Shown: piece by piece, positions 1 through 64,000 of the stretch
Layout of the letters: every line of letters starts with the position of its first letter
Position numbering within the stretch: position 1 is the first letter of the stretch
Source of the DNA: Oscillospiraceae bacterium
Lineage (GTDB): Bacteria; Bacillota; Clostridia; Oscillospirales; Oscillospiraceae
NCBI GenBank assembly: GCA_017395935.1
Contig: JAFQNL010000025.1
Span: forward strand, 1 to 64,000
Length of the DNA: 64,000 bases
Direction of reading: 5' to 3'
The notes under the pieces: generated by a model
The model's database searches: none
What the model saw: the letters and a program-made list of their open reading frames with translations, nothing else
Told to the model about the DNA's origin: nothing
Position numbers and translations under genes: made by a program

Positions 1-723
<723 letters not shown>

Positions 724-811
724 TCAAGACATGAAGAGACATCCTGTATACCTTACCGGCAGACAGGATGAGGCGGAACAGACCCTCCGTGACACGCTAT
801 TTCACATTGCA

Positions 812-840
812 ATCATACCAGTTCTTCGATAGTTTGTAAA
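812..840 (-). promoter_or_regulatory. Sigma-A promoter of nifJ
   Basis: TTTACA (835-840) and TATGAT (812-817) on the minus strand are 17 bp apart. The predicted leader is about 160 nt. It contains an 8-bp inverted repeat, CATCCTGT/ACAGGATG, at 740-747 and 763-770. Confidence 0.7.
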
Positions 841-880
841 CAGATAATTTGTGCTTTTCGCCCTGAAAAAGGCCAAAATG

Positions 881-903
881 GCGGGTTAGATAAGGCTAAC
901 CGC
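881..903. repeat. Small inverted repeat between divergent nifJ and yifB promoters
   Basis: GCGGGTTAG (881-889) pairs with CTAACCGC (896-903) with one bulged G and a 6-base loop. It lies between the two divergent promoters. It could be an operator or a weak hairpin; nothing in the sequence decides which. Confidence 0.35.
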
Positions 904-932
904 AACAAAAAGACCATAATTTATCTCCGGCG

Positions 933-961
933 TTGCATTTTGGGAAACCTTCAGCTATGAT
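933..961 (+). promoter_or_regulatory. Sigma-A promoter of yifB
   Basis: TTGCAT (933-938) and TATGAT (956-961) are 17 bp apart. They lie 40 bp before the yifB start codon. Confidence 0.65.
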
Positions 962-1000
962 TAGAAAAAGGATGTAATTTCAGGAAGGGGAGGAGAGAAA

Positions 1001-2512
1001 ATGGTAGTCAGCGTGCGCTCACTGGCATTGCAGGGGATCTCTGGATACGAGGTAAAGGTGGAGTGCGATCTCAGCCGGGGGATGCCCGGTTTTGAGGTGG
1101 TGGGTCTGCCCGACGCGGCTGTCCGGGAGGCCCGGGACCGGGTCCGTTCGGCAGCCCGGAACCGGGGCTTTGTCTTTCCGGTGGGACGGATTACCGTCAA
1201 TCTTGCCCCGGCCGACCGGAGGAAGGAGGGCACAGTTTACGACCTGCCCATTCTGGTGGGCATTCTTTCCGCCAGCGGCCAGCTCATGACCGATCTGGAG
1301 GACAAGGCTTTTCTGGGCGAGATCTCCCTGTCCGGCCAGCTCCGCCCGGTTCGAGGAGTGCTGCCCATGGCGCTGGCAGCCCGGCGCGTGGGAATCAGAG
1401 AGCTCTATCTGCCCCGGGCCAATGCCCCTGAGGCCACGCTGGCCGAGGGTCTTACTGTCTACGGTGTGGATCAGCTGGACGAGCTGGTGGACCATCTGGC
1501 CGGCCGGAGCCTTCTGAAGCCGGAGACCAAGTGGGAGCCCGGGGAGGAGAAGGGTTCCGGCCCCGATTTTTCCGATATCAAAGGCCAGGAACAGGCCAAG
1601 CGGGCAGCGGAGATCGCCGCCGCCGGCGGCCACCATATGATGATGGTGGGACCTCCCGGCTCGGGCAAGAGCATGCTGGCAAAGCGGATCCCGTCCATTC
1701 TGCCCGACATGACCCGGGAGGAGGCGCTGGAGGTCACTGAGCTCATGAGCGTGGCCGGGCTGCTGTCTCCCGACTATCCCATGGCTACCCAACGGCCCTT
1801 CCGCTCCCCGCATCATACCGTCTCCGCTCCCGCTCTCTCCGGCGGCAGTCAGCTTCGGCCGGGAGAGATCTCTCTGGCCCATCATGGCGTCCTCTTTCTG
1901 GACGAGATGCCCGAGTTCAGCCGGGACACGCTGGAGGTCCTCCGCCAGCCGCTGGAGGACGGTAAGGTTCAGATCTCCCGGGTGGCCGGAACGGTGGTCT
2001 ACCCCAGCCGATTCATGCTGGTCTGCGCCATGAATCCCTGCAAGTGCGGCTGGTACGGTTATGACAGTGGGCGCTGCAAGTGCTCCACCGCCGAGGTGCG
2101 CCGCTACCTCTCCCGGCTCTCCGGCCCCCTGCTGGATCGGATTGACCTGCAGGTGGATGTGCCTGCTCTGAACTTTCAGGAGCTGAGCAGCCGGACGGAA
2201 GGGGAGTCCTCTGCCCAGATCAAGGCCCGGGTGGAACAGGCCCGGGAGATCCAGCGCCGGCGCTACGCCGGGACCGACGTGGACTGCAACGCCCACATGG
2301 GCCAGAGCGAGCTGCGCCGCTGGTGCCGACTGGACAGCCGGTCGGAACAGATTATGGAGCAGGCCTACCGGCGCCTGGGCCTTACAGCCCGAAGCTATGA
2401 CCGGATCCTCCGGGTGGCCCGGACCATTGCCGATCTGGCCGGCAGCGAGGACATTGCCCCCAACCATCTGGCCGAAGCCATCAGCTATCGGACCAGTAAG
2501 AATCTGAAATAA
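1001..2512 (+). CDS. yifB: YifB/ComM-family magnesium-chelatase-like AAA+ ATPase
   Basis: A 503-residue cytosolic AAA+ ATPase of the YifB/ComM family. In other bacteria ComM is a DNA helicase that helps branch migration during uptake of transforming DNA. Domains in order: N-terminal ChlI-like Lon-protease fold (about 1-165, starting VRSLALQGISGYEVKVE), AAA+ core with Walker A GPPGSGKS near residue 217 and a Walker B LFLDEMPEF, then the C-terminal MgChel domain ending SYRTSKNLK. Four cysteines (CAMNPCKCGWYG and following) may bind metal. The ATG follows a GGGGAGGAG site. A strong bidirectional terminator closes the gene. Length is usual for the family. Confidence 0.92.
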   Translation: MVVSVRSLALQGISGYEVKVECDLSRGMPGFEVVGLPDAAVREARDRVRSAARNRGFVFPVGRITVNLAPADRRKEGTVYDLPILVGILSASGQLMTDLEDKAFLGEISLSGQLRPVRGVLPMALAARRVGIRELYLPRANAPEATLAEGLTVYGVDQLDELVDHLAGRSLLKPETKWEPGEEKGSGPDFSDIKGQEQAKRAAEIAAAGGHHMMMVGPPGSGKSMLAKRIPSILPDMTREEALEVTELMSVAGLLSPDYPMATQRPFRSPHHTVSAPALSGGSQLRPGEISLAHHGVLFLDEMPEFSRDTLEVLRQPLEDGKVQISRVAGTVVYPSRFMLVCAMNPCKCGWYGYDSGRCKCSTAEVRRYLSRLSGPLLDRIDLQVDVPALNFQELSSRTEGESSAQIKARVEQAREIQRRRYAGTDVDCNAHMGQSELRRWCRLDSRSEQIMEQAYRRLGLTARSYDRILRVARTIADLAGSEDIAPNHLAEAISYRTSKNLK

Positions 2513-2514
2513 GC

Positions 2515-2553
2515 GAAAAACGCGTGTGCCGCTGTTTGGCACACGCGTTTTTT
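2515..2553. terminator. Bidirectional intrinsic terminator between yifB and the XRE gene
   Basis: The stem AACGCGTGTGCC/GGCACACGCGTT has loop gctgttt. A T-run follows on the plus strand and an A-run precedes it, so it can serve both converging genes. Confidence 0.9.
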
Positions 2554-2556
2554 TAA

Positions 2557-3687
2557 TTAGTCTTCTTTCGATTGCTCCGGTCTCCCGAACGAAACCAGGG
2601 CAATAGCCAGCAGGAGCAAGGTAACGGCCAGAGCGGCGGCAAAGAGCGTTCCCTCCGGACGGCGGAACAGGATGTACTTCTCCGGCCGGTCCGACCAGCG
2701 GCGGCTCAGATCCGCTGTGGCCTGAACGAAGTGGACTACCCCTGTCAGGGAATATCGATACCAACCGGTGGTCAGATAAGGCAGCAGCAGCCCCTCTCCT
2801 GCCAGCAACAGCGTCCCCAGACCGCCCCGGAGACTTTTCTTTTTTGCCGAGACCCCGCCGGTCAGCAGGAACGCCGCCAGAACCAGCGCCAACCACAGCT
2901 TATCCTGATTTAGGAACAGCGCTTTGGGTAACCCTGTCTCTTCCGGCAGCAGCCAGAGAAGCCAGAACGCGGCCAGCAGCAGGCTGCAGAGCGCGGGGAG
3001 CAGCGCCGAAAGGGATGGACGCCGGACACGCGGTCTGATTTCAAATGCCTCCCGGCCAAACCCCACCCGCTCTACCAGCAGCAGGGTGGTAACGGTCAGT
3101 CCCGCTGCCGCTGCTATGCCCAGTCCAATGCAGAGGGGCAGGTGGCTGTGATACCAGTAGAGAAGCTCCGCTCCGAAGGTGCCTGCGCTGCTGCCGTCGG
3201 TAACCAGGGTAAAGGGGAGGGCGTGGAGCAGTAATCCGGTCTCCAAGACCAGAGAGACGTTGACAAAGGCGTTCATCACGCCGTTGGCGATGCGGAACCA
3301 GCGGTTCTTATCGCTGTAGTATCGTTGGAGGTAGACTCCATAGGCCATGCAGGCCAGATAGCCCAGATAGCACAAAAGGATGGGCATGAACTGGTTGAGC
3401 AGATAAAACAGCGCTCCGCCGCCCAGAACAAATACAAAGGAGAGCAGGCTCTGCAGATCGGTCTTTGACAGGGAACGGATGGGCTTTTCCTCATTGAGCA
3501 GATCGTCTGTCGTCACTCCCAGCGCCTTTGCCAGTGGCACCAGCAGAGGGACATCCGGGTAGCCGCCGTCGCTCTCCCAACGGGAGACCGTCTTGTTGCT
3601 CACCCCCAGCAGGTCAGCCAGCTCCTGCTGAGTCATATTCCTCCCCTTCCGGTAGGCTTTCAGCCTTGCGCCGAAGGTCTTCTCCAT
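2557..3687 (-). CDS. XRE-family regulator with membrane-spanning C-terminus
   Basis: A 376-residue protein. Residues 5-60 form a Cro/C1-type helix-turn-helix (TQQELADLLGVSNKTVSRWE) followed by LNEEKP. The remaining 300 residues hold roughly eight hydrophobic segments, so the DNA-binding domain should be tethered to the membrane. The signal sensed is unknown. A GTG at 3696 lies one base after the GGAAGGAG site, so I chose the ATG at 3687, which has better spacing. The layout matches a common Firmicutes class of XRE regulators with transmembrane tails that often respond to cell-envelope stress or neighbouring transporters. No target is evident here. Confidence 0.8.
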   Translation of the reverse strand: MEKTFGARLKAYRKGRNMTQQELADLLGVSNKTVSRWESDGGYPDVPLLVPLAKALGVTTDDLLNEEKPIRSLSKTDLQSLLSFVFVLGGGALFYLLNQFMPILLCYLGYLACMAYGVYLQRYYSDKNRWFRIANGVMNAFVNVSLVLETGLLLHALPFTLVTDGSSAGTFGAELLYWYHSHLPLCIGLGIAAAAGLTVTTLLLVERVGFGREAFEIRPRVRRPSLSALLPALCSLLLAAFWLLWLLPEETGLPKALFLNQDKLWLALVLAAFLLTGGVSAKKKSLRGGLGTLLLAGEGLLLPYLTTGWYRYSLTGVVHFVQATADLSRRWSDRPEKYILFRRPEGTLFAAALAVTLLLLAIALVSFGRPEQSKED

Positions 3688-3725
3688 GGCTCTCACGCTC
3701 CTTCCCGGTTTGGTTATGTGCCTTC

Positions 3726-3754
3726 ATTATATCGTCAATGTTGTCTCCCGTCCA
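3726..3754 (-). promoter_or_regulatory. Likely promoter of the XRE-family regulator
   Basis: On the minus strand TGGACG (3749-3754) is 17 bp from a perfect TATAAT (3726-3731). Confidence 0.5.
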
Positions 3755-3795
3755 TCCCGGAGACCGGGAATCTCCTCCCGGAGAGCAGGATAGAC

Positions 3796-3827
3796 AAAAA
3801 TAGCCCCGAAGCGGTAGCTTCGGGGCT
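3796..3827 (-). terminator. Terminator of the sodium:solute symporter gene
   Basis: The stem AGCCCCGAAGC/GCTTCGGGGCT (3802-3812, 3817-3827) has a 4-base loop. On the minus strand it is followed by TATTTTTG. Confidence 0.85.
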
Positions 3828-3848
3828 CTGTAAATTTGGAATGGGGAT

Positions 3849-5219
3849 TTACTTGCTGAAGAAGCTGATCAGACCGGCCACGAAGATGACCAGAACGATG
3901 GCGGGCAGGACGTAGGTCACATAGGGACGGAGCCACTCGGCCACCTTCAGACCCTTGCCCTCGTTGGCCTCTGCCCGGAACTTCTCCCAACCCCAGCCGT
4001 AGCGGGAGGTGCAGAAGAGAACGTAGATCAGACTGCCGATGGGCAGCAGCAGGTTGGACACCAGGAAGTCCTCCAGATCCATGAAGCTGGTGCCGGCGCC
4101 CAGAGGCTGGATGCCGCTGAGGACGTTGAAGCCCAGTCCGCAGGGGAGGGAGAGGACGATCAGAGCGGCGCAGTTGACCCAGGCGGCCTTTTTCCGGCTC
4201 CAGCCGAAGAGATCCTGGCAGCAAGCCATAATATTCTCAAACACGGCCAGTACGGTGGAGAAAGCGGCGAAGGTCATGAAGATGAAGAACAGGCTGCCCC
4301 AGAGACGGCCCAGAGCCATGTTGTTGAAGATGTTGGGCAGGGTGACAAAGATCAGGTTGGGACCACTGTCAGGGCTGACGCCGTAGGCGAAGCAGGCGGG
4401 GAAGATGATCAGACCGGCAGTCAGAGCCACAAAGGTATCCAGAACGGCCACGTTGACGGCCTCACCCATAAGGGCCCGCTCCTTGCCGATATAGCTGCCA
4501 AAGATGGCCATGGAGCCAATACCCAGGCTCAGAGTGAAGAAGGCCTGGTTCATGGCGCCTACCATCACGTCCACTACACCGTTTTCAGCCAGACGGCCGA
4601 AGTCGGGGACCAGATAGAACTTCAGGCCCTCGGCGCCGCCGGGGGTCATAATGCTGTTGATGGCCAGAGCTACCATAATGACCAGCAGGGCGATCATCAT
4701 CACCTTGGTCACCCGCTCCAGGCCGTTCTGCAGGCCCTGAGCGCAGATAAAGAAGCCCAGCACCACGATGGGGATCATGAAGCCTACCTGAGCCACGGGA
4801 TCGCCCATCATTTCACCGAAGAGGACGCCTACCTGAGTGGGATCCGCTCCCTCAAAGCGGCCGGTAGCCATGCCCACAAAGTAGTTGAGCATCCAGCCGG
4901 CTACGGTGGTATAGAACATCATCAGCAGATAGTTGGCAATCATGGCCAGATAGCCGTGAACGTGCCACTTGCTGCCGGCGGGCTCCAGCTTGTCATAGAG
5001 CTTAACCGGGCTCTTCTGGCTGGCGCGGCCCATGGCAAACTCCATGGTCATAACAGGCACACCCAGAGCGATCAGGAAGATAATATAAAACAGCACGAAG
5101 GCGCCGCCGCCATACTGTCCGGTCATCCAGGGGAATTTCCATACGTTGCCCACGCCAATGGCACAGCCGGCGCTGAGCAGAATAAAGCCAAGTCGGCTTC
5201 CCAAACGTTCTCTCTGCAT
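3849..5219 (-). CDS. Neurotransmitter:sodium symporter (NSS/SNF) family transporter
   Basis: A 456-residue inner-membrane transporter of the NSS/SNF family (LeuT/MhsT type), which couples Na+ entry to uptake of amino acids or related amines. The family signature is at the N-terminus: RLGFILLSAGCAIGVGNVWKFPW covers TM1 with its unwound Gly-rich break. TM6 has a matching TLSLGIGSMAIFGSYI motif. About 11 to 12 hydrophobic helices are visible, as expected. The substrate cannot be read from sequence. The ATG at 5219 follows AAAGGA by 9 bases. The gene is monocistronic, with its own promoter and terminator. Confidence 0.9.
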   Translation of the reverse strand: MQRERLGSRLGFILLSAGCAIGVGNVWKFPWMTGQYGGGAFVLFYIIFLIALGVPVMTMEFAMGRASQKSPVKLYDKLEPAGSKWHVHGYLAMIANYLLMMFYTTVAGWMLNYFVGMATGRFEGADPTQVGVLFGEMMGDPVAQVGFMIPIVVLGFFICAQGLQNGLERVTKVMMIALLVIMVALAINSIMTPGGAEGLKFYLVPDFGRLAENGVVDVMVGAMNQAFFTLSLGIGSMAIFGSYIGKERALMGEAVNVAVLDTFVALTAGLIIFPACFAYGVSPDSGPNLIFVTLPNIFNNMALGRLWGSLFFIFMTFAAFSTVLAVFENIMACCQDLFGWSRKKAAWVNCAALIVLSLPCGLGFNVLSGIQPLGAGTSFMDLEDFLVSNLLLPIGSLIYVLFCTSRYGWGWEKFRAEANEGKGLKVAEWLRPYVTYVLPAIVLVIFVAGLISFFSK

Positions 5220-5261
5220 TGTTTCAAATCCTTTCTCTTGTGATAGTTCACACGCCTTTGC

Positions 5262-5290
5262 ATTATAGCAGAGAGAATCAGGAAAAGCGA
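5262..5290 (-). promoter_or_regulatory. Probable extended -10 promoter of the symporter gene
   Basis: A perfect TATAAT (minus strand, 5262-5267) is preceded by TGC, an extended -10. The -35 region TCGCTT is weak. Confidence 0.5.
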
Positions 5291-5397
5291 GAGGAAATAT
5301 TCAAATTCTGCGGAAAATTTTCCATTTTTCCTCTGCAATGGTGTTAAATTGTTGATAGTTTGCCGAAAAGATTGACAAAATGAAAGAGGGGACGGGA

Positions 5398-5433
5398 AAA
5401 GTCCTTTTTTTGGGACTTTGGCTGTGTTATACT
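5398..5433 (+). promoter_or_regulatory. Inverted repeat and extended -10 upstream of the WYL regulator
   Basis: AAAGTCC (5398-5404) and GGACTTT (5413-5419) form a 7-bp inverted repeat around a T-run. TGTTATACT (5425-5433) is an extended -10 with no clear -35. The repeat lies where an autoregulatory operator would sit; that role is inferred. Confidence 0.4.
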
Positions 5434-5464
5434 GGAAAAAACCAACCTGAGGAGGTCTGTGACT

Positions 5465-6451
5465 ATGGCAAAATCATCCAGCCAGAAGGGCAAGCTGATT
5501 AAGCTGCTGGGGATTCTCTTTCGCCAGAGCGACGAGGAGCATCCGATTGCCGTTCCCCGGCTGATCCAGCTGCTGGAGGCCGAGGGAATCCCGGCCGAGC
5601 GCAAGAGCGTCTATGACGATATCGAGGTGCTGCGGAGCCTGGACTACGATATCCAGCTTCAGCGGACCCGGGGGTACTTTCTGGGTGAGCGGCTGTTCCA
5701 GCTGGCCGAGCTGAAGCTGCTGGTGGATGCCGTCCAGTCCTCCAAGTTTATTACCGCCAAAAAGAGCAACCAGCTCATTGAGAAGCTGGAAAAGCTGACC
5801 TCCCGCCATCAGGGGCAAGAGCTCCAGCGTCAGGTCTTTGTGGCCGGCCGGATCAAGAGCATGAACGAGAGTGTCTACTATACCATCGACGCCATCCATC
5901 AGGCCATCAGCGAGAACCGGCAGATTACCTTCCAGTACTTCCGCTACGCTCCTGACCGGCAGAAGGTGCTGCGCCACGACGGAAAGGTCTATCAGGTCAG
6001 CCCCTACGCCCTGCTGCGCAGCGACGAGAACTACTATCTGGTGGCCTATGACCCGGCCAGCGACCAGATTCGCCACTACCGGGTGGACAAGATGGTCTCC
6101 ATCCAGCGCAGCGAGCATCGCCGGGAGGGTATGGAGGTCTACCAGTCCTTTGATCTGGGCCGGTACGCCCGGCTCCACTTCGGAATGTTCCGGGGTCAGG
6201 AGGCCGCGGTCCGGCTCCGCTGTGAAAACCGGATGGCTGACGTGATCATCGACCGCTTCGGCGATCAGGTGGCTCTCATTCCCGACGGACCGGATCACTT
6301 TCTCTGCTCGGTGGAGCTGGCTGTCAGTCCCCAGTTTTTCGGCTGGCTTTTCGGCCTGGGAGCCTCGGTGGTGATTCAGGGTCCCGACTGGGTTCGGGAG
6401 GCCATGGAGGCTCAGCTGGCCGAGGTGGCCGGCGGCTACGGAAAAGTATGA
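5465..6451 (+). CDS. HTH/WYL-domain transcriptional regulator
   Basis: A 328-residue regulator. An N-terminal winged-helix (about 1-70; LLEAEGIPAERKSVYDDIEVL) is followed by a WYL domain at about 140-220 (ITFQYFRYAP, VYQVSPYALLRSDENYYLVAYD) and the WCX C-terminal part. WYL domains bind nucleic acid or small ligands and often control stress or DNA-damage genes; no target is apparent here. GAGGAGG ends 3 bases before a GTG at 5459 and 9 bases before the ATG at 5465, so the ATG is preferred. The next gene has its own promoter. Confidence 0.88.
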   Translation: MAKSSSQKGKLIKLLGILFRQSDEEHPIAVPRLIQLLEAEGIPAERKSVYDDIEVLRSLDYDIQLQRTRGYFLGERLFQLAELKLLVDAVQSSKFITAKKSNQLIEKLEKLTSRHQGQELQRQVFVAGRIKSMNESVYYTIDAIHQAISENRQITFQYFRYAPDRQKVLRHDGKVYQVSPYALLRSDENYYLVAYDPASDQIRHYRVDKMVSIQRSEHRREGMEVYQSFDLGRYARLHFGMFRGQEAAVRLRCENRMADVIIDRFGDQVALIPDGPDHFLCSVELAVSPQFFGWLFGLGASVVIQGPDWVREAMEAQLAEVAGGYGKV

Positions 6452-6492
6452 CACTTTTTTTCAAATGACCCTTCTGCCCTTCCTGTCATCTC

Positions 6493-6522
6493 TTGTCCTC
6501 CCGCTGCTTTTTCTGCTATAAT
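6493..6522 (+). promoter_or_regulatory. Promoter of the unknown anchored protein
   Basis: TTGTCC (6493-6498) and TATAAT (6517-6522) are 18 bp apart, with TGC just before the -10. Confidence 0.65.
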
Positions 6523-6567
6523 GGCAGAGGATAAGCAAAGACCCTGTTTCCAAAGGAGGAATGTGCC

Positions 6568-7590
6568 ATGGCCTTTCTGCGATGGCTGAACCGATACAAA
6601 GTTCCCGTCTCGATTGTTCTCTTTATTCCCTTCGTTCTCTGGTCCCTGACCCCTCTTTTCTCCCGGCTGACCATTGACTGTTTCGCCTGGCCGACAGGCA
6701 CACCCGGCGAGGCCTTTTCCGCTCTGACGACCACCGACCTGATGGAAAAGCAGCTGCTGGGCGTGGATGGAGAAGGACTGTATTTTGCGGACCTGCGGGA
6801 AGAGGAAGAGGGACAGATCTGCCGGATGGATCTTATGACCGGCGAAGGCCAGGTGCTGGGCCGCCTGCCCGCGGGCAGCCGTCTGGCAGGCAATGCCGGA
6901 AGATGGGAGGATACGCTCTATCTCCCCCTTCAGACCGGAGATACGCCGGTTGCCCTCTGGGCTGTGGACTCTGATGCCGGAGAGGCGGCTCAGGTCTGGC
7001 AGAGCGAAGAGGAACTGACCGGAGACCTGACTCTCTTGGCAGAGGAGGAGGGACTGCTCCTTTACGGACGGCAGGAGGAGGGCTACTGGGCCCGGTTCTA
7101 TGATCCCCACTCCGTCGCCGCCGCTCCGGTGGAGGAGACGGCTGAGTTTTCCCTCTTTGGATTCGGCGAGGATACCCTGCCCGCGCTGCTGCCGCTGCTG
7201 GCTGAGGATGTGGCGCAGGTGGTGGAGATGACCGAGCTGGAGCAGGCCATTTATCTCCGGACGGCGGAGGGCGAGGGCCTGCTGGTGGGACTGGGCGAGA
7301 ATGCCTTCCGGCTCATTGGCCGGGGTCAGGGACTGACACTGGCCGACTCGGTGGATGGAGAAGACCGGCTCCCCCTGTTCTACTACCCGGGCAGCCGGAG
7401 CTGTCTGCTGCTGCGGGAGGGAACCCTGCTGGAGCTGGAGACAGGACTGGAAGAGGGCTACCAGATCTGTCAGGTTGTAGTGGGCAAAGATGTAGCCGGT
7501 ATTCTGGCCGTTCATGAAAAGACCGGCCTGCTGGACCGGACAGAGAGCCGTCTCTGCCTGTACCGGGCAGCGGATCTGACGGACAACTGA
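6568..7590 (+). CDS. Unknown protein, one N-terminal membrane helix, possible beta-propeller-like exterior
   Basis: I do not recognise this 340-residue protein. A basic start (MAFLRWLNRYK) leads into a single hydrophobic segment at about 13-32 (VSIVLFIPFVLWSLTPLFS), so it should be anchored with its bulk outside the cell. The exterior is acidic and built of short repeated blocks of the form GEGLYFADL, WEDTLYLPL and GLLLYGRQ, which suggests a beta-propeller or similar all-beta fold. That fold is an inference from pattern only. AAAGGAGGA precedes the ATG by 9 bases, and a promoter and terminator frame it as a single-gene unit. Confidence 0.75.
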   Translation: MAFLRWLNRYKVPVSIVLFIPFVLWSLTPLFSRLTIDCFAWPTGTPGEAFSALTTTDLMEKQLLGVDGEGLYFADLREEEEGQICRMDLMTGEGQVLGRLPAGSRLAGNAGRWEDTLYLPLQTGDTPVALWAVDSDAGEAAQVWQSEEELTGDLTLLAEEEGLLLYGRQEEGYWARFYDPHSVAAAPVEETAEFSLFGFGEDTLPALLPLLAEDVAQVVEMTELEQAIYLRTAEGEGLLVGLGENAFRLIGRGQGLTLADSVDGEDRLPLFYYPGSRSCLLLREGTLLELETGLEEGYQICQVVVGKDVAGILAVHEKTGLLDRTESRLCLYRAADLTDN

Positions 7591-7603
7591 AAACGAGACA
7601 AAA

Positions 7604-7640
7604 AGAGCCGCCGGCATCAGCCGGCGGCATTTGTTTTTGG
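7604..7640. terminator. Terminator between the unknown gene and mgtE
   Basis: GCCGCCGGC/GCCGGCGGC (7607-7615, 7620-7628) with loop atca is followed by TTTGTTTTTGG on the plus strand. An A-run precedes it, so it can also serve mgtE. Confidence 0.85.
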
Positions 7641-7649
7641 GGGGACGCT

Positions 7650-9032
7650 TCAGACGATGAGCGCGGAAGCCACGCCAAAGTAGATCAGCAGGGACAGTGC
7701 GTCCACAATGGTGGTAATGAACGGGCTCGCCATAACAGCCGGGTCCAGACCCAGTCTATCTGCCAGCATGGGCAGAACGGCGCCCACCGTTTTGGCGCAG
7801 ACTACGGTAAAGAACAGAGTGCAGCAGACCACGCCGGCCACCAGCGGAGTGACAGCCGGATTGCCAAAGAGCATCCGGTCAACCAGCATCATCTTGCCGA
7901 AGTTGACCACAGCCAGCGAGAGGCCGCAGACCACAGCTACCCGGATCTCCTTCCAGATGACCACCAGAATATCGCTGAACCGGATCTCACGCAGGGAGAG
8001 GGCACGAATGACAGCCACCGAGGTCTGAGAGCCCGAGTTGCCGCCGGTACCGCTGAGCATAGTGATAAAGGAGGTCAGGATCATGCAGGAGGCCAGCGCG
8101 CTTTCAAATCTGGTGATAATCAGACTGGTAAAGGTGGCCGACAGCATCAGCAGCATCAGCCAGGGGATACGGCTCTTCCAGGTCTCCCAGATACTGGCGC
8201 GAAGATAGGGTTTGTCAGAGGGCAGCATAGCGGCCATCTTCTCCATGTCCTCGGTAGCCTCTTCCTGAATAACGTCCATGACGTCGTCGGCGGTAATAAT
8301 GCCCACCAGACGGCCTTCCGTATCCACGACGGGCATGGCCAGAAAGTCGTACCGGCCAAACCGCTCGGCGACCGACTCCTGGTCATCCAGGGTGGAGGCG
8401 GAGATCAGATTGGTATCCATGATCTGACCGATCTCGTCCTCGTAGTCGGCCAGAAACAGATCCCGGATAGTCACATAGCCCAGCAGTGTCCGGTTCTTGT
8501 CCACCACATAGCAGACGTTGATGGTCTCCACGTCGCTGGCGTTTCGGCGAATCCGCTTAAAGCAGTCCTCAACCGTCATATCCCGCTTCAGGTCGATGAA
8601 CTCGGTGGTCATAATGGAGCCGGCCGAGTCCTCGGGATACTTGAGCATCTCGTTGATGCTCTTTCTCATTTCGGGCTCGGAATGGGCCAGAATACGCCGG
8701 ACCACATTGGCCGGCATCTCCTCGATAATATCCACCGCGTCGTCCAGATACAGCTCATCCAGCACCTCTTTCAGCTCGGCGTTGGTAAAGCCCTTGATCA
8801 GCTGCTCCTGATGCTCCGGCTCCAGCTCGACAAATACCTCGGCTGCCAGCTCCTTGGGCAGAAGGCGGAAGAGGATAGGGATGCTGGTTCCCGGAAGCTC
8901 ATCCATCAGCAGGGCGATATCTGCTGACTCCATAGGCAGCAGCAGGCCCTTGAGCTGGGCATACTGTTTTCGTTCCAGCAGTCCTCCGATGATGTTGACC
9001 AGTTTCGCCATCTTCTTCTCGAAATCAGCCAT
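7650..9032 (-). CDS. mgtE: MgtE magnesium transporter
   Basis: A 460-residue MgtE-family Mg2+ channel in the cell membrane. The order matches the family: N-terminal superhelical domain (about 20-130), two CBS domains (about 135-260, with LLGYVTIRDLF and LVGIITADDVMDV), a plug helix and five membrane helices from about residue 285. The TM5 region reads GLDPAVMASPFITTIVDALSL, the conserved MgtE pore end with its aspartate. The ATG at 9032 is 40 nt downstream of the terminator of an M-box riboswitch, so expression should rise when Mg2+ is low. It is a single-gene unit. Confidence 0.95.
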   Translation of the reverse strand: MADFEKKMAKLVNIIGGLLERKQYAQLKGLLLPMESADIALLMDELPGTSIPILFRLLPKELAAEVFVELEPEHQEQLIKGFTNAELKEVLDELYLDDAVDIIEEMPANVVRRILAHSEPEMRKSINEMLKYPEDSAGSIMTTEFIDLKRDMTVEDCFKRIRRNASDVETINVCYVVDKNRTLLGYVTIRDLFLADYEDEIGQIMDTNLISASTLDDQESVAERFGRYDFLAMPVVDTEGRLVGIITADDVMDVIQEEATEDMEKMAAMLPSDKPYLRASIWETWKSRIPWLMLLMLSATFTSLIITRFESALASCMILTSFITMLSGTGGNSGSQTSVAVIRALSLREIRFSDILVVIWKEIRVAVVCGLSLAVVNFGKMMLVDRMLFGNPAVTPLVAGVVCCTLFFTVVCAKTVGAVLPMLADRLGLDPAVMASPFITTIVDALSLLIYFGVASALIV

Positions 9033-9073
9033 CTTCCGTCACCCCTTTCTGCGGCAAACGCCAGATAAAACAT

Positions 9074-9105
9074 AAAAACACCCAATACCATCCGGCATCA
9101 GGTGT
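9074..9105 (-). terminator. Expression-platform terminator of the mgtE M-box
   Basis: On the minus strand ACACCTGATGCC and GGTATTGGGTGT form a 12-bp stem with three G-U pairs and a GGAT loop, followed by TTTTTATG. It sits between the aptamer and the mgtE start. It is the expected premature terminator when the aptamer binds Mg2+. The stem GAGAGG.../CTCTCC at 9120-9137 and the palindrome GGTGTACACC at 9101-9110 may take part in the alternative fold. Confidence 0.75.
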
Positions 9106-9138
9106 ACACCAAAACGTGCCTCTCCCTGTCGGGAGAGA

Positions 9139-9294
9139 CCTTCCCACCGTTCAAGCTTTAGCATCACAAGGCGGTGAAGTTGCGTTAGATGATACCTTAA
9201 GGGTTCGATATCACCTGCTCAGACCAACGGATCGTGTCTCCACGACTTTGCGGCAGCAACCCATATCCTTGTGGTAGCCTTACCTACCGGATCG
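9139..9294 (-). promoter_or_regulatory. M-box (Mg2+-sensing, ykoK-type) riboswitch aptamer upstream of mgtE
   Basis: Read on the minus strand, the leader holds the M-box core in order: GGTAGGTAAGGCTACC, GGGTTGCTGCCGCAAAG, GGAGACACGATCCGTTGGTC, the CAGGTGATA/AAGGTATCA segment and TGCTAAAGCTTGAACGGTGG. These match the well-known ykoK leader elements (GGTGAGGCTCC, GCTGCTGCC, GACGCCAATGGGTC, GTGCTAAAGCTC). The downstream gene is a magnesium transporter, which fits exactly. Mg2+ binding is expected to stop transcription at the following hairpin. Confidence 0.92.
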
Positions 9295-9314
9295 TATTTA
9301 CATTTACTTATATA

Positions 9315-9343
9315 ATAGTATGCCTTTTAAGTATCTTTGTCAA
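9315..9343 (-). promoter_or_regulatory. Promoter of the M-box/mgtE transcript
   Basis: A perfect TTGACA (9338-9343, minus) is 17 bp from TACTAT (9315-9320). Transcription should begin just before the aptamer. Confidence 0.75.
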
Positions 9344-9384
9344 CCCCGCTGACGGTAACTTGGGCGGAATTTGGCAGAGAATTC

Positions 9385-9413
9385 TTGTCTTTCCTTTCCC
9401 GGTCTGATATAAT
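9385..9413 (+). promoter_or_regulatory. Promoter of pyrE
   Basis: TTGTCT (9385-9390) and TATAAT (9408-9413) are 17 bp apart. The leader is only about 30 nt, so there is no PyrR-type attenuator. Confidence 0.75.
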
Positions 9414-9452
9414 AAACTGATTCAGAAAAATTGCCTACAGGAGGACTCTTTT

Positions 9453-10124
9453 ATGACCTATAAAGAAGAATTTATTACCTTTATGGTACGTTCCGGCGTT
9501 CTGACTTTCGGTGACTTTACGACCAAGAGCGGACGGAAGACTCCTTACTTTGTCAATACCGGCAACTATAAGACCGGCGCTCAGGCTGCCCAGCTGGGCG
9601 ATTACTATGCCGCCTGCATTCAGGACAATCTCCCCGAGGGTATTACCGCCCTGTTCGGCCCTGCCTATAAGGGCATTCCTCTGGCTGTTACCGCCGCTGC
9701 CTCCCTCTACCGCAACTATGGCCGGGATCTGCCCTACTGCTTTAACCGCAAAGAGGCCAAGGACCACGGTGAAGGCGGCTCCATGGTAGGCTATAAGCCT
9801 CAGGACGGAGACGATATCGCCATTATCGAGGACGTCGTCACCGCCGGCACCGCCGTTCGGGAGTCTATCGCCCTCTTTGAGCACGTGGCCAAGGTAAATA
9901 TGAAGGCCCTCTTCGTCTCCGTGGACCGGATGGAGCGAGGCACCCGTGACTGCTCTACTCTGGACGAGCTGCGTCAGGATTACGGTATTGCCGTCTATCC
10001 CATTGTCACCGTCAAGGAAGTAATTGCCTTCCTCCACAATAACCCCATCGACGGCAAGGTCTATATCGACGATGAGATGAAGGCCAAGATGGAAGCTTAT
10101 CTTGCCACCTATGGTGCCCGCTGA
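9453..10124 (+). CDS. pyrE: Orotate phosphoribosyltransferase
   Basis: A 223-residue cytosolic enzyme that makes orotidine 5'-phosphate from orotate and PRPP in pyrimidine synthesis. The PRPP-binding motif IAIIEDVVTAGTA lies at about 126-138. KSGRKTPYFVNTG and CFNRKEAKDHGEGGS are typical OPRT segments. AGGAGGA precedes the ATG by 8 bases. It stands alone here, apart from other pyr genes, and its 3' end overlaps the radC start by 14 bases, so the two are probably co-transcribed. Confidence 0.95.
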   Translation: MTYKEEFITFMVRSGVLTFGDFTTKSGRKTPYFVNTGNYKTGAQAAQLGDYYAACIQDNLPEGITALFGPAYKGIPLAVTAAASLYRNYGRDLPYCFNRKEAKDHGEGGSMVGYKPQDGDDIAIIEDVVTAGTAVRESIALFEHVAKVNMKALFVSVDRMERGTRDCSTLDELRQDYGIAVYPIVTVKEVIAFLHNNPIDGKVYIDDEMKAKMEAYLATYGAR

Positions 10125-10896
10125 TCAGACAGTTCCCGCCTCTGAGGCGCGGCCTGACCGGACTCCGGAGGACGAAGGCGGCCAAAAGGAGGAAAAGCGG
10201 GAGACCAATATCCACAGCGGACACCGGGAGCGGGTCAAGCGCCGCTTTCTGGAGCATGGCGCCGCCGCTCTGGAGGACCACCAGCTGCTGGAGCTCATTC
10301 TCTTCTACTCCCGGCCTCAGGGGGATGTGAATCCGCTTGCCCACCGGCTGATCAACCGCTTCGGGAATCTGAAGGCGGTTCTGGACGCCAATCCCGATGA
10401 ACTCAAGGAGATTGTCGGCGTCACCGACCATACGGCCACCCTCTTTAAGCTCTTTACCGAGGTCATGTCCCGCTATCAGCAGGCAACGGCCGCCCCCGGA
10501 GTGGCGGTCAACTCGGTAGAGGACGCCGGTGAGCTGCTTCGGGGCTGCTTTGTGGGCGCCCAGAACGAGAAGGTCTACCTGCTCAGTGTGGACGCCAAGG
10601 GCCGGATGCTGGCCATCGACACAATCTCCAGCGGCTCGGCCGACGCCGTTCTGCTGGACCAGCGGCGGATCGTTCAGACCGCCCTCCGGCGCAGAGCCAG
10701 CCAGGTCTTTCTGGCCCACTGCCATGTGAGCGGTTTGGCTGTTCCCTCTGACGAGGATATCTGGGCCACCCAGCGCCTCAGAATGACGTTGGAAATGCTC
10801 CATATCCGGCTGACTGACCATCTGGTCTTTGCCGACGACGATTACCTCTCCATGGCCCAGTCGGGACTGATGGAAAATGGCTCCGGAGAGAATTGA
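10111..10896 (+). CDS. radC: RadC-family JAB/MPN-domain protein
   Basis: A 261-residue RadC-family protein. It has a helix-hairpin-helix region (about 35-100; LLELILFYSRPQGDVNPLAHRL) and a C-terminal JAB/MPN domain (about 140-255). The metalloprotease-like site reads HCHVSGLAVPSDED, keeping both histidines, the serine and the aspartate, while the usual HNHPSGDPTPS is altered. The cellular role of RadC is unsettled. I chose ATG 10111 because an in-frame TTG at 10102 has no better ribosome site; GTG 10114 is also possible. The stop codon overlaps the -35 box of the uvrB promoter. Confidence 0.85.
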   Translation: MVPADQTVPASEARPDRTPEDEGGQKEEKRETNIHSGHRERVKRRFLEHGAAALEDHQLLELILFYSRPQGDVNPLAHRLINRFGNLKAVLDANPDELKEIVGVTDHTATLFKLFTEVMSRYQQATAAPGVAVNSVEDAGELLRGCFVGAQNEKVYLLSVDAKGRMLAIDTISSGSADAVLLDQRRIVQTALRRRASQVFLAHCHVSGLAVPSDEDIWATQRLRMTLEMLHIRLTDHLVFADDDYLSMAQSGLMENGSGEN

Positions 10897-10921
10897 CATC
10901 GAACATTTGTTCTGTTATGAT
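10893..10921 (+). promoter_or_regulatory. uvrBA promoter with LexA (DinR) operator
   Basis: TTGACA (10893-10898) and TATGAT (10916-10921) are 17 bp apart. The spacer holds CGAACATTTGTTCT (10900-10913), which fits the Gram-positive LexA consensus CGAAC-N4-GTTCG except for the last base. LexA bound here would block the promoter, so uvrBA should be SOS-induced. Confidence 0.85.
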
Positions 10922-10968
10922 ACCCTCAGGGGATCGGCGCAATCCGGTCCCCGGGGGTATTGTTTTTT
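10921..10968 (+). terminator. Intrinsic terminator overlapping the uvrBA transcription start
   Basis: A 16-bp stem with one bulged A runs from TACCC (10921) to GGGTA (10959), followed by TTGTTTTTT. The left arm begins at the last base of the uvrB -10 box, so transcripts started at that promoter lack most of the outer arm. It should stop read-through from pyrE-radC while sparing uvrBA. Confidence 0.75.
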
Positions 10969-11001
10969 GTAGACGCAGGACAGAGACAGGAGGTCAGGCA
11001 G

Positions 11002-12972
11002 ATGGCGCAGTTTCAGGTGGTAAGTGAATATTCCCCCTCCGGCGATCAGCCTCAGGCCATTGCCGCTCTGGCTCAGGGCGTGGAGATGGGTCTGGACGAG
11101 CAGACCCTGCTGGGCGTTACCGGATCGGGCAAGACCTATACTATGGCCAAGGTCATCGAAGCCACCCAGCGGCCCACGCTGGTACTGGCCCATAATAAGA
11201 CGCTGGCCGCCCAGCTCTGCAGCGAGTTCCGGGAGTTCTTCCCCCACAACGCGGTGGAGTATTTTGTGTCCTACTACGACTACTATCAGCCGGAGGCCTA
11301 TATCCCCCATACAGACACTTTTATTGAAAAGGACGCCTCCATCAACGACGAGATTGAGCGGCTTCGCCACAGCGCTACCGCCGCCCTGTTTGAGCGCCGG
11401 GACGTGATCGTGGTGGCTTCGGTCTCCTGTATCTACGGCCTGGGCGACCCGATCGACTATAAAAACATGGTCATCTCTCTGCGAAACGGCATGGAGAAGC
11501 GGCCGGAAGAACTGATCGCCAAGCTTATTGAGATCCGCTACGAGAGAAACGATATCGCCTTTGAACGAAATACCTTCCGGGTCCGGGGGGATACCATAGA
11601 TATCTTCCCGGTTTACTCCAAGGACAAAGCCATCCGGGTGGAGTTTTGGGGAGACGAGGTAGAGCGGATCTCGGAGATTCAGGTAGTGACCGGCACCCCC
11701 ACCCGGATCCTGAACCATGTGGCAATCTATCCGGCCAGCCACTATGTGACCACGCAGGAGAAGATGGAGCGGGCCATCCGGGAGATCGAAGAGGAGCTGG
11801 AGGAGCGGGTGAGCTTCTTCCAGCAGGAGGAGAAGGCGGTGGAGGCCCAGCGTATCCGCCAGCGGGTGGAGTATGATATCGAGATGATGCGGGAGCTGGG
11901 CTACTGTAACGGAATTGAGAACTACTCCCGGGTTATCTCCGGTCGGCCGGTGGGCTCTCCCCCCATGACCCTGCCGGACTATTTCCCTGAGGACTTCCTC
12001 CTCTTTGTGGACGAGAGCCACGTCACCCTCCCTCAGGTCCGGGCCATGTACAACGGCGACCGGGCCAGAAAAACAACGTTGGTAGACTACGGCTTCCGGC
12101 TGCCCTGTGCCTTTGACAACCGGCCGCTGAAGTTCGACGAGTTTGAAGACCGGCTCAATCAGGTTATCTATGTCTCTGCCACCCCTGCCGAGTATGAGCG
12201 CAGCCGCTCCGGCCAGATCGTGGAGCAGGTCATCCGGCCCACCGGTCTGCTGGATCCGCTGGTGGAGATCCGACCCATTGACGGCCAGATTGACGACCTG
12301 ACGGGAGAGATCAACCTGAGAATCCAGAACAACGAGCGGGTGCTGGTCACTACGCTGACGATAAAAATGGCAGAGGACCTCACCGCCTACCTCCAGAAGG
12401 CCGGCTTTAAGGTCCGCTATATGCACCATAGCGTCAAGACACTGGAACGGACGGAGATCATTCGGGATCTTCGTATGGGCAAGATCGACGTGCTGGTAGG
12501 AATCAATCTGCTCCGCGAAGGTCTGGATATGCCGGAGGTCTCTCTGGTAGCCATTCTGGACGCGGACAAAGAGGGCTTCCTGCGCAGTGAGACCGCCCTG
12601 ATCCAGACCATCGGCCGGGCTGCCAGAAACGCCGGGGGCAAGGTCATTCTCTACGCCGATACCGTAACCCCCTCCATGGACCGGGCCATGACCGAGACTG
12701 CCCGCCGCCGGGAGATTCAGGACGGATATAATAAGGCCCACGGCATTGTCCCACGGACGGTGATCAAATCGGTCCGGGAGCTGCTGGAGGTGTCCAGAGC
12801 GGTGGAGGAGACGGAGAAGCGGAAGCGTGCCGGACGCCGCCTTACCCCGGAGGAGACGGCCGGGCAGATTGCCCAGCTGGAAAAGCAGATGAAGGAGGCC
12901 GCCGCCCGGCTGGAATTCGAACTGGCCGCCGCGCTGCGGGACCAGATCATCGAGCTGCGGGGCATGAAATAA
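11002..12972 (+). CDS. uvrB: Excinuclease ABC subunit B
   Basis: A 656-residue UvrB, the damage-verifying helicase-like subunit of nucleotide excision repair. Walker A GVTGSGKT is at about 38-45 and the beta-hairpin sequence [10 protein letters not shown] follows near 90. The helicase motifs include DESH ([12 protein letters not shown]) and QTIGRAARN, and a C-terminal UVR domain ([15 protein letters not shown]) contacts UvrC. The frame is open upstream, but ATG 11002 follows ACAGGAGG by 8 bases and gives the usual MAQF-type N-terminus. It is followed 72 bp later by uvrA. Confidence 0.97.
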
Positions 12973-13044
12973 TACCGCTGCCGTTGGGGCAGCGCCGCCG
13001 GTCCCATACCATGGGAAGAAGATCGTTATAACAGAGGATAATCT

Positions 13045-15876
13045 ATGCACACCCACATCTATGTAAAAGGCGCACGCGTCAATAACTTAAAAAATATCGA
13101 CGTCACCATCCCCCGGGACAAGCTGGTGGTGGTCACCGGCCTCTCCGGCTCCGGCAAGAGTTCGCTGGCCTTCGACACTATCTACGCCGAGGGACAGCGG
13201 CGGTATGTGGAGAGCCTGTCCTCCTATGCCCGGATGTTTTTGGGCCAGATGGAGAAGCCGGACGTGGACTATATTGACGGCCTGTCCCCGGCCATCTCTA
13301 TTGACCAGAAGACCACCTCTAAAAATCCCCGCTCCACCGTGGGCACAGTGACCGAGATCTATGACTATCTCCGCCTGCTCTGGGCCCGGATCGGTACGCC
13401 TCACTGCCCCAAGTGCGGCAAGGAAATCCGGCAGCAGACCATTGACCAGATTGTGGATCAGGTCATGACCCTCCCGGTCTCCACCCGGATCCAGATTCTG
13501 GCACCCGTTGTCCGGGGCCGGAAGGGCGAGCACCAGAAGATTTTTGAGGATGCCCGGAAATCGGGCTATGTCCGTGTCCGGGTGGACGGCAACCTGTACG
13601 AGCTGTCTGAGGAGATTGCGCTGGACCGGAACAAAAAGCACTCCATCGAGGTGGTGGTAGACCGTCTGGTCATCCGGGAGGATATTCACCAGCGGCTTAC
13701 TGACTCCATTGAGACAGCCTCCGGCCTCTCCGGAGGACTGGTTGTCGTCAACCTGCCCCGGGAAGGGGAGGATCTGGCCTTTTCCCAGAACTATGCCTGC
13801 GAGGACTGCGGGATCTCTATCGAGGAACTGACCCCCCGGATGTTCTCCTTCAATAACCCCTACGGCGCCTGCCCCACCTGCTCCGGTCTGGGCAGCCAGC
13901 TCAAGGTGGATCCAGCCCTCATCGTCCCCAACGGAAAACTCACCCTGCTGGGGGGCGCGCTGGCCGCCAGCGGCTGGAATAATATTAAGGGTGACGGGAT
14001 TAGCCGGATGTACTTTGACGCGCTGAGTGAGAAGTACGGCTTTTCTCTGGACCAGCCCTTCAACAGCCTGCCGGAAGAGGTGAAGCAGATCATCTTCTAT
14101 GGAACCAAAGGGGAAAAGCTGGAGCTCCACTACGACCAGCCCAGGGGCAAAGGTATCCTGTACCAGCCCTTTGAGGGTGTAGTGAACAATCTGGAGCGGC
14201 GGTACCGGGAGACCACTTCCGAGTCGGTTAAGAGCGAACTGGAGAGCTGCATGGGCGAGTGTCCCTGCCCGGACTGCCATGGCCGCCGGCTGAGAAAAGA
14301 GGCTCTGGCCGTCACCGTGGGTGATATCGCGATTGATGCCCTGTGTGCGAAGCCGGTGGATGAGGCGCTGGAGTTTGTGGACCGGCTGGAACTGAGCGAG
14401 CAGAAGATGCTCATTGCCGAGCGGATTCTGAAGGAGATCCGGACCCGGCTGGGCTTCCTGCGCAGCGTGGGGCTCCAGTATCTGACGCTGGACCGGAAGT
14501 CGGGCTCCCTCTCCGGCGGCGAAAGCCAGCGGATCCGGCTAGCCACTCAGATTGGCTCTGCTCTGATGGGCGTGCTGTATATTCTCGACGAGCCCTCGAT
14601 CGGCCTGCATCAGCGGGACAACGATATGCTGCTGGCCACGCTGAAGGAGCTTCGGGATCTTGGAAATACTCTGATCGTGGTTGAGCACGACGAGGATACC
14701 ATGCGCGCGGCCGACTACCTGATCGACGTGGGACCCGGCGCCGGTATCCATGGCGGCCGGATCGTGGCCGCCGGCACGGCGGAAGAGGTCATGAATACCC
14801 CCGGCTCCATTACCGGCGACTATCTCTCCGGCCGGAAGCAGATCCCTGTCCCTGCCGTACGCAGAACGGGCTCCGGCAAATATCTCACCGTCCGGGGTGC
14901 CCGGGAGAACAACCTGAAAAAGATCGACGTCTCAATTCCTCTGGGCACGCTTACCGCCGTTACCGGCGTCTCCGGCTCCGGCAAGAGCTCACTGGTCAAT
15001 GAGATCATTCATAAGCGGCTGGCTGCCGACCTGAACCGGGCCAAAACCCGGTCAGGCAAGCATGACAGTCTGGAGGGCGAGGAGCATCTGGACAAGGTCA
15101 TCTGTATCGACCAGTCGCCCATCGGCCGGACGCCCCGATCCAATCCGGCCACCTATACCGGCCTCTTCTCCGATATCCGGGACCTCTTCGCCTCCACCCC
15201 CGACGCCAAGGCCCGGGGCTATAATGCGGGCCGCTTTTCCTTTAATGTCCGGGGCGGCCGGTGCGAGGCCTGCGGCGGTGATGGTCTGGTCAAGATTGAG
15301 ATGCACTTCCTGCCGGATATCTATGTTCCCTGCGAGGTCTGCAAGGGGAAGCGCTACAACCGGGAGACGCTGGAAGTGCGCTACAAGGGGAAGAACATTT
15401 GGGAAGTTTTAGACATGACAGTGGAGGAAGGACTGGAATTTTTCCAACATCTTCCCAAGCTTTACAACCGACTGAAAACCCTGTATGATGTTGGCTTGGG
15501 ATATATCCGGCTGGGTCAACCCTCTACCACCCTTTCCGGCGGTGAGGCTCAGCGGGTTAAGCTGGCAACCGAGCTGTCCAAGGCTTCTACCGGCAAGACC
15601 TTCTATATTCTGGATGAACCCACAACCGGTCTCCACGCCGCCGACGTCCACCGTCTGGTGGAGGTGCTCCAGCGGCTGACTGAGGCGGGCAATACCGTTC
15701 TGGTCATCGAGCATAATCTGGACGTGATCAAGACGGCCGATCATGTGATCGACCTTGGCCCTGAAGGCGGTGCCGGCGGCGGAACAGTAGTCTGCACCGG
15801 AACCCCGGAAGAAATAGCCGCCTGCCCCGGCTCCTATACCGGAAAGTATCTGAAACCCCTTTTAGAGCGGCCCTGA
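13045..15876 (+). CDS. uvrA: Excinuclease ABC subunit A
   Basis: A 943-residue UvrA, the dimeric ABC-type ATPase that finds DNA lesions and loads UvrB. Both Walker A sites are present (GLSGSGKSS at about 32-40 and GVSGSGKSS near 640), as are both ABC signatures ([11 protein letters not shown] and [10 protein letters not shown]). The zinc modules are visible as CPKCGK, CEDCG...CPTCSG and CEACGGDG...CEVCKGK. Length is standard. It is expressed with uvrB under the LexA-type operator. The ribosome site (AGAGG) is weak. Confidence 0.97.
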
Positions 15877-15912
15877 GGGCCCTCAACGCGGCATTGCAGG
15901 AGGAATTGTCCA

Positions 15913-16392
15913 TTGTTTAGCTGGCTTACCGGTACCTTCGCCGGAAAAATCATCGCAACCATTTTTGTCTCCATGGTCCCGCTCATCGAGCTGCGGGGCG
16001 CTATCCCCATCGGCGTTGGTCTGGGTCTGGATCTGGTCCCCACTATTTTGCTGTGCATTCTGGGCAATATGATTCCCGTTCCCTTTATTATCCTTTTCAT
16101 TCGTAAGATCTTTGCCCTCATGCGCCGGCTCAGCCCCAAGCTGGACGGCATTGTGGTCAAGATGGAGAACAAGGCCTACAGCAAGAAGGAGATCCTGGAT
16201 AAATATAAGGCCCTCGGCCTGTACATTCTGGTGGCCATCCCCCTGCCGGGCACCGGTGCCTGGACAGGCTCTCTGGTGGCGGCGCTCTTTGATATCCGGC
16301 TGAAGACCGCCTTTCCGATTATCTTTGCCGGTGTCGCCACTGCCGGCCTGATCATCGGCCTGATCACCGGCGGAGTGGTGGCGCTGATCTAA
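15913..16392 (+). CDS. Small multidrug export family membrane protein (COG2426 type)
   Basis: A 159-residue integral membrane protein of the small multi-drug export / YqaA-like family. It has the family's polar pattern MVPLIELRGAIPIGVG (about 20-35), then NMIPVPFIILFIRK and a C-terminal IPLPGTGAWTGSLVAALF. About four to five membrane segments are visible. A transport role is assumed from the family name; no substrate is established. The start is a TTG at 15913, set by GCAGGAGGAA 8 bases upstream, with no better ATG. It follows uvrA by 36 bp, so it may be co-transcribed with uvrBA. Confidence 0.82.
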   Translation: MFSWLTGTFAGKIIATIFVSMVPLIELRGAIPIGVGLGLDLVPTILLCILGNMIPVPFIILFIRKIFALMRRLSPKLDGIVVKMENKAYSKKEILDKYKALGLYILVAIPLPGTGAWTGSLVAALFDIRLKTAFPIIFAGVATAGLIIGLITGGVVALI

Positions 16393-16417
16393 ATCAATAG
16401 CAGAAGCAACCGATAAG

Positions 16418-16453
16418 TAAGGGCATTGACAAACTCAATGCCCTTATTTTAAC
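16418..16453 (+). terminator. Terminator after the uvrBA unit, with an embedded recD2 promoter
   Basis: TAAGGGCATTG/CAATGCCCTTA (16418-16428, 16435-16445) is followed by TTTT. The same bases contain TTGACA (16426-16431) and TTTAAC (16448-16453) with a 16-bp spacer, a plausible recD2 promoter lying inside the terminator. Confidence 0.75.
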
Positions 16454-16513
16454 ATGAACAGTAAGACGACACAGACTCCGGCTCCGTTCCGGAGTGGGAA
16501 GGGGGGTAAGGAC

Positions 16514-18793
16514 ATGGAAGAGAGCTATCTGACTGCCGACAATGGCCGGGAGGTGGTGGAGGTGACCGCTGAGGCGGTAATCTTTCAGAATCCGGACAAC
16601 GGCTATACCGTCCTCCGGGTCTCCGGGGCGGCTGACAGCTTTACCGCCGTAGGTATTATGCCCCACGTAGGCCCCGGCGAGTTGCTGACCCTGGAGGGCA
16701 GCTGGATGACCCATCCCTCCTTCGGCGAGCAGTTCAAGGCCGACTCTGTTCAGGTCCGGCTCCCCGAGGGCACTCAGGCCATCTACCGCTATCTGGCCTC
16801 CGGAGTGATCCGGGGGATTGGCGAGAAGATGGCCAGGCGGATTGTGGACAAGTTTGGCGCCGACACCTTTCAGGTGCTGGAATTTGAGCCGGAGAAGCTG
16901 GCGTCCATCAAAGGCATTACGAGCAAAAAAGCTCGGGCCATTCAGATGGAGTTCATCCAGAAAGCGGGGATGCGCTCTCTGCTGGAGTTTTTGGCCAGCC
17001 ATGACCTGCCTGTGGAGCTGGGCCCCCGGCTCTGGAAGGTCTACGGACCGGGCACCATGGATGTGCTCCATGTCAACCCCTATGTGCTGCTGGGCGGCGA
17101 TCTGGGGGTAGATTTCGCCACTGCCGACCGGCTGGCCTACGCCGCCGGAATCCGTCCCGACGACAGCCAGCGGCTGGAGGCCGGTGTGCTCTATACCCTG
17201 AGTCACAATCTGGATAACGGCCACGTCTTTCTCCCGGAGGACAAGCTGCTTCAGGCCTCCGGCCGGCTGCTCAATACAGATCCGGAGCTGCCCATCAGCG
17301 GAGAAGCGTTGGAAGAGGCGCTGAGCCGACTGGAGGTTCGGGCGCAGGTAGTCCGGGAAGAGGTGCTTGGCCTTCGGGCGGTCTATCGGGCCGACCTGTA
17401 TGAGGCCGAGTGCTATATCGCCCAGCGGCTGGAGGAGATGGCGGCCAACGAGCTCTATGTCCCCGACCGGCTGGACCATCTGGTAGATCGGGTGGAGCGG
17501 GAGGCCGGGATTGTCTATGCCGGCCAGCAGCGCAGAGCGGTGGAACTGGCCGCCCGGCGGCAGGTTATCCTGCTTACCGGCGGACCGGGTACCGGCAAGA
17601 CCACCACTCTCAAGAGCATCCTCGCCTGTTTTGAGGCCATGGGTCTGGAGACCTCTCTGGCCGCCCCCACCGGCCGGGCTGCCAAACGGCTGGGAGAGCT
17701 GTGTGGGGAGGAGGCCTATACGATCCATCGTCTGCTGGAGGCGGGCTACGATCAGGAGACGGGCCATCTGGCCTTCAGCCATGACGAGGACGATCCGCTT
17801 CCGGCTAAGGCCATTATCGTTGACGAGATGAGTATGGTGGACGTGCCGCTCATGGACGCCCTGCTCCGGGCAGTGGCCGGCGACTGCCGGCTGGTGCTGG
17901 TGGGCGACCCGGACCAGCTGCCCAGCGTAGGTCCCGGCCAGCTCTTCGACCATCTGATCCGCAGCGGCGTCATCCCCACCGTCCGGCTTACCGAGATCTT
18001 TCGTCAGGCCCAGCAGTCGGCCATTATTATGGGCGCCCATCAGGTCAATCAGGGCATCCTGCCGCCGCTGATCAATCAGGGTAAAAGCAAGGACTTCTTC
18101 TTCCTCCGCCGACTGCAGGGGGAGCAGGCGGTGCAGACCATTGTAGAGCTTTGCAAGACCAGACTACCCAACAATATGGGCATTCCTCCCGAGCAGATTC
18201 AGGTCCTGAGCCCCACCCGGCGCTATATTACCGGCACAGCCAACCTGAACAAGGCCCTTCAGCAGGCCCTCAATCCTCCCCAGGAGGGGAAGGAGGAAGT
18301 CAAATACGGGTCCGTCGTATTCCGCCCCGGCGACCGGGTCATGCAGATCCGGAACAATTACGATATCATGTGGCGGGAGCAGGACGGTCTTAAGGGAGGT
18401 ATGGGCGTCTTCAACGGCGATATCGGTATTGTCCTCTCCGCCGACAGCCGTGACCGGGTGGTCACCGTCAGCTTTGACGGCAGAGTGGTGGAGTATACGG
18501 CCGACCTGCTCTCTGAGCTGGAGCTGGCCTATGCCATGACCGTCCATAAAAGTCAGGGCAGCGAGTACCGGGCGGTCATTCTGGCCGCTGTCAGCGGCGC
18601 GCCCATGCTGCTGACCCGGGGAGTCCTCTACACCGGCATAACCCGGGCCCGGGACCTGTTTATTGCCGTAGGAGATGAGCAGATTCTCGCCCGTATGGTA
18701 GAAAATAACCGCCAGACCCGGCGCTACAGCGGCCTTCGGGGCCGACTGACCGGTGAGGTAAAGGGGCCGGAGGAGGAGAACCTCCCCTTTTAA
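16514..18793 (+). CDS. recD2: RecD2-family (RecD-like) ATP-dependent 5'-3' DNA helicase
   Basis: A 759-residue SF1B helicase of the RecD2 type, which works without RecBC in DNA repair and replication restart. The N-terminal extension includes an OB-like part (EAVIFQNPDNGYTVLRV) and helix-hairpin-helix repeats (GIGEKMARRIVDKFG). Walker A is TGGPGTGKTTT near residue 355, Walker B IIVDEMSMV, followed by LVGDPDQLPSVGPG and the C-terminal UvrD-like motif AMTVHKSQGSEY. I preferred ATG 16514, preceded by GGGGGGTAAG, over ATG 16454 inside the terminator T-run. Confidence 0.93.
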   Translation: MEESYLTADNGREVVEVTAEAVIFQNPDNGYTVLRVSGAADSFTAVGIMPHVGPGELLTLEGSWMTHPSFGEQFKADSVQVRLPEGTQAIYRYLASGVIRGIGEKMARRIVDKFGADTFQVLEFEPEKLASIKGITSKKARAIQMEFIQKAGMRSLLEFLASHDLPVELGPRLWKVYGPGTMDVLHVNPYVLLGGDLGVDFATADRLAYAAGIRPDDSQRLEAGVLYTLSHNLDNGHVFLPEDKLLQASGRLLNTDPELPISGEALEEALSRLEVRAQVVREEVLGLRAVYRADLYEAECYIAQRLEEMAANELYVPDRLDHLVDRVEREAGIVYAGQQRRAVELAARRQVILLTGGPGTGKTTTLKSILACFEAMGLETSLAAPTGRAAKRLGELCGEEAYTIHRLLEAGYDQETGHLAFSHDEDDPLPAKAIIVDEMSMVDVPLMDALLRAVAGDCRLVLVGDPDQLPSVGPGQLFDHLIRSGVIPTVRLTEIFRQAQQSAIIMGAHQVNQGILPPLINQGKSKDFFFLRRLQGEQAVQTIVELCKTRLPNNMGIPPEQIQVLSPTRRYITGTANLNKALQQALNPPQEGKEEVKYGSVVFRPGDRVMQIRNNYDIMWREQDGLKGGMGVFNGDIGIVLSADSRDRVVTVSFDGRVVEYTADLLSELELAYAMTVHKSQGSEYRAVILAAVSGAPMLLTRGVLYTGITRARDLFIAVGDEQILARMVENNRQTRRYSGLRGRLTGEVKGPEEENLPF

Positions 18794-18820
18794 TCCGGAG
18801 ACAGACCGAATACAGTCAAC

Positions 18821-18856
18821 ACCCGGCGTCAGAACAGACTGACGCCGGGTATTTTT
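18821..18856 (+). terminator. Terminator of recD2
   Basis: ACCCGGCGTCA/TGACGCCGGGT (18821-18831, 18840-18850) is followed by ATTTTT. It overlaps the end of the converging spoIID-like gene. Confidence 0.85.
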
Positions 18857-19932
18857 CAGCCGCAAATCTCAGTGCCCGGATAGTAGTGGGCCAGAATTTG
18901 CCGGTAGTCTGAGCCCTGTTTGGCCAGCACGTTGGCCCCGTACTGGCTCATACCAACGCCATGGCCGTAGCCGGTGACCTGAAAGGTGACCGTCCCGTCC
19001 TGACAGCTGACCTCGAAGCTGGCCGACCGGAGAGCGCAAAGGGTTCGAAGCTCCTGAGCCGTTACCCGGACGCCGCCTACCTGAAGGGAGGAGAGTCCGC
19101 CCCCCTCCTCCCGCTCCGGAGCGGAGAACCAGCCGCCGCAGTCCCCGCTGAGATCGGCCTCCGGCCAGAGGGACAGAAAGAGGGCGGCAAACTCCTCCGC
19201 CGGATAGGAGACGGTAGAGTAATAGTTGGGCGCGTCCTGCTCTCCCTCGGGACTGGATACTGAGACCAGATAGGGCAGCTGCTGACCCCAGACCGACTGG
19301 GCCGACCGGGTAGCGCCGTCGGAGGAGGCGTGAAAGACGGCCAGCGCCGGCAGCGACTCCCAGACCAGATATTCCCCGGCAGTGGCTGCGATGGCATCGG
19401 AGATCTTTCCGGCGTAGCCCTCCCCCTCCTCGCCCCAGCGCTCCATCCGCTCCTCCCGGCTCATCCAGGCCTGACAGCAGCCAAAGTCAGCGCAGACGTT
19501 GGCCTCCGGATGCCGGTCGCTGCCCTCCAGCAGCCGGCAGGCAGTATAGCTTCTGGCGGCTACCGCCTGAGCCTTCAGGGCCTCGGGGTGAAAGGAGGCG
19601 GGCATTTCCGCTGCCACTACGCCCCAGAGATAATCCTCCAGCGTCATGGTCTCCGGCGTTCCATCCGGCCGAAGCAGGGTGATCTCTCCGGGGAGAAGCC
19701 CGGCCGCTGTGTCCGCTTCCGGTGAGGCAGCCTGTCCGGCCGCGGAGAGGGCTTCCTCCGGCGGCCCCTCCTCTGGAACAGGAGCCTCCTCCTCGACGGG
19801 GGCGGGCTCCGCCTCTGTCGGCGGCAGGACGCTCCGCTCCAGCAGCACCGAGGCCGGAAGGGGCGCCGTCAAAGGCAGCAGGAGCAGAAAAAGGGTCAAC
19901 AAGACAGAGGTAAAAGCGACTCGATGCAGCAT
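18856..19932 (-). CDS. spoIID: SpoIID/LytB-family sporulation protein
   Basis: A 358-residue SpoIID-family protein. SpoIID is a peptidoglycan lytic transglycosylase that works with SpoIIP and SpoIIM in engulfment during sporulation. A signal/anchor helix (about 5-27; SVLLTLFLLLLPLTAPLPA) is followed by a Pro/Glu/Ala-rich linker to about residue 78. The catalytic domain has the family core VVAAEMPASFHPEALKAQAV, ARSYT, FHASSDGATRSAQSVWG and the ending GYGHGVGMSQYGA. AAGGAG precedes the ATG by 8 bases. I saw no convincing sigma-E promoter. SpoIID paralogues exist, so the exact orthologue is not certain. Confidence 0.88.
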   Translation of the reverse strand: MLHRVAFTSVLLTLFLLLLPLTAPLPASVLLERSVLPPTEAEPAPVEEEAPVPEEGPPEEALSAAGQAASPEADTAAGLLPGEITLLRPDGTPETMTLEDYLWGVVAAEMPASFHPEALKAQAVAARSYTACRLLEGSDRHPEANVCADFGCCQAWMSREERMERWGEEGEGYAGKISDAIAATAGEYLVWESLPALAVFHASSDGATRSAQSVWGQQLPYLVSVSSPEGEQDAPNYYSTVSYPAEEFAALFLSLWPEADLSGDCGGWFSAPEREEGGGLSSLQVGGVRVTAQELRTLCALRSASFEVSCQDGTVTFQVTGYGHGVGMSQYGANVLAKQGSDYRQILAHYYPGTEICG

Positions 19933-20062
19933 AGACTTCTTCTCCTTGCAAAACTCATTGGCACACTGTGGGAAAAATGGGGAAAAAACGGGAAAAATGG
20001 CACATGATTTAATTCAATTTGACGGAACCTTTTTTGCTCTTTCATTCCGGGCAGGAATTTCG

Positions 20063-20091
20063 TTGACTTCCCAATCTGATTCCTGTATACT
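20063..20091 (+). promoter_or_regulatory. Promoter of citrate synthase gene
   Basis: TTGACT (20063-20068) and TATACT (20086-20091) are 17 bp apart. A short inverted repeat TAAGGA/TCCTTA (20108-20126) lies in the leader. Confidence 0.7.
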
Positions 20092-20158
20092 GTCAATATC
20101 CTTCCCATAAGGAGACCTCTTCCTTACGGGGCTAAATTTGGAAAAGGAGCTGGCGGAT

Positions 20159-21523
20159 ATGAGCAACAACCTGTCTCTTGAATCCACCCACTATCTGCAC
20201 AGCCTGAGCGAACAGCTCCGGGGCAGCAACCGGCTGCCTGCCGAGCTTTACGATAAGTATCAAGTCCGCCGGGGCCTGCGAAATCCTGACGGTACCGGCG
20301 TTATGGCCGGTCTGACTCAGGTAGGCAGCGTTATGGGCTACTATATGGAGGACGGCGAAAAGGTCCCCGCTGAGGGCCGTCTGATTTACCGGGGCATCAA
20401 CGTGAAGGACCTGATCCGGGGCTGTGTCCGGGAAAACCGCTACGGCTTCGAAGAGGCAGCCTATCTGCTGCTGACCGGAAAACTGCCCGACAAGACTGAG
20501 CTGGCCGGTTTTCAGGCCGCGCTGGAGGAGATGCGTCCTCTGCCCAATATGTTTACAGAGGATATGATCCTCAAGGCGCCCAGTCAGGACGTGATGAACA
20601 AGCTGGCCAGAAGCGTGCTCACCCTCTATTCTTATGACAACGACCCGGAGACTATGACGCTGGAAAACCAGCTCCGCCTGTCCATGCAGCTCATTGCCCG
20701 GACGCCTATGATCGTGGCCCACGCTTATGCGGCCAAGCGCTGCTACTTTGATCACGGCTCCCTCTATCTCCACCGGGCCCAGCCCGGAAAGGGCACCGCG
20801 GAAAACTTCCTTGCCGCTGCCCGGGACAATCAGCAGTATACCGAGGAGGAGGCCCGTCTGCTGGACCTGTGCCTGATCCTCCACGCCGAGCACGGCGGCG
20901 GTAATAACTCTACATTTACCTGCCGGGTTATCTCCTCTTCCCATACGGATATCTACTCTACCATTGCTGCTGCCATCGGCTCGCTCAAAGGCCCCCGCCA
21001 CGGCGGCGCCAATATTCGCTGTAAGCAGATGGTGGACTTTATCGCCGATAATGTCCGCGATTGGAAGGACGATGACGAGGTAGCCGCCTGCCTGACCCGG
21101 ATTCTGCTCCGGGAGGGCTTTGACCACAGCGGCCTGATCTACGGTATGGGCCACGCCATCTATACCCTCTCTGACCCCCGGGCCAAGATGCTCAAGCATT
21201 TCAGCCGGGATCTGGCCGAGAAGAAGGGCATGACCGACCGTCTGGAGCTCATTGAGAGCGTGGAGCGGCTGACCCCCGGCGTTTTCTCCCGGGTTACCGG
21301 CAAGAAGAAGGTCATGTGCGCCAACGTGGACCTCTATTCCGGCTTCGTCTACGATATGCTCAATATCCCCGAGGAGCTCTATACCCCCCTCTTTGCTACG
21401 GCCCGAATGGTAGGCTGGTGCGCCCACCGGCTGGAGGAAGTCTTCTCCAACGGCCGTATTATCCGTCCGGCTTACAAGGCAATTACTCCTGCGGCCTCCT
21501 TTGTCCCTCTTGAAGACAGGTAA
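20159..21523 (+). CDS. Citrate synthase family protein
   Basis: A 454-residue citrate/2-methylcitrate synthase-family enzyme that condenses acetyl-CoA with oxaloacetate (or propionyl-CoA in some members) in the cytosol. The catalytic residues can be placed: His in LHAEHGGGNNSTF, His in YGMGHAIYTLSDPRA and Asp in CANVDLYSGFVYDML. The CoA-binding GSLKGPRHGGAN is also present. With a PFOR nearby, it fits a biosynthetic half-cycle that feeds glutamate; that is inference. A TTG at 20138 is in frame, but AAGGAG at 20144-20149 sets the ATG at 20159. Confidence 0.92.
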   Translation: MSNNLSLESTHYLHSLSEQLRGSNRLPAELYDKYQVRRGLRNPDGTGVMAGLTQVGSVMGYYMEDGEKVPAEGRLIYRGINVKDLIRGCVRENRYGFEEAAYLLLTGKLPDKTELAGFQAALEEMRPLPNMFTEDMILKAPSQDVMNKLARSVLTLYSYDNDPETMTLENQLRLSMQLIARTPMIVAHAYAAKRCYFDHGSLYLHRAQPGKGTAENFLAAARDNQQYTEEEARLLDLCLILHAEHGGGNNSTFTCRVISSSHTDIYSTIAAAIGSLKGPRHGGANIRCKQMVDFIADNVRDWKDDDEVAACLTRILLREGFDHSGLIYGMGHAIYTLSDPRAKMLKHFSRDLAEKKGMTDRLELIESVERLTPGVFSRVTGKKKVMCANVDLYSGFVYDMLNIPEELYTPLFATARMVGWCAHRLEEVFSNGRIIRPAYKAITPAASFVPLEDR

Positions 21524-21576
21524 TACTTGTGATAAAATAGGCTTGACAGTCTTATTTGGGCATAAAATGTAGGATA

Positions 21577-21610
21577 AACAGCAGACTGTCACTGACAGTC
21601 TGCTGTTTTT
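21577..21610 (+). terminator. Terminator of citrate synthase gene
   Basis: A long near-perfect hairpin, AACAGCAGACTG/CAGTCTGCTGTT, is followed by a T-run. It lies 23 bp before the CapA-family start codon, so read-through or an unseen promoter must feed that gene. Confidence 0.85.
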
Positions 21611-21632
21611 GGTTTGGAAAGGAGCAACCACC

Positions 21633-22934
21633 ATGGAGCCACGCAATGCCAGAAAGCAGGAACTGCGCCGGGCCAGAGCCGGGCTGATTCTGAATATTGT
21701 CTGTACCTTTGTTATTCTTGTCTGCTTTGTCGTGGGCGGCTTCCAGTTCCTTGTGGAGCAAGGCTATGCCCGGGAGCAGGCTGCTCAGCAGGCCAAGGAA
21801 CAGGCCGAGCGGGAGGAGCAGCAGCGGTTGCAGGAGGCGGAGAACGCCCGTCTGGAGGCTGCCGCCTATGACTTCACCATCGCCATGATGGGTGACGTGA
21901 ATCTGGACGACGGCTGGTATACCATGCAGTATATGAACCGTCAGGAGAACGGAATCCGGGACTGCATCGGCGAGAGCCTGCTGACCAAGATGCAGGAAGC
22001 TGACCTCTTCTGCCTCAACAGTGAGTTCACATTCACCGACGGCGGCGCCCCTCTGGACGGAAAGAGCTATACCTTCCGTTCCAAGCCGTCCAACGTCTCC
22101 GTCTATCAGACTATGGGCGTGGATCTGGTTACGCTGGCCAACAACCATGTCTATGACTACGGCCCCGAAGGCCTGACCGACACGCTGACTACCCTGAGTC
22201 AGAAGAAGATCGCCTATGTGGGCGCCGGCGAGAACATTGACGAGGCTGCCGCACCCCGCTATATGGAGATTGAGGGCTATACCGTGGCCTTTGTCAACGC
22301 CTCCAACGCCGAGGTCTACCGCCATACCCCCGAGGCTACCGCCGACAGCTCCGGTATTCTGCTCTGCTATGACAGCCAGCGCTTCCTCCAGTCTGTCCGG
22401 GTAGCCAAACAGAACGCGGACTTCGTTATTGCCTGTGTCCACTGGGGGACCGACTATATCTACGAGACCAGCGATGAGCAGCGAGCACTGGGTCAGGACC
22501 TGATCACTGCCGGCGCAGATGTGGTGGTGGGCACCCACTCCCACTGCCTCCAGGGCATCGAGTATTACAATGACAAGCCCATTTTCTGCGGTCTGGGCTC
22601 CTGCTGGTTCAATGAAAAGACGCTGGAGACCTTCATGCTGGAACTCCACTTTGAGGGCAACGCCCTCCACGGCGGCACTGTGGACATCTCTATTACGCCT
22701 GCCATCCAGACTGGCTGCACGGTTCGTCTGACCGAGGACGAGAGCGAGTGGAACCGGGTGGTGGATCTGATCCTCCAGTACTCTGATAATGTCTATATCA
22801 CTGCCGACGGTCAGGTAGGCCAGGGCGAGGCCCCTGCCGAGACGCCGGCAGAGGAGGCTCCCGCCGAGGGAGAGGCACCTGCTGAGGGTGAAACCTCTGA
22901 CGAAACGCCCAACGCCGAAGAGGCCAAGGGCTGA
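21633..22934 (+). CDS. CapA-family membrane-anchored metallophosphoesterase-like protein
   Basis: A 433-residue CapA/PGA_cap-family protein. Residues 15-37 form a single membrane anchor, followed by a charged coiled coil (about 45-75, Ala/Glu/Arg-rich). The CapA domain starts at about 82 (FTIAMMGDVNLDD) and contains TLANNHVYDYG, IACVHWGTDYIYE and VVVGTHSHCLQGIEYY, the metal-binding histidine sets of this calcineurin-like fold. The last 35 residues are a low-complexity tail of EAPAE/GEAPAE repeats. CapA acts in poly-gamma-glutamate capsule export in Bacillus, but most family members have no known role and no other cap genes are here. ATG 21633 follows AAAGGAG. Confidence 0.85.
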   Translation: MEPRNARKQELRRARAGLILNIVCTFVILVCFVVGGFQFLVEQGYAREQAAQQAKEQAEREEQQRLQEAENARLEAAAYDFTIAMMGDVNLDDGWYTMQYMNRQENGIRDCIGESLLTKMQEADLFCLNSEFTFTDGGAPLDGKSYTFRSKPSNVSVYQTMGVDLVTLANNHVYDYGPEGLTDTLTTLSQKKIAYVGAGENIDEAAAPRYMEIEGYTVAFVNASNAEVYRHTPEATADSSGILLCYDSQRFLQSVRVAKQNADFVIACVHWGTDYIYETSDEQRALGQDLITAGADVVVGTHSHCLQGIEYYNDKPIFCGLGSCWFNEKTLETFMLELHFEGNALHGGTVDISITPAIQTGCTVRLTEDESEWNRVVDLILQYSDNVYITADGQVGQGEAPAETPAEEAPAEGEAPAEGETSDETPNAEEAKG

Positions 22935-22942
22935 GAAGAATG

Positions 22943-22980
22943 AAGAGGACCCTGCGCAGCGCTGCACAGGGTCTTCTTTC
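22943..22980 (+). terminator. Terminator after the first CapA-family gene
   Basis: AAGAGGACCCTG pairs with CAGGGTCTTCTT around GCGCAGCGCTG. A short T-rich tail follows. Confidence 0.65.
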
Positions 22981-23030
22981 TGAGCTGGGATGACTTGACC
23001 GGAAGAAACAAGAAAGGGAGGTACGGTGCA

Positions 23031-23510
23031 ATGAAAAAGGGACAGACAAAGCTCTATAACGTTCTCTTTCCTATCTGGATGTTCTATTTTCTCCCTACAG
23101 TGGTCTGGCTGATCCTTCTGCCGGGCAACTTTCTGATCGACTCGCTGGTGCTGCTGGCGGCGATGAAGGTGTTCGGTATAGCCGGAAAGCTGGCTATCTG
23201 GAAGCGGAGCATCCTGAAAGTCTGGCTCTTTGGCTTTGCCGCCGACTTTGCCGGCGGCGGAGTGGTCTTTGCTCTGATGCTGCTGCTGGAGCGGCTGGCG
23301 CCCAGGCTCAATACTTTCCTGATCCCCGGCGGGCAGATAATTGTCCTGCCCGGTATCGCGCTGGCCGGCTGGCTGATCTATCTGCTCAACAAAACGTTCT
23401 CCTTCCGGGGTACCGGCCTTGCCGAAGGGGAGATCCGCCGGCTGTCTCTGTCGCTGGCCCTCTGGACGGCGCCGTATACCATGTTGATCCCGGTAGAGTG
23501 GATTTACTGA
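23031..23510 (+). CDS. Unknown four-helix membrane protein
   Basis: I do not recognise this 159-residue protein. It has four clear membrane segments (about 12-32, 34-50, 62-84 and 100-120), a short basic N-terminus (MKKGQTKLYN) and the ending LIPVEWIY. GGGAGG precedes the ATG at 23031 by 8 bases; an in-frame ATG at 22995 has no such site. The next gene, also an unknown membrane protein, starts 22 bp later, so the two are probably one transcript and may form a complex. Confidence 0.75.
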   Translation: MKKGQTKLYNVLFPIWMFYFLPTVVWLILLPGNFLIDSLVLLAAMKVFGIAGKLAIWKRSILKVWLFGFAADFAGGGVVFALMLLLERLAPRLNTFLIPGGQIIVLPGIALAGWLIYLLNKTFSFRGTGLAEGEIRRLSLSLALWTAPYTMLIPVEWIY

Positions 23511-23532
23511 GAAAAGAGAGTGTGTAAGAAGT

Positions 23533-24153
23533 ATGAAAGTGATCAATCTGCTGATCCGCAAAGGTAGCTTTTTGCTGTGGATTGTCCTGTTCGCTCTGGG
23601 CTATATCGGATTTGCCTATTATACCACCCATGTGGTTATGAGTGACGCCTATGTGAACTATCTTGCCAACAGTGTTGGACTGGTCAATTACGGTGTAGTG
23701 ACCTATCTGATGGACAACTTCCGCTTTTTTACGATTTTCCTCTTTGCGGTCTCCGGCGTCATGGGCCTTCTGCTCTGGCTTATGCGACAGGGGCTGATCC
23801 GAATTTCCGACCGGCTGGATGACCGGCAGAATCTGGCCCGCTTTTCCACCCTGTCCAGCCTGCTGATGGACTTTTTGATCGCCGTCGGCTTTGTCTTTCT
23901 CATGGGCATCAAGGATAACTTCTTTGAGATGTACTACGTTCTGTTTGAAAGCGGCCTGACCGAGGTGGATATCGCCGTTCACCGGATGGCCTATGATATT
24001 GAAATGAACTGGATCTTCTGTCAGTTGCTGATTTTGAAGATGGCCTTTGACTTTATTTTCCGGGAGAGTTCGGTGGAGGCCGCTTTCCGGCGACTGAAGG
24101 AGAAGAAGGCCAGCGCAGCTGCCGCCGTGTCCACCGGGGATCCGGAGCTGTAA
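23533..24153 (+). CDS. Unknown four- to five-helix membrane protein
   Basis: A 206-residue membrane protein I cannot assign. Helices are visible at about 11-30, 62-84, 112-132 and 155-178. Between helices 2 and 3 sits a charged, probably cytosolic, segment (RISDRLDDRQNLARF), and the C-terminus is basic and soluble (FRRLKEKKASAAAA). The ribosome site is weak (AAGAAGT). It is paired with the preceding membrane gene and ends at a strong terminator, closing a CapA plus two membrane proteins cluster. Confidence 0.75.
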   Translation: MKVINLLIRKGSFLLWIVLFALGYIGFAYYTTHVVMSDAYVNYLANSVGLVNYGVVTYLMDNFRFFTIFLFAVSGVMGLLLWLMRQGLIRISDRLDDRQNLARFSTLSSLLMDFLIAVGFVFLMGIKDNFFEMYYVLFESGLTEVDIAVHRMAYDIEMNWIFCQLLILKMAFDFIFRESSVEAAFRRLKEKKASAAAAVSTGDPEL

Positions 24154-24181
24154 AACAGGCCGCCGGCATACATAAAATGGT

Positions 24182-24220
24182 AACCGCCCGTTCCTTTTGG
24201 AACGGGCGGTTTGTGTTTTG
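24182..24220. terminator. Terminator between the membrane-protein pair and rny
   Basis: AACCGCCCGTTCC/GGAACGGGCGGTT (24182-24194, 24199-24211) with loop tttt is followed by TTGTGTTTTG. Confidence 0.85.
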
Positions 24221-24235
24221 TGATTAGGAGAAGGA

Positions 24236-25771
24236 TTACTTTGCGTACTCCACGGCCTTGGTCTCGCGGACCAGATTAACCTTGATCTGACCGGGGTACT
24301 CCAGAGACTCCTCGATCTGCCGGGCGATGTCCCGGGCCAGAATGACCATCTGATCTTCGCTGATGATCTCGGGCTTGACCATGACGCGGATCTCTCGGCC
24401 GGCCTGAATGGCGAAGGCCTTATCCACGCCCCGGAAGGAAGAGGTCAGCTCTTCCAGCCGCTCCAGACGCTTGACATAGTTCTCCACGTTTTCACGGCGG
24501 GCGCCGGGACGGGCGGCGGAGATGGCGTCAGCAGCCTGAACCAGGCAGGCTACGATGGTCTGAGGCTCCACATCGTTGTGATGGGCGGCGATTGCGTGGA
24601 CGATCTGATCATTCTCTTTGTAGCGGCGGGCCAGATCCACGCCGATCTGGACGTGGGAGCCCTCGATCTCGTGGTCAACGCTCTTGCCCAGGTCATGGAG
24701 CAGACCTGCCCGCTTGGCCTGAGCTACGTCGGCGCCGATCTCGGCGGCCAGCAGGCCGGCCAGATGGGAGACTTCGATACAGTGGTTGAGTACGTTCTGA
24801 CCGTAGCTGGTACGGTAATGGAGCCGGCCCATAAGACGGATCAGCTCGGGATGGAGAGAGTGAATATTGGTCTCAAAGATAGCCCGTTCACCCTCTGCCT
24901 TGATAATGGACTCCACCTCACGGGTGGCCTTTTCCACCATCTCTTCGATACGGGCGGGATGGATCCGGCCGTCGGCAATGAGCCGTTCCAGAGCGATCCG
25001 GGTGATCTCCCGGCGGACGGGGTCAAAGCAGGAAATGGTAATTGCCTCGGGGGTATCGTCGATAATGAGCTCCGCACCGGTGAGGGTTTCCAGCGTGCGG
25101 ATATTACGGCCTTCCCGGCCAATGATGCGGCCCTTGATCTCGTCGTTGGGCAGGGGGACGACGGAGACAGCAACCTCGGCCACCTGATCAGCGGCGCAGC
25201 GCTGAATGGCCAGAGAGATCATCTCCCGGGCATAGGTCTCGGCCTCGTCCTTGAACTTGGCCTTGATCTCCTTGATTTTGACAGCTTCCTCATGGGTGAC
25301 CTCGTCCTGAACCTGCTGGAGCAGGTAGTTCTTGGCCTCGTCGGTAGTAAAACCGGAGATCCGCTCCAGAGTTTCCAGCTGGGTCTGCTTCAAAGCTTCG
25401 GCTTCTTCGCGGGTACGGTCGGCAGCGGCCAGCTTATTCTGGAGCCGCTCCTCCTTCTTCTCGATCTGGTCGGTCTTGCGGTCCAGATTGTCCTCCTTGG
25501 ACTGAAGGCGGCGCTCCTGCTTCTGCAGCTCGGCGCGCTGTTCCTTGACCTCACGCTCGTAGGCGTTGCGCTCCTTGTGGATCTCTTCGCGAGCCTCCGC
25601 AAGGGCCTCACGCTTCTTGCTCTCAGCTTCCTTAATGGCAACGTTAACGATCCGGGTGGCTTCCTCCTCAGCAGAGCCGATCTCCTTTTCCGCTACGTTC
25701 TTGCGGTAGAGAAAACCGATAGCGATACCAAGGACCAGGCACACCAGACCGGAAATAATTGCGGGAATCAT
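24236..25771 (-). CDS. rny: Ribonuclease Y
   Basis: A 511-residue RNase Y, the membrane-bound endoribonuclease that starts mRNA decay in many Firmicutes. An N-terminal membrane helix ([18 protein letters not shown], about 4-21) is followed by a long coiled coil (about 30-200), a KH domain ([19 protein letters not shown], about 213-231) and an HD domain with [11 protein letters not shown] and [13 protein letters not shown]. Length and order match the family. AAGGAGGTG is 13 to 14 bases before the ATG, longer than usual. The gene has its own promoter and a structured leader of about 180 nt. Confidence 0.97.
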
Positions 25772-25950
25772 GATGGAATGTTACACCTCCTTGTTACAAT
25801 ATTTGATTGTCTTTTGGGAAAGACCTTGCTTTCCGAAAATGTGCAAAAAGAGGCAGACGGCATAGTCTTTGCCGCCTGCGGAAAAGACGTTGAAAAACAG
25901 CCCTCTATCAAACCGGCCGGAACGGTCGGCTTCCGTTCTTCAAATTAATC
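25772..25950 (-). promoter_or_regulatory. Structured leader of rny with an intrinsic terminator
   Basis: Between the rny promoter and its start codon the minus strand folds GCAGGCGGCA/TGCCGTCTGC (25870-25879, 25853-25862; one G-U) followed by CTCTTTTTGC, a good intrinsic terminator. Upstream of it GAACGG and CCGTTC flank a smaller hairpin. The leader may attenuate rny or yield a short RNA. No known riboswitch class is recognised. Confidence 0.6.
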
Positions 25951-25957
25951 CATTCAT

Positions 25958-25986
25958 ATTTTACTTTGCTTTGCTCACAATGTCAA
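25958..25986 (-). promoter_or_regulatory. Promoter of rny
   Basis: A perfect TTGACA (25981-25986, minus) is 17 bp from TAAAAT (25958-25963). Confidence 0.75.
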
Positions 25987-26052
25987 GATATTCCCTTGTA
26001 AAGTGAAAGCTGCCCAAGGGAATGGGTTGGGGTCTGAAAGAGCCCGCCGAGG

Positions 26053-26060
26053 CATATACT
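26053..26060 (+). promoter_or_regulatory. Possible sigma-E-type -10 element upstream of spoIIP
   Basis: CATATACT fits the CATAnnnT -10 pattern of mother-cell sigma factors and lies about 50 bp before the spoIIP start. The -35 region is unclear. No sigma-A promoter was found for this gene. Confidence 0.3.
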
Positions 26061-26113
26061 TTCTCCGACCATGCCATGCCGGCGCGGGGACAAAGGACAG
26101 GAGGCAGAGGGCC

Positions 26114-27190
26114 ATGAGGGAACGGAAAAACCGGAGAAAGGGGGCGGTCCGGCCGGCAGCGGCCGCTCTGCTGCTGATTTTGTCGCTGGTTGTCAGCGGC
26201 GCACTTCCGGAGGGTGAGCTTTCTACCAAACTGCTGGCGCGTATTCTGGACCCGGGCAGTCAGAGCGAGGGTTTGCCTGCCCCGGAGACCGGAGAAGAGG
26301 AGCAGCCCCTTCCTCCGGCGGAAGAGATTCCCGCCCCGCCGGAGGAGCACGCGCCGGCCTTTCCCGCCCTGTCCCTCTTCGGCCTGCTGGAGGCGCCGGA
26401 GGAATAGCAGCCGAACCGGCCGGAGCAATGGTCGCCGGTCCGCTATGAGATCCGGGGGGAGGATCTGGAGCTGAAGAACGATACAAACCTGCGGCTCTCT
26501 CTGGCCGACTATCTCCGGGAAATCAGCCTGCCTCTGGCCGACGATGGTCCTCAGATTCTCATCATTCACACCCACGGCACCGAGGCCTACACCATGGAGG
26601 GTGAGGACCGCTACACGCCTACCGATCTGGCCCGGACCACCGATCCCAACTGCAATATGATCCGGGTAGGGGAGGAGATGAAAATGGTCTTTGAGCAGAT
26701 GGGACTCTCTGTCCTCCACGATACCGCTCTTTACGACTATCCCAGCTATACCGGCTCATATGCCCGCTCTCTGGAGGGGATCCGGAAGGCGCTGGAGGAG
26801 CATCCGACCATCTCGGTGGTGCTGGATGTCCATCGGGACGCCCTGACTGACAGCGCCGGCAACTCCATCCCGATGACCACCCTGCTGGACGGGGAGCAGA
26901 CGGCTCAGGTCATGCTGGTGCTGGGCAGTCAGGAGAGCGGCCTGAGCCATCCGAACTGGGAGGAGAATCTGTCCCTGGCCGCCGCCATCCAGCAGCGGCT
27001 CATGGCGCTGGAGCCCGACTTTCCCCGGCCGCTGAATCTGCGGGGGCAGCGGTTTAATCAGCATATGACGACCGGCTCCCTGCTGGTGGAGGTGGGGACT
27101 CATGGCAATACCCTCCAGCAGGCGCTTCGGGGCGCCCGGGCCTTTGCCGCGGCTGCCGGCTCAGTGCTGCTGGAGCAGGGAGGAGAATAG
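26114..27190 (+). pseudogene. spoIIP: spoIIP (stage II sporulation protein P) interrupted by in-frame amber codon 98
   Basis: SpoIIP is a membrane-anchored amidase/endopeptidase that thins septal peptidoglycan during engulfment, with SpoIID. ATG 26114 follows ACAGGAGG. Residues 12-30 form the anchor, then comes a Pro/Glu linker. TAG at 26405-26407 stops the frame at codon 98, yet the same frame continues without another stop through QPNRPEQWSPVRYE into the full catalytic domain: LIIHTHGTEAYT, VVLDVHRDAL and VEVGTHGNTLQQAL, with its metal-binding histidines and glutamate. It ends at a second TAG (27188-27190). No ATG, GTG or TTG lies in frame between the amber and IIHTHGTEAYT, so the domain cannot be made separately. 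It could be a nonsense mutation, a sequencing error or read-through. Confidence 0.85.
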
Positions 27191-27197
27191 AAAGACA

Positions 27198-27223
27198 GCC
27201 CCGGCACAGCGGTGCCGGGGCTT
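27198..27223. terminator. Hairpin between spoIIP and the aldo/keto reductase
   Basis: GCCCCGGCAC and GTGCCGGGGC form a strong stem. The minus side continues TGTCTTTC, so it probably ends the reductase transcript and may also stop spoIIP. Confidence 0.65.
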
Positions 27224-27241
27224 GAGAGGCGCGGGGAGAAA

Positions 27242-28372
27242 TCAGTTGATCGACTTGAAGTATTCGTCTACCGTTTCCAGCAGCTGGCGGATGGGCAGAT
27301 GCTGGGGACACATGGCCTCGCACTGGCCGCACTTGATGCAGTCGTCACACTTGCCGAAGCGGGTGGCCAGATGCTCAAAGTAACCGCAGTGGCCGTTCCA
27401 GGTCCGGTCCACATTGATCTTGTAGTCGGCGTTGTAAAGGGAGAAGTACTGAGGAATGGCGATATTTTTGGGGCACTTGACGGTGCAGTAGCTGCAGCCG
27501 GTGCAGGGGATGGTGATATCAGCGTTGATGATCTCGGCGGCCTTGATGCACAAAGCCACTTCCTCCTCCGTCAGCGGCTGGAAGTCCTGCATATAGCTGG
27601 TATTGTCCAGCATATGCTCCATAGTTGTCATACCACTGAGGACCATAACTACGTTCTTCAGACTGGCGGCAAAGCGGACAGCCCAGGAGGAAATGCTCCG
27701 TTCGGGGGCGTGTTCTTTGAACATCCGGGCCGCTTCCTCGGGCACGTTAGCCAGCGTACCGCCCTTGATCGGCTCCATAACGATGACCTGCTTGCCGTGC
27801 TTTTCAGCGACCTCATAGCAGGCCCGGGACTGGATGGCAGGGCTCTCCCAGTCCAGATAGTTGATCTGGAGCTGAACCACATCGAACTCAGGGTGCTCAG
27901 TGAGCAGCTCGTCCAGCAGCTCGGGGCCATCATGGTAGGAGAAGCCGATCTTCTTTACGGCGCCCTGTGCCTTCTTGTCCTTGATCCAGCGGAAGCAGTC
28001 GTACTTTTTGAAGTTGACCAGCGAGTTGGAGTTGACGTCGTGGAGCAGATAGTAGTCGAAGTAGCCGGCGCCTGTTTTGCGAAGCTGCTCGTTGAAGAGC
28101 CAATCCCGGTCGGCCTCGCTCTTAAGCATATAGGCCGGCAGCTTGGTGGTGATGGTATAGTTTTCCCGGGGGTGACGGTCGGTCAGGCAGATCTTGACAG
28201 CCTCTTCGCTCCGGTGGCCGCAATACATCCAAGCGGTGTCGAAATAGGTAAAGCCCCGCTCCAAATACAGGTCCACCATCTTTTTGGTCAGTTCAAAATC
28301 AATGCTGCCCTCGTCGTTGGGATCGGTTCGATACAGACGCATCATGCCAAAACCCAGTTTCTTAGCGCTCAT
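27242..28372 (-). CDS. Aldo/keto reductase with C-terminal 2[4Fe-4S] ferredoxin domain
   Basis: A 376-residue oxidoreductase. Residues 1-265 form an aldo/keto reductase barrel (LGFGMMRL, FDTAWMYCGHRSE, YDYYLLHDVNSN region, KKIGFSYHD, EPIKGGTL). The C-terminus has two cysteine clusters, CTGCSYCTVKCP and CDDCIKCGQCEAMCP, able to hold two 4Fe-4S centres. The fusion is common in anaerobes and suggests that ferredoxin or an internal electron relay is used; the substrate is unknown. AGGAGG precedes the ATG at 28372; the longer frame to 28435 overlaps the promoter and is not used. Confidence 0.9.
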   Translation of the reverse strand: MSAKKLGFGMMRLYRTDPNDEGSIDFELTKKMVDLYLERGFTYFDTAWMYCGHRSEEAVKICLTDRHPRENYTITTKLPAYMLKSEADRDWLFNEQLRKTGAGYFDYYLLHDVNSNSLVNFKKYDCFRWIKDKKAQGAVKKIGFSYHDGPELLDELLTEHPEFDVVQLQINYLDWESPAIQSRACYEVAEKHGKQVIVMEPIKGGTLANVPEEAARMFKEHAPERSISSWAVRFAASLKNVVMVLSGMTTMEHMLDNTSYMQDFQPLTEEEVALCIKAAEIINADITIPCTGCSYCTVKCPKNIAIPQYFSLYNADYKINVDRTWNGHCGYFEHLATRFGKCDDCIKCGQCEAMCPQHLPIRQLLETVDEYFKSIN

Positions 28373-28406
28373 GAGTATGCCTCCTGTCAATATGTTTCTT
28401 AAGCTC

Positions 28407-28435
28407 ATCATACCACCGTCGGAAGACGGGCGCAA
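28407..28435 (-). promoter_or_regulatory. Promoter of the aldo/keto reductase
   Basis: TTGCGC (28430-28435, minus) and TATGAT (28407-28412) are 17 bp apart. Confidence 0.55.
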
Positions 28436-28491
28436 GAGCGGAGCGGGAAGAAACTTCTCTCCCCCGACCGTCGGCTTTTTCCCTGAAAGAC

Positions 28492-28520
28492 TTGCGAATC
28501 ATCCCCGGAGCAAGTATAAT
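28492..28520 (+). promoter_or_regulatory. Promoter of ychF
   Basis: TTGCGA (28492-28497) and TATAAT (28515-28520) are 17 bp apart. Confidence 0.7.
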
Positions 28521-28568
28521 TAAGGATTGAACATGACCGCCCGCTTCGGACGAAAGGAAGATAGACTG

Positions 28569-29666
28569 ATGAAATTAGGTATCGTGGGTCTGCCCAACGT
28601 GGGCAAGAGCACCCTCTTCAACGCCATTACCAACGCCGGTGCCGAGTGCGCCAACTACCCCTTCTGCACCATTGAGCCCAACGTGGGTACCGTAGCAGTG
28701 CCGGATAGCCGGCTGGACTGGCTGACCGATCTCTACCATCCCAAGAAGACCACGCCTGCCGTTATCGAGTTCGTGGATATCGCCGGTCTGGTCAAGGGCG
28801 CCAGCCGGGGCGAGGGTCTGGGCAATAAGTTCCTGTCCAATATCCGGGGAACCGAGGCCATTGTCCATGTGGTCCGCTGCTTCGACGACGAGAACGTGAT
28901 CCACGTAGAGGGCAGCACCGACCCCATCCGGGATATCGGCACCATCGACCTGGAGCTGATCATGGCCGACGTGGAGATGGCCGACCGGCGGATTGATAAG
29001 GCCAGAAAGGCCGCTAAGGGAGACAAGAAGTTTCTGGAAGAGGTCCGGGTCTTTGAAGGCCTCCGGGACTGGCTCAATGACGGAAACTCTGCCCGGAGCT
29101 ATGACTGCACCCCCGAGGAGCGGGAGCTGATTGGGACCAGCGACCTGCTCAGCCTGAAGCCGATTATTTATGCCGCCAATCTGGACGAGGACACCTTTGC
29201 CGGCGGCGGCTACGAGGAAAACCCCTACTATCTGCAGGTAAAAGAACTGGCCGAGAAGGAAGGGGCTCAGGTTATCCCCGTTTGCGCCAAGCTGGAAGAA
29301 GAGCTGAGCCAGATGGAGGGGGAGGAGCTGGAGATGTTCATGGAAGAACTGGGCATCTCCGAGTCCGGTCTGGACCGGCTGATCAAGGCCAGCTATACCC
29401 TGCTGGGCCTCATCTCCTTCCTGACTTCCGGCGAGGACGAGTGCCGGGCATGGACCATTACCAAGGGCACCAAGGCTCCTCAGGCCGCCGGTAAGATCCA
29501 CTCTGACTTCGAGCGGGGCTTTATCCGGGCCGAGGTCATCGCTTACGAGGACATGGTAGCCTGCGGCAGCGAGAAGGTGGCCAAGGAAAAGGGCCTCATG
29601 CGCTCTGAAGGCAAGGAGTATGTTGTGGCCGACGGTGATATTATCCTGTTCCGATTCAACGTATAA
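28569..29666 (+). CDS. ychF: Redox-regulated ATPase/GTPase YchF (Obg family)
   Basis: A 365-residue YchF/Ola1-type P-loop NTPase that binds ribosomes and usually prefers ATP. The G1 motif GLPNVGKST lies at 6-14, [19 protein letters not shown] is the G3 region, and the central coiled coil and a C-terminal TGS domain (about 280-365) are present. The sequence begins [16 protein letters not shown] 28569 follows AAAGGAAGA; an upstream in-frame ATG at 28527 lacks a site. It is a single-gene unit. Confidence 0.96.
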
Positions 29667-29678
29667 TTGAAGCGCTAT

Positions 29679-29714
29679 TACCCCCGGCCGTTGGGCTGGG
29701 GGTATGGTCTTTTT
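29679..29714 (+). terminator. Terminator of ychF
   Basis: TACCCCCGGCC/GGCTGGGGGTA (29679-29689, 29694-29704; one G-U pair) is followed by TGGTCTTTTTC. Confidence 0.85.
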
Positions 29715-29813
29715 CGGGCAGACGCCTTGGGACCGGAAATTTTCCGCGGCCTCCTGTAACGAATGGCCGCTCAAAAGCATAAACAGACAAAGACCGGAAA
29801 GGGGGGAGAAGAG

Positions 29814-30296
29814 ATGCAGTCCATGGAAGAGGTCTATCGGGACCACAGTCAGACAGTATACCGCTATCTCCTCTCCCTGACCCGGGAGGAGCAGCTGGCC
29901 GAGGAGCTGACTCAGGAGACCTTCTATCAGGCGGTCAGAAGTATACACCGCTATGACGGATCCTGCAAAATGACCACCTGGCTCTGCTCCATCGCAAAGC
30001 ATCAGCTGGCCGCCTACCGCCGGAAACACCCGGCTCAGACAGAGGAGCGGGATTGGGCGCTTGCCGGCCCCTCGGCGGAGCATACCGCGCTGGACAAGCT
30101 GGAGCGGGTGCGGCTGCTGCGTCGGCTCCATGCGCTGCCGGAGCCGGGCCGTGAGGTGGCCTACCTTCGGATCTTCGGAGACCTCTCCTTCCGGGAGATC
30201 GGTCAGGTGCTGAACAAAACGGAAAACTGGGCTCGGGTCACCTATTACCGGGCCAAAGAGCGACTGCGAAAGGAGCTGGAAGCAGATGAAGAATAA
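29814..30296 (+). CDS. ECF-type RNA polymerase sigma factor
   Basis: A 160-residue sigma-70 family protein of the ECF class. Region 2 lies at about 8-75 (YRDHSQTVYRYLLSL, AEELTQETFYQAVRSI, TTWLCSIAKHQLAAYRR) and region 4 at about 100-155 (LPEPGREVAYLRIFGDLSFREIG). AAGGGGGGAGA sets ATG 29814 rather than the in-frame ATG at 29763. Its end overlaps the start of an anti-sigma factor gene by 11 bases, the usual partner arrangement. No matching ECF promoter pair could be confirmed upstream. Confidence 0.92.
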   Translation: MQSMEEVYRDHSQTVYRYLLSLTREEQLAEELTQETFYQAVRSIHRYDGSCKMTTWLCSIAKHQLAAYRRKHPAQTEERDWALAGPSAEHTALDKLERVRLLRRLHALPEPGREVAYLRIFGDLSFREIGQVLNKTENWARVTYYRAKERLRKELEADEE

Positions 30297-31650
30297 TCTG
30301 AGCTGCGAGATCGTCCGGGATCTGCTCCCTTCTTATGTGGAAGGGCTGGCCAGTCAGACCACCAATGAGGCGGTGGAGGCCCATCTGGCCGAGTGCACGG
30401 ACTGCAGCGATATGGCAATGCGGATGAAAAGTCCGGAGCCCGAGCCGGAGCAGCAGCGCCGGAGAGCGGAGATAGACTACCTGAAAGGAATCAAGCGCCA
30501 TAACTGGGCCCGGATCGCCGAGACCGCTGTGCTGGTAGCTGTGCTGGTCTTCGCCCTCTTTTGGATTCGGAGCCATCTGGTGGGTCGGGAGGCTGATGAC
30601 CGGTTTATCTCCTGCGGAGCGTCGCTGGTGGACGAGACGGTGGTGCTCTCCGGACAGTTTCTGACCGACGGCATGGCCTTCGGCGGCGTGAGCTGGACGG
30701 AGGAGGCAGGGATTGTCACCGCCCGGGTCAAATGGGTGGAGCCCAGTGTTCTCTTTTTCAGTGCCCGGGAGATCAACGCCCGCTACACCCCTCAGGGTGA
30801 CGTCCGTCAGATCCGGTTGGGTAACCGGATCCTCTGGGAGGAGGGCGTGTCCATCAATCCGTCCATCTCCCGGATCTACGAGACGGCCCATGCCTATGTG
30901 GGCGATGTTACAGCCGACGTAGCGCTGGCCAATGCGCTGGGGATCGGGGATCGGCTGGGCCCCTTTACCAATGAGCTCCAGACCACAGAGGAGCCCTATG
31001 GCTGGACCATCTGTCTGGAGGAGGAATATCCCCTGGCCCGGAAGGAGCAGATCCGTCCCTATCTGGAGGGCTATTCCTGTGCCATGCTGGCACTGGTGGA
31101 CAATCTGGGCTATGTGAGCTGGGAGTATGACTCCGGCCAGCAGACTGAGGTCTATACCGTCACCGCCCAGATGGCCGGAGAGCTTACCGGCGCCGATATT
31201 AAGAGCTGGGGAGGGAGCGCCACAGCCTTTCAGGAGCTGGTGCAGCTGTTGGATCTGGGCAACACGGTCACTCAGGGCCATCAGCTCCCCATGAACGGAG
31301 ATACCCGGATTGAGATCATCTCGGAGAGCCGGCGACCTGTTCTGGCTGTTGAAATCTGTTACCGCTATACCCCTGACGGTGAGATATTCCAGTCCGGCGG
31401 TGTCTGCAACGCCGACGGGGAGAGCGACCTCTTCGGAACGGAGAAGCAGGTCACCTTTGACCTCCGGACGGAAGACCTGGAACAGCTCTCCTCCCCGGTG
31501 GATATGGCTCAGATTTCCTTTGACCTCTATGTGACCGACATGGAGGGAAAGGAGCATCTGGCGGCAGAGAACATCTGTCCCCAGCTTCAGCCGGGCTGGA
31601 GCTGCAGCTATACCCTGATTGACGAGGGAGATGGGTTCGCCCTCCGCTAA
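30286..31650 (+). CDS. Zinc-finger anti-sigma factor with large extracytoplasmic domain
   Basis: A 454-residue membrane anti-sigma factor. The N-terminus has a zinc anti-sigma motif (C7...H33-x3-C37-x2-C40, from SCEIVRDLLPSYVEG to HLAECTDC). One membrane helix follows at about 76-96 (ARIAETAVLVAVLVFALFWI). The 350-residue exterior is unrelated to anything I recognise and could sense a signal or bind a ligand. It should hold the preceding ECF factor at the membrane until released. Long sensors are less common in this class, so the ligand domain is of interest. Confidence 0.85.
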   Translation: MKNNLSCEIVRDLLPSYVEGLASQTTNEAVEAHLAECTDCSDMAMRMKSPEPEPEQQRRRAEIDYLKGIKRHNWARIAETAVLVAVLVFALFWIRSHLVGREADDRFISCGASLVDETVVLSGQFLTDGMAFGGVSWTEEAGIVTARVKWVEPSVLFFSAREINARYTPQGDVRQIRLGNRILWEEGVSINPSISRIYETAHAYVGDVTADVALANALGIGDRLGPFTNELQTTEEPYGWTICLEEEYPLARKEQIRPYLEGYSCAMLALVDNLGYVSWEYDSGQQTEVYTVTAQMAGELTGADIKSWGGSATAFQELVQLLDLGNTVTQGHQLPMNGDTRIEIISESRRPVLAVEICYRYTPDGEIFQSGGVCNADGESDLFGTEKQVTFDLRTEDLEQLSSPVDMAQISFDLYVTDMEGKEHLAAENICPQLQPGWSCSYTLIDEGDGFALR

Positions 31651-31891
31651 AAGAGAACCGCTGGCCTGTCGGGCTCACGAATACGGGAGCCCGTTGCTCT
31701 CTCTTGGCATATATAGACGATCGAGGAGCTGGCCTGCCGGTCGGACCATACGTATCAGCTCAAAGCGGGTTCCTCTGTCCGCCGCTCCACAGTCTGGATG
31801 GCTCTGCCGCGGCGGCGCTCCGGCAGCGAGTCTCCGGCTGAAGGACCGGATCAAAGGGAAAGCTCCCTCTTTGAGGGAGCCTTTTCGCATC
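31651..31891. other. Non-coding gap with hairpins between the anti-sigma gene and gpr
   Basis: No gene is supported here. CGGGCTC/GAGCCCG (31670-31676, 31687-31693) could end the anti-sigma transcript. GCTCCCTC/GAGGGAGC (31862-31869, 31873-31880) with T-rich flanks on both strands looks like a shared terminator for the converging genes. Short frames that run through these repeats have no ribosome sites. Confidence 0.55.
31855..31886. terminator. Bidirectional hairpin terminator between the anti-sigma gene and gpr
   Basis: GCTCCCTC/GAGGGAGC with loop TTT. CCTTTTCG follows on the plus strand and TTTCCCTTT on the minus strand. Confidence 0.65.
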
Positions 31892-32776
31892 TCAACTCAG
31901 CAGCAGCTCAATATCTTCCAGCTCCAGCCCCTCCTGAAGGCCCAGATCCAGCCCGAAGCCGATGAGCTTGGCCAGATCGGTGATCTGGCTGTCGATATCC
32001 TTGGAGGTGACCAGAACGGAGGACAGAGACCGGTCCCGGAGCTGGCCTCCGGTCAGATCGGCGGCCAGCGTCTGCCCATCCACCACGGTGGGCACCCCAA
32101 CTGCCAGTACCGGAAGCCCCAGCGTGGCCCGACTCAGCTCCCGGCGGCTGTTTCCAATACCGGAGCCGGGGATAATGCCGGTATCGGCCATTTGAAGGGT
32201 GGTGCACAGCCGGTGAACTGACCGGGCTGCCAGCGCGTCAATGGCGATCAGGCAGGCCGGTCGGAGATCCCGGACCAGCGCGGCCAGCAGATCTCCTGTC
32301 TCCACGCCGGTGGTCCCCAGCACTCCGGGGGAGAGGGCGGCCACCGGCCGGAACAGGTCGAAGCGGCCGGGGGACTGGGAGAGAAGATGGCGGGTGACCA
32401 GTACATGATCACAGCTTCTGGGCCCTACGGCGTCAGGGGTGACCATTCGGTTGCCCAGCCCCACCACCAGCGCTTCTCCCTTTTGGCCCATGCCGGCAGG
32501 CAGCAGCTCCCGCAGCAGCTGAGCGACAGCCCGGGCGCCCCGGGAGAAGGCTTCCGGCTCCCGCCGGAAGAGCGGACCCAGCTCCAGAGTCAGATAACGG
32601 CCCTCCGGTTTTCCCACCAGACGGGCGCCCTCAGCCGAAGTGACCGAGACCCGGGTCAGCCGGTAGCCCAGCAGCTCTTCCTCCCGGCTCTCCACCCCGG
32701 GAAGGGGTTTTTCCGGGCTGTGACCCATGATCTGGGCCGATTCCAGTGCAAGATCGGTACGAAACGCGCCTCCCAT
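31892..32776 (-). CDS. gpr: Germination protease GPR
   Basis: A 294-residue GPR, the endopeptidase that degrades small acid-soluble spore proteins on germination and is made as a zymogen in the forespore. The family signatures are FRTDLALES near the N-terminus, VVGLGNRMVTPDAVGPRSCDHV region, PGVLGTTGVET and ACLIAIDALAARS. AAGGAGGC precedes ATG 32776; the frame is open to 32848, but those codons are outside the family. No clear sigma-G promoter was seen. It is independent evidence that the organism sporulates. Confidence 0.93.
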   Translation of the reverse strand: MGGAFRTDLALESAQIMGHSPEKPLPGVESREEELLGYRLTRVSVTSAEGARLVGKPEGRYLTLELGPLFRREPEAFSRGARAVAQLLRELLPAGMGQKGEALVVGLGNRMVTPDAVGPRSCDHVLVTRHLLSQSPGRFDLFRPVAALSPGVLGTTGVETGDLLAALVRDLRPACLIAIDALAARSVHRLCTTLQMADTGIIPGSGIGNSRRELSRATLGLPVLAVGVPTVVDGQTLAADLTGGQLRDRSLSSVLVTSKDIDSQITDLAKLIGFGLDLGLQEGLELEDIELLLS

Positions 32777-32891
32777 AGCCGCCTCCTTGGCAAGTGTGCT
32801 ACAATATTTTGTGGTGATGTCTGCTTCCTCCACTATTTTCCGCCCCAAGAAGCCAGTTATTCAGAAAGTTCAAAAAAATTTGAAAAAACAG

Positions 32892-32920
32892 TTGATTTTT
32901 CCTGAGCAAGGTGCTAGAAT
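32892..32920 (+). promoter_or_regulatory. Promoter of rpsT
   Basis: TTGATT (32892-32897) and TAGAAT (32915-32920) are 17 bp apart. Confidence 0.6.
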
Positions 32921-32974
32921 ACATAAATGCACGGGGACATTCTGTGCAAAATGCTATTAGAGGAGGTGTCTGGT

Positions 32975-33241
32975 TTGCCGAATATTAAGTCTGCCAAGAA
33001 GCGTGTTCTGGTGACTGAGACCAAGACCGCGCTGAACAAGTCTGCGAAATCTGCTGTTAAGACTTCCCTGAAGAAATTTGATGCCGCAGTGGCTGAGGGC
33101 AACCGCAGCGAGGCTGATAGCGCCTACAAAGTGGCTGTTCAGGCTGTCGACAAGGCTGCTGCCAAGGGCTTGATTCATAAGAACAAGGCTGCTAACAAGA
33201 AGAGCCAGCTGACCATCAAGCTGAACTCTATCGAGGGCTGA
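32975..33241 (+). CDS. rpsT: 30S ribosomal protein S20
   Basis: An 88-residue S20 that binds 16S rRNA early in 30S assembly. The protein begins with the family's PNIKSAKKRVLVTE and is rich in Lys and Ala. The start is a TTG at 32975, set by GAGGAGGTG 6 bases upstream; the in-frame ATG at 32927 would add 16 residues outside the family. E. coli rpsT also starts with UUG, where it is linked to autoregulation, so the same may hold here. A terminator follows directly. Confidence 0.96.
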   Translation: MPNIKSAKKRVLVTETKTALNKSAKSAVKTSLKKFDAAVAEGNRSEADSAYKVAVQAVDKAAAKGLIHKNKAANKKSQLTIKLNSIEG

Positions 33242-33261
33242 GCCTAAAGGGTATTGCATTT

Positions 33262-33287
33262 AACCGTCTGTTGATCAGGCGGTTTTT
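33262..33287 (+). terminator. Terminator of rpsT
   Basis: AACCGTCTG/CAGGCGGTT (33262-33270, 33276-33284; one G-U) is followed by TTTTT. Confidence 0.75.
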
Positions 33288-33333
33288 GCATTTTTCCCGG
33301 CAGCTCCCCCCTTCTGCCGGATCGGAGGACAAT

Positions 33334-34158
33334 ATGAAGCGTCTGGAACAGATCCCGGGCCTGGCCTTTGTCATCAAGGTCGTCCGGCTCTATTTTGACA
33401 AGCGTATCTCCCGGGCCAGTGCCCAGCTGGCCTACTATCTGGCCATGTGCCTTTTTCCCATGCTGATCGTGATCTCTGCTGCCGTGGGTATGATCCCGCT
33501 GGAGGACCAGCTGGTGCTGGACCAGTTCATCGCCCTGCTGCCTGAAGCGGCCAAAAGTCTGGTCTCCGATTACCTGGGCTATGTCCAGTCCAACCAGAGT
33601 CTGACACTGCTGGTAGGTGGTATCATTATGACCTTTCTGGCCTCCTCTGCCGCCTTTCAGGGTCTGATCGACATCTTTTACGAAATCTTTGGTCAGCGGC
33701 AGAGAAAGACGCTCTGGACGGCTCTGTTTACTCTGGCTCTGTCCCTGCTGCTGCCGCTGATGATCTATGGCGCCCTGCTGATTGTGCTGCTGGGAGACTG
33801 GCTGCTGGGCTTTGTGAAGTTTCTGCTGGATGTGCCGGTGCTCCATTACGGCTGGCGTCTGGCCCAGTGGATGCTCCCGCTGCTGGCCACCTTTCTGGTG
33901 CTGGCCCTGCTCTACCGGCTGACGGTGCCCAGCCGGAACTGCCCGAGACTGATTCTGCCGGGAGCGCTGGTGGGCGCGGTGACGCTGGTGGGCGCGACCA
34001 GAATCTTCTCCCTGTTTATGAGCTTGTCTACCCGCTATACGGTTATCTACGGCTCCCTGGCTTCGGTGATTATCCTACTGCTCTGGCTCTTTCTCTGCAG
34101 CAATATCATTATTCTGGGCAATGTATTCAACTGCCTCTGGAGCCGGAGAGACAAATGA
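33334..34158 (+). CDS. YihY/virulence factor BrkB family membrane protein
   Basis: A 274-residue polytopic membrane protein of the YihY/BrkB family (once misnamed RNase BN). Six membrane segments are visible, beginning AQLAYYLAMCLFPMLIVISA (about 31-50), with the conserved RLTVPSR and RYTVIYGSLASVIILLLWL near the C-terminus. The function is unknown; transport is only proposed for the family. GGAGG precedes ATG 33334 by 6 bases. It is ended by a strong terminator. Confidence 0.9.
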   Translation: MKRLEQIPGLAFVIKVVRLYFDKRISRASAQLAYYLAMCLFPMLIVISAAVGMIPLEDQLVLDQFIALLPEAAKSLVSDYLGYVQSNQSLTLLVGGIIMTFLASSAAFQGLIDIFYEIFGQRQRKTLWTALFTLALSLLLPLMIYGALLIVLLGDWLLGFVKFLLDVPVLHYGWRLAQWMLPLLATFLVLALLYRLTVPSRNCPRLILPGALVGAVTLVGATRIFSLFMSLSTRYTVIYGSLASVIILLLWLFLCSNIIILGNVFNCLWSRRDK

Positions 34159-34164
34159 AAGAAA

Positions 34165-34209
34165 AGATCCGCCTGATCTGAGAGTGGAATCAGGCGGATC
34201 TCTTTTTTT
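34165..34209. terminator. Bidirectional terminator between the YihY gene and the second CapA gene
   Basis: AGATCCGCCTGAT/ATCAGGCGGATCT (34165-34177, 34189-34201) is followed by CTTTTTTT. On the minus strand the tail is TTTTCTTTC. Confidence 0.9.
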
Positions 34210-34229
34210 GGTTTCCGGCAGATGCCGGC

Positions 34230-35531
34230 TTATTCTCTCCAGAGAGAGCCGAAGACAGTATCGCAGATCTCCTGACAGTAGGCCAGAGAGAACTTGCTGT
34301 CCTTTGCGCTCATGGCATTTTCCGCAGCCAGCGCTTCGGTGTAGTCTTCGATGGCATAGACGGTGGGATTGCCCGAGCCCTCTTTCATATGGGCGATCAG
34401 AGGCGTAACGCCGTAGTCGGCGATGGAGACCTGACCTTCGTCAATGGAGAGGGTGACCTCTGCCATGGCGCCTACAGCCCGCTGCCGGACCCCGTCGCCG
34501 CTGTCGCTGGTAAAGTTGATAAAGTTGCCCAGCGACCAATAGACCAGCATCCGGTTGCCCGCCTCGTCCTCCAGCCACTCCACCGGCTGGATTACATGAG
34601 AGTGGGTACCGAGGACCAGATCCACGCCGTTTTCCAGAAACAGATCGGCCCAGGTCCGGACACTGTCCGGAGGCGTATGGGTGTATTCCGAGCCCCAGTG
34701 GGGAGCGACCACAATAAAGTCGGCCTTTTCATTGGCCTCGGCCAGATCGGCCAGTACCAGATCTTCCTCCAGCATATCCACCATGTAGGGCATCGGCAGA
34801 CCGATCTCGTTGGTGCCGTAGGTATAGTTTAAAAAGGCGATGGTAGCCCCTTCAGCTTCATAGTAGCAGATCCGGCTCTCCTCCTTGTCGTGGATGCCCA
34901 GCACATGGATCTGAGGATAGACGCTCTCCCAGAAGCTGATACAGTTGAGCAGACCGCGCTCACCTTTGTCCAGAGCGTGGTTGGTGGCATGGAGCACCAT
35001 GTCAAAGCCGGCCTTCACCAGTGCGTCGCCTACCTCATAGGCGCCGTTAAAGGCGGGGTAACCGGAGAGACCCAGATCCTTGCCGCCCAGAATGACCTCC
35101 TGATTGACCAGCGCCAGGTCGGCCTGAGAGATCAGCTGTTTGGTATGGGCAAAAAAGTGGTCGTAATTGTAGCTGCCGTCGGCCATAAGACCGCTCTCCT
35201 GCAGCGGGTCATGGAGCAGAACGTCGCCTACCATGACCAGAGAGAGCTGGACCGGGCCCTCCTCCTCTTTCGGAAGGGGGTTGTCCGCCTCGTCAGGCAG
35301 CTGCTGGGGCTCCTGAGCGGCGGGGGGCGTCTGAGGTTCCTCCTCGCCGCCGGTGACCAGCCCCACCAGAGCGGCACAGCCCTTGAAGAGCAGGACCAGA
35401 ATGGCGATCAGTACCAGCAGAACGGCCAGACGGGTCAGTTCAAATTTCCAGCGCTTGGCGCTCCAATGGAGGATGCCCTTTTTGCGCCGTCTCCGGCGGC
35501 GGGGCGGCTGGGGACGATATTCTTCCGGCAT
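34230..35531 (-). CDS. Second CapA-family membrane-anchored protein
   Basis: A 433-residue CapA-family protein, paralogous to the one at 21633. It has a strongly basic cytosolic start (RRRRRRKKG), one membrane helix (about 33-52; LAVLLVLIAILVLLFKG), a Pro/Glu linker and a CapA domain from about 92 (LSLVMVGDVLLHD), with HATNHALDKG, IVVAPHWGSEY and LVLGTHSHVIQPVEW. The metal-site histidines and asparagine are all kept. It follows the ribF end of the translation operon with 48 bp between, so it may be the last gene of that transcript. Substrate unknown. Confidence 0.87.
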   Translation of the reverse strand: MPEEYRPQPPRRRRRRKKGILHWSAKRWKFELTRLAVLLVLIAILVLLFKGCAALVGLVTGGEEEPQTPPAAQEPQQLPDEADNPLPKEEEGPVQLSLVMVGDVLLHDPLQESGLMADGSYNYDHFFAHTKQLISQADLALVNQEVILGGKDLGLSGYPAFNGAYEVGDALVKAGFDMVLHATNHALDKGERGLLNCISFWESVYPQIHVLGIHDKEESRICYYEAEGATIAFLNYTYGTNEIGLPMPYMVDMLEEDLVLADLAEANEKADFIVVAPHWGSEYTHTPPDSVRTWADLFLENGVDLVLGTHSHVIQPVEWLEDEAGNRMLVYWSLGNFINFTSDSGDGVRQRAVGAMAEVTLSIDEGQVSIADYGVTPLIAHMKEGSGNPTVYAIEDYTEALAAENAMSAKDSKFSLAYCQEICDTVFGSLWRE

Positions 35532-35579
35532 GGCGGTCGCCTCTCTTTCTATGGCGGGTGGGTGGAAAAGGGAACATGG

Positions 35580-36509
35580 TTAGAGAAGTTGGGCCCAGCC
35601 CTCGAAGTACTCCCGGGTCTGCTGGGCATTGCGCAGCACTTCCTGCTGCAGCGCCTCCAGACTGTGGAACTTCCTCTCCTCCCGGAGCTTTCGGAAGAAG
35701 AGGAGCCGTACCCGCTGCCCGTAGAGGTTGCCCTCGTAGCCCAGAATATAGGCCTCGGCATTGGGAGTCTCGTCGTCGTCCACTGTGGGACGGACGCCGA
35801 TATTGGTCACCGCCATACGGAAGGAGCCGTCTTCCAGCTGGACCATGGTGGCGTAGACGCCGAAGGAGGGGATGACTAGCCCGGGCTGGAAACGGAGGTT
35901 GACGGTGGGGAAGCCCAGTGTCCGGCCCAGACGCTTGCCCGGCGCGACCAACTGGCTGAGCACATGGGGATGGCCCAGAAAACGCTCGGCCCGCTCCATA
36001 TCGCCCTGAGCGATGACAGAACGGATATAGGTGGAGGAGACGGTGATGCCCTCCAGCTCGATCCGGCTGATTACATCGCAGCCGATGCCCAGTTCCCGGC
36101 AGCGCTGCTGGAGCAGCTGGGGCGTTCCCTCGCCCCGGTGCCCGAAGCGGAAGTCATGGCCGCAGACCACATGGACAGCGCCTTGCTCCCGGATCAGATA
36201 CCGGGAGATAAACTCCTCCCAGCTCAGCTCCATCATGGCCTCAAAGGAGGCCAGCAAGACCTCCTGAATGCCGTAGAAATACTCCATCAGCCAGGCCCGG
36301 TCCTCTACCGAGTTGAGCAGAGGGGTGGACTGGCCGGTGAGTCGGGAGGAGGGGTGGGTGTCGAAGGTAAAGGCGCAGGGCCGGGCCTCCAGCTCCCGGG
36401 CCCGTTCCACTGCCCGGGACAGCAGGGCCCCGTGGGCCTGATGGACGCCGTCAAAGAAGCCTAAAGCGATGACCCGGCGAACGGGATGGGTAATAGCAGA
36501 AGTTGGCAT
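35580..36509 (-). CDS. ribF: Bifunctional riboflavin kinase/FAD synthetase
   Basis: A 309-residue RibF. The N-terminal FAD synthetase part has ALGFFDGVHQAHGALL (about 14-29), CGHDFRFGHRGEG and VSSTYIRSVIAQGD. The C-terminal riboflavin kinase has GKRLGRTLGFPTVNL, FGVYATMV and GVRPTV. Together they convert riboflavin to FMN and FAD. The start lies 3 bp after the truB stop, so translation is probably coupled. The truB-ribF pair is a standard Firmicutes neighbour set. Confidence 0.95.
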   Translation of the reverse strand: MPTSAITHPVRRVIALGFFDGVHQAHGALLSRAVERARELEARPCAFTFDTHPSSRLTGQSTPLLNSVEDRAWLMEYFYGIQEVLLASFEAMMELSWEEFISRYLIREQGAVHVVCGHDFRFGHRGEGTPQLLQQRCRELGIGCDVISRIELEGITVSSTYIRSVIAQGDMERAERFLGHPHVLSQLVAPGKRLGRTLGFPTVNLRFQPGLVIPSFGVYATMVQLEDGSFRMAVTNIGVRPTVDDDETPNAEAYILGYEGNLYGQRVRLLFFRKLREERKFHSLEALQQEVLRNAQQTREYFEGWAQLL

Positions 36510-36512
36510 GGT

Positions 36513-37391
36513 TTATTTGACCTCAAAAAAACTCTTAATGGTCCGGATGCGGCCCTGTTCGGCCCTGCCAAGCAGGAGAAACTCCCCCTCGGCGCTGAAA
36601 ACCCGACAGGTGCCCTCCGGCGCCCGGGCATAGAATTCGTTGCCGTTTCTGGCCCGGCGTTCGGATTCGCCGGTGATGGTAACGGCGGGATAGTCGCGGA
36701 AATATTCCTCCACCGGCAGCAGCAGCTCGGCGGCCCGGCCCTCTTCGGCGGCCTGAATGACGGTTTCCAGCGTGACAGAATGGGACAGATGGAAGCCGGC
36801 AGCCATGGTCCGGCGAAGGGAGGACATACAGCCGCCGCAGCCCAGAGCCTGACCCAGATCATGGCAGAGGGTGCGGACATAGGTGCCTTTGGAGCAGAGG
36901 ACCCGGAGGAGATACTCGTTCTCCGCCAGCTGCTCGCCCAGCTCCAGCTCGTAGATGGTGATAGGCCGGGGCGGACGCTCTACCGTCTTGCCCTTCCGGG
37001 CCAGATTGCACAGCTTCTGGCCATTGATCTTCAGCGCCGAGTACATGGGCGGGACCTGCAGGATCTCGCCCCGGAACTGATCCAGAGCGGCCTCAATGAC
37101 CGCCCGGCCGGGGATGGAATCCGACTGGGAGAGGGGGTGGCCGGTGGTGTCCTGAGTGTCGGTGACCAGACCCAGCCGGAGCCCGGCCAGATACTCCTTG
37201 GCGCCCTGCTCGGCAAATTCCACCGCCCGGGTGGCTCTGCCCACAAAGACGGGCAGAACGCCGGTGGCCATGGGGTCCAGTGTGCCGGCGTGGCCCACTC
37301 TCCGTTCACCCATGAGCCGGCGGAGCTTGCCGCAGACGTCCATGCTGGTCCAGTCTGTAGGTTTGTCGATAATAATAATGCCGCTGGGCAT
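36513..37391 (-). CDS. truB: tRNA pseudouridine(55) synthase TruB
   Basis: A 292-residue enzyme that makes the T-loop pseudouridine 55 in tRNAs. The catalytic aspartate is D39 in RVGHAGTLDPMATGVL; IIIIDKPTDWTS at the start is the other family hallmark. The C-terminal PUA-like part is present (SERRARNGNEFYAR). AAAGGAG precedes the ATG by 6 bases. It sits between nrnA and ribF in the rimP-infB operon. Confidence 0.96.
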   Translation of the reverse strand: MPSGIIIIDKPTDWTSMDVCGKLRRLMGERRVGHAGTLDPMATGVLPVFVGRATRAVEFAEQGAKEYLAGLRLGLVTDTQDTTGHPLSQSDSIPGRAVIEAALDQFRGEILQVPPMYSALKINGQKLCNLARKGKTVERPPRPITIYELELGEQLAENEYLLRVLCSKGTYVRTLCHDLGQALGCGGCMSSLRRTMAAGFHLSHSVTLETVIQAAEEGRAAELLLPVEEYFRDYPAVTITGESERRARNGNEFYARAPEGTCRVFSAEGEFLLLGRAEQGRIRTIKSFFEVK

Positions 37392-37433
37392 AGGGAACTC
37401 CTTTCCGGTGGCGGGAGGACATAAAAGGGCGGC

Positions 37434-38396
37434 TTAGAGGAGCTTCTTCCGGATACACGCCAGCACCAGCTCCCGCATCTCCTGCTGGGAGAGTCCGGAC
37501 TGACGTGCGCCGGAGGCGGCCTTGTGCCCGCCGCCGCCCATCAGGGCGCAGGTCTCGGTGGCGTTAAGATAGTCCGGATCGGTCCGAAGGCTCAGCTTCC
37601 AGCTGCCGTCGGCCAGCTCCCGAAGGGTGGCAGCGGCCTGGACTCCCTCGATCTGCCGGAGCAGAGAGGAGAGCTCCTCCGCGTCAGCTTCGGAGGCGGC
37701 GACCTGAGCCATGTCGGAACGGGTGACGGCGCCAATGACCACCCGACCGTCTTCAAAGTACTCTGCCGACTGGAGCAGCCGGCTCTCCAGCTCCATTCGT
37801 TTCCGGCTTCGGGTCTGGAAGCAGCGCTTATTGATCTGCCGGTAAAAGTCGCCGTAGGTCATGAGCGCTCCGGCGATCCGGTGGGTCTCGGGGGTGGTAT
37901 TGTCATAGACGAAGCAGCCGCAGTCGGTGGAGACAGCCAGATAGAGAGCCCGGGCGATCTCCTTGTTCATGACCTTCAGGCCGTCGACGCAGATTCGGTA
38001 GAGAATCTCGCCGCAGGCGGCAGCCGAGGCGTCCAGACAGAGACTGTGGGCATAGCCCTCGTTGGAGGGATGGTGGTCGATACAAAGAGCCACGCTGCCC
38101 TTATAGGCGGCAAACTCGGGAGGAAAGAGGTTCTCAGTAGCGATATCCACGGCCACAATGTGCTCCGGCGCATAGTCTGCGGGGGCAAAATAGTCTTGAA
38201 TATCGGCCAGATAGGTGGAGGTGACTCCTTTGTTCTCTGCCGCCCAGCAGGTCTTGCCTACCGCCCTCAGGGCAGCGCAGAGACCGGCGGCGCAGCCCAG
38301 AGTATCGCCGTCAGGGCGAATATGGGTGAGAACGAGAAAGTTGTCTCGCTCCAGCAGCCAGCGGGCAGCCTCATTCTCCGTCAGTCTTGCTGCCAT
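37434..38396 (-). CDS. nrnA: DHH-family nanoRNase/pAp phosphatase (NrnA type)
   Basis: A 320-residue DHH-DHHA1 phosphoesterase. NrnA degrades 2- to 5-nt RNAs and removes the 3' phosphate of pAp. Metal-site motifs are THIRPDGDTLG (H25, D29, D31), AVDIATENLF (D83) and the DHH at 106-108 (CIDHHPSN). The DHHA1 domain ends with GGGGHKAASGA. GGAGG precedes the ATG by 9 bases. The start overlaps rbfA by 26 bases, supporting coupled expression. Confidence 0.93.
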   Translation of the reverse strand: MAARLTENEAARWLLERDNFLVLTHIRPDGDTLGCAAGLCAALRAVGKTCWAAENKGVTSTYLADIQDYFAPADYAPEHIVAVDIATENLFPPEFAAYKGSVALCIDHHPSNEGYAHSLCLDASAAACGEILYRICVDGLKVMNKEIARALYLAVSTDCGCFVYDNTTPETHRIAGALMTYGDFYRQINKRCFQTRSRKRMELESRLLQSAEYFEDGRVVIGAVTRSDMAQVAASEADAEELSSLLRQIEGVQAAATLRELADGSWKLSLRTDPDYLNATETCALMGGGGHKAASGARQSGLSQQEMRELVLACIRKKLL

Positions 38397-38742
38397 TATA
38401 CTTTTCCTCCAGATCGTTCATCAGCTTGAGGATACGGGTGCCCTCAGTGATGGAGTCGTCCAGAATAAAGATGAGCTCGGGGGTGTGGCGCAGATTCAGC
38501 GCCCGGCTCAGCTCCTTGCGCAGATAGCCGGAGGCGGAGCGGAGGCCCCGGCGGATCTCCTTCTCGTCGCCCTTGTCCAGACAACTGATATAGATCTTAC
38601 AGGAGCCCAGGTCGCTGGCAGTGTCCACCCGGACGATGGACAGCATATGGGCGCTGACACGGGGATCCTTGACGGTCCGCAGCAGGACAGAGAGCTCTCT
38701 CTGAATGTCCTCGTTGGTGCGGCCAAGACGATAACTAGGCAT
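38371..38742 (-). CDS. rbfA: Ribosome-binding factor A
   Basis: A 123-residue KH-like protein that helps mature the 16S rRNA 5' end and 30S subunits, notably in the cold. The N-terminus (RLGRTNEDIQRELSVLL) and the KH-type core (VRVDTASDLGSCKIYIS, ELSRALNLRHTPELIFILDD) are typical. AAGGAG lies before the ATG. It is between infB and nrnA, the common Firmicutes order. Confidence 0.96.
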   Translation of the reverse strand: MPSYRLGRTNEDIQRELSVLLRTVKDPRVSAHMLSIVRVDTASDLGSCKIYISCLDKGDEKEIRRGLRSASGYLRKELSRALNLRHTPELIFILDDSITEGTRILKLMNDLEEKYNGSKTDGE

Positions 38743-38835
38743 AAACAGTTCTCCTTATCGTAAAAAGAGCGCGCAGGAGACAGGAGGCACGATGGGTGCC
38801 CGCTGCCTCCTGCACGGTAGGGTTGTATGGGATTA

Positions 38836-41205
38836 TCAGGCCTGGATCTGCTCCATCTGGAAGACTTCGAAGATATCGCCCACCTTGATATCGCTGAACT
38901 TCTCCAGCGTAATACCGCATTCGTAGCTGGTGGCAACTTCCTTCACGTCGTCCTTGAAGCGGCGGAGGGAGGCGATAGAGCCTTCGTGGATAACCACGCC
39001 GTCACGGACCAGACGCAGCTGGGCGTTGCGGATGACCTTGCCCTCCTTGACGTAGCAGCCGGCAACGGCGCCCACGCCGGTGATCTTATAGACCTCACGG
39101 ACCTCGACACGGCCCAGCTCCACTTCCTTGAACTTGGGAGCCAGCATACCCTTCATGGCGGCTTCGATCTCTTCGATGCAGTCATAGATGACCCGGTAGA
39201 GACGGACGTCCACCTTGTCCCGTTCGATCATGCCCCGGGCCACGTTGTCGGGACGGACGGAGAAGCCAACGATAATGGCGTTGGAGGTGGAGGCCAGCAT
39301 GACGTCGCTCTCGTTGATGGCGCCCACGCCGGAGTGGATAACACGGACCCGAACTTCCTCGTTGGTCAGCTTCTCCAGATTCTGGCGGACGGCTTCGGCG
39401 GAGCCCTGAACGTCGGCCTTGACGATGACCTTCAGTTCCTTCATATCGCCCACCTGAATCTGGCTGAACAGGTCATCCAGACTGACCTTCTTGGCGGTGG
39501 GGGCGTTCATAGCGTCCTTCTTCTCCTGCTTGCGCTGCTCGGCCAGCTCACGGGCCATACGCTCATCGGCAACCGCGTAGAAGTCGTCGCCGGCGGAGGG
39601 GACTTCGGCCATACCGGTAATCTCCACGGGGACGGAGGGGCCGGCGGCCTTGACGGGCTTGCCCCGGTAGTCGGTCATGGCACGGACACGGCCCACGGCG
39701 GTGCCGGCGATAATGATATCGCCCTGCTTCAGGGTACCGTTCTGGACCAGCAGAGTGGCCACGGGGCCGCGGCCCTTGTCCAGACGGGCTTCCACCACGG
39801 CGCCCCGGGCGGAGCGGTCGGGATTGGCCTTGAGCTCGCGCATTTCGGCCACCAGCAGCACGTTCTCCAGCAGGTCGTCAATACCCATGCCGGTCTTGGC
39901 AGAGATGGGGCAGATAATGGTGTCGCCGCCCCAATCCTCGCTGACCAGACCGTACTGAGTCAGCTGCTGCATGATCCGGTCGGGGTTGGCGTTGGGCAGG
40001 TCCATCTTGTTGATGGCCACCACGATGGGGATCTCGGCAGCCTTGGCGTGGTTGATGGCTTCCACCGTCTGGGGCATGATGCCGTCGTCGGCGGCGACCA
40101 CCAGAATGGCGATATCGGTGACCATGGCGCCGCGGGCACGCATGGCGGTAAAGGCCTCATGGCCGGGGGTGTCCAGGAAGGTAACAACCTTGTCGTCGCC
40201 CACCTTGACCTGATAGGCGCCGATGGCCTGAGTGATGCCGCCGGCCTCGCCTGCGGTGACGTTGGCCGAGCGGATATGGTCCAGCAGAGAGGTCTTGCCG
40301 TGGTCGACGTGGCCCATAACTACGATAACGGGGGCGCGCTCCACCAGATCCTCTTCTCTGTCCTCGGCGGTGTCAATCAGCTTCTCCTCGATGGTGACCA
40401 CGACTTCCTTAACCACCACGCAGCCCATCTCCTCGGCGATGAGGGCGGCGGTATCGAAGTCAATGATCTCGCTGAGAGAGGCCATAATACCGTTCTTCAT
40501 CAGCTCCTTGACCACGGAAGCGCCGGTCTTCTTCATCCGGCTGGCCAGCTCGCCGACAGAGATTTCCTCGGGGATCTCTACCTTGACGGGGGCTTTCTTG
40601 GCCACTTCCTGCTGCAGACGGCGCATCTGCTGCTTCTGCTCTTCCTGACGGCGCTTGGCGCTCTGAGCGCCCTTGCGCTTCTGCTGGCTGCGATTGCTCT
40701 TGAGCTTCTGCTTGCCCTGCTCCATGCGCTCGGCGCGGTCGGGAGTCAGCTCATCCAGACGGGCGTCATACCGGTCCAGATTGACGTCGGCGCTCTTTCT
40801 GGTGTTGACCACCGTCTTCTTGGGCACCCGGCTGGCGTTGTCGTCCTGAGCGGCGGACTCCTCCTGATGGGGAGCGGGGGCAGGGGCAGCCTGCTGCTGG
40901 CCCTTGGCCTGCTGCTTGCCGGCGGGGGCGGGGGCAGCCTGCTTCTGGACGGGCTTTGCCTGAGCGGGGGCGGGAGTCTTGCCGGGAACGGCGAGGACAT
41001 CCTTTAGGTCAGCGACCTGATTGTGCTGGGTGATATGGTCAAAGAGCAGAGACAGCTCCATCTCGCTGAGCACAGCCATATGGCTGGAGGGGGCAGCGGC
41101 GTACTTGGTCAGCAGCTCGGTGACCACCTTGGAGCCGATGGGCTTGCCCTTGACCTTAAAGTCCTTTGCTACTTCGTGAACGCGATACTTCACATCAATA
41201 CTCAA
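38836..41205 (-). CDS. infB: Translation initiation factor IF-2
   Basis: A 789-residue IF-2, the GTPase that brings initiator tRNA to the ribosome. The N-terminal IF2-N part ([15 protein letters not shown]) is followed by an Ala/Pro/Gln-rich linker, a basic segment, then the G domain with [11 protein letters not shown] near residue 296, DTPGHEAF and NKMDLP, and the C-terminal tRNA-binding domain. The start is a TTG at 41205, placed by AGGAGGTG 6 bases upstream. The open frame to 41295 has no ribosome site and lies outside the family. Confidence 0.96.
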
Positions 41206-41346
41206 ATCGGACACCTCCTGATACTGAAGGCCTGTGCCAACGGGAAAAGCCCGTATTCGCGGGAGCTTCCCGCTGGCACAAACGATAATTAACAAACTTA
41301 CAGTGGTCCGCTCTGGCCGGCCGGAGCCAGAGGGGAGGGAGAGAGA

Positions 41347-41736
41347 TCAGCGCTTGCGGGGCTTTTTGGCCTTGCGCAGAGCGATCTTCTCCTGCTTTTC
41401 AGACAGGGCGTCAGCGGCTGTCTGATGCCGGGGGTCGGCCTGGGCCATCTTTTTGGCAAAGGCCAGAGCCATGTCGATATCGGTGATAGCGGCAACAGCG
41501 CAGGCGCCCCAGCCCAGAGCGCAGCCCAGAGCGGCCTTGTCGCTTTCCAGATAGAGGATGGGCAGCTTGCCCTCCGAACGGAACTCGGTCCGGCGGACCG
41601 TCTTCTCTCCGGCGTCGGCGGCCAGCAGAAGCAGGCGGACCTTGCCCTCTGCCAGCGCGGCCAGAACGGCGTCCTCACCGGCGCACAGCTTACCTGCCCG
41701 CTTGGTCAGGCCTAAAAATCCAAGTGCTTCACTCAT
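41347..41736 (-). CDS. ylxQ: L7Ae/YlxQ-family RNA-binding protein
   Basis: A 129-residue L7Ae-type protein, probably a K-turn RNA binder. GFLGLTKRAGKLCAGEDAVLAA and the C-terminal lysine/arginine tail (RKAKKPRKR) are typical of the ribosomal L7Ae-like protein found between nusA and infB. The N-terminus overlaps ylxR by 8 bases. The precise role is not known. Confidence 0.92.
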   Translation of the reverse strand: MSEALGFLGLTKRAGKLCAGEDAVLAALAEGKVRLLLLAADAGEKTVRRTEFRSEGKLPILYLESDKAALGCALGWGACAVAAITDIDMALAFAKKMAQADPRHQTAADALSEKQEKIALRKAKKPRKR

Positions 41737-42004
41737 TGTTCTGCTCCTGCTTCATCTGGGCCTCGAGGGCCTCATATACCTCCGGGGGGATGGCCATGGA
41801 GAAGGCCCGTTCCAGGCCCTTGCTCTTTCTGGCCTTGGCCAGACACTGGCTGTCGGGGCAGACGTAGGCGCCCCGGCCGGGCTTCTTGCCCCGGAAATCC
41901 AGAGAGATCTCGCCCTCGGGGCTCTTAACGGCCCGGATCAGTTCCCGCTTGGGCTTCATCTCACGGCAGCCCAGGCACTGGCGCAGGGGGATCTTTTTCG
42001 GCAT
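41729..42004 (-). CDS. ylxR: YlxR family protein (RNase P modulator-like)
   Basis: A 91-residue YlxR (DUF448) protein. CLGCREMKPKRELIR near the N-terminus and GRGAYVCPDSQCLAKARK in the middle are the family signatures. In other bacteria RnpM/YlxR has been reported to bind RNase P RNA or to act as a nucleoid-associated regulator. AAAGGAGG precedes the ATG. It lies between nusA and ylxQ as usual. Confidence 0.93.
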   Translation of the reverse strand: MPKKIPLRQCLGCREMKPKRELIRAVKSPEGEISLDFRGKKPGRGAYVCPDSQCLAKARKSKGLERAFSMAIPPEVYEALEAQMKQEQNNE

Positions 42005-42046
42005 GTTCCCAGCCTCCTTTCAAGCTTCTCCTGATGGAGGAGAGGA

Positions 42047-43186
42047 TTATTCCATCTCCTCGGCGACATCGGCAGCCGGCTCGTCCTGAGCGGCGCCGGA
42101 GACGCTCTTGATGTCGATCTTGTAGCCGGTGAGCTTGGCGGCCAGACGGGCGTTCTGGCCTTCCTTGCCGATGGCCAGACTCAGCTGGTCATCGGGGACG
42201 ATGACCCGGCAGCTCTTGCCCTCGTCGGTGGTCTCCACGCTGATTACGTCGGCGGGAGACAGAGCGGCGGCCACGTATTCCACGGGGTCTTCGCTGTATT
42301 TGATGATATCCACCTTTTCGCCCTTGAGCTCGTCAACGATGGCGTTGACACGGGCGCCCCGGGTACCGACGCAGGCGCCGATGGGATCGACCTCGGGGTT
42401 GTTGGACCAGACGGCCATCTTGGTGCGGCTGCCGGCCTCACGGGCGATGGACTTGATCTCCACGGTGCCGTCGAAGATCTCAGGCACTTCCAGCTCGAAC
42501 AGGCGCTTGACCAGACCGAAGTGGGTTCGGGAGATGAGCACCTTGGTGCCCCGGGTGTCCTTGCGCACTTCCACCACATAGACGCGGATCCGGTCGCCTT
42601 CCTTGTAGCGCTCGCCCTTGACCTGCTCGCCGGCGGTGAGCAGAGCGTCGGTAAACTCGTGGCCGGAGGTAATACGGACATGGAGAGCGCCGGTATTGGG
42701 ATCAATCCGGGTGACGGTACCGGTCAGCAGCTCCTGAGTCTTGGTGGTAAACTCGTCGTAGACCATGTTGCGCTCGGCCTCGCGGATGCCCTGAATAATG
42801 ACCTGACGGGCGGTCTGGGCAGCGATCCGGCCAAAGTTCTTGGTCTTGACCTCGCTGGAGACCACGTCGCCCAGCTGGACCTTGGGCAGGGCCTTTCTGG
42901 CCTCTTCCAGAGAAATTTCGGTGTAGGGGTTATCGACCACTTCTACGACGTCCCGGCGGATAATCATCCGCAGCAGGTTCTTTTCGGCGTCAGCCTGAAT
43001 GACGATGTTCTCCTCAGCGCCCTCGTGATCCCGCTTGTAGGCGGAGATGAGAGCCTGGGTGATCTTTTCCAGCATATATTCCTTCTTGATGCCGCGCTCC
43101 TTCTCCAGCAGATCCAGAGCGAGGAAAAACTCCTGGGCATCTTCCTCGGGAGTGGGGCCCTTCTTCTTGGACATTCTCTTTGCCAT
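42047..43186 (-). CDS. nusA: Transcription termination/antitermination factor NusA
   Basis: A 379-residue NusA that binds RNA polymerase and modulates pausing and termination. The order is N-terminal polymerase-binding domain (about 15-130), S1 domain (about 140-205, GTVTRIDPNTGALHVRI), and KH1/KH2 (VDPIGACVGTRGARVNAIV and IGKEGQNARLAAKLTG). It lacks the acidic repeats of E. coli NusA, as is normal in Firmicutes. AAGGAGG precedes the ATG. Confidence 0.96.
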   Translation of the reverse strand: MAKRMSKKKGPTPEEDAQEFFLALDLLEKERGIKKEYMLEKITQALISAYKRDHEGAEENIVIQADAEKNLLRMIIRRDVVEVVDNPYTEISLEEARKALPKVQLGDVVSSEVKTKNFGRIAAQTARQVIIQGIREAERNMVYDEFTTKTQELLTGTVTRIDPNTGALHVRITSGHEFTDALLTAGEQVKGERYKEGDRIRVYVVEVRKDTRGTKVLISRTHFGLVKRLFELEVPEIFDGTVEIKSIAREAGSRTKMAVWSNNPEVDPIGACVGTRGARVNAIVDELKGEKVDIIKYSEDPVEYVAAALSPADVISVETTDEGKSCRVIVPDDQLSLAIGKEGQNARLAAKLTGYKIDIKSVSGAAQDEPAADVAEEME

Positions 43187-43249
43187 AGTGCATCCTCCTT
43201 ATGTGTCAGACGGACTTGATTTCCGGTGTGGGCGGATCGGGGTGGGTAA

Positions 43250-43708
43250 TCAGAAGGCGACGTAGAGCCGAACCAGAGCGATTTCCTTTTTCATAAAGGT
43301 GTGTTCGCCCTTCCCGGCCAGATCCATGGTGACGTCGCCGTTATCGTAGGCCAGCAGCTTGCCGTGGAACTCCTTGCTGCCGTCCATGGGACGGTAAAGC
43401 CGCAGCTCCACTTCGTGGCCCAGAAAGGCCTGGAAATGCTCCGGCTTTTTTAGGGGCCGGTCAGCGCCGGCGGAGGAGACCTCCAGTACATAGCTGCCCT
43501 CGATGGGGTCGGCTACATCCAGCGCGTCGCTGAGGGGACGGCTGACGGCCTCGCACTGGTTGATGTTCACGCCGCCCTGGCAGTCAATATAGACCCGGAG
43601 GAACCAGGTGCCCGCCTCGCGGACATATTCCACGTCCCAGAGGGTGCAGCCGGCCTCCTGAATGAAGGGCAGCGCCAACTCCGCGGCTACTTCAGTCACT
43701 TTTTTCAT
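43250..43708 (-). CDS. rimP: Ribosome maturation factor RimP
   Basis: A 152-residue RimP, required for 30S assembly. LRVYIDCQGGVNINQCEAVSR and YVLEVSSAGADRPLKKPEHF are the standard signatures of its two domains. ATG 43708 follows GAGGTG; the frame open to 43756 includes the leader hairpin and is rejected. It is the first gene of the rimP-nusA-ylxR-ylxQ-infB-rbfA-nrnA-truB-ribF group. Confidence 0.94.
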   Translation of the reverse strand: MKKVTEVAAELALPFIQEAGCTLWDVEYVREAGTWFLRVYIDCQGGVNINQCEAVSRPLSDALDVADPIEGSYVLEVSSAGADRPLKKPEHFQAFLGHEVELRLYRPMDGSKEFHGKLLAYDNGDVTMDLAGKGEHTFMKKEIALVRLYVAF

Positions 43709-43720
43709 GGTGTACACCTC

Positions 43721-43759
43721 AAAAAATGCTAAAAGAAAGAGCGGGGCAAGCCCCACTCT
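43721..43759 (-). terminator. Attenuator-like terminator in the rimP-nusA-infB leader
   Basis: On the minus strand AGAGTGGGG/CCCCGCTCT (43751-43759, 43738-43746; one G-U, loop CTTG) is followed by TTCTTTT and a few bases later TTTTTT, which merges with the rimP ribosome site. The hairpin is better paired as RNA of this strand than of the other. It lies downstream of the operon promoter, so it would attenuate the operon. Confidence 0.7.
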
Positions 43760-43788
43760 TCAGGTTGATACTATCTAACTACAATGAA

Positions 43789-43817
43789 AGTATATCACTC
43801 CGGTGACTGAAATGCAA
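43789..43817 (-). promoter_or_regulatory. Promoter of the rimP-nusA-infB operon
   Basis: TTGCAT (43812-43817, minus) and TATACT (43789-43794) are 17 bp apart. Confidence 0.7.
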
Positions 43818-43875
43818 GTTAAATTTCCGGCTTTCCTTCGTCAGAATGCCCAATTTTTATGGCGAGAGGGGGTTT

Positions 43876-43905
43876 TTGTCCTCTTTTTAGCTTCTAGCAT
43901 ATATT
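43876..43905 (+). promoter_or_regulatory. Possible promoter of the unknown Arg/Glu-rich gene
   Basis: TTGTCC (43876-43881) and TATATT (43900-43905) are 18 bp apart. The overlapping CATATATT also fits the CATAnnnT -10 of mother-cell sporulation sigma factors. Confidence 0.45.
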
Positions 43906-43927
43906 GGGAGGGAAGGAGGAGTGGAAG

Positions 43928-44419
43928 ATGAGCGAATATATCATACCCACCGGCGGGCCGGAGGATCCCTTTTACCGCCTCTGGCAGCGGGTCCGGGGCA
44001 GGCAACCGGAGCCGGAGAAGGAGTATCGTCAGCGGGAAGAGGACAGGGGCGGGGAAGAGACGCTGATCCGGAGTCTTCTGGAGCAGGTCCGGCGTCGGCG
44101 GAGACTTTGCTGCGGCCATCCGGAGCTTCGGCGCTGGGCCTGTTTTTGCCGGAAGGAGGAGGAGATTCTGTCGGCCGCCCTCTTTCTCCGGACGGGAGGG
44201 AGAGAGAAAGGGCCGGAGAGGGAGGAGCGGGCCGGCCCTTTGGCTGACCGGCTCCGCCGCCTTACGCTGCTCTTTCAGCAGAGCGGCCGGGACTATGCCC
44301 GACTGATCCGGGAGACGGAGGACGGAGCCTTTGCCGGCCGGCTCCGGGAGCTGGAGCAGGGCTGCCGCTGTCGGGGGGAAGAGACTGAGCGTCTGCTGGG
44401 CCGGCTGCTGGTGGGCTGA
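43928..44419 (+). CDS. Unknown Arg/Glu-rich small protein
   Basis: I do not recognise this 163-residue protein. It has no signal or membrane helix, is very rich in Arg and Glu and seems largely helical. It has four cysteines in the middle and a further CRC near the end (RRLCCGHPELRRWACFCRKEEE and GCRCRGEE). The helix-turn-helix spacing with paired charged residues recalls ferritin-like bundles, but the metal-binding pattern is not convincing. AAGGAGGA precedes ATG 43928. The overlapping sporulation-type -10 hints at expression in sporulation, which is inference. Confidence 0.65.
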   Translation: MSEYIIPTGGPEDPFYRLWQRVRGRQPEPEKEYRQREEDRGGEETLIRSLLEQVRRRRRLCCGHPELRRWACFCRKEEEILSAALFLRTGGREKGPEREERAGPLADRLRRLTLLFQQSGRDYARLIRETEDGAFAGRLRELEQGCRCRGEETERLLGRLLVG

Positions 44420-44439
44420 ACGGGAAACGGAGAAAACAA

Positions 44440-44467
44440 GCCCGGAGAGGAGCGATCCTCTCCGGGC
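44440..44467. terminator. Terminator between the unknown gene and the amidase
   Basis: GCCCGGAGAGGA/TCCTCTCCGGGC with loop GCGA. The minus side continues TTGTTTTCTCC, so it mainly ends the amidase transcript. Confidence 0.8.
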
Positions 44468-44479
44468 GTCAGAGAAAGG

Positions 44480-45436
44480 TTACTCCCCCTCCAAAGCGGG
44501 GGCTTCGTCGGGGAGCTCAAAGGGCTGTTCTCCGGCGGCAAAGAAGGCGTCGATCCCATTGGCCATACCCAGAGCCAGCTTGCTTTGGTAGTCGGCGGTA
44601 GCCATGAGCCGATCCTCCTCGGGATTGGTCATATAACCCATCTCCACAATGGTGACCGGAGTCTGGCACCAGTTGATGCCGGTCATGGTATCCGTCTCCC
44701 AGACACCGTCGTTCTGGGCGCCTGTCTCCTGACACAGGGCGTCAATGACGCAGTCGGACAGCAGGCGGGACTGGTCATAGAGGTGGGCGTTGTAGGGGTT
44801 GTCCGGCGTCATGCAGATGGTCATGGCACCATGGGCCGAGGCGCTCTCCGAGCCGTTGGCGTGAATACGGATAAAGGCGTCGGCACCGGCCTCGTTGGCC
44901 ACCTGACTGCGCTGGACGTTGCTGATATCCACCTCATGCTCGGTCCGGACCATAACTACCTCATAGCCACGGGCCTCCAGCTCGGCCTGAAGTAGCAAGG
45001 CGACCTCCAGTACCAGCTCGTATTCATACAACCCGGTGGTGGTGCCCCGGGTACCGCCGGTGACCTTGGCCTTCATCTTGGACGAGCCGGGCCCGTTAGG
45101 CTCCTTGTCCGAGTTGCCCCGAATCTGATGACCGGCGTCAATACAGATGAGAGGAGGATCTTCCTCCGGTGCCTGAGGAGGCAGAGGCTCCAGGTCGGAA
45201 GGAAGCTGCTCGTCGGAGGGCGCGTTCTCTTCCGTAAGCGGACTGTCCTCTCCAGCCTCCTCCTGGCCTTCCTCCGGGAGCGTGCCGGGTTCTTCTGCCG
45301 GCTGCCCGGCAGTCTGATCCGGTGAAATAGAAGGATCAGACTCGTTTTCGTTTGTAACTTTTTCCTGGCTGGGGGCGCAGCAGCCGCAGCAAAACGCCAG
45401 CGCCAGCGCCAGAAGCAGAGAGAGAATCCGTTTCAT
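44480..45436 (-). CDS. Secreted N-acetylmuramoyl-L-alanine amidase (Amidase_3)
   Basis: A 318-residue zinc amidase that cuts peptide stems from glycan strands. A signal sequence ends in CCGCCAPS, so it may be a lipoprotein, although the lipobox is poor. An acidic Pro/Glu/Ser linker runs to about 95. The Amidase_3 domain shows ICIDAGHQIRG (H103), the glutamate in GLYEYELVLEVA, IRIHANGS (H192) and the catalytic glutamate in VTIVEMGYMTN. It could be the CwlD-type cortex amidase, but this cannot be settled by eye. AAGGAG sets ATG 45436. Confidence 0.9.
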   Translation of the reverse strand: MKRILSLLLALALAFCCGCCAPSQEKVTNENESDPSISPDQTAGQPAEEPGTLPEEGQEEAGEDSPLTEENAPSDEQLPSDLEPLPPQAPEEDPPLICIDAGHQIRGNSDKEPNGPGSSKMKAKVTGGTRGTTTGLYEYELVLEVALLLQAELEARGYEVVMVRTEHEVDISNVQRSQVANEAGADAFIRIHANGSESASAHGAMTICMTPDNPYNAHLYDQSRLLSDCVIDALCQETGAQNDGVWETDTMTGINWCQTPVTIVEMGYMTNPEEDRLMATADYQSKLALGMANGIDAFFAAGEQPFELPDEAPALEGE

Positions 45437-45483
45437 ACAGTTGTCTCCTTGTTGTGGGAACGGGGATAAATGGACGGGAAAAC

Positions 45484-45512
45484 ATTTTAGCACGTCAGAA
45501 GGGCTTCTGCAA
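45484..45512 (-). promoter_or_regulatory. Promoter of the amidase gene
   Basis: TTGCAG (45507-45512, minus) and TAAAAT (45484-45489) are 17 bp apart. Confidence 0.6.
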
Positions 45513-45609
45513 GAAAATACTGGTAAATTCTGTCAAAATTCGAAATATTAAGCTTTCTTAATTCCAAAATCTTTCCCTTTAAAAGAGATGAAAACAGGCG
45601 TTATGTTCA

Positions 45610-45638
45610 TTGCAATTTACAGGAGGATGCGGTATACT
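45610..45638 (+). promoter_or_regulatory. Promoter of tatD
   Basis: TTGCAA (45610-45615) and TATACT (45633-45638) are 17 bp apart. The spacer contains AGGAGG by chance, which makes the ATGs just downstream look like starts although they lie at or before the transcription start. Confidence 0.6.
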
Positions 45639-45696
45639 TATGATGTATCTATATCTGCCTGTTGCGGATACAAAATGTTACAGATTGGATGATACC

Positions 45697-46476
45697 ATGC
45701 TGTTTGACACCCATGCCCACTATGACAGCCGGGCCTTCGCCAGCGACCGGGATCAACTGCTGGCCTCGCTTCCGGCCAATGGAGTGGCGCTGGCCCTGAA
45801 CCCGGGCTGTGAGCTGGAGAGCTCCCGGGAGGCGGTGGAATATGCCCGCCGGTTCGATCATATCTATGCCGCAGTGGGATTCCATCCCTCTGATATTGAA
45901 AAAATGGACGAGGCTGCCCTCTGCCAGCTGGAAGAACTGGCCCGGGAACCCAAAGTGAAGGCCATCGGAGAGATCGGCTTGGACTACTACTGGGAGGACT
46001 ACGCCGACCGAAGGACCCAGAACGAAGGTCTGGACCGGCAAATGGAGCTGGCCCGAAAGCTGAATCTGCCCGTTATTTTCCACGACCGGGAGGCCCATGC
46101 CGATTCCATGGCCGCCGTCCGGCGCCATCCGGAGGTCACCGGCGTTTTCCACTGCTACTCCGGCAGCGTGGAGCAGGCTCTTGAGCTGGCAGACCGGGGC
46201 TGGATGATCTCCTTTACCGGAGCGCTCACCTTCCCTAATGCAAAGAAACCGGTGGAGGTGGCCGCTGCCCTCCCCATCGAGTGTCTGATGATTGAGACAG
46301 ACGCTCCCTACATGATCCCCTACCCCCGCACTCCTGAAGATAAAAAGTTCCGCCGGAACTCTTCACTCCGAGTGTACCAGGTGGCTGCCCGGCTGGCTGA
46401 GATCAAAGGGCTCAGTCTGGAAGAGGTGGCCCGCATTACCACCGAAAATGGGAAACGGTTCTTCCGGATCCCGTGA
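45697..46476 (+). CDS. tatD: TatD-family metal-dependent hydrolase (DNase)
   Basis: A 259-residue TatD-family TIM-barrel hydrolase; members show 3'-5' exonuclease or D-aminoacyl-tRNA-deacylase-like activities. Metal ligands are in FDTHAHYD, GEIGLDYYW, IFHDREAH, VFHCYSG and IETDAPYM. ATG 45697 gives the family start MLFDTHAHYD. The frame extends to 45610, but a promoter lies across those codons. The ribosome site is poor. The transpeptidase gene follows after 47 bp and may share its transcript. Confidence 0.9.
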   Translation: MLFDTHAHYDSRAFASDRDQLLASLPANGVALALNPGCELESSREAVEYARRFDHIYAAVGFHPSDIEKMDEAALCQLEELAREPKVKAIGEIGLDYYWEDYADRRTQNEGLDRQMELARKLNLPVIFHDREAHADSMAAVRRHPEVTGVFHCYSGSVEQALELADRGWMISFTGALTFPNAKKPVEVAAALPIECLMIETDAPYMIPYPRTPEDKKFRRNSSLRVYQVAARLAEIKGLSLEEVARITTENGKRFFRIP

Positions 46477-46523
46477 CCTTGCCTTGAGGCATGAGAGACT
46501 ATTGATGACAAGGAGTGACCTGA

Positions 46524-49500
46524 GTGAACTATTCTTGGTTTAAGAGAGTAACCTGCTTCCTGCTGGCTCTGCTCTGTGTGCTGTCCATTCCGGCCGGCAC
46601 GATGATTCAGGCGGCAGCCATTGAAGAGATGAATGAACAAGAACTGGAGGGGGATCCCTTCGCTCTGGAAGAGACTGCTCTGGAGGAAGAGGCCGATCTG
46701 CCCGATGCCGGCGAGAGCGAGCTGATTCAGCAGCCCCTTCAGGAGGAGCCTGAGACCGAAGGCTCCGGTGAAGTCCCTGCCGCCGTGGAGGAAGAGACTT
46801 CCTGGCTGGATATCGACGGCAACTTTATCGCCCCCGAGACCCTGACGGTCTATGTGCTCTCCACTCTGGCTGACGGCAAGATTGAACAGCCGGAGTTTGA
46901 CGACAAGTACACCGGCATGGTCGCCTTCTATGACTATGAAGGCGATATGGCCCGGGAAGTGCCCTTCTTCTTCTACTACGAAGAAGGCGTCCTGAAGAGC
47001 GAGGAGGAAGGATTCGTTTTTGCCAAGGGCTATCTGGATCTGGTTAATCCCGCTGTTTCCTCTGACGTGCTGATCCCCGACACCCTGCTGGCGGAGAAGG
47101 TCTATGCCGGCGAGGAGGTCTTTGTCAACGAAGAGACCGAGGCGGAATACCTCTTTGGCGTTAACCTGTCCGAGGTGGAAAACGGCCTGTATTCCGGCAG
47201 CTATAACGATGTGGTCTATCAGGACGGCCTTGCTGTCGAAGAGATCCCGCCTGAGCCCATTGATCGCCTTACTCCCGAGACCGACGCCGTCTCCAAGGCC
47301 GGCGGTCCTGTGGTGAGCTGGAATGTGGACGAGACCGCTACCGGCTACCGAATCTTCCGGAAGGAAGCGAAGGACGAAAACTGGGAGATTCTGGCCGATG
47401 TCTCCGACCCCGCTCAGGGCTCCTATGTGGACGCCTCTGCCCTGTCCAACAAGACCTACATCTACGCTGTCCGATCCTTCTTTGGCACCGAGATGGGAGT
47501 GCTTCCTGACTATGAGAGCAACGACTGGAGCGACTATCTCCAGTCCGCCGAGATCTTCTATCTGGAAGCGCCTGTTATCTCCAAGGTGGACAACGTCTCC
47601 GGCGGCCTGAAGCTGACTTGGGGCAAGGTCACGGGAGCTGCCAAATACCGTGTCTACCGCAAGACCACCGAAGCCACCGCATGGAGCAATCTGGGCGACG
47701 TGACCGGCACCAGCTTTACCGACAAGACGGTGGAGCAGGGCGTCCGCTACCTCTACACCGTCCGTGCCTTTACCGCCGGCGGCGCCAAGAGCGACTACTA
47801 CGACTATACCGGCCAGACCAATCGCTATGTCAGTCTGCATACCATTCCCACCGTTACTACCAAGAGTGTTACCGAAGGGACTGAGTGCGGTATCCGGGTG
47901 GACTGGACTGCCGACGCGGCCGCTGTCAGCTACCGGATCTTCCGCAAGGTGGGCGACGGCAGCTGGGTGACGGTCTACAACACCCCCGACGCCAGCAGCA
48001 CCACCTGGTTTGACAACGATGTTGTCTCTGATACCACTTATTACTACACCGTCCGTACCTTCTACGGCACCGACAGCCTGATGGCCCAGTGGAGCTCCTT
48101 CACCTCCTCCGCTGCCCGCTATCATCTGGAGGCTCCCGTTATCACCTCTGTCACCTCCACCACCACCGGCATGGAGATCAAGTGGGACGCGGTGCCCGGC
48201 GCGGAGTCCTACATCGTCTACCGCAAGACCGCCGCGGCTACCGGCTGGTCCAAGCTGGGCACGGTCACCGGCGCCAAGAACACCAAGTATCTGGATAAGC
48301 CCACCGGCGGTGACGAGATCTACTTCTATACCGTCCGGGCCAAGAACAGCAAGCTGACCAGCGTTTACTTTACCCCCGAGACCGGCACCCTCTATCGTGC
48401 CCCCCATACCGTTAAGCTGGAGAACCGCCGGACCGACGAGGGGACCGATGTCATTGACATCTCCTGGACCCGCTCCATCGACGCTGTCAGCTACCGGATC
48501 TACCGCCGTGAGTTCGGCGAGACCTCCTGGCAGACGCTGGTCGATATCCCTGAGGATCCCGCTGTCTCCACCACTGCCCGCAGCTATCGGGACACCAATG
48601 TGGAGGCAGGCGTCACCTATGAGTACGCCGTCCGGTCCAAGTATCCTGACGGCAAGTGGAACGGCTACAGTGCCTTCCGCAGAATGCACCTGAGCTCTCC
48701 CGTTGTTACCGAGGTCAGCAACGCTGCCGATGGCATCAAGGTCAAGTGGACTACCACACCTCACGCCACCAGCTACGTCATCTACCGCAGAACGGAGGAC
48801 ACCGGCTGGGGCAAGGTGGGCGAGGTCGTCGGCCAGGCCAAGAGCCAGTATGTGGATACTACTGCGGCCAACGCCACCAAGTATTACTACACCGTCTGCG
48901 CCAAGGCCCAGGACAGCAAGAAAGCCAACCATATGAGCGGCTTCCTTGGCTATGAGAAGCCCATTGTCTATCATGCGCCTCCCGCTGTTACCGTCTCCGT
49001 CTGCAGCGAGGGTCTCCAGCTCAAGTGGGCCACCGAGAGTACCATTACCAGCTTCCGTCTCTTCCGGAAGCTGCCCGGCCAGACCTCCTGGGAAGTGATC
49101 GCCAATCTGGATCCCAGTGTGGTTAACTATGTGGACGCCACCCCCTCCAGCGGCGACGTGGTCAGCTATGCCCTGCGCTCGCTCCACGACGACGGCATCT
49201 GGTCCCATTATATCCCCGTCAGCTACACCTATCTGCCCGCCGCTCAGCTGAGCAGCCCTGTGGCAGCCAATACCAGCAACGGTGTCAAGGTCACCTGGAG
49301 CATGGTTACCGGCGCTGCCAGCTACCGGATCTATCGCAAGACCGAGGATACCGGCTGGAGCAAGATCGGCGAAGTAAAGGGTGAGAATACGCTGGTCTAC
49401 ACCGACGGCTCCAAGATGACTGCCGGTACGGTCTATTACTACACCGTCCGTCCCATGGGCGCCGACGGATCTATGGGTGAATATGACCGTGTGGGTATGG

Positions 49501-50609
49501 CCGCCCTCTATCTGCCCGCTCCCAACAACCTCTTTGTTGACTCGCCTGTCAAGACTGAGGGTACCAGTATCAGCTGGAACGCGGTGGCTGGTGCCGAGGA
49601 ATATCAGATCTGGCGTAAGCCCATGAAGGGCAGCTGGGTCAAGGTGGACACGGTTACCGATACCTCCTACGTGGACGTGGATGTCAGAGATAAGAGCGTT
49701 ATCTACTACTACGCCATTAAGGCCGTGGGCACACTGACGCTGGGCGATACGAAGTACACCATCGCCGGCGCTTACGACACCACCGGCGTTACCTTCGCCA
49801 TCAAGTGGTCCGGCAGTGAGCGCAACGCCTGGGTGAACAAGGACGGCAAGCAGTACTACGTGGATAAGAACGGCTACTGCTATATCGGCTGGCACTACAT
49901 CAACCGCAACGGCCGGAACAATAAGTATTACTTCGATCTGGAGACCGGCGTGCTGTGCACCAACCTGTATCAGGAGTTCGGCAAGAGCTACCGGGATCTG
50001 AAGTGTATGTACGTTGTCTGTATCAACTCCAACAGCTCCAACCCCAGTACTACAACCATCTACCTCTATGACTCGGAGACCAAGTCCTATTGTATCCCGG
50101 CTGTCTCTGTCCGCTGCGTGGGCAGTATGGAGTTTACCAGAGCAACCTCCTCGGCCTATCTGAGAAAGGCCACCGGCCAGCGCTGGCTGACCAATGAGGA
50201 GCTGGAAGGCGCCGCCTTTGAACAGTACGCTGTCTTTATCCGCGGTACCAGCAGCTGGCTCCACTCCGCTCTCTACAGCAGCAAGAGCCACAAGAGCTTT
50301 ATGAGCTTTACTTATAACTCTCTGCGCAGCAATAAGAACAACTCTCTGGGTTGTATCCGCCATCAGTGCATCTACGCCTTCCTCTTCTGCGATATCCAGC
50401 GCAATGGTTACGGCGTGAGGAACAATATTCCCGTGACGATTTACCGGAACTACTCCAAGAAGCCTCCCTTCGGCGTTCCCTACATGAACAAGATCGGCAG
50501 CCGAAACACCGACCCCACCGATCCCGTCGTTACCGGCAAGTTCTTCTATCCCACCACCACCTTCGGTATCTCCACCAAGGGCGGCGCCAGCACCTGGCTC
50601 TACTACTAA
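46524..50609 (+). CDS. Large secreted L,D-transpeptidase with nine FN3-like repeats and a wall-binding segment
   Basis: A 1361-residue exported protein. Domains in order: signal peptide (about 1-31, CFLLALLCVLSIPAGTMIQAAA), acidic linker, an unassigned N-domain (about 90-240), nine FN3-like beta repeats (about 243-1095), a choline-binding-type repeat pair (NAWVNKDGKQYYVDKNGYCYIGW, about 1102-1150), then a YkuD-type domain. The YkuD active site shows His1247 in SSWLHSALY and Cys1277 in NSLGCIRHQC, the S-x-G-C-I-R motif. It probably forms 3-3 peptidoglycan cross-links or attaches to the wall. The start is GTG 46524 after AAGGAG. Repeats alternate between two types. Confidence 0.85.
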   Translation: MNYSWFKRVTCFLLALLCVLSIPAGTMIQAAAIEEMNEQELEGDPFALEETALEEEADLPDAGESELIQQPLQEEPETEGSGEVPAAVEEETSWLDIDGNFIAPETLTVYVLSTLADGKIEQPEFDDKYTGMVAFYDYEGDMAREVPFFFYYEEGVLKSEEEGFVFAKGYLDLVNPAVSSDVLIPDTLLAEKVYAGEEVFVNEETEAEYLFGVNLSEVENGLYSGSYNDVVYQDGLAVEEIPPEPIDRLTPETDAVSKAGGPVVSWNVDETATGYRIFRKEAKDENWEILADVSDPAQGSYVDASALSNKTYIYAVRSFFGTEMGVLPDYESNDWSDYLQSAEIFYLEAPVISKVDNVSGGLKLTWGKVTGAAKYRVYRKTTEATAWSNLGDVTGTSFTDKTVEQGVRYLYTVRAFTAGGAKSDYYDYTGQTNRYVSLHTIPTVTTKSVTEGTECGIRVDWTADAAAVSYRIFRKVGDGSWVTVYNTPDASSTTWFDNDVVSDTTYYYTVRTFYGTDSLMAQWSSFTSSAARYHLEAPVITSVTSTTTGMEIKWDAVPGAESYIVYRKTAAATGWSKLGTVTGAKNTKYLDKPTGGDEIYFYTVRAKNSKLTSVYFTPETGTLYRAPHTVKLENRRTDEGTDVIDISWTRSIDAVSYRIYRREFGETSWQTLVDIPEDPAVSTTARSYRDTNVEAGVTYEYAVRSKYPDGKWNGYSAFRRMHLSSPVVTEVSNAADGIKVKWTTTPHATSYVIYRRTEDTGWGKVGEVVGQAKSQYVDTTAANATKYYYTVCAKAQDSKKANHMSGFLGYEKPIVYHAPPAVTVSVCSEGLQLKWATESTITSFRLFRKLPGQTSWEVIANLDPSVVNYVDATPSSGDVVSYALRSLHDDGIWSHYIPVSYTYLPAAQLSSPVAANTSNGVKVTWSMVTGAASYRIYRKTEDTGWSKIGEVKGENTLVYTDGSKMTAGTVYYYTVRPMGADGSMGEYDRVGMAALYLPAPNNLFVDSPVKTEGTSISWNAVAGAEEYQIWRKPMKGSWVKVDTVTDTSYVDVDVRDKSVIYYYAIKAVGTLTLGDTKYTIAGAYDTTGVTFAIKWSGSERNAWVNKDGKQYYVDKNGYCYIGWHYINRNGRNNKYYFDLETGVLCTNLYQEFGKSYRDLKCMYVVCINSNSSNPSTTTIYLYDSETKSYCIPAVSVRCVGSMEFTRATSSAYLRKATGQRWLTNEELEGAAFEQYAVFIRGTSSWLHSALYSSKSHKSFMSFTYNSLRSNKNNSLGCIRHQCIYAFLFCDIQRNGYGVRNNIPVTIYRNYSKKPPFGVPYMNKIGSRNTDPTDPVVTGKFFYPTTTFGISTKGGASTWLYY

Positions 50610-50637
50610 GAGAGACCCGGCCAGCAAAAAGCATCAG

Positions 50638-50668
50638 GATCCCGGCACCTGTGGGTGCCGGGATCTTT
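50638..50668 (+). terminator. Terminator of the transpeptidase gene
   Basis: GATCCCGGCACC/GGTGCCGGGATC with loop TGTG is followed by TTTC. Confidence 0.75.
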
Positions 50669-50699
50669 CACAGACAGGACGAAAGGAAGAAGGAGCCCT

Positions 50700-51470
50700 A
50701 TGAAGTATACCGATCTGGTCTTTGACCTCTACGGCACGCTGGTAGACATCCACACCGAGGAGGACGAAGGGGTATGGGAAAAGACTGCCCTCTATTTTGG
50801 ATTCTATGGCGCGCATTTCAGCCCTTCAGAGCTGGCCTCCGCCTTTCAGAAGGCGATGGCAGACCGGCAGGCCGAGGCGGGCCAGAGCTACGAATGCTTC
50901 CCGGATATCCCCTTCCAGCAGGTCTTTGCCCAGCTCTTCCGGGCCAAAGGGGTGGAAGAGGCAGAGACGCTGGCAATCAATGCAGCTCAGCTCTTCCGGA
51001 TCGCATCTATCGACTATATCCGCCTCTATCCCGGTGTAAAGCAGGCACTAGCCCAGCTGCGAAGGGCCGGATTCCGGCTCTGGCTGCTGAGCAATGCCCA
51101 GCAGGTCTTTACCGCCTATGAACTGCGCCATCTGGAGCTGGAAGACTGCTTTGACGGCATTCTGCTCTCCTCCGACTACGGCTGCAGAAAGCCGGACAGC
51201 CGCTTCTACCGGGCTCTGATAGAGAAGTACAGCCTGGAGCCTTCCCGGTGTCTGATGATCGGAAACGACCGGGAAACGGATATTGCCGGTGGAGCGGAGG
51301 CTGGCATGGATACCCTCTATCTCCATACCCGGCTTACCCCATGGCATCAGCCGGCTGCCGATCCGGGGCTCCATCCCGACCGGGCCGGAAGAGACGCTCA
51401 CCGCTATGAGTATGAGGAAGAGGAGAACTGGAGCTGGCTGGAGCTGGCCCGGCATATCGAGGCGCTGTAA
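50700..51470 (+). CDS. HAD-superfamily hydrolase (YjjG/phosphatase type)
   Basis: A 256-residue haloacid-dehalogenase-like phosphatase. Motif I is FDLYGTLVDI (nucleophile Asp near residue 8), motif II LLSNAQQ, motif III the lysine in CRKPDSRFY, and motif IV MIGNDRETDIAGG. A helical cap sits between motifs I and II (about 15-95), as in subclass I enzymes acting on nucleotides or sugar phosphates. The substrate is unknown. AAGGAAGAAGGAG precedes ATG 50700. Confidence 0.88.
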   Translation: MKYTDLVFDLYGTLVDIHTEEDEGVWEKTALYFGFYGAHFSPSELASAFQKAMADRQAEAGQSYECFPDIPFQQVFAQLFRAKGVEEAETLAINAAQLFRIASIDYIRLYPGVKQALAQLRRAGFRLWLLSNAQQVFTAYELRHLELEDCFDGILLSSDYGCRKPDSRFYRALIEKYSLEPSRCLMIGNDRETDIAGGAEAGMDTLYLHTRLTPWHQPAADPGLHPDRAGRDAHRYEYEEEENWSWLELARHIEAL

Positions 51471-51496
51471 CGGCAGCGCGCCCGATCGACAGATGA

Positions 51497-51531
51497 AAAA
51501 ACCCTCTTGCGCTTTTGCGCAAGAGGGTTTT
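51497..51531. terminator. Bidirectional terminator between the HAD and TraX-family genes
   Basis: AAAACCCTCTTGCGC/GCGCAAGAGGGTTTT with loop TTTT. It is symmetrical, so it should work for both converging units. Confidence 0.9.
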
Positions 51532-51547
51532 GTGCGTTTTAGTGCCT

Positions 51548-52330
51548 TCAGGCGGCCTTGAATACCATCATGCTGAACAGACCCAGGCCCAACAGAACGA
51601 CCGGGTAGGACAGATAGTTGACCATACGGTTGTCCGCGCCCTTGTCTCCGTTGTAGAAATGGACGACCACCATACCCATGGGGGCGGCCAGGAAGAGGGG
51701 AGAGATCAGACTGCAGGCCACCGAGGCCAGACCGCCGGCCAGATTCTGGTAGATGGGATTTCTCCGGAAGATCCAGAGCACACACATGACCAGAACGATA
51801 CAGGCGCCGAACTCCACGCGAAGCATCTGAGCCCAGACCAGCGCGGCCAGAGAGACCAGAATCTTAACGAGCACAGACTTGAGGTTCTTTCCGCTGTAGT
51901 GGCGGTAGAAGAAGAGGACGGCCAGACCGATCACCAGACCAAATACCGGGTTACGGGTGTTCAGATCGAGGAGAGAGGCGCTCATGGCGATATTGAAGGG
52001 GATCTCGCTGAGCAGGGCGACACCGGCTACCCGCAGCAGGTACATGGGGTAGTTGGAGGTGTGCTCAAAGCCCTCAACGGCCAGAAAGGCATAGATGGGT
52101 ACGGCGCAGGTCTCAATGATCTGACAGACCAGAGCCATAGTGGCGATGGTCATCACATCGTTGGAGGCGTTCATAGCATCCAGCAGCTCTCCGGTGGACA
52201 GGGTGCCCACACCAAGGATCTGGCGCTGAAGGGCGCTGCGGCCTACGATACCGATGATCATAAGGAACAGGCCCCAGACCCGAAGGCCGTTGCCGTTGAT
52301 GGAGAAGCGTTTCTTCTTGAGTCTCGCCAT
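51548..52330 (-). CDS. TraX-family membrane protein (putative acetyltransferase)
   Basis: A 260-residue membrane protein of the TraX family, named after the F-plasmid protein that acetylates pilin. About seven to eight helices are visible. The typical core is CAVPIYAFLAVEGFEHTSNY, then RVAGVALLSEIPFNIA and LRVEFGACIVLVMCVL. The role in non-conjugative bacteria is unknown. It lies 33 bp after the alpha-amylase gene, as the last gene of the mal operon, so it might acetylate a glycan or surface structure. AAAGGAG precedes the ATG. Confidence 0.85.
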   Translation of the reverse strand: MARLKKKRFSINGNGLRVWGLFLMIIGIVGRSALQRQILGVGTLSTGELLDAMNASNDVMTIATMALVCQIIETCAVPIYAFLAVEGFEHTSNYPMYLLRVAGVALLSEIPFNIAMSASLLDLNTRNPVFGLVIGLAVLFFYRHYSGKNLKSVLVKILVSLAALVWAQMLRVEFGACIVLVMCVLWIFRRNPIYQNLAGGLASVACSLISPLFLAAPMGMVVVHFYNGDKGADNRMVNYLSYPVVLLGLGLFSMMVFKAA

Positions 52331-52363
52331 GGGGGAGTCTCCTTTCAGGGTTTAAGATGGTGC

Positions 52364-54064
52364 TCAGGCGCCGGGCAGCAGCACTGCCGTGCCAAAGGCG
52401 GGAAGGCTGAGGTCGGTGCCGGTGAGGGTGATGGGGGCGCCGTCGGCAGAGAGGGAGGCGGCCAGCGTCCAGTCGGCATAGGCGGAGAGATCGACCTGAG
52501 CGGCCTCGGTGCTGATATTCATGAGAATAATGCAGCTCTCGTCGTTCCAGCTCTTGCGCTGGGCGCTGACACAGCCCACATTCAGAGCGGTCTCAGCAGT
52601 AGTGATGCCATGAGAAATGACGGGCAATGCCTGCCGAATGGCGATGGCCTGCCGGTAGTAGTTGTAAACCGAGCTGTCGTCCGGCTTCTGCTCCTCCAGA
52701 GAGCCCATGGGGTACTCGTCGGGCAGAGTGCAGCCGGGAGGGGGCTGAGTCGTGCCTTCGTCCCGGTCGGCGTTCCAGTACATGGGAGCACGGTAGGAGG
52801 GGTCGTCCAGCGCGCCGCAAATCATGCCCAGTTCCTCGCCGTAGTAGATAAAGACGCTGCCGCTCATGAAAATATTCATGGCGCCGGCCATCTTGGTCTT
52901 CAGCACGTCACGGGTGACAAAGCCGGCGGCTCTTCCCACGTCGTGGTTGGTCAGGAAGGGGGCGTCAATGTAGTCGGGATTGCTGCCCCGGTAGGCAGTG
53001 TCAGCCTTCTCCAGCGCCTGAGCATAGCTCTCCACCCGGGCAGGGTTGCCGGCGCCCCGGAGGACTTCGACGATCTTGCCGTCGCCGCTGCCGAAGGGAT
53101 AGTCAAAGATGCTGGTCAGACCACTGGTATAGTAGTCGGTAATTGCGCCAAAGCCGTCCCAGACCTCGGCCACCAGATAGCAGTCGGGTTTGAGGGAGGT
53201 GGCGGTCTGCTGGATCCAGCTCAGAACCTGAATATTCTTGGGAGTATCACCGGAATAGAACTCTTTGGCCGCGTCCAGACGGAAGCCGGCCACGCCCTTG
53301 TCGATCCAGAAGGACATGATATCGGTGATATCGCTCAGCAGTGCCTCGTTTTCCAGATTCAGGTCGGGCATTTCATAGCTGAACCGGCCTTCATAGAACC
53401 AGTCGGCAGTGCCGGCCACCGGGCAGTAGCCCACAGGGCAGCTCTCAGCCTGCTGGAAATAGTAGTAATCTACATACTTGCACTGGGCAGGATCCGGCTG
53501 CTGACCGGGCGTCAGAGACTGAATATGAGAGACGGCCTCCTTGAACCAGGGATGCTCGCTGCCGGAATGATTGAGGACCAGATCAATAATTACATGGATA
53601 TCCCGCTCCTGGCACTCGGCCATGAGAGCCTCAAAGTCGGCCATGGTTCCATAGTCGGGGTCAATCTCGTAGTAGTCGTTTACATTATACTTGTGATAGC
53701 TGGTGCTGGGATGAATGGGCATCAGCCAGATGCCGTTGACGCCCAGCGCCTCCAGCTCGTCCAGCTTGGAGATTACGCCCTGCAAGTCGCCAATCCCGTC
53801 GCCGTCGGAGTCACAGTAGGAATAGACAAAGATCTCGTACCAGGTACGATAGTTGTCGTCAGGACTTTCGCCCAGAGTCGCGATCTGGGCAAGTGCCTTC
53901 TCGGTCAGCTCGGCAGTCTGGGGAGCCTCGGTCGGAGAATCCACAACCGCCCCCGACGAATCGGGGGCGGCAGCATTTGGATCCTCAGACTCTGCAGGGG
54001 CACAGCCCACCAGAAGCAGGATGCTGAGAAGAAGGCACAGCAATTTTACAGCCGTGCGCTTCAT
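52364..54064 (-). CDS. Lipoprotein alpha-amylase (GH13)
   Basis: A 566-residue secreted glycoside hydrolase family 13 enzyme that probably cuts starch or maltodextrins outside the cell. The lipobox LLVGC places the lipid-modified cysteine at residue 21. The (beta/alpha)8 barrel has region I DLVLNH (161-166), region II GFRLDAAKE with nucleophile D264, region III LVAEVW with acid/base E300, and region IV FLTNHD with D375. DSDGDGIGDLQG is a typical calcium-binding segment. The start is 6 bp after malG, so it belongs to the malEFG operon. Confidence 0.93.
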   Translation of the reverse strand: MKRTAVKLLCLLLSILLLVGCAPAESEDPNAAAPDSSGAVVDSPTEAPQTAELTEKALAQIATLGESPDDNYRTWYEIFVYSYCDSDGDGIGDLQGVISKLDELEALGVNGIWLMPIHPSTSYHKYNVNDYYEIDPDYGTMADFEALMAECQERDIHVIIDLVLNHSGSEHPWFKEAVSHIQSLTPGQQPDPAQCKYVDYYYFQQAESCPVGYCPVAGTADWFYEGRFSYEMPDLNLENEALLSDITDIMSFWIDKGVAGFRLDAAKEFYSGDTPKNIQVLSWIQQTATSLKPDCYLVAEVWDGFGAITDYYTSGLTSIFDYPFGSGDGKIVEVLRGAGNPARVESYAQALEKADTAYRGSNPDYIDAPFLTNHDVGRAAGFVTRDVLKTKMAGAMNIFMSGSVFIYYGEELGMICGALDDPSYRAPMYWNADRDEGTTQPPPGCTLPDEYPMGSLEEQKPDDSSVYNYYRQAIAIRQALPVISHGITTAETALNVGCVSAQRKSWNDESCIILMNISTEAAQVDLSAYADWTLAASLSADGAPITLTGTDLSLPAFGTAVLLPGA

Positions 54065-54070
54065 CGCTAA

Positions 54071-54943
54071 TTAGCCCTTCACGGCGCCGCTCATAGCTTC
54101 CTGATAGAAGCGCTGAGTGATCATGAACAGGATAGAGATGGGGATGGCAACCAGAACTGCGCCGGCGCAGAAACGGGTGAACCAGCCGCCGATGTACTCC
54201 ATTTCCAGCATCTTCCACAGACCGATGGAAACGGTGTAGTACTGAGCCTCGGCACGGACAATGATCTTGGCGAAGATGAAGTCCATCCAGGGGCCCATGA
54301 AGGAGGTGATGACCTGATAAACGATCATGGGCTTGCACAGAGGCAGAGTGATCTTAGTGAAGGTCTGCCATCTGGTAGCGCCGTCGATGTAAGCGGCCTC
54401 GTCCAGAGCCTTGGGAATGGTGTCCATGTAGCCCTTCATGACGTGGAAGCCAGCACCGGCACCGGCGGAGAAGCAGATGACCAGAGCGATGGGGATACGG
54501 TCGCCTTCAGTCAGGCCCATAGCCTTCAGCAGGAAGTAGATAGCCACCATGGACATGAAGCCGGGGAACAGGTTAATGATCATAGCCATGTTCATATAGG
54601 GCCGGCGCATGGTCCACTTCACGCGGGACAGGCTGTAGGAGACAGCCAGTACGAAGAAGGTGGAGATCAGGCAGCAGAAGATGGAGATGATGAAGGTGTT
54701 CATGAACATCCGGGGGAAGTTCATGGTCTTGATATCGGTGAACAGGCCGATGTAGTTGTCGAGAGTGTACTCCTTGGGGAAGAAGGTGGAGCAGAACATA
54801 CCGGTGCTTTCGCCACGGAAGCTGTGGGCAATGATCCAGACGAAGGGGATCAGCCAGACGATAGCCACGATGACAAGGAACAGGTGGACAACGATATCGG
54901 TGACCATCTTAGTGGTCTTAACAGAAGCAGGTTTCTTAGCCAT
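54071..54943 (-). CDS. malG: Maltodextrin ABC transporter permease MalG
   Basis: A 290-residue inner-membrane permease with six membrane helices. The EAA loop that contacts the ATPase is LDEAAYIDGATRWQTFTKIT. VKGYMDTIPKALDEAA precedes it. It pairs with MalF; its ATG overlaps the malF stop by one base, a sign of coupled translation. No transport ATPase gene is nearby, which is usual for Firmicutes sugar systems that share MsmX. Confidence 0.94.
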   Translation of the reverse strand: MAKKPASVKTTKMVTDIVVHLFLVIVAIVWLIPFVWIIAHSFRGESTGMFCSTFFPKEYTLDNYIGLFTDIKTMNFPRMFMNTFIISIFCCLISTFFVLAVSYSLSRVKWTMRRPYMNMAMIINLFPGFMSMVAIYFLLKAMGLTEGDRIPIALVICFSAGAGAGFHVMKGYMDTIPKALDEAAYIDGATRWQTFTKITLPLCKPMIVYQVITSFMGPWMDFIFAKIIVRAEAQYYTVSIGLWKMLEMEYIGGWFTRFCAGAVLVAIPISILFMITQRFYQEAMSGAVKG

Positions 54944-56340
54944 TACTTAAAGCCCTCCTCATCCTTGTAAGAGCCGGAGCTCCGGTAGGTGACCAGTGCC
55001 ACCACGGCCAGAACAACGAAGGTGAAGATACCGATAACCGCGCCCATGTTGTACTGCTGCTTGTCGATGGACAACTTGTACAACCAGGTGACCAACAGAT
55101 CCGTCTGACCAGCAGAGTCGCCGACGTAGGTGGGGCCGCCGCCGGTGAGCAGGTAGATAATGTTGAAGTTGTTGATGTTACCGGTGAACTGGGTGATGAT
55201 GTAGGGAGTCATGACGAAAATCATGTAGGGCAGAGTCACATAGCGGAACTGCTGAGCTACATTAGCACCGTCAATACGGGCAGCCTCATACTGCTCGGCG
55301 GGGATGTTCTGGAGAATACCGGTGACCTGCATGACGGTATAGGGGATACCAACCCACAGGTTAACCACGATCAGCAGCACACGAGCCCAGGTAGCGTCGG
55401 TCATGAAGGGGAGCACCTCGCCCTGACCCAGGAAGCCCAGGTTCTGCAGCAGGGTGTTGACGGCGCCGTTGTCCTTGAACATGTTGCGGATGATCATCAG
55501 GGACACGAACTGAGGTACGGCGATGGTCAGAGACAGGATGCTTCTCCACAGACCCTTGAGGCGGGTGGAGGGGCGCTGAATGATCATAGCCATAAAGGTG
55601 CCCAGGAAGAAGTTCAGGAAGGTAGCGAAGAATGCCCAGACCAGAGTCCAGAGCAGAACACTACCAAACTGTCTGCCGATAGCAGAAGTAGAGTCGAAGA
55701 TAGCAGCGAAGTTCTGCAGACCAACCCAGTCGAAGAGGATCAGATGGTCATTAAGAGCAGAGTAGTTGGTGAAGGCCATCAGCATCATGTACACCAGGGG
55801 GATCATGGTGAAGATAGCCAGCATCATGAAGGGAGGAGCCATCAGCAGCTTGTGAATGTTCTCGTTGAACAGAGCGATGATGTCGTCCTTCATGGTGGGG
55901 ACCTTGCCGCCGGAGCGCTTGACGGACAGGGCCAGGTAACCGCTGCGGACGGAAGCGCGCCAGAAGATAACAAAGAAAACAATGACGGCCATGGTAGCAA
56001 CGGCGTACAGCAGAATCTGCTGAGAGTTGTCGCCGATCACATACTCATAGACGCCGAGGTCATCGTTCCAGACCTCTTCAGTTGCGGTGTCACCCAGGCT
56101 GGGGAGCATCCACAGCCAGTAAGCGCCGCCGTGAGGAATCACCATATAAGCGATAAAGGCGATCTCGATAGCCAGGAACAGAATACCCTTAATAAACTGA
56201 CCGGCCAGAATATTACCAAGACCCATGATCAGGCAGGAGAGCCAGATCATAGGACCGCCATTCTTCAGCGCGGTCAACAGACCATTGGGTCCGACCTTGC
56301 TGTAGGCGGGGATCAGCTTGGTGGTTTCTTTCATTGCCAC
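54943..56340 (-). CDS. malF: Maltodextrin ABC transporter permease MalF
   Basis: A 465-residue permease, longer than average because of an N-terminal extension with three to four extra membrane helices (about 30-160), then the six-helix core. The EAA loop is QYEAARIDGANVAQQFRYVTLP, and FLTGGGPTYVGDSAGQTDLLVTWLY is a conserved late segment. The start is probably GTG 56340, 8 bases after GGGAG; ATG 56334 is also possible. A strong hairpin separates it from malE. Confidence 0.92.
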   Translation of the reverse strand: MAMKETTKLIPAYSKVGPNGLLTALKNGGPMIWLSCLIMGLGNILAGQFIKGILFLAIEIAFIAYMVIPHGGAYWLWMLPSLGDTATEEVWNDDLGVYEYVIGDNSQQILLYAVATMAVIVFFVIFWRASVRSGYLALSVKRSGGKVPTMKDDIIALFNENIHKLLMAPPFMMLAIFTMIPLVYMMLMAFTNYSALNDHLILFDWVGLQNFAAIFDSTSAIGRQFGSVLLWTLVWAFFATFLNFFLGTFMAMIIQRPSTRLKGLWRSILSLTIAVPQFVSLMIIRNMFKDNGAVNTLLQNLGFLGQGEVLPFMTDATWARVLLIVVNLWVGIPYTVMQVTGILQNIPAEQYEAARIDGANVAQQFRYVTLPYMIFVMTPYIITQFTGNINNFNIIYLLTGGGPTYVGDSAGQTDLLVTWLYKLSIDKQQYNMGAVIGIFTFVVLAVVALVTYRSSGSYKDEEGFK

Positions 56341-56386
56341 GTTTCTGTCTCCCTTCTTTCATTTGGGACAAATGTAGTGAAATAAA

Positions 56387-56416
56387 GGCGGCGGCCGGAG
56401 GATTCCGGCCGCCGCC
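56387..56416 (-). terminator. Strong intercistronic hairpin between malE and malF
   Basis: GGCGGCGGCCGGA/TCCGGCCGCCGCC is a perfect 13-bp stem with a 4-base loop, followed on the minus strand by TTTATTTC. It can act as a partial terminator or RNA-end stabiliser, giving more binding protein than permease. Confidence 0.8.
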
Positions 56417-56449
56417 CCGTCATTTAGGAACTAATGGATCAGCTCTAAA

Positions 56450-57736
56450 TTACAGACCGTTGCTGTTGAGCAGTTCCATGGTGGCATCCAGCATTTCCTC
56501 GACGTTGTCGTAGGTGATGGAGCCGTTCAGGATGTTCAGGCCGAAGTTCTTGACGGGATCCCAGAAAGCGGACATCTCAGCGATGGTGGGCTGAGCGATG
56601 GTAGCGGTAGCCATCTCGGCGCTCTCGGTGACGACGACGAAGTTGGACTTGACAGCCTCATCCTCGGCGCAAGCGGTAGCGGCGGGGGTGATGGCGCTCA
56701 GCTCATAGCGAGCCAGCTGAGCCTCGGGAGTGGCCAGGAAAGCGGCCAGCTGCATAGCAGCCTTGGGGTTGGAAGCGTTGGGGTTAACGCCGATGGCCTT
56801 GGAGCCAGCGAAGGACTTCATCTGATAGTCGGTGCCATTCATGGTGAAGGTGGGCAGGACGACGCAGCCCAGGTTCTCACCCAGAGAGGCTTCCAGCTCG
56901 GGACGATCCCAGGGACCGGAGAACATAGCGTGGATGGTGCCTTCCTTCATGCCAGCAACGCCAGTGCCGTCAACGTCGTTGACGAAGTTGGGGTTGGCAG
57001 CCAGGTCGATCATGAACTTAGCAGCCTCGATGCACAGATCGGAGCTGAAGTCGATGCCAGCAGCGGCGTCGATGCCCTGGGGGCCAAAGACGGTGCCGCC
57101 AACGCCGAAGAAGAAGGAAGCGGTGTACCAGGAGTTATCCATGGGGAAGGAGACGATGCCCTTTTCGAGCATGGTGTTCAGGTTCTTGACGTCATCTTCG
57201 GTGAAGATTTCCTTGTTGTACCACATGAACCAGGTGTTGGGAGCCATGGGGAAGCCATAGACGCCACCATCGGTGTAGGTAACGGTGTCAACATAGGTCT
57301 GAGCAACGTCGTTCTGGACCTGCTCCAGATAAGCGCCGCCCAGCTTGGCCAGAGCGCCGGCCTCGATCAGGGTGCCCATCTGGTCGTTAGCATACAGGAA
57401 AATGTCAGCAGCAGCAGCGGGGTCGTTCTTAACGATACCGGCAGCGTCGCCCTCACCGCAGACACCGATGTCCCAGGTGATGACGTACTCGGGATGAGCG
57501 GCCTCGAACTGAGGCAGCATGACGTTCAGCCAGCTGTTTTCGTCGACCTGGTCAGCCTGGGGAGCCCAGACCTTCAGGGTGATAGCTTCGGGCTCAGCAG
57601 GGGTCTCGGCCTCTTCTGCGGGCTCCTCGGCGGCGGGCTCCTCGGCGGGCTCTTCAGCGGGCTCTTCAGCGGCGCCGCAGGCGACCAGAGACAGAACCAT
57701 GATGAGAGCCAGCAGCATTGCGAGCAGTTTCTTCAT
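56450..57736 (-). CDS. malE: Maltodextrin ABC transporter substrate-binding lipoprotein MalE
   Basis: A 428-residue solute-binding protein of the maltose/maltodextrin type. The signal peptide ends at the lipobox LVAC (SLVACGAAEE), followed by a low-complexity EEPAE linker of about 25 residues and the bilobed binding domain (LKVWAPQADQVDENSW). The start is ATG 57736 after AGGAGG; the frame open to 57868 covers operator sequences and is rejected. It is the first gene of malEFG-amylase-TraX. Confidence 0.93.
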   Translation of the reverse strand: MKKLLAMLLALIMVLSLVACGAAEEPAEEPAEEPAAEEPAEEAETPAEPEAITLKVWAPQADQVDENSWLNVMLPQFEAAHPEYVITWDIGVCGEGDAAGIVKNDPAAAADIFLYANDQMGTLIEAGALAKLGGAYLEQVQNDVAQTYVDTVTYTDGGVYGFPMAPNTWFMWYNKEIFTEDDVKNLNTMLEKGIVSFPMDNSWYTASFFFGVGGTVFGPQGIDAAAGIDFSSDLCIEAAKFMIDLAANPNFVNDVDGTGVAGMKEGTIHAMFSGPWDRPELEASLGENLGCVVLPTFTMNGTDYQMKSFAGSKAIGVNPNASNPKAAMQLAAFLATPEAQLARYELSAITPAATACAEDEAVKSNFVVVTESAEMATATIAQPTIAEMSAFWDPVKNFGLNILNGSITYDNVEEMLDATMELLNSNGL

Positions 57737-57796
57737 GTTGTTTCCTCCTAAAATTTTGAAATATGCAATCACAGCTTTCCTCGCTGTAAGAGCCAA

Positions 57797-57862
57797 GAAT
57801 AACGTTCCCGGCACCCGGGAAGTAAATTGGGGCATCTGCCCCAATTTACTGATAACGTTTCC
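57797..57862 (-). promoter_or_regulatory. Two LacI-type operators flanking a perfect palindrome upstream of malE
   Basis: GATAACGTTTCC (57851-57862) and GAATAACGTTCCCG (57797-57810) share the AACGTT core of LacI/MalR/CcpA-family operators. Between them GTAAATTGGGGCA and TGCCCCAATTTAC (57822-57834, 57837-57849) form a perfect 13-bp inverted repeat with a 2-base centre. Both operators lie downstream of the -10 box, where a bound repressor would block the promoter and could loop the DNA. Confidence 0.7.
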
Positions 57863-57872
57863 ATACACTCTA

Positions 57873-57902
57873 TATATAACACCAAAAGAACCCCAACGTC
57901 AA
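57873..57902 (-). promoter_or_regulatory. Promoter of the malEFG-amylase-TraX operon
   Basis: TTGACG (57897-57902, minus) is 18 bp from TATATA (57873-57878); TTATAT at 17 bp is the alternative. Confidence 0.65.
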
Positions 57903-57974
57903 CTTGGCATTCGGCCAAATAAATGGAGGGTAAATTTGTTGGTTTTTCACAATAGAGAGGATGGAGGGTCAGAT

Positions 57975-59510
57975 TTAAGCTTTTTTCAGAGCCTTGAGCG
58001 CGTCCCAATTGGCCCGGGCGTAGCGCTTGGACATGGCCAGCAGCCGCTGGCCGGCCTCGTCGGTGACCTGGCCGGGAGCCAGACGCCAGCGCCAGTTCTT
58101 ACCCACGGTGCCGGGCTGGTTCATACGGCAGTCGTTACCGAGACCCAGTACGTCCTGAATGGGAATGATGGAAGTCTGGGCGCTGCTGCGCATGGCCAGA
58201 GAGATAAAGCGGAGATACATCTCCTCGTCGGGGGTGGAGTGGTCATCCACGTAGTCCCGGACCTGCTGCTTCATCTCCTCGGACAGACCGGTAAACCAGC
58301 CGGCAATGGTCTCATTGTCATGGGTACCGGTGTAGACGACGCAGTTGCGGGCGTAGTGATGAGGCAGATACTCGTTGGAGCCGCCGATATCGCCCTGGTC
58401 GAAGGCGAACTGAACGACCTTCATGTTGGGGAAGCCGCTGTCACGAACCAGCTGGCGGACGCCGTCGGTGAGCAGACCCAGGTCTTCGGCGATGACGCTG
58501 CACTGACCCAGCTGCTGACGCAGGCGGTGGAAGAGCTCCATGCCGGGGCCCTTTTCCCAGTGGCCGTTCTTGGCAGAATCCTCTCCGGCGGGGATGCAGA
58601 AGTACTCGTCAAAGCCGCGGAAATGGTCGATTCGGACCACGTCGTAGAGCTTCAGACTATACCACATACGGGTGACCCACCAGTTGTAGCCGGTGCTGCG
58701 GTGGTAGTCCCAGCGGTAGAGGGGGTTGCCCCAAACCTGACCGTCGGCGGCAAAGGCATCGGGAGGACAGCCGGCCACTTGAGTGGGACGGTTCTTTTCG
58801 TCCAGCTGGAACATCTCGGGATGGGCCCAGACGTCGGCAGAGTCAGGGGAGACGTAGATGGGGATATCTCCCACGATCTGGATATGTTTGGCGTTGGCAT
58901 AGTTCTTGAGTCTGGTCCACTGCTGGGTAAACTTGAACTGCATGTACTTCTGGAACTCAATCTCGAAGTAGAGTTCTCTCCGGTAGTAGTCCAGAGCGAA
59001 GCCCCAGTGCATCCGGATATCCTCAGGCCACTGGGTCCAGGGCTGCTCGCCGAAGAAGTTCTTGAGGGCCATAAACAGAGCGTAGTCGTCCAGCCACCAG
59101 AAGTTCTCCCGGATAAAGCGCTGATACTCGCCGTCCTTGCTGATATCGCTGCGCTCATAAGCCTTGCGCAGCAGCTTCAGCCGGTTGGCAAAGAGCTGGT
59201 CATAGTCCACCTGAGTGGGAACGGTGCCAAAGTTAAGATTACCGCATTCCTCTTCCGTCAGCACACCTTCGTCAATCAGCGCGTCCAGGCTGATAAAATA
59301 GGGGTTGCCGCCGAAGGCGGAATAGGCCTGATAGGGGGAGTCGTCAGAGCCTCCGTGGCTGGTGGTGCCCAGAGGGAGGATCTGCCAGTAGCGCTGGCCG
59401 GACTTTTCCAGCCAGTCGACAAAGTCGTAAGCGGCCTTGTCAAAGCAGCCGATGCCGTACTTGGAGGGCAGACTGGAGACAGAGAGCAGTACGCCGGTGT
59501 ATCGGTTCAT
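57975..59510 (-). CDS. malQ: 4-alpha-glucanotransferase (amylomaltase)
   Basis: A 511-residue GH77 enzyme that transfers glucan segments between maltodextrins in the cytosol. The catalytic residues are D295 in VVRIDHFRGF, E342 in IAEDLG and the Asp in TGTHDNET. The start signature is GVLLSVSSLPSKYGIGCFD. AAGGAGTG precedes ATG 59510; the frame to 59609 overlaps the debranching enzyme. It lies 14 bp after that gene, so the two form one unit. No clear terminator follows, so read-through into malE is possible. Confidence 0.96.
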   Translation of the reverse strand: MNRYTGVLLSVSSLPSKYGIGCFDKAAYDFVDWLEKSGQRYWQILPLGTTSHGGSDDSPYQAYSAFGGNPYFISLDALIDEGVLTEEECGNLNFGTVPTQVDYDQLFANRLKLLRKAYERSDISKDGEYQRFIRENFWWLDDYALFMALKNFFGEQPWTQWPEDIRMHWGFALDYYRRELYFEIEFQKYMQFKFTQQWTRLKNYANAKHIQIVGDIPIYVSPDSADVWAHPEMFQLDEKNRPTQVAGCPPDAFAADGQVWGNPLYRWDYHRSTGYNWWVTRMWYSLKLYDVVRIDHFRGFDEYFCIPAGEDSAKNGHWEKGPGMELFHRLRQQLGQCSVIAEDLGLLTDGVRQLVRDSGFPNMKVVQFAFDQGDIGGSNEYLPHHYARNCVVYTGTHDNETIAGWFTGLSEEMKQQVRDYVDDHSTPDEEMYLRFISLAMRSSAQTSIIPIQDVLGLGNDCRMNQPGTVGKNWRWRLAPGQVTDEAGQRLLAMSKRYARANWDALKALKKA

Positions 59511-59524
59511 TCGTGGTCCACTCC

Positions 59525-61483
59525 TTATTTTTTTGTTTTCTTTTCTATGGCTTGGATGGCTTCGAAGACCCGAAGCATTTCGCCTACGCTCCAGGCTTGA
59601 GCAAAGCATCCTTTTCCATCACAGGGGTTGCTGCCGTCATAGATCTCCGGCAGCTGGCCGACACAGCCCTCCCGCATCATGGGCAGCAGAGCTTCCAGAT
59701 CCTCCAGAAGGAGCTGGGCGGCTTCAGGCGTCCGGCCGTGCACCTTGAGCCAGGCCAGATAGTAGGCGCCCATGGGGAAGACCCATGTGGTGCCCTGATG
59801 ATAGGCCATGTCCCGTTCCAGCTGAGGACCACCGTAATGGGGGTGATACTCCGGGTCGGAGGGAGACAGGGTGCGCAGGCCGCAGGGGGTGTGAAGGTGT
59901 CGGAGAACGGTTTCCACTACCTCCGCTTCCTGACGGGGGGAGAGCATGGTGAAGGACATGGAGACCGCCCAGATCTGGTTGCAGCGAAGCTGCTCGTCGG
60001 CCTTTGTCCCCGAGATCACATCCCGGAGATAGCCCTTGTCCTCCATATAGAAGGCCTTTACAAAGCTGTCAGCTACCAGCGCCGCCAGCTGACCGTAGTC
60101 CCGGCCGTCCTCGGCCAGCTCCTGTGCCAGAGCCTCCATGACCCGCAGGGCGTTGTACCAGTAGGCGTTGATCTCCACCGGCTTGCCGTGGCGGGGGGTG
60201 GGCAGGATGCCCTGAACGCAGACATCCATCCAGGTTACCTGATCCAAACCGCCGCCGGCGTAGATCAGACCGTCGGCATCTATGCCGATAGAGTGGTGGG
60301 TGCCCGCTCGATAGCAGGCGATAATGCGCTCCATCACCGGCCAGGCTTCCCGGGCAAAGTCCAGATCCCCGGTCCGCCGGATATACTGCCAGACGCAGTC
60401 AATGAGCAGCAGAGCGGCATCCACCGTATTATACATGGGCTGGGCCTCGCCCTCGGGGAAGAGGTTGGGAACCAGACCGTCCTTTTCGTAGGCCAGGAAG
60501 GTGCGCAGGATGCTCCGGGCCTCTTCGTACCGGCCGGTGGCCAGCACGCAGCCGGGCAGCGCAATCATGGTGTCCCGGCCCCAGTCGCTGAAGAGAGGAT
60601 AGCCGGCCAGAATGGTCTTGCCGCCGGTGGAGTCCCGGCGGGCAATATAAGCATCGGCGCTGACCGCCAGCTGCCGGGCCACGGGATGGTCAAAGCCGCA
60701 GCTCTTTTCCAGCTGGAAGAGGCGGTTTTGCGCGTGTTCCCAGATCTCCTGCGCCGGCAGAGCGGTCTCGTGAAGGGTGAAGACCACTTCCAGTCGGCAC
60801 TGCTGTCCGGGCTGAACGGTCCGGCAGATCCGCAGACAGCTGCCCGCCACGCCCTTGTCCGGACGGCCGTCCTTGGCGTCCTCGGAGTAATCGAGGATCT
60901 CCCATTCACTCTCCAGTCCTTCCAGCGCTCCGTCGGTAAGGATCCGAAGGGCATAGCCGTTGGCCGAGACCAGAGTGCCCTGATGGGTCATCTCGTGGCC
61001 GGTGGTCAGAGCCTTTTCCTTGGTATCAAACTTGAAGAGGGGGCGAAGGGTCAGCGTGCAGGGGAGCTTCGCGTGATTTTCAATGGAATAGAGGATGGCG
61101 GAGGTGTTCTCACCGTAGGCCATGGCGCAGCGCCGGGTAACGGTCACTCCGCCGGCCTGATAGCGCCAGCAGGGCAGATGCTCATAGGTGAAGCTGCTCA
61201 GATGCCGCCAGCCGTCCTCGGCGGCTCTGCCGTCGGCAAACGCCTGAGAGGAGAGCCAGAACCGGTCCTGTCCCACTGTCAGCTGTTCGCTCATTCGGTG
61301 AACCAGCGAAACGCGCTCGTTGGGCGCCTTCACTGCCGCTACCAGCAGGCCCTGATCGGCCCGGGGAGCAGAGTAAGAAACTGTCTGGGAGAGATAGCCG
61401 CCCAGACCGTTGGTCAGCAAAAAGCAGCTCTCCTGCGCCCGCTCCAGAGAGCGCAAGTCCTGCTTGCCGTATAAAAACTTCAT
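59525..61483 (-). CDS. Glycogen debranching enzyme (amylo-alpha-1,6-glucosidase family)
   Basis: A 652-residue protein. The N-terminal half (about 1-270) is the beta-rich GDE_N domain (LLTNGLGGYLSQTVS). The C-terminal half is the alpha/alpha-barrel GDE_C/GH133 with YPLFSDWGRDTMIALPG, PMYNTVDAALLLIDCVW and NAYWYNALRV. It removes alpha-1,6 branch glucoses from glycogen or limit dextrins in the cytosol. Its own promoter is at 61593-61621. With pulA it makes a second debranching activity in the locus. AAGGATGAGG precedes the ATG. Confidence 0.93.
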   Translation of the reverse strand: MKFLYGKQDLRSLERAQESCFLLTNGLGGYLSQTVSYSAPRADQGLLVAAVKAPNERVSLVHRMSEQLTVGQDRFWLSSQAFADGRAAEDGWRHLSSFTYEHLPCWRYQAGGVTVTRRCAMAYGENTSAILYSIENHAKLPCTLTLRPLFKFDTKEKALTTGHEMTHQGTLVSANGYALRILTDGALEGLESEWEILDYSEDAKDGRPDKGVAGSCLRICRTVQPGQQCRLEVVFTLHETALPAQEIWEHAQNRLFQLEKSCGFDHPVARQLAVSADAYIARRDSTGGKTILAGYPLFSDWGRDTMIALPGCVLATGRYEEARSILRTFLAYEKDGLVPNLFPEGEAQPMYNTVDAALLLIDCVWQYIRRTGDLDFAREAWPVMERIIACYRAGTHHSIGIDADGLIYAGGGLDQVTWMDVCVQGILPTPRHGKPVEINAYWYNALRVMEALAQELAEDGRDYGQLAALVADSFVKAFYMEDKGYLRDVISGTKADEQLRCNQIWAVSMSFTMLSPRQEAEVVETVLRHLHTPCGLRTLSPSDPEYHPHYGGPQLERDMAYHQGTTWVFPMGAYYLAWLKVHGRTPEAAQLLLEDLEALLPMMREGCVGQLPEIYDGSNPCDGKGCFAQAWSVGEMLRVFEAIQAIEKKTKK

Positions 61484-61592
61484 ACGATCCTCATCCTTAA
61501 TACGGCCGTCCGAAGCCCGGGGCTCCGGCGGATCCGATGAAATCAGTGGCAGACTTTCGCTATTTTCATTTGGAAAAGTAGCGCCAGTTAAG

Positions 61593-61621
61593 AGTATAGT
61601 CTATTTCAGGCCGGCCGTCAA
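61593..61621 (-). promoter_or_regulatory. Promoter of the debranching enzyme-malQ unit
   Basis: TTGACG (61616-61621, minus) and TATACT (61593-61598) are 17 bp apart. Confidence 0.75.
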
Positions 61622-61714
61622 TAAACAAGAAGTGAGAAAAACGGTCAACTTGTTCCGGAATAACGGTTTCGGTAACGCTATATGGGCTAAAAAGTGGGAA
61701 AACGACAGGAAAAG

Positions 61715-61749
61715 GCCCGGACAGCTCCCCTTTCGGGAGCAGTCCGGGC
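61715..61749 (-). terminator. Terminator of pulA
   Basis: GCCCGGACTGCTCCC pairs with GGGAGCTGTCCGGGC (61735-61749, 61715-61729; one mismatch region) around a GAAA-type loop and is followed on the minus strand by CTTTTCC. Confidence 0.75.
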
Positions 61750-61758
61750 TGAAAAAGG

Positions 61759-63720
61759 TCATTTGTTCTGGCCAGACAGTTTGCCCAGAATGAGGCAGGA
61801 ACCGGCGGGAATCTCGGTCTTGCCGGTGAGCACGCGCGCCTGCTTCCAGAGGAAGCTGGACTGGCCGTCAGCCAGCGTCTGCCACTGGCCTTCAGGGAGA
61901 TTGGCCTCGCGGCGCTGGTCGGATACATTATAAATCAGGATCAGCTCATCCCATCTGCTCTCTCCGCCCCGGTTATCCAGCAGCAGAGCGGCGCAGCCCG
62001 GCGCCAGATCCTTGGCCAGACGCAGGCGGCAATGGGCGGAGGGAGACTTGTCCTTCAGACCGGGCAGCTGCTTGCGCAGGGCGATCAGGCCACGGTAATA
62101 GTCGGCCAGAGGCTGGTTGGTCCAGGCCCGGTGCCAGTCAATCTTGTTGATCTCGGGAGAGGAGCGATAGCTGTTCTTCTCGCCCAACTTCGTCCGACCG
62201 AACTCCTCGCCGGAGAGGAAGAAGACTCTGCCCTGGCAGCAGAAGTTGATAGCGGCGGCCAGACGGCTGGCAGTCAGCACCGACTCCTTCCGGGCGGCAA
62301 AGTCCCGGTCAGGGTCCAGGGTAAAGACCAGCTTATCCCAAAGGGTCCAATCGTCGTGGCAGGAGAGATAGGTGATGGTCTGGGAGGGCGCCTGGAAGAC
62401 ATCCCCTTCCTGTCCGGCCCAGCCGGTGACGCATTTGGCCAGCGCGCCGGCGGAGAAGTGGCCGCCGTTGACAAAGCCTACGGCTTCGGGGCCGGAGAGA
62501 CCGCCCTTGACCAGATCACGGGTGGAGTCACAGAAGGCGCCGATCCGCCGATCCAGCTTCTTCAGATTCTCCTTGGTGCCCAGCAGGGTGCCGGGGCGGC
62601 AATCGGTGGCTCCGGCGGACCAGGGCTCACCGTAGAGCAGCTTTTCGCCCACACCGAAGCGGGCGTCCAGATCGGCCTGAATATCGTTGAGCAGCTTGGT
62701 GTCCATAAGGCCCATCAGATCGAACCGGAAGCCGTCCATATGATACTCCTCGCACCAGTAGAGGACGGACTGGCGGATATAGTGGCTGCACATGCTCCGC
62801 TCGGTAGCCACGTCGTTGCCGCAGGCGGAGCCGTTGGAGGGGCTGCCGTCGGCCTTCTGGCGATGGAAGTACCAAGGGGCGGAGAGCCACAGGGGGGTAT
62901 CCAGATCGAAGGTGTGGTTATAGACCACGTCCATGATCACCCGGAAGCCGTTTTTATGCAGGGAGGCAATGGCCTGCTTCAGTTCCCGGATCCGGACCTC
63001 GCCGTGATAGGGGTCGGAGGAGTAGGAACCCTCGGGCACGTTGTAGTTTACCGGGTCATAGCCCCAGTTATACTGCTCCCGGGGACCGGCCTCGTCGGTG
63101 AAGCCGAAATCGTAGACGGGCATGAGCTGGATATGGGTGACGCCCAGAGACTTAAGGTAGTCGATGCCGGTGGGATGGAGACCGTCGTTATCCAGCGTGG
63201 TCCCCTCCCGGCAGAAGGCGGTGTAGCGGCCCCGGTCCTCCTCGGCAAAGCCGCCGCGGGGATCCCAGGAGAAGTCCTTGACGCTGGTCTCGCAGATAAT
63301 CTGCTCATCGGCCAGAGGGGGAGCCTTGTCCTCCTGCCAGCCTGCCGGATCGGTGGAGGCAAGGTCGATCACCATGCTCCGCAGCCCGTTGACGCCGGCT
63401 GCCCGGGCCCAGGGGTCGCCGGAGGCCCGCTCCACGCCGTCGGCGGCGGTGACCAGATAGTCATAGTAGCGGCCGCTGAGATTCTCCTCGGTCTCCCAGA
63501 CCCAAAGGCCCCGGTCCGACATGGTCAGCGGAATCTGCCGCAGAGGCTGACCGCCGTTGCCGGCGGCAAAAATACGGAGGGTGACGGCGCTGGCCGCAGG
63601 GGACCAAAGCCGGAAGACGGTGCCCTGAGGAGAGGGGAAGGCGCCCAGAGGCTCATCGCAGAAGAACTGCCGGTCAAATTCGGCCGAGTCGAACCATTGT
63701 TTCTGTTTCAGTAAATCCAT
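61759..63720 (-). CDS. pulA: Type I pullulanase
   Basis: A 653-residue GH13 enzyme that cleaves alpha-1,6 bonds of pullulan, starch and glycogen fragments. The N-terminal CBM48-like domain (about 25-120; GTVFRLWSPAASAVTLRI) is followed by the barrel with the pullulanase signature YNWGYDP (217-223), DVVYNH (264-269), GFRFD with nucleophile D334 and GEPW with acid/base E365. There is no signal peptide, so it is cytosolic. The ribosome site (GGCAGG) is weak. It is a single-gene unit upstream of the debranching enzyme gene. Confidence 0.95.
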   Translation of the reverse strand: MDLLKQKQWFDSAEFDRQFFCDEPLGAFPSPQGTVFRLWSPAASAVTLRIFAAGNGGQPLRQIPLTMSDRGLWVWETEENLSGRYYDYLVTAADGVERASGDPWARAAGVNGLRSMVIDLASTDPAGWQEDKAPPLADEQIICETSVKDFSWDPRGGFAEEDRGRYTAFCREGTTLDNDGLHPTGIDYLKSLGVTHIQLMPVYDFGFTDEAGPREQYNWGYDPVNYNVPEGSYSSDPYHGEVRIRELKQAIASLHKNGFRVIMDVVYNHTFDLDTPLWLSAPWYFHRQKADGSPSNGSACGNDVATERSMCSHYIRQSVLYWCEEYHMDGFRFDLMGLMDTKLLNDIQADLDARFGVGEKLLYGEPWSAGATDCRPGTLLGTKENLKKLDRRIGAFCDSTRDLVKGGLSGPEAVGFVNGGHFSAGALAKCVTGWAGQEGDVFQAPSQTITYLSCHDDWTLWDKLVFTLDPDRDFAARKESVLTASRLAAAINFCCQGRVFFLSGEEFGRTKLGEKNSYRSSPEINKIDWHRAWTNQPLADYYRGLIALRKQLPGLKDKSPSAHCRLRLAKDLAPGCAALLLDNRGGESRWDELILIYNVSDQRREANLPEGQWQTLADGQSSFLWKQARVLTGKTEIPAGSCLILGKLSGQNK

Positions 63721-63761
63721 ATCCAGATACCTGCCATAAATAGTATTGTGGTAGCCTGATC

Positions 63762-63790
63762 AGTGTAGCACACAGAAGGATGAAAATCCA
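63762..63790 (-). promoter_or_regulatory. Possible promoter of pulA
   Basis: TGGATT (63785-63790, minus) and TACACT (63762-63767) are 17 bp apart. Confidence 0.45.
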
Positions 63791-63851
63791 GATGAAAAAC
63801 GATTCCGGTGAGAATTTTTTTCACTTCTCAGATGGAAACGGAGTCGGGGAG

Positions 63852-63895
63852 AAAAAGAGAGCGGGAGCCCGGCCATGAACAGCCGAACTCCCGCT
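63852..63895 (-). terminator. Terminator of the gene at the right edge
   Basis: AGCGGGAGTTCGGC/GCCGGGCTCCCGCT (63882-63895, 63860-63873; two G-U pairs) is followed on the minus strand by CTCTTTTTC. Confidence 0.85.
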
Positions 63896-63937
63896 GGGGG
63901 ATTTTGAAGCGATAGAAGGTTCAAAGTGGGAGATGGG

Positions 63938-64000
63938 TCAATTTTCTGCCTTTTTTCTGGCGAAATAGTCCCGAGTCTCCTTGCCTACGATGCCGGACAG
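63938..64000 (-). CDS. C-terminal end of an unidentified protein (runs off window)
   Basis: The last 20 codons of a minus-strand gene end ...GIVGKETRDYFARKKAEN followed by TGA at 63938-63940 and a strong terminator. The frame is supported by that terminator and by codon use, but too little is present to assign a function. Confidence 0.6.
   Translation of the reverse strand: MSGIVGKETRDYFARKKAEN

Follow-up and report, generated by a model that had tools for sequence, protein, structure and literature searches.

How does a sporulation gene come to carry an amber codon in mid-frame, in a genome where TAG is rarely used as a stop? The question is raised by spoIIP in the window analyzed here, a stretch of 64,000 nucleotides from an assembly of 2.07 Mb in 46 contigs with 97% completeness. 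SpoIIP acts with SpoIID, degrading peptidoglycan in engulfment. In C. difficile, sporulation is reported to need the amidase activity of SpoIIP, and spore formation there depends on its two catalytic histidines (PMC6221140). An earlier note on this DNA listed nonsense mutation, sequencing error, regulated read-through and amber suppression as possible explanations. The first two survive best and the others fare badly; the break in spoIIP most likely reflects an ordinary nonsense mutation or an incorrect assembled base, and no concealed departure from the standard genetic code.

The spoIIP gene and its in-frame TAG

The gene lies on the plus strand, and reading of the sequence identifies a ribosome-binding site, AGGAGG, at 26099–26104, nine bases 5′ of the start codon. 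The first piece (26114–26404, 97 codons) encodes a membrane anchor and an acidic, proline-rich linker. It is closed by the TAG at 26405–26407, and the second piece (26408–27187, 260 codons) encodes the remaining linker and the enzyme domain, ending at another TAG (27188–27190). On the 3′ side there is a G+C-rich inverted repeat at 27197–27222, terminator-like in its sequence and without a run of T. The earlier note correctly saw a SpoIIP frame divided by an in-frame TAG and resuming with its catalytic motifs, which are all kept behind the TAG. No further lesion was found in the gene, the remaining frame being open up to its stop.

The second piece alone matches the SpoIIP models above their curated cut-offs, both in Pfam (PF07454, 175 bits, E 2.2e-51) and in NCBIfam (TIGR02867, 147 bits, E 5.6e-43); the anchor and linker of the first piece match no family in either collection. 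The gene thus keeps the anchor, linker, enzyme domain and motifs of the SpoIIP family, and differs from it in the TAG within the linker, owing to which anchor and enzyme do not share a single open frame, and in a faster-evolving enzyme domain.

Could translation resume past the TAG? The first ATG, GTG or TTG behind it is the ATG at 26594–26596, which sits inside the enzyme domain just behind the HTHGTEAY motif, so that a restart there would yield no intact SpoIIP enzyme. The earlier claim that no restart codon lies between the TAG and the catalytic domain stands. With the TAG present in the cell, ribosomes would be expected to stop after 97 residues and to make membrane anchor and linker without the enzyme. 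Full SpoIIP would then be absent apart from the trace of read-through allowed by any stop; unless UAG leaks, the cells should be unable, or much less able, to complete engulfment and form spores.

Conservation of spoIIP in relatives

A search of 32 genomes of the genus, from a collection with a single genome for each species, gave a spoIIP match in 30, this genome included. In all 29 relatives that have the gene, among the 31 searched, the frame is open, with 394–537 codons compared with 260 here, and the linker is open throughout. The wider search of 150 genomes of the family found SpoIIP in 133 (134 rows), and the frame of this genome is the shortest of all. The next shortest, with 282 and 283 codons, reach the end of a contig; they belong to the genomes G146 and G221, and for G146 this was found by calculation. 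The comparison with relatives proposed in the earlier note therefore leaves the in-frame stop private to one genome, the pattern of a nonsense-broken gene or pseudogene.

This bears directly on the suggestion of programmed read-through, in which cells would make either a short anchor or the long enzyme by controlling passage through the TAG. The location of the TAG between anchor and enzyme would suit such a switch, and the next codon is CAG, resembling the UAG-CAR contexts mentioned in the earlier note. Yet the TAG is conserved in none of the 29 relatives with spoIIP, the bases that follow it are unlike those at a second amber site in rpoC (see below), and the searches described below found no dedicated machinery. 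The suggestion finds no support in the relatives, and we regard such a switch as highly improbable.

Rate of evolution of SpoIIP and the sporulation context

We judged selection on SpoIIP from amino-acid distances, taking as the relative rate the distance from this genome to its relatives divided by that between relatives. By this measure the SpoIIP enzyme domain stands at 2.09, the top of 19 called frames (the two pieces of rpoC being counted apart); the other 18 lie at 1.01–1.68, with SpoIID hardly raised at 1.15. On a constant panel of nine genomes, this one included, the ratio is 1.95 for SpoIIP (bootstrap 1.61–2.40) and 1.42 for SpoIVA (1.27–1.62), compared with 1.13 for SpoIID, 1.05 for prfA (eight genomes) and 1.06–1.16 for rpoB and the rpoC pieces. 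Scaled to the rpoBC distance, SpoIIP of this genome is at 2.88 against 1.55–2.10 in the other 15 genomes. The corresponding values are 1.81 against 1.35–1.62 for SpoIVA, 4.25 against 2.95–4.08 for SpoIID and 1.88 against 1.68–2.03 for prfA.

A ratio of 2.09 indicates relaxed constraint on spoIIP, yet the protein keeps 84 of the 89 columns that are invariant in the 29 relatives; its five lone departures are the most among the 30 genomes. Two genes near prfA (L053:6357–7757 and L053:8357–9427, both minus) are also fast in this lineage, at 1.68 and 1.57. With these two fast and SpoIID hardly raised, the relaxation does not clearly extend to sporulation as a whole, and we make no such claim.

SpoIID, the partner of SpoIIP in engulfment, is encoded in the same window by an intact frame (18856–19932, minus; TIGR02870, 283 bits against a cut-off of 235; PF08486), and the frame of spoIVA is intact elsewhere in the genome. 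These two frames, and the presence of a single lesion in spoIIP, are points against a nonsense mutation. Browne et al. (2021, PMC8340488) report repeated loss of sporulation among gut Firmicutes. A lineage of smallish genome (2.07 Mb) that had lost the function would resemble the former spore-formers of that report, with the difference that the study, as reported, rests on gene presence, whereas here SpoIIP, SpoIID and SpoIVA are all still recognizable. A broken spoIIP would illustrate, in a routine way, the decay of the ability to form spores, and would warn that inferring sporulation from gene presence can mislead.

TAG as a stop codon

Is TAG still a stop in this genome? Forty-nine genes are called in the window, ending in 25 TAA, 23 TGA and a single TAG. 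The earlier count agrees for TAA and TAG, and its 24 TGA exceed by one what the gene caller gives. The genome-wide count proposed there was made on 933 kb (45% of the genome, in 56 stretches), where the 715 called genes end in 387 TGA, 304 TAA and 24 TAG. One of these 24 is the broken frame of rpoC, leaving 23, among which HrcA ends in TAG at its normal place before GrpE. Thus TAG is a rare yet genuinely used stop; the earlier note had already cited the TAG end of spoIIP against full reassignment.

In stretches from relatives TAG ends 5 of 149 and 19 of 238 genes, two of those 19 being in-frame breaks. With known breaks left out, the comparison is 23 of 714 here and 22 of 385 in the relatives (Fisher p 0.055, a value that treats the relatives' genes as independent, when to a large extent the genes recur from one relative to the next). 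TAG stops are therefore uncommon across the genus and somewhat rarer in this genome, a mild point in favour of a leaky UAG. Codon usage is such that 60–65% of random nonsense substitutions would yield TAG, which leaves nothing special to explain in a break of the amber kind. The earlier note had set the amber codon in this gene beside the avoidance of TAG as a stop. The low use of TAG is borne out, and any tension between the two mostly dissolves given that codon usage favours TAG as the product.

Search for machinery that reads UAG

Release factor 1 is present at full length (TIGR00019, 499 bits against a cut-off of 423), with a score within the range of the relatives. Pyrrolysyl-tRNA synthetase (PylS) was not found in the assembled genome, and pyrrolysine as the meaning of UAG is not supported. 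A tRNA model search gave 46 assembled tRNA genes, with the anticodon assigned in every one, and none has CUA. The two glutamine tRNAs bear normal UUG and CUG anticodons. An amber suppressor tRNA or a pyl system, both raised in the earlier note, thus found no support in the assembled genome. Full reassignment of UAG is likewise not supported, given the presence of RF1, the lack of a CUA tRNA among the 46 and the finding of just two in-frame TAGs among the 715 genes called in 45% of the genome.

A 4-bp anticodon stem has been linked to stop-codon read-through in one report (PMC13092985); that of tRNA-Gln(CUG) here has 5 bp, with a G-U pair at the top. Ile(GAU), Ala(UGC) and Pro(UGG) are absent from the 46 genes, so part of the tRNA set must be missing from the assembly, and it is possible that a suppressor tRNA is hidden there. 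Two weaker matches to the tRNA model (G000:C6:164917–164997 and C46:98561–98638) resemble 3′ fragments of tmRNA or tRNA, and were not accepted as suppressors; they are possibly attachment sites of integrated elements.

A nonsense mutation is supported by several observations: the TAG is private to this genome, the SpoIIP domain is the fastest of the 19 frames and has the most lone departures of the 30 genomes, TAG is the nonsense product that codon usage favours, and no machinery for decoding UAG was found in the assembled genome. With moderate confidence, we favour the view that a nonsense mutation has struck a spoIIP gene that is in other respects well preserved, in a lineage where the constraint on SpoIIP, and less clearly that on SpoIVA, is weaker than in its relatives. 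We infer that the living cells, and not the assembly alone, carry the TAG, that they make too little full-length SpoIIP to be of use and that their sporulation suffers.

A second in-frame TAG, in rpoC

The scan of the 933 kb revealed a second amber codon, in rpoC (L088:13309–13311, minus; contig C7 of this genome, G000, at about 124440). The pieces on its two sides both match RpoC domains, the N-terminal part matching once in the genome. We could read the corresponding column at 25 loci from 24 relatives, four of 29 relative loci having no match to the motif used; it is glutamine at 18 of the 25 and another sense codon at the remaining seven. RpoC is essential, and a living cell cannot do without rpoC. 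It follows that either a base is wrong, or UAG is read, or RpoC functions as two pieces. The last would require re-initiation at a GTG just behind the TAG; no ribosome-binding site was seen for it, the device could not apply to spoIIP, and we have rejected it. The rpoC amber cannot be a null mutation, leaving wrong bases in the assembly or the reading of UAG at some level, and either would undercut a nonsense mutation in spoIIP.

A wrong consensus base at the spoIIP TAG, the cells having an intact gene, is a real if tentative possibility. It gains from rpoC, where all 25 relative loci read have a sense codon and a wrong base is the simplest account, and from a third break, a TAA in a gene of the phosphotransferase system (PTS), which falls some 92 bases from the end of a contig, where assemblies are weak. 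However, three wrong breaks in 933 kb would imply about one wrong base in 7,000 (a figure we derived from the codon-usage calculation, which gives a nonsense fraction of 3%), a high rate for an assembly of 46 contigs and 97% completeness. Nor is there a clear excess of odd residues in the RNA polymerase subunits. Counting departures from otherwise invariant columns, this genome has three in RpoC and six in RpoB, and is exceeded by 4 of 20 and 2 of 17 relatives, respectively, although the test is too weak to catch one wrong base in several thousand. An assembly error also leaves unexplained why the broken gene should be the fastest of 19 frames. In the family search this genome has two RpoC matches, at places outside the list, as do many relatives. 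None of the RpoC matches listed, among which this genome does not figure, has an internal stop, and the list gives no base rate.

Is UAG read as a sense codon?

The alternative for rpoC is that UAG is read modestly, by an unseen suppressor or a near-cognate glutamine tRNA, giving full-length RpoC and SpoIIP in lower amount. This would account for both TAGs together, and fits the glutamine found at 18 of the 25 rpoC loci. It also draws on the lower number of TAG stops here than in the relatives (with the lack of independence noted above), on in-frame TAGs in two near relatives (in a PilT-like gene and a solute-binding protein gene), and on gaps in the assembled tRNA set, Ile(GAU) among them. 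In-frame stops with purifying selection are described as widespread in bacteria by Belinky et al. (2021, PMC7918605), which lends some plausibility. The spoIIP site resembles those in that its frame is interrupted by one TAG and by nothing else; as described, that work focuses on stops common to at least two species, whereas the spoIIP TAG occurs in one genome.

Against the reading of UAG stand the lack of a CUA anticodon among the tRNA genes assembled, the presence of RF1 and the failure to find PylS in the assembled genome. The scan, to which stops close to the end of a gene are invisible, found just two in-frame TAGs among 715 genes; HrcA has its TAG where the gene normally terminates; tRNA-Gln(CUG) has the longer stem; and the in-frame TGA breaks in two other relatives indicate that breaks are not confined to TAG. 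We consider modest reading of UAG unlikely. More unlikely still, in our judgement, is its most far-reaching form, in which UAG leaks, probably as glutamine, sustaining the rpoC amber and the expression of spoIIP in a bacterium whose code looks standard, whose RF1 gene is intact and in which no suppressor tRNA can be seen, as an early and sparse capture of UAG, perhaps throughout the genus.

TAG recoding is known in gut phages, where the codon is recoded to glutamine. The present genome is similar in having UAG inside genes, with a mostly glutamine column in rpoC of the relatives, and differs in that no CUA tRNA was found in the assembly, RF1 is present and TAG is still a stop. Were the rpoC amber truly present in the cells, a bacterium from nature would be relying on read-through of UAG for an essential gene, with no reassignment of the codon, and the first steps of codon capture would be open to direct study. 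The second in-frame stop, in an essential gene, deserves to be re-checked.

In-frame breaks elsewhere in the genome and in relatives

How unusual are such breaks? We scanned for neighbouring pairs of genes in the same frame and judged each junction by eye, a procedure from which stops within about 25–30 codons of the end of a gene escape. This genome has 53 such pairs in 642 kb and 27 in 291 kb, and all but those of rpoC, spoIIP and the PTS gene look like separate genes. In relatives the identical scan, also judged by eye, came up empty over 317 kb and turned up two breaks, each a TAG, over a further 330 kb. With three breaks in 933 kb, compared with two in 648 kb by the same scan, this genome is not out of line with its genus.

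The third break in this genome is an in-frame TAA in a PTS EIIC gene (L055:92–94, minus), near the start of contig C20; another locus of the genome (L172) aligns with a tyrosine at the position of the TAA. Of the two breaks in relatives, one is an in-frame TAG (L251:6514–6516, minus) close to where a PilT-like ATPase gene of G002 ends; the gene matches the T2SSE family and we take it to be PilT. The other (L252:11182–11184, plus) cuts a solute-binding protein gene of G001 midway, and both pieces match SBP_bac_5.

A second scan, by homology over 230 loci, is blind to the break in spoIIP, where the linker does not align, and confirmed those in rpoC and the PTS gene. It gave many further matches, most of which we judged to be shadow frames, upstream non-coding stretches or intergenic gaps. 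Six were inspected, of which four are upstream stretches and two are real-looking TGA breaks in relatives, at places that the first scan did not cover. One is in G018, in a small conserved gene beside spoIIP (L026:1107–1109, plus), where five other alignments have cysteine. The other is in a frame near prfA in G028 (L182:1024–1026, plus), a genome listed as 10% contaminated, and is mostly aligned with arginine. In G018, SpoIVA is also present as two overlapping matches (G018:C49:876–2338, minus), as if the gene were frame-shifted.
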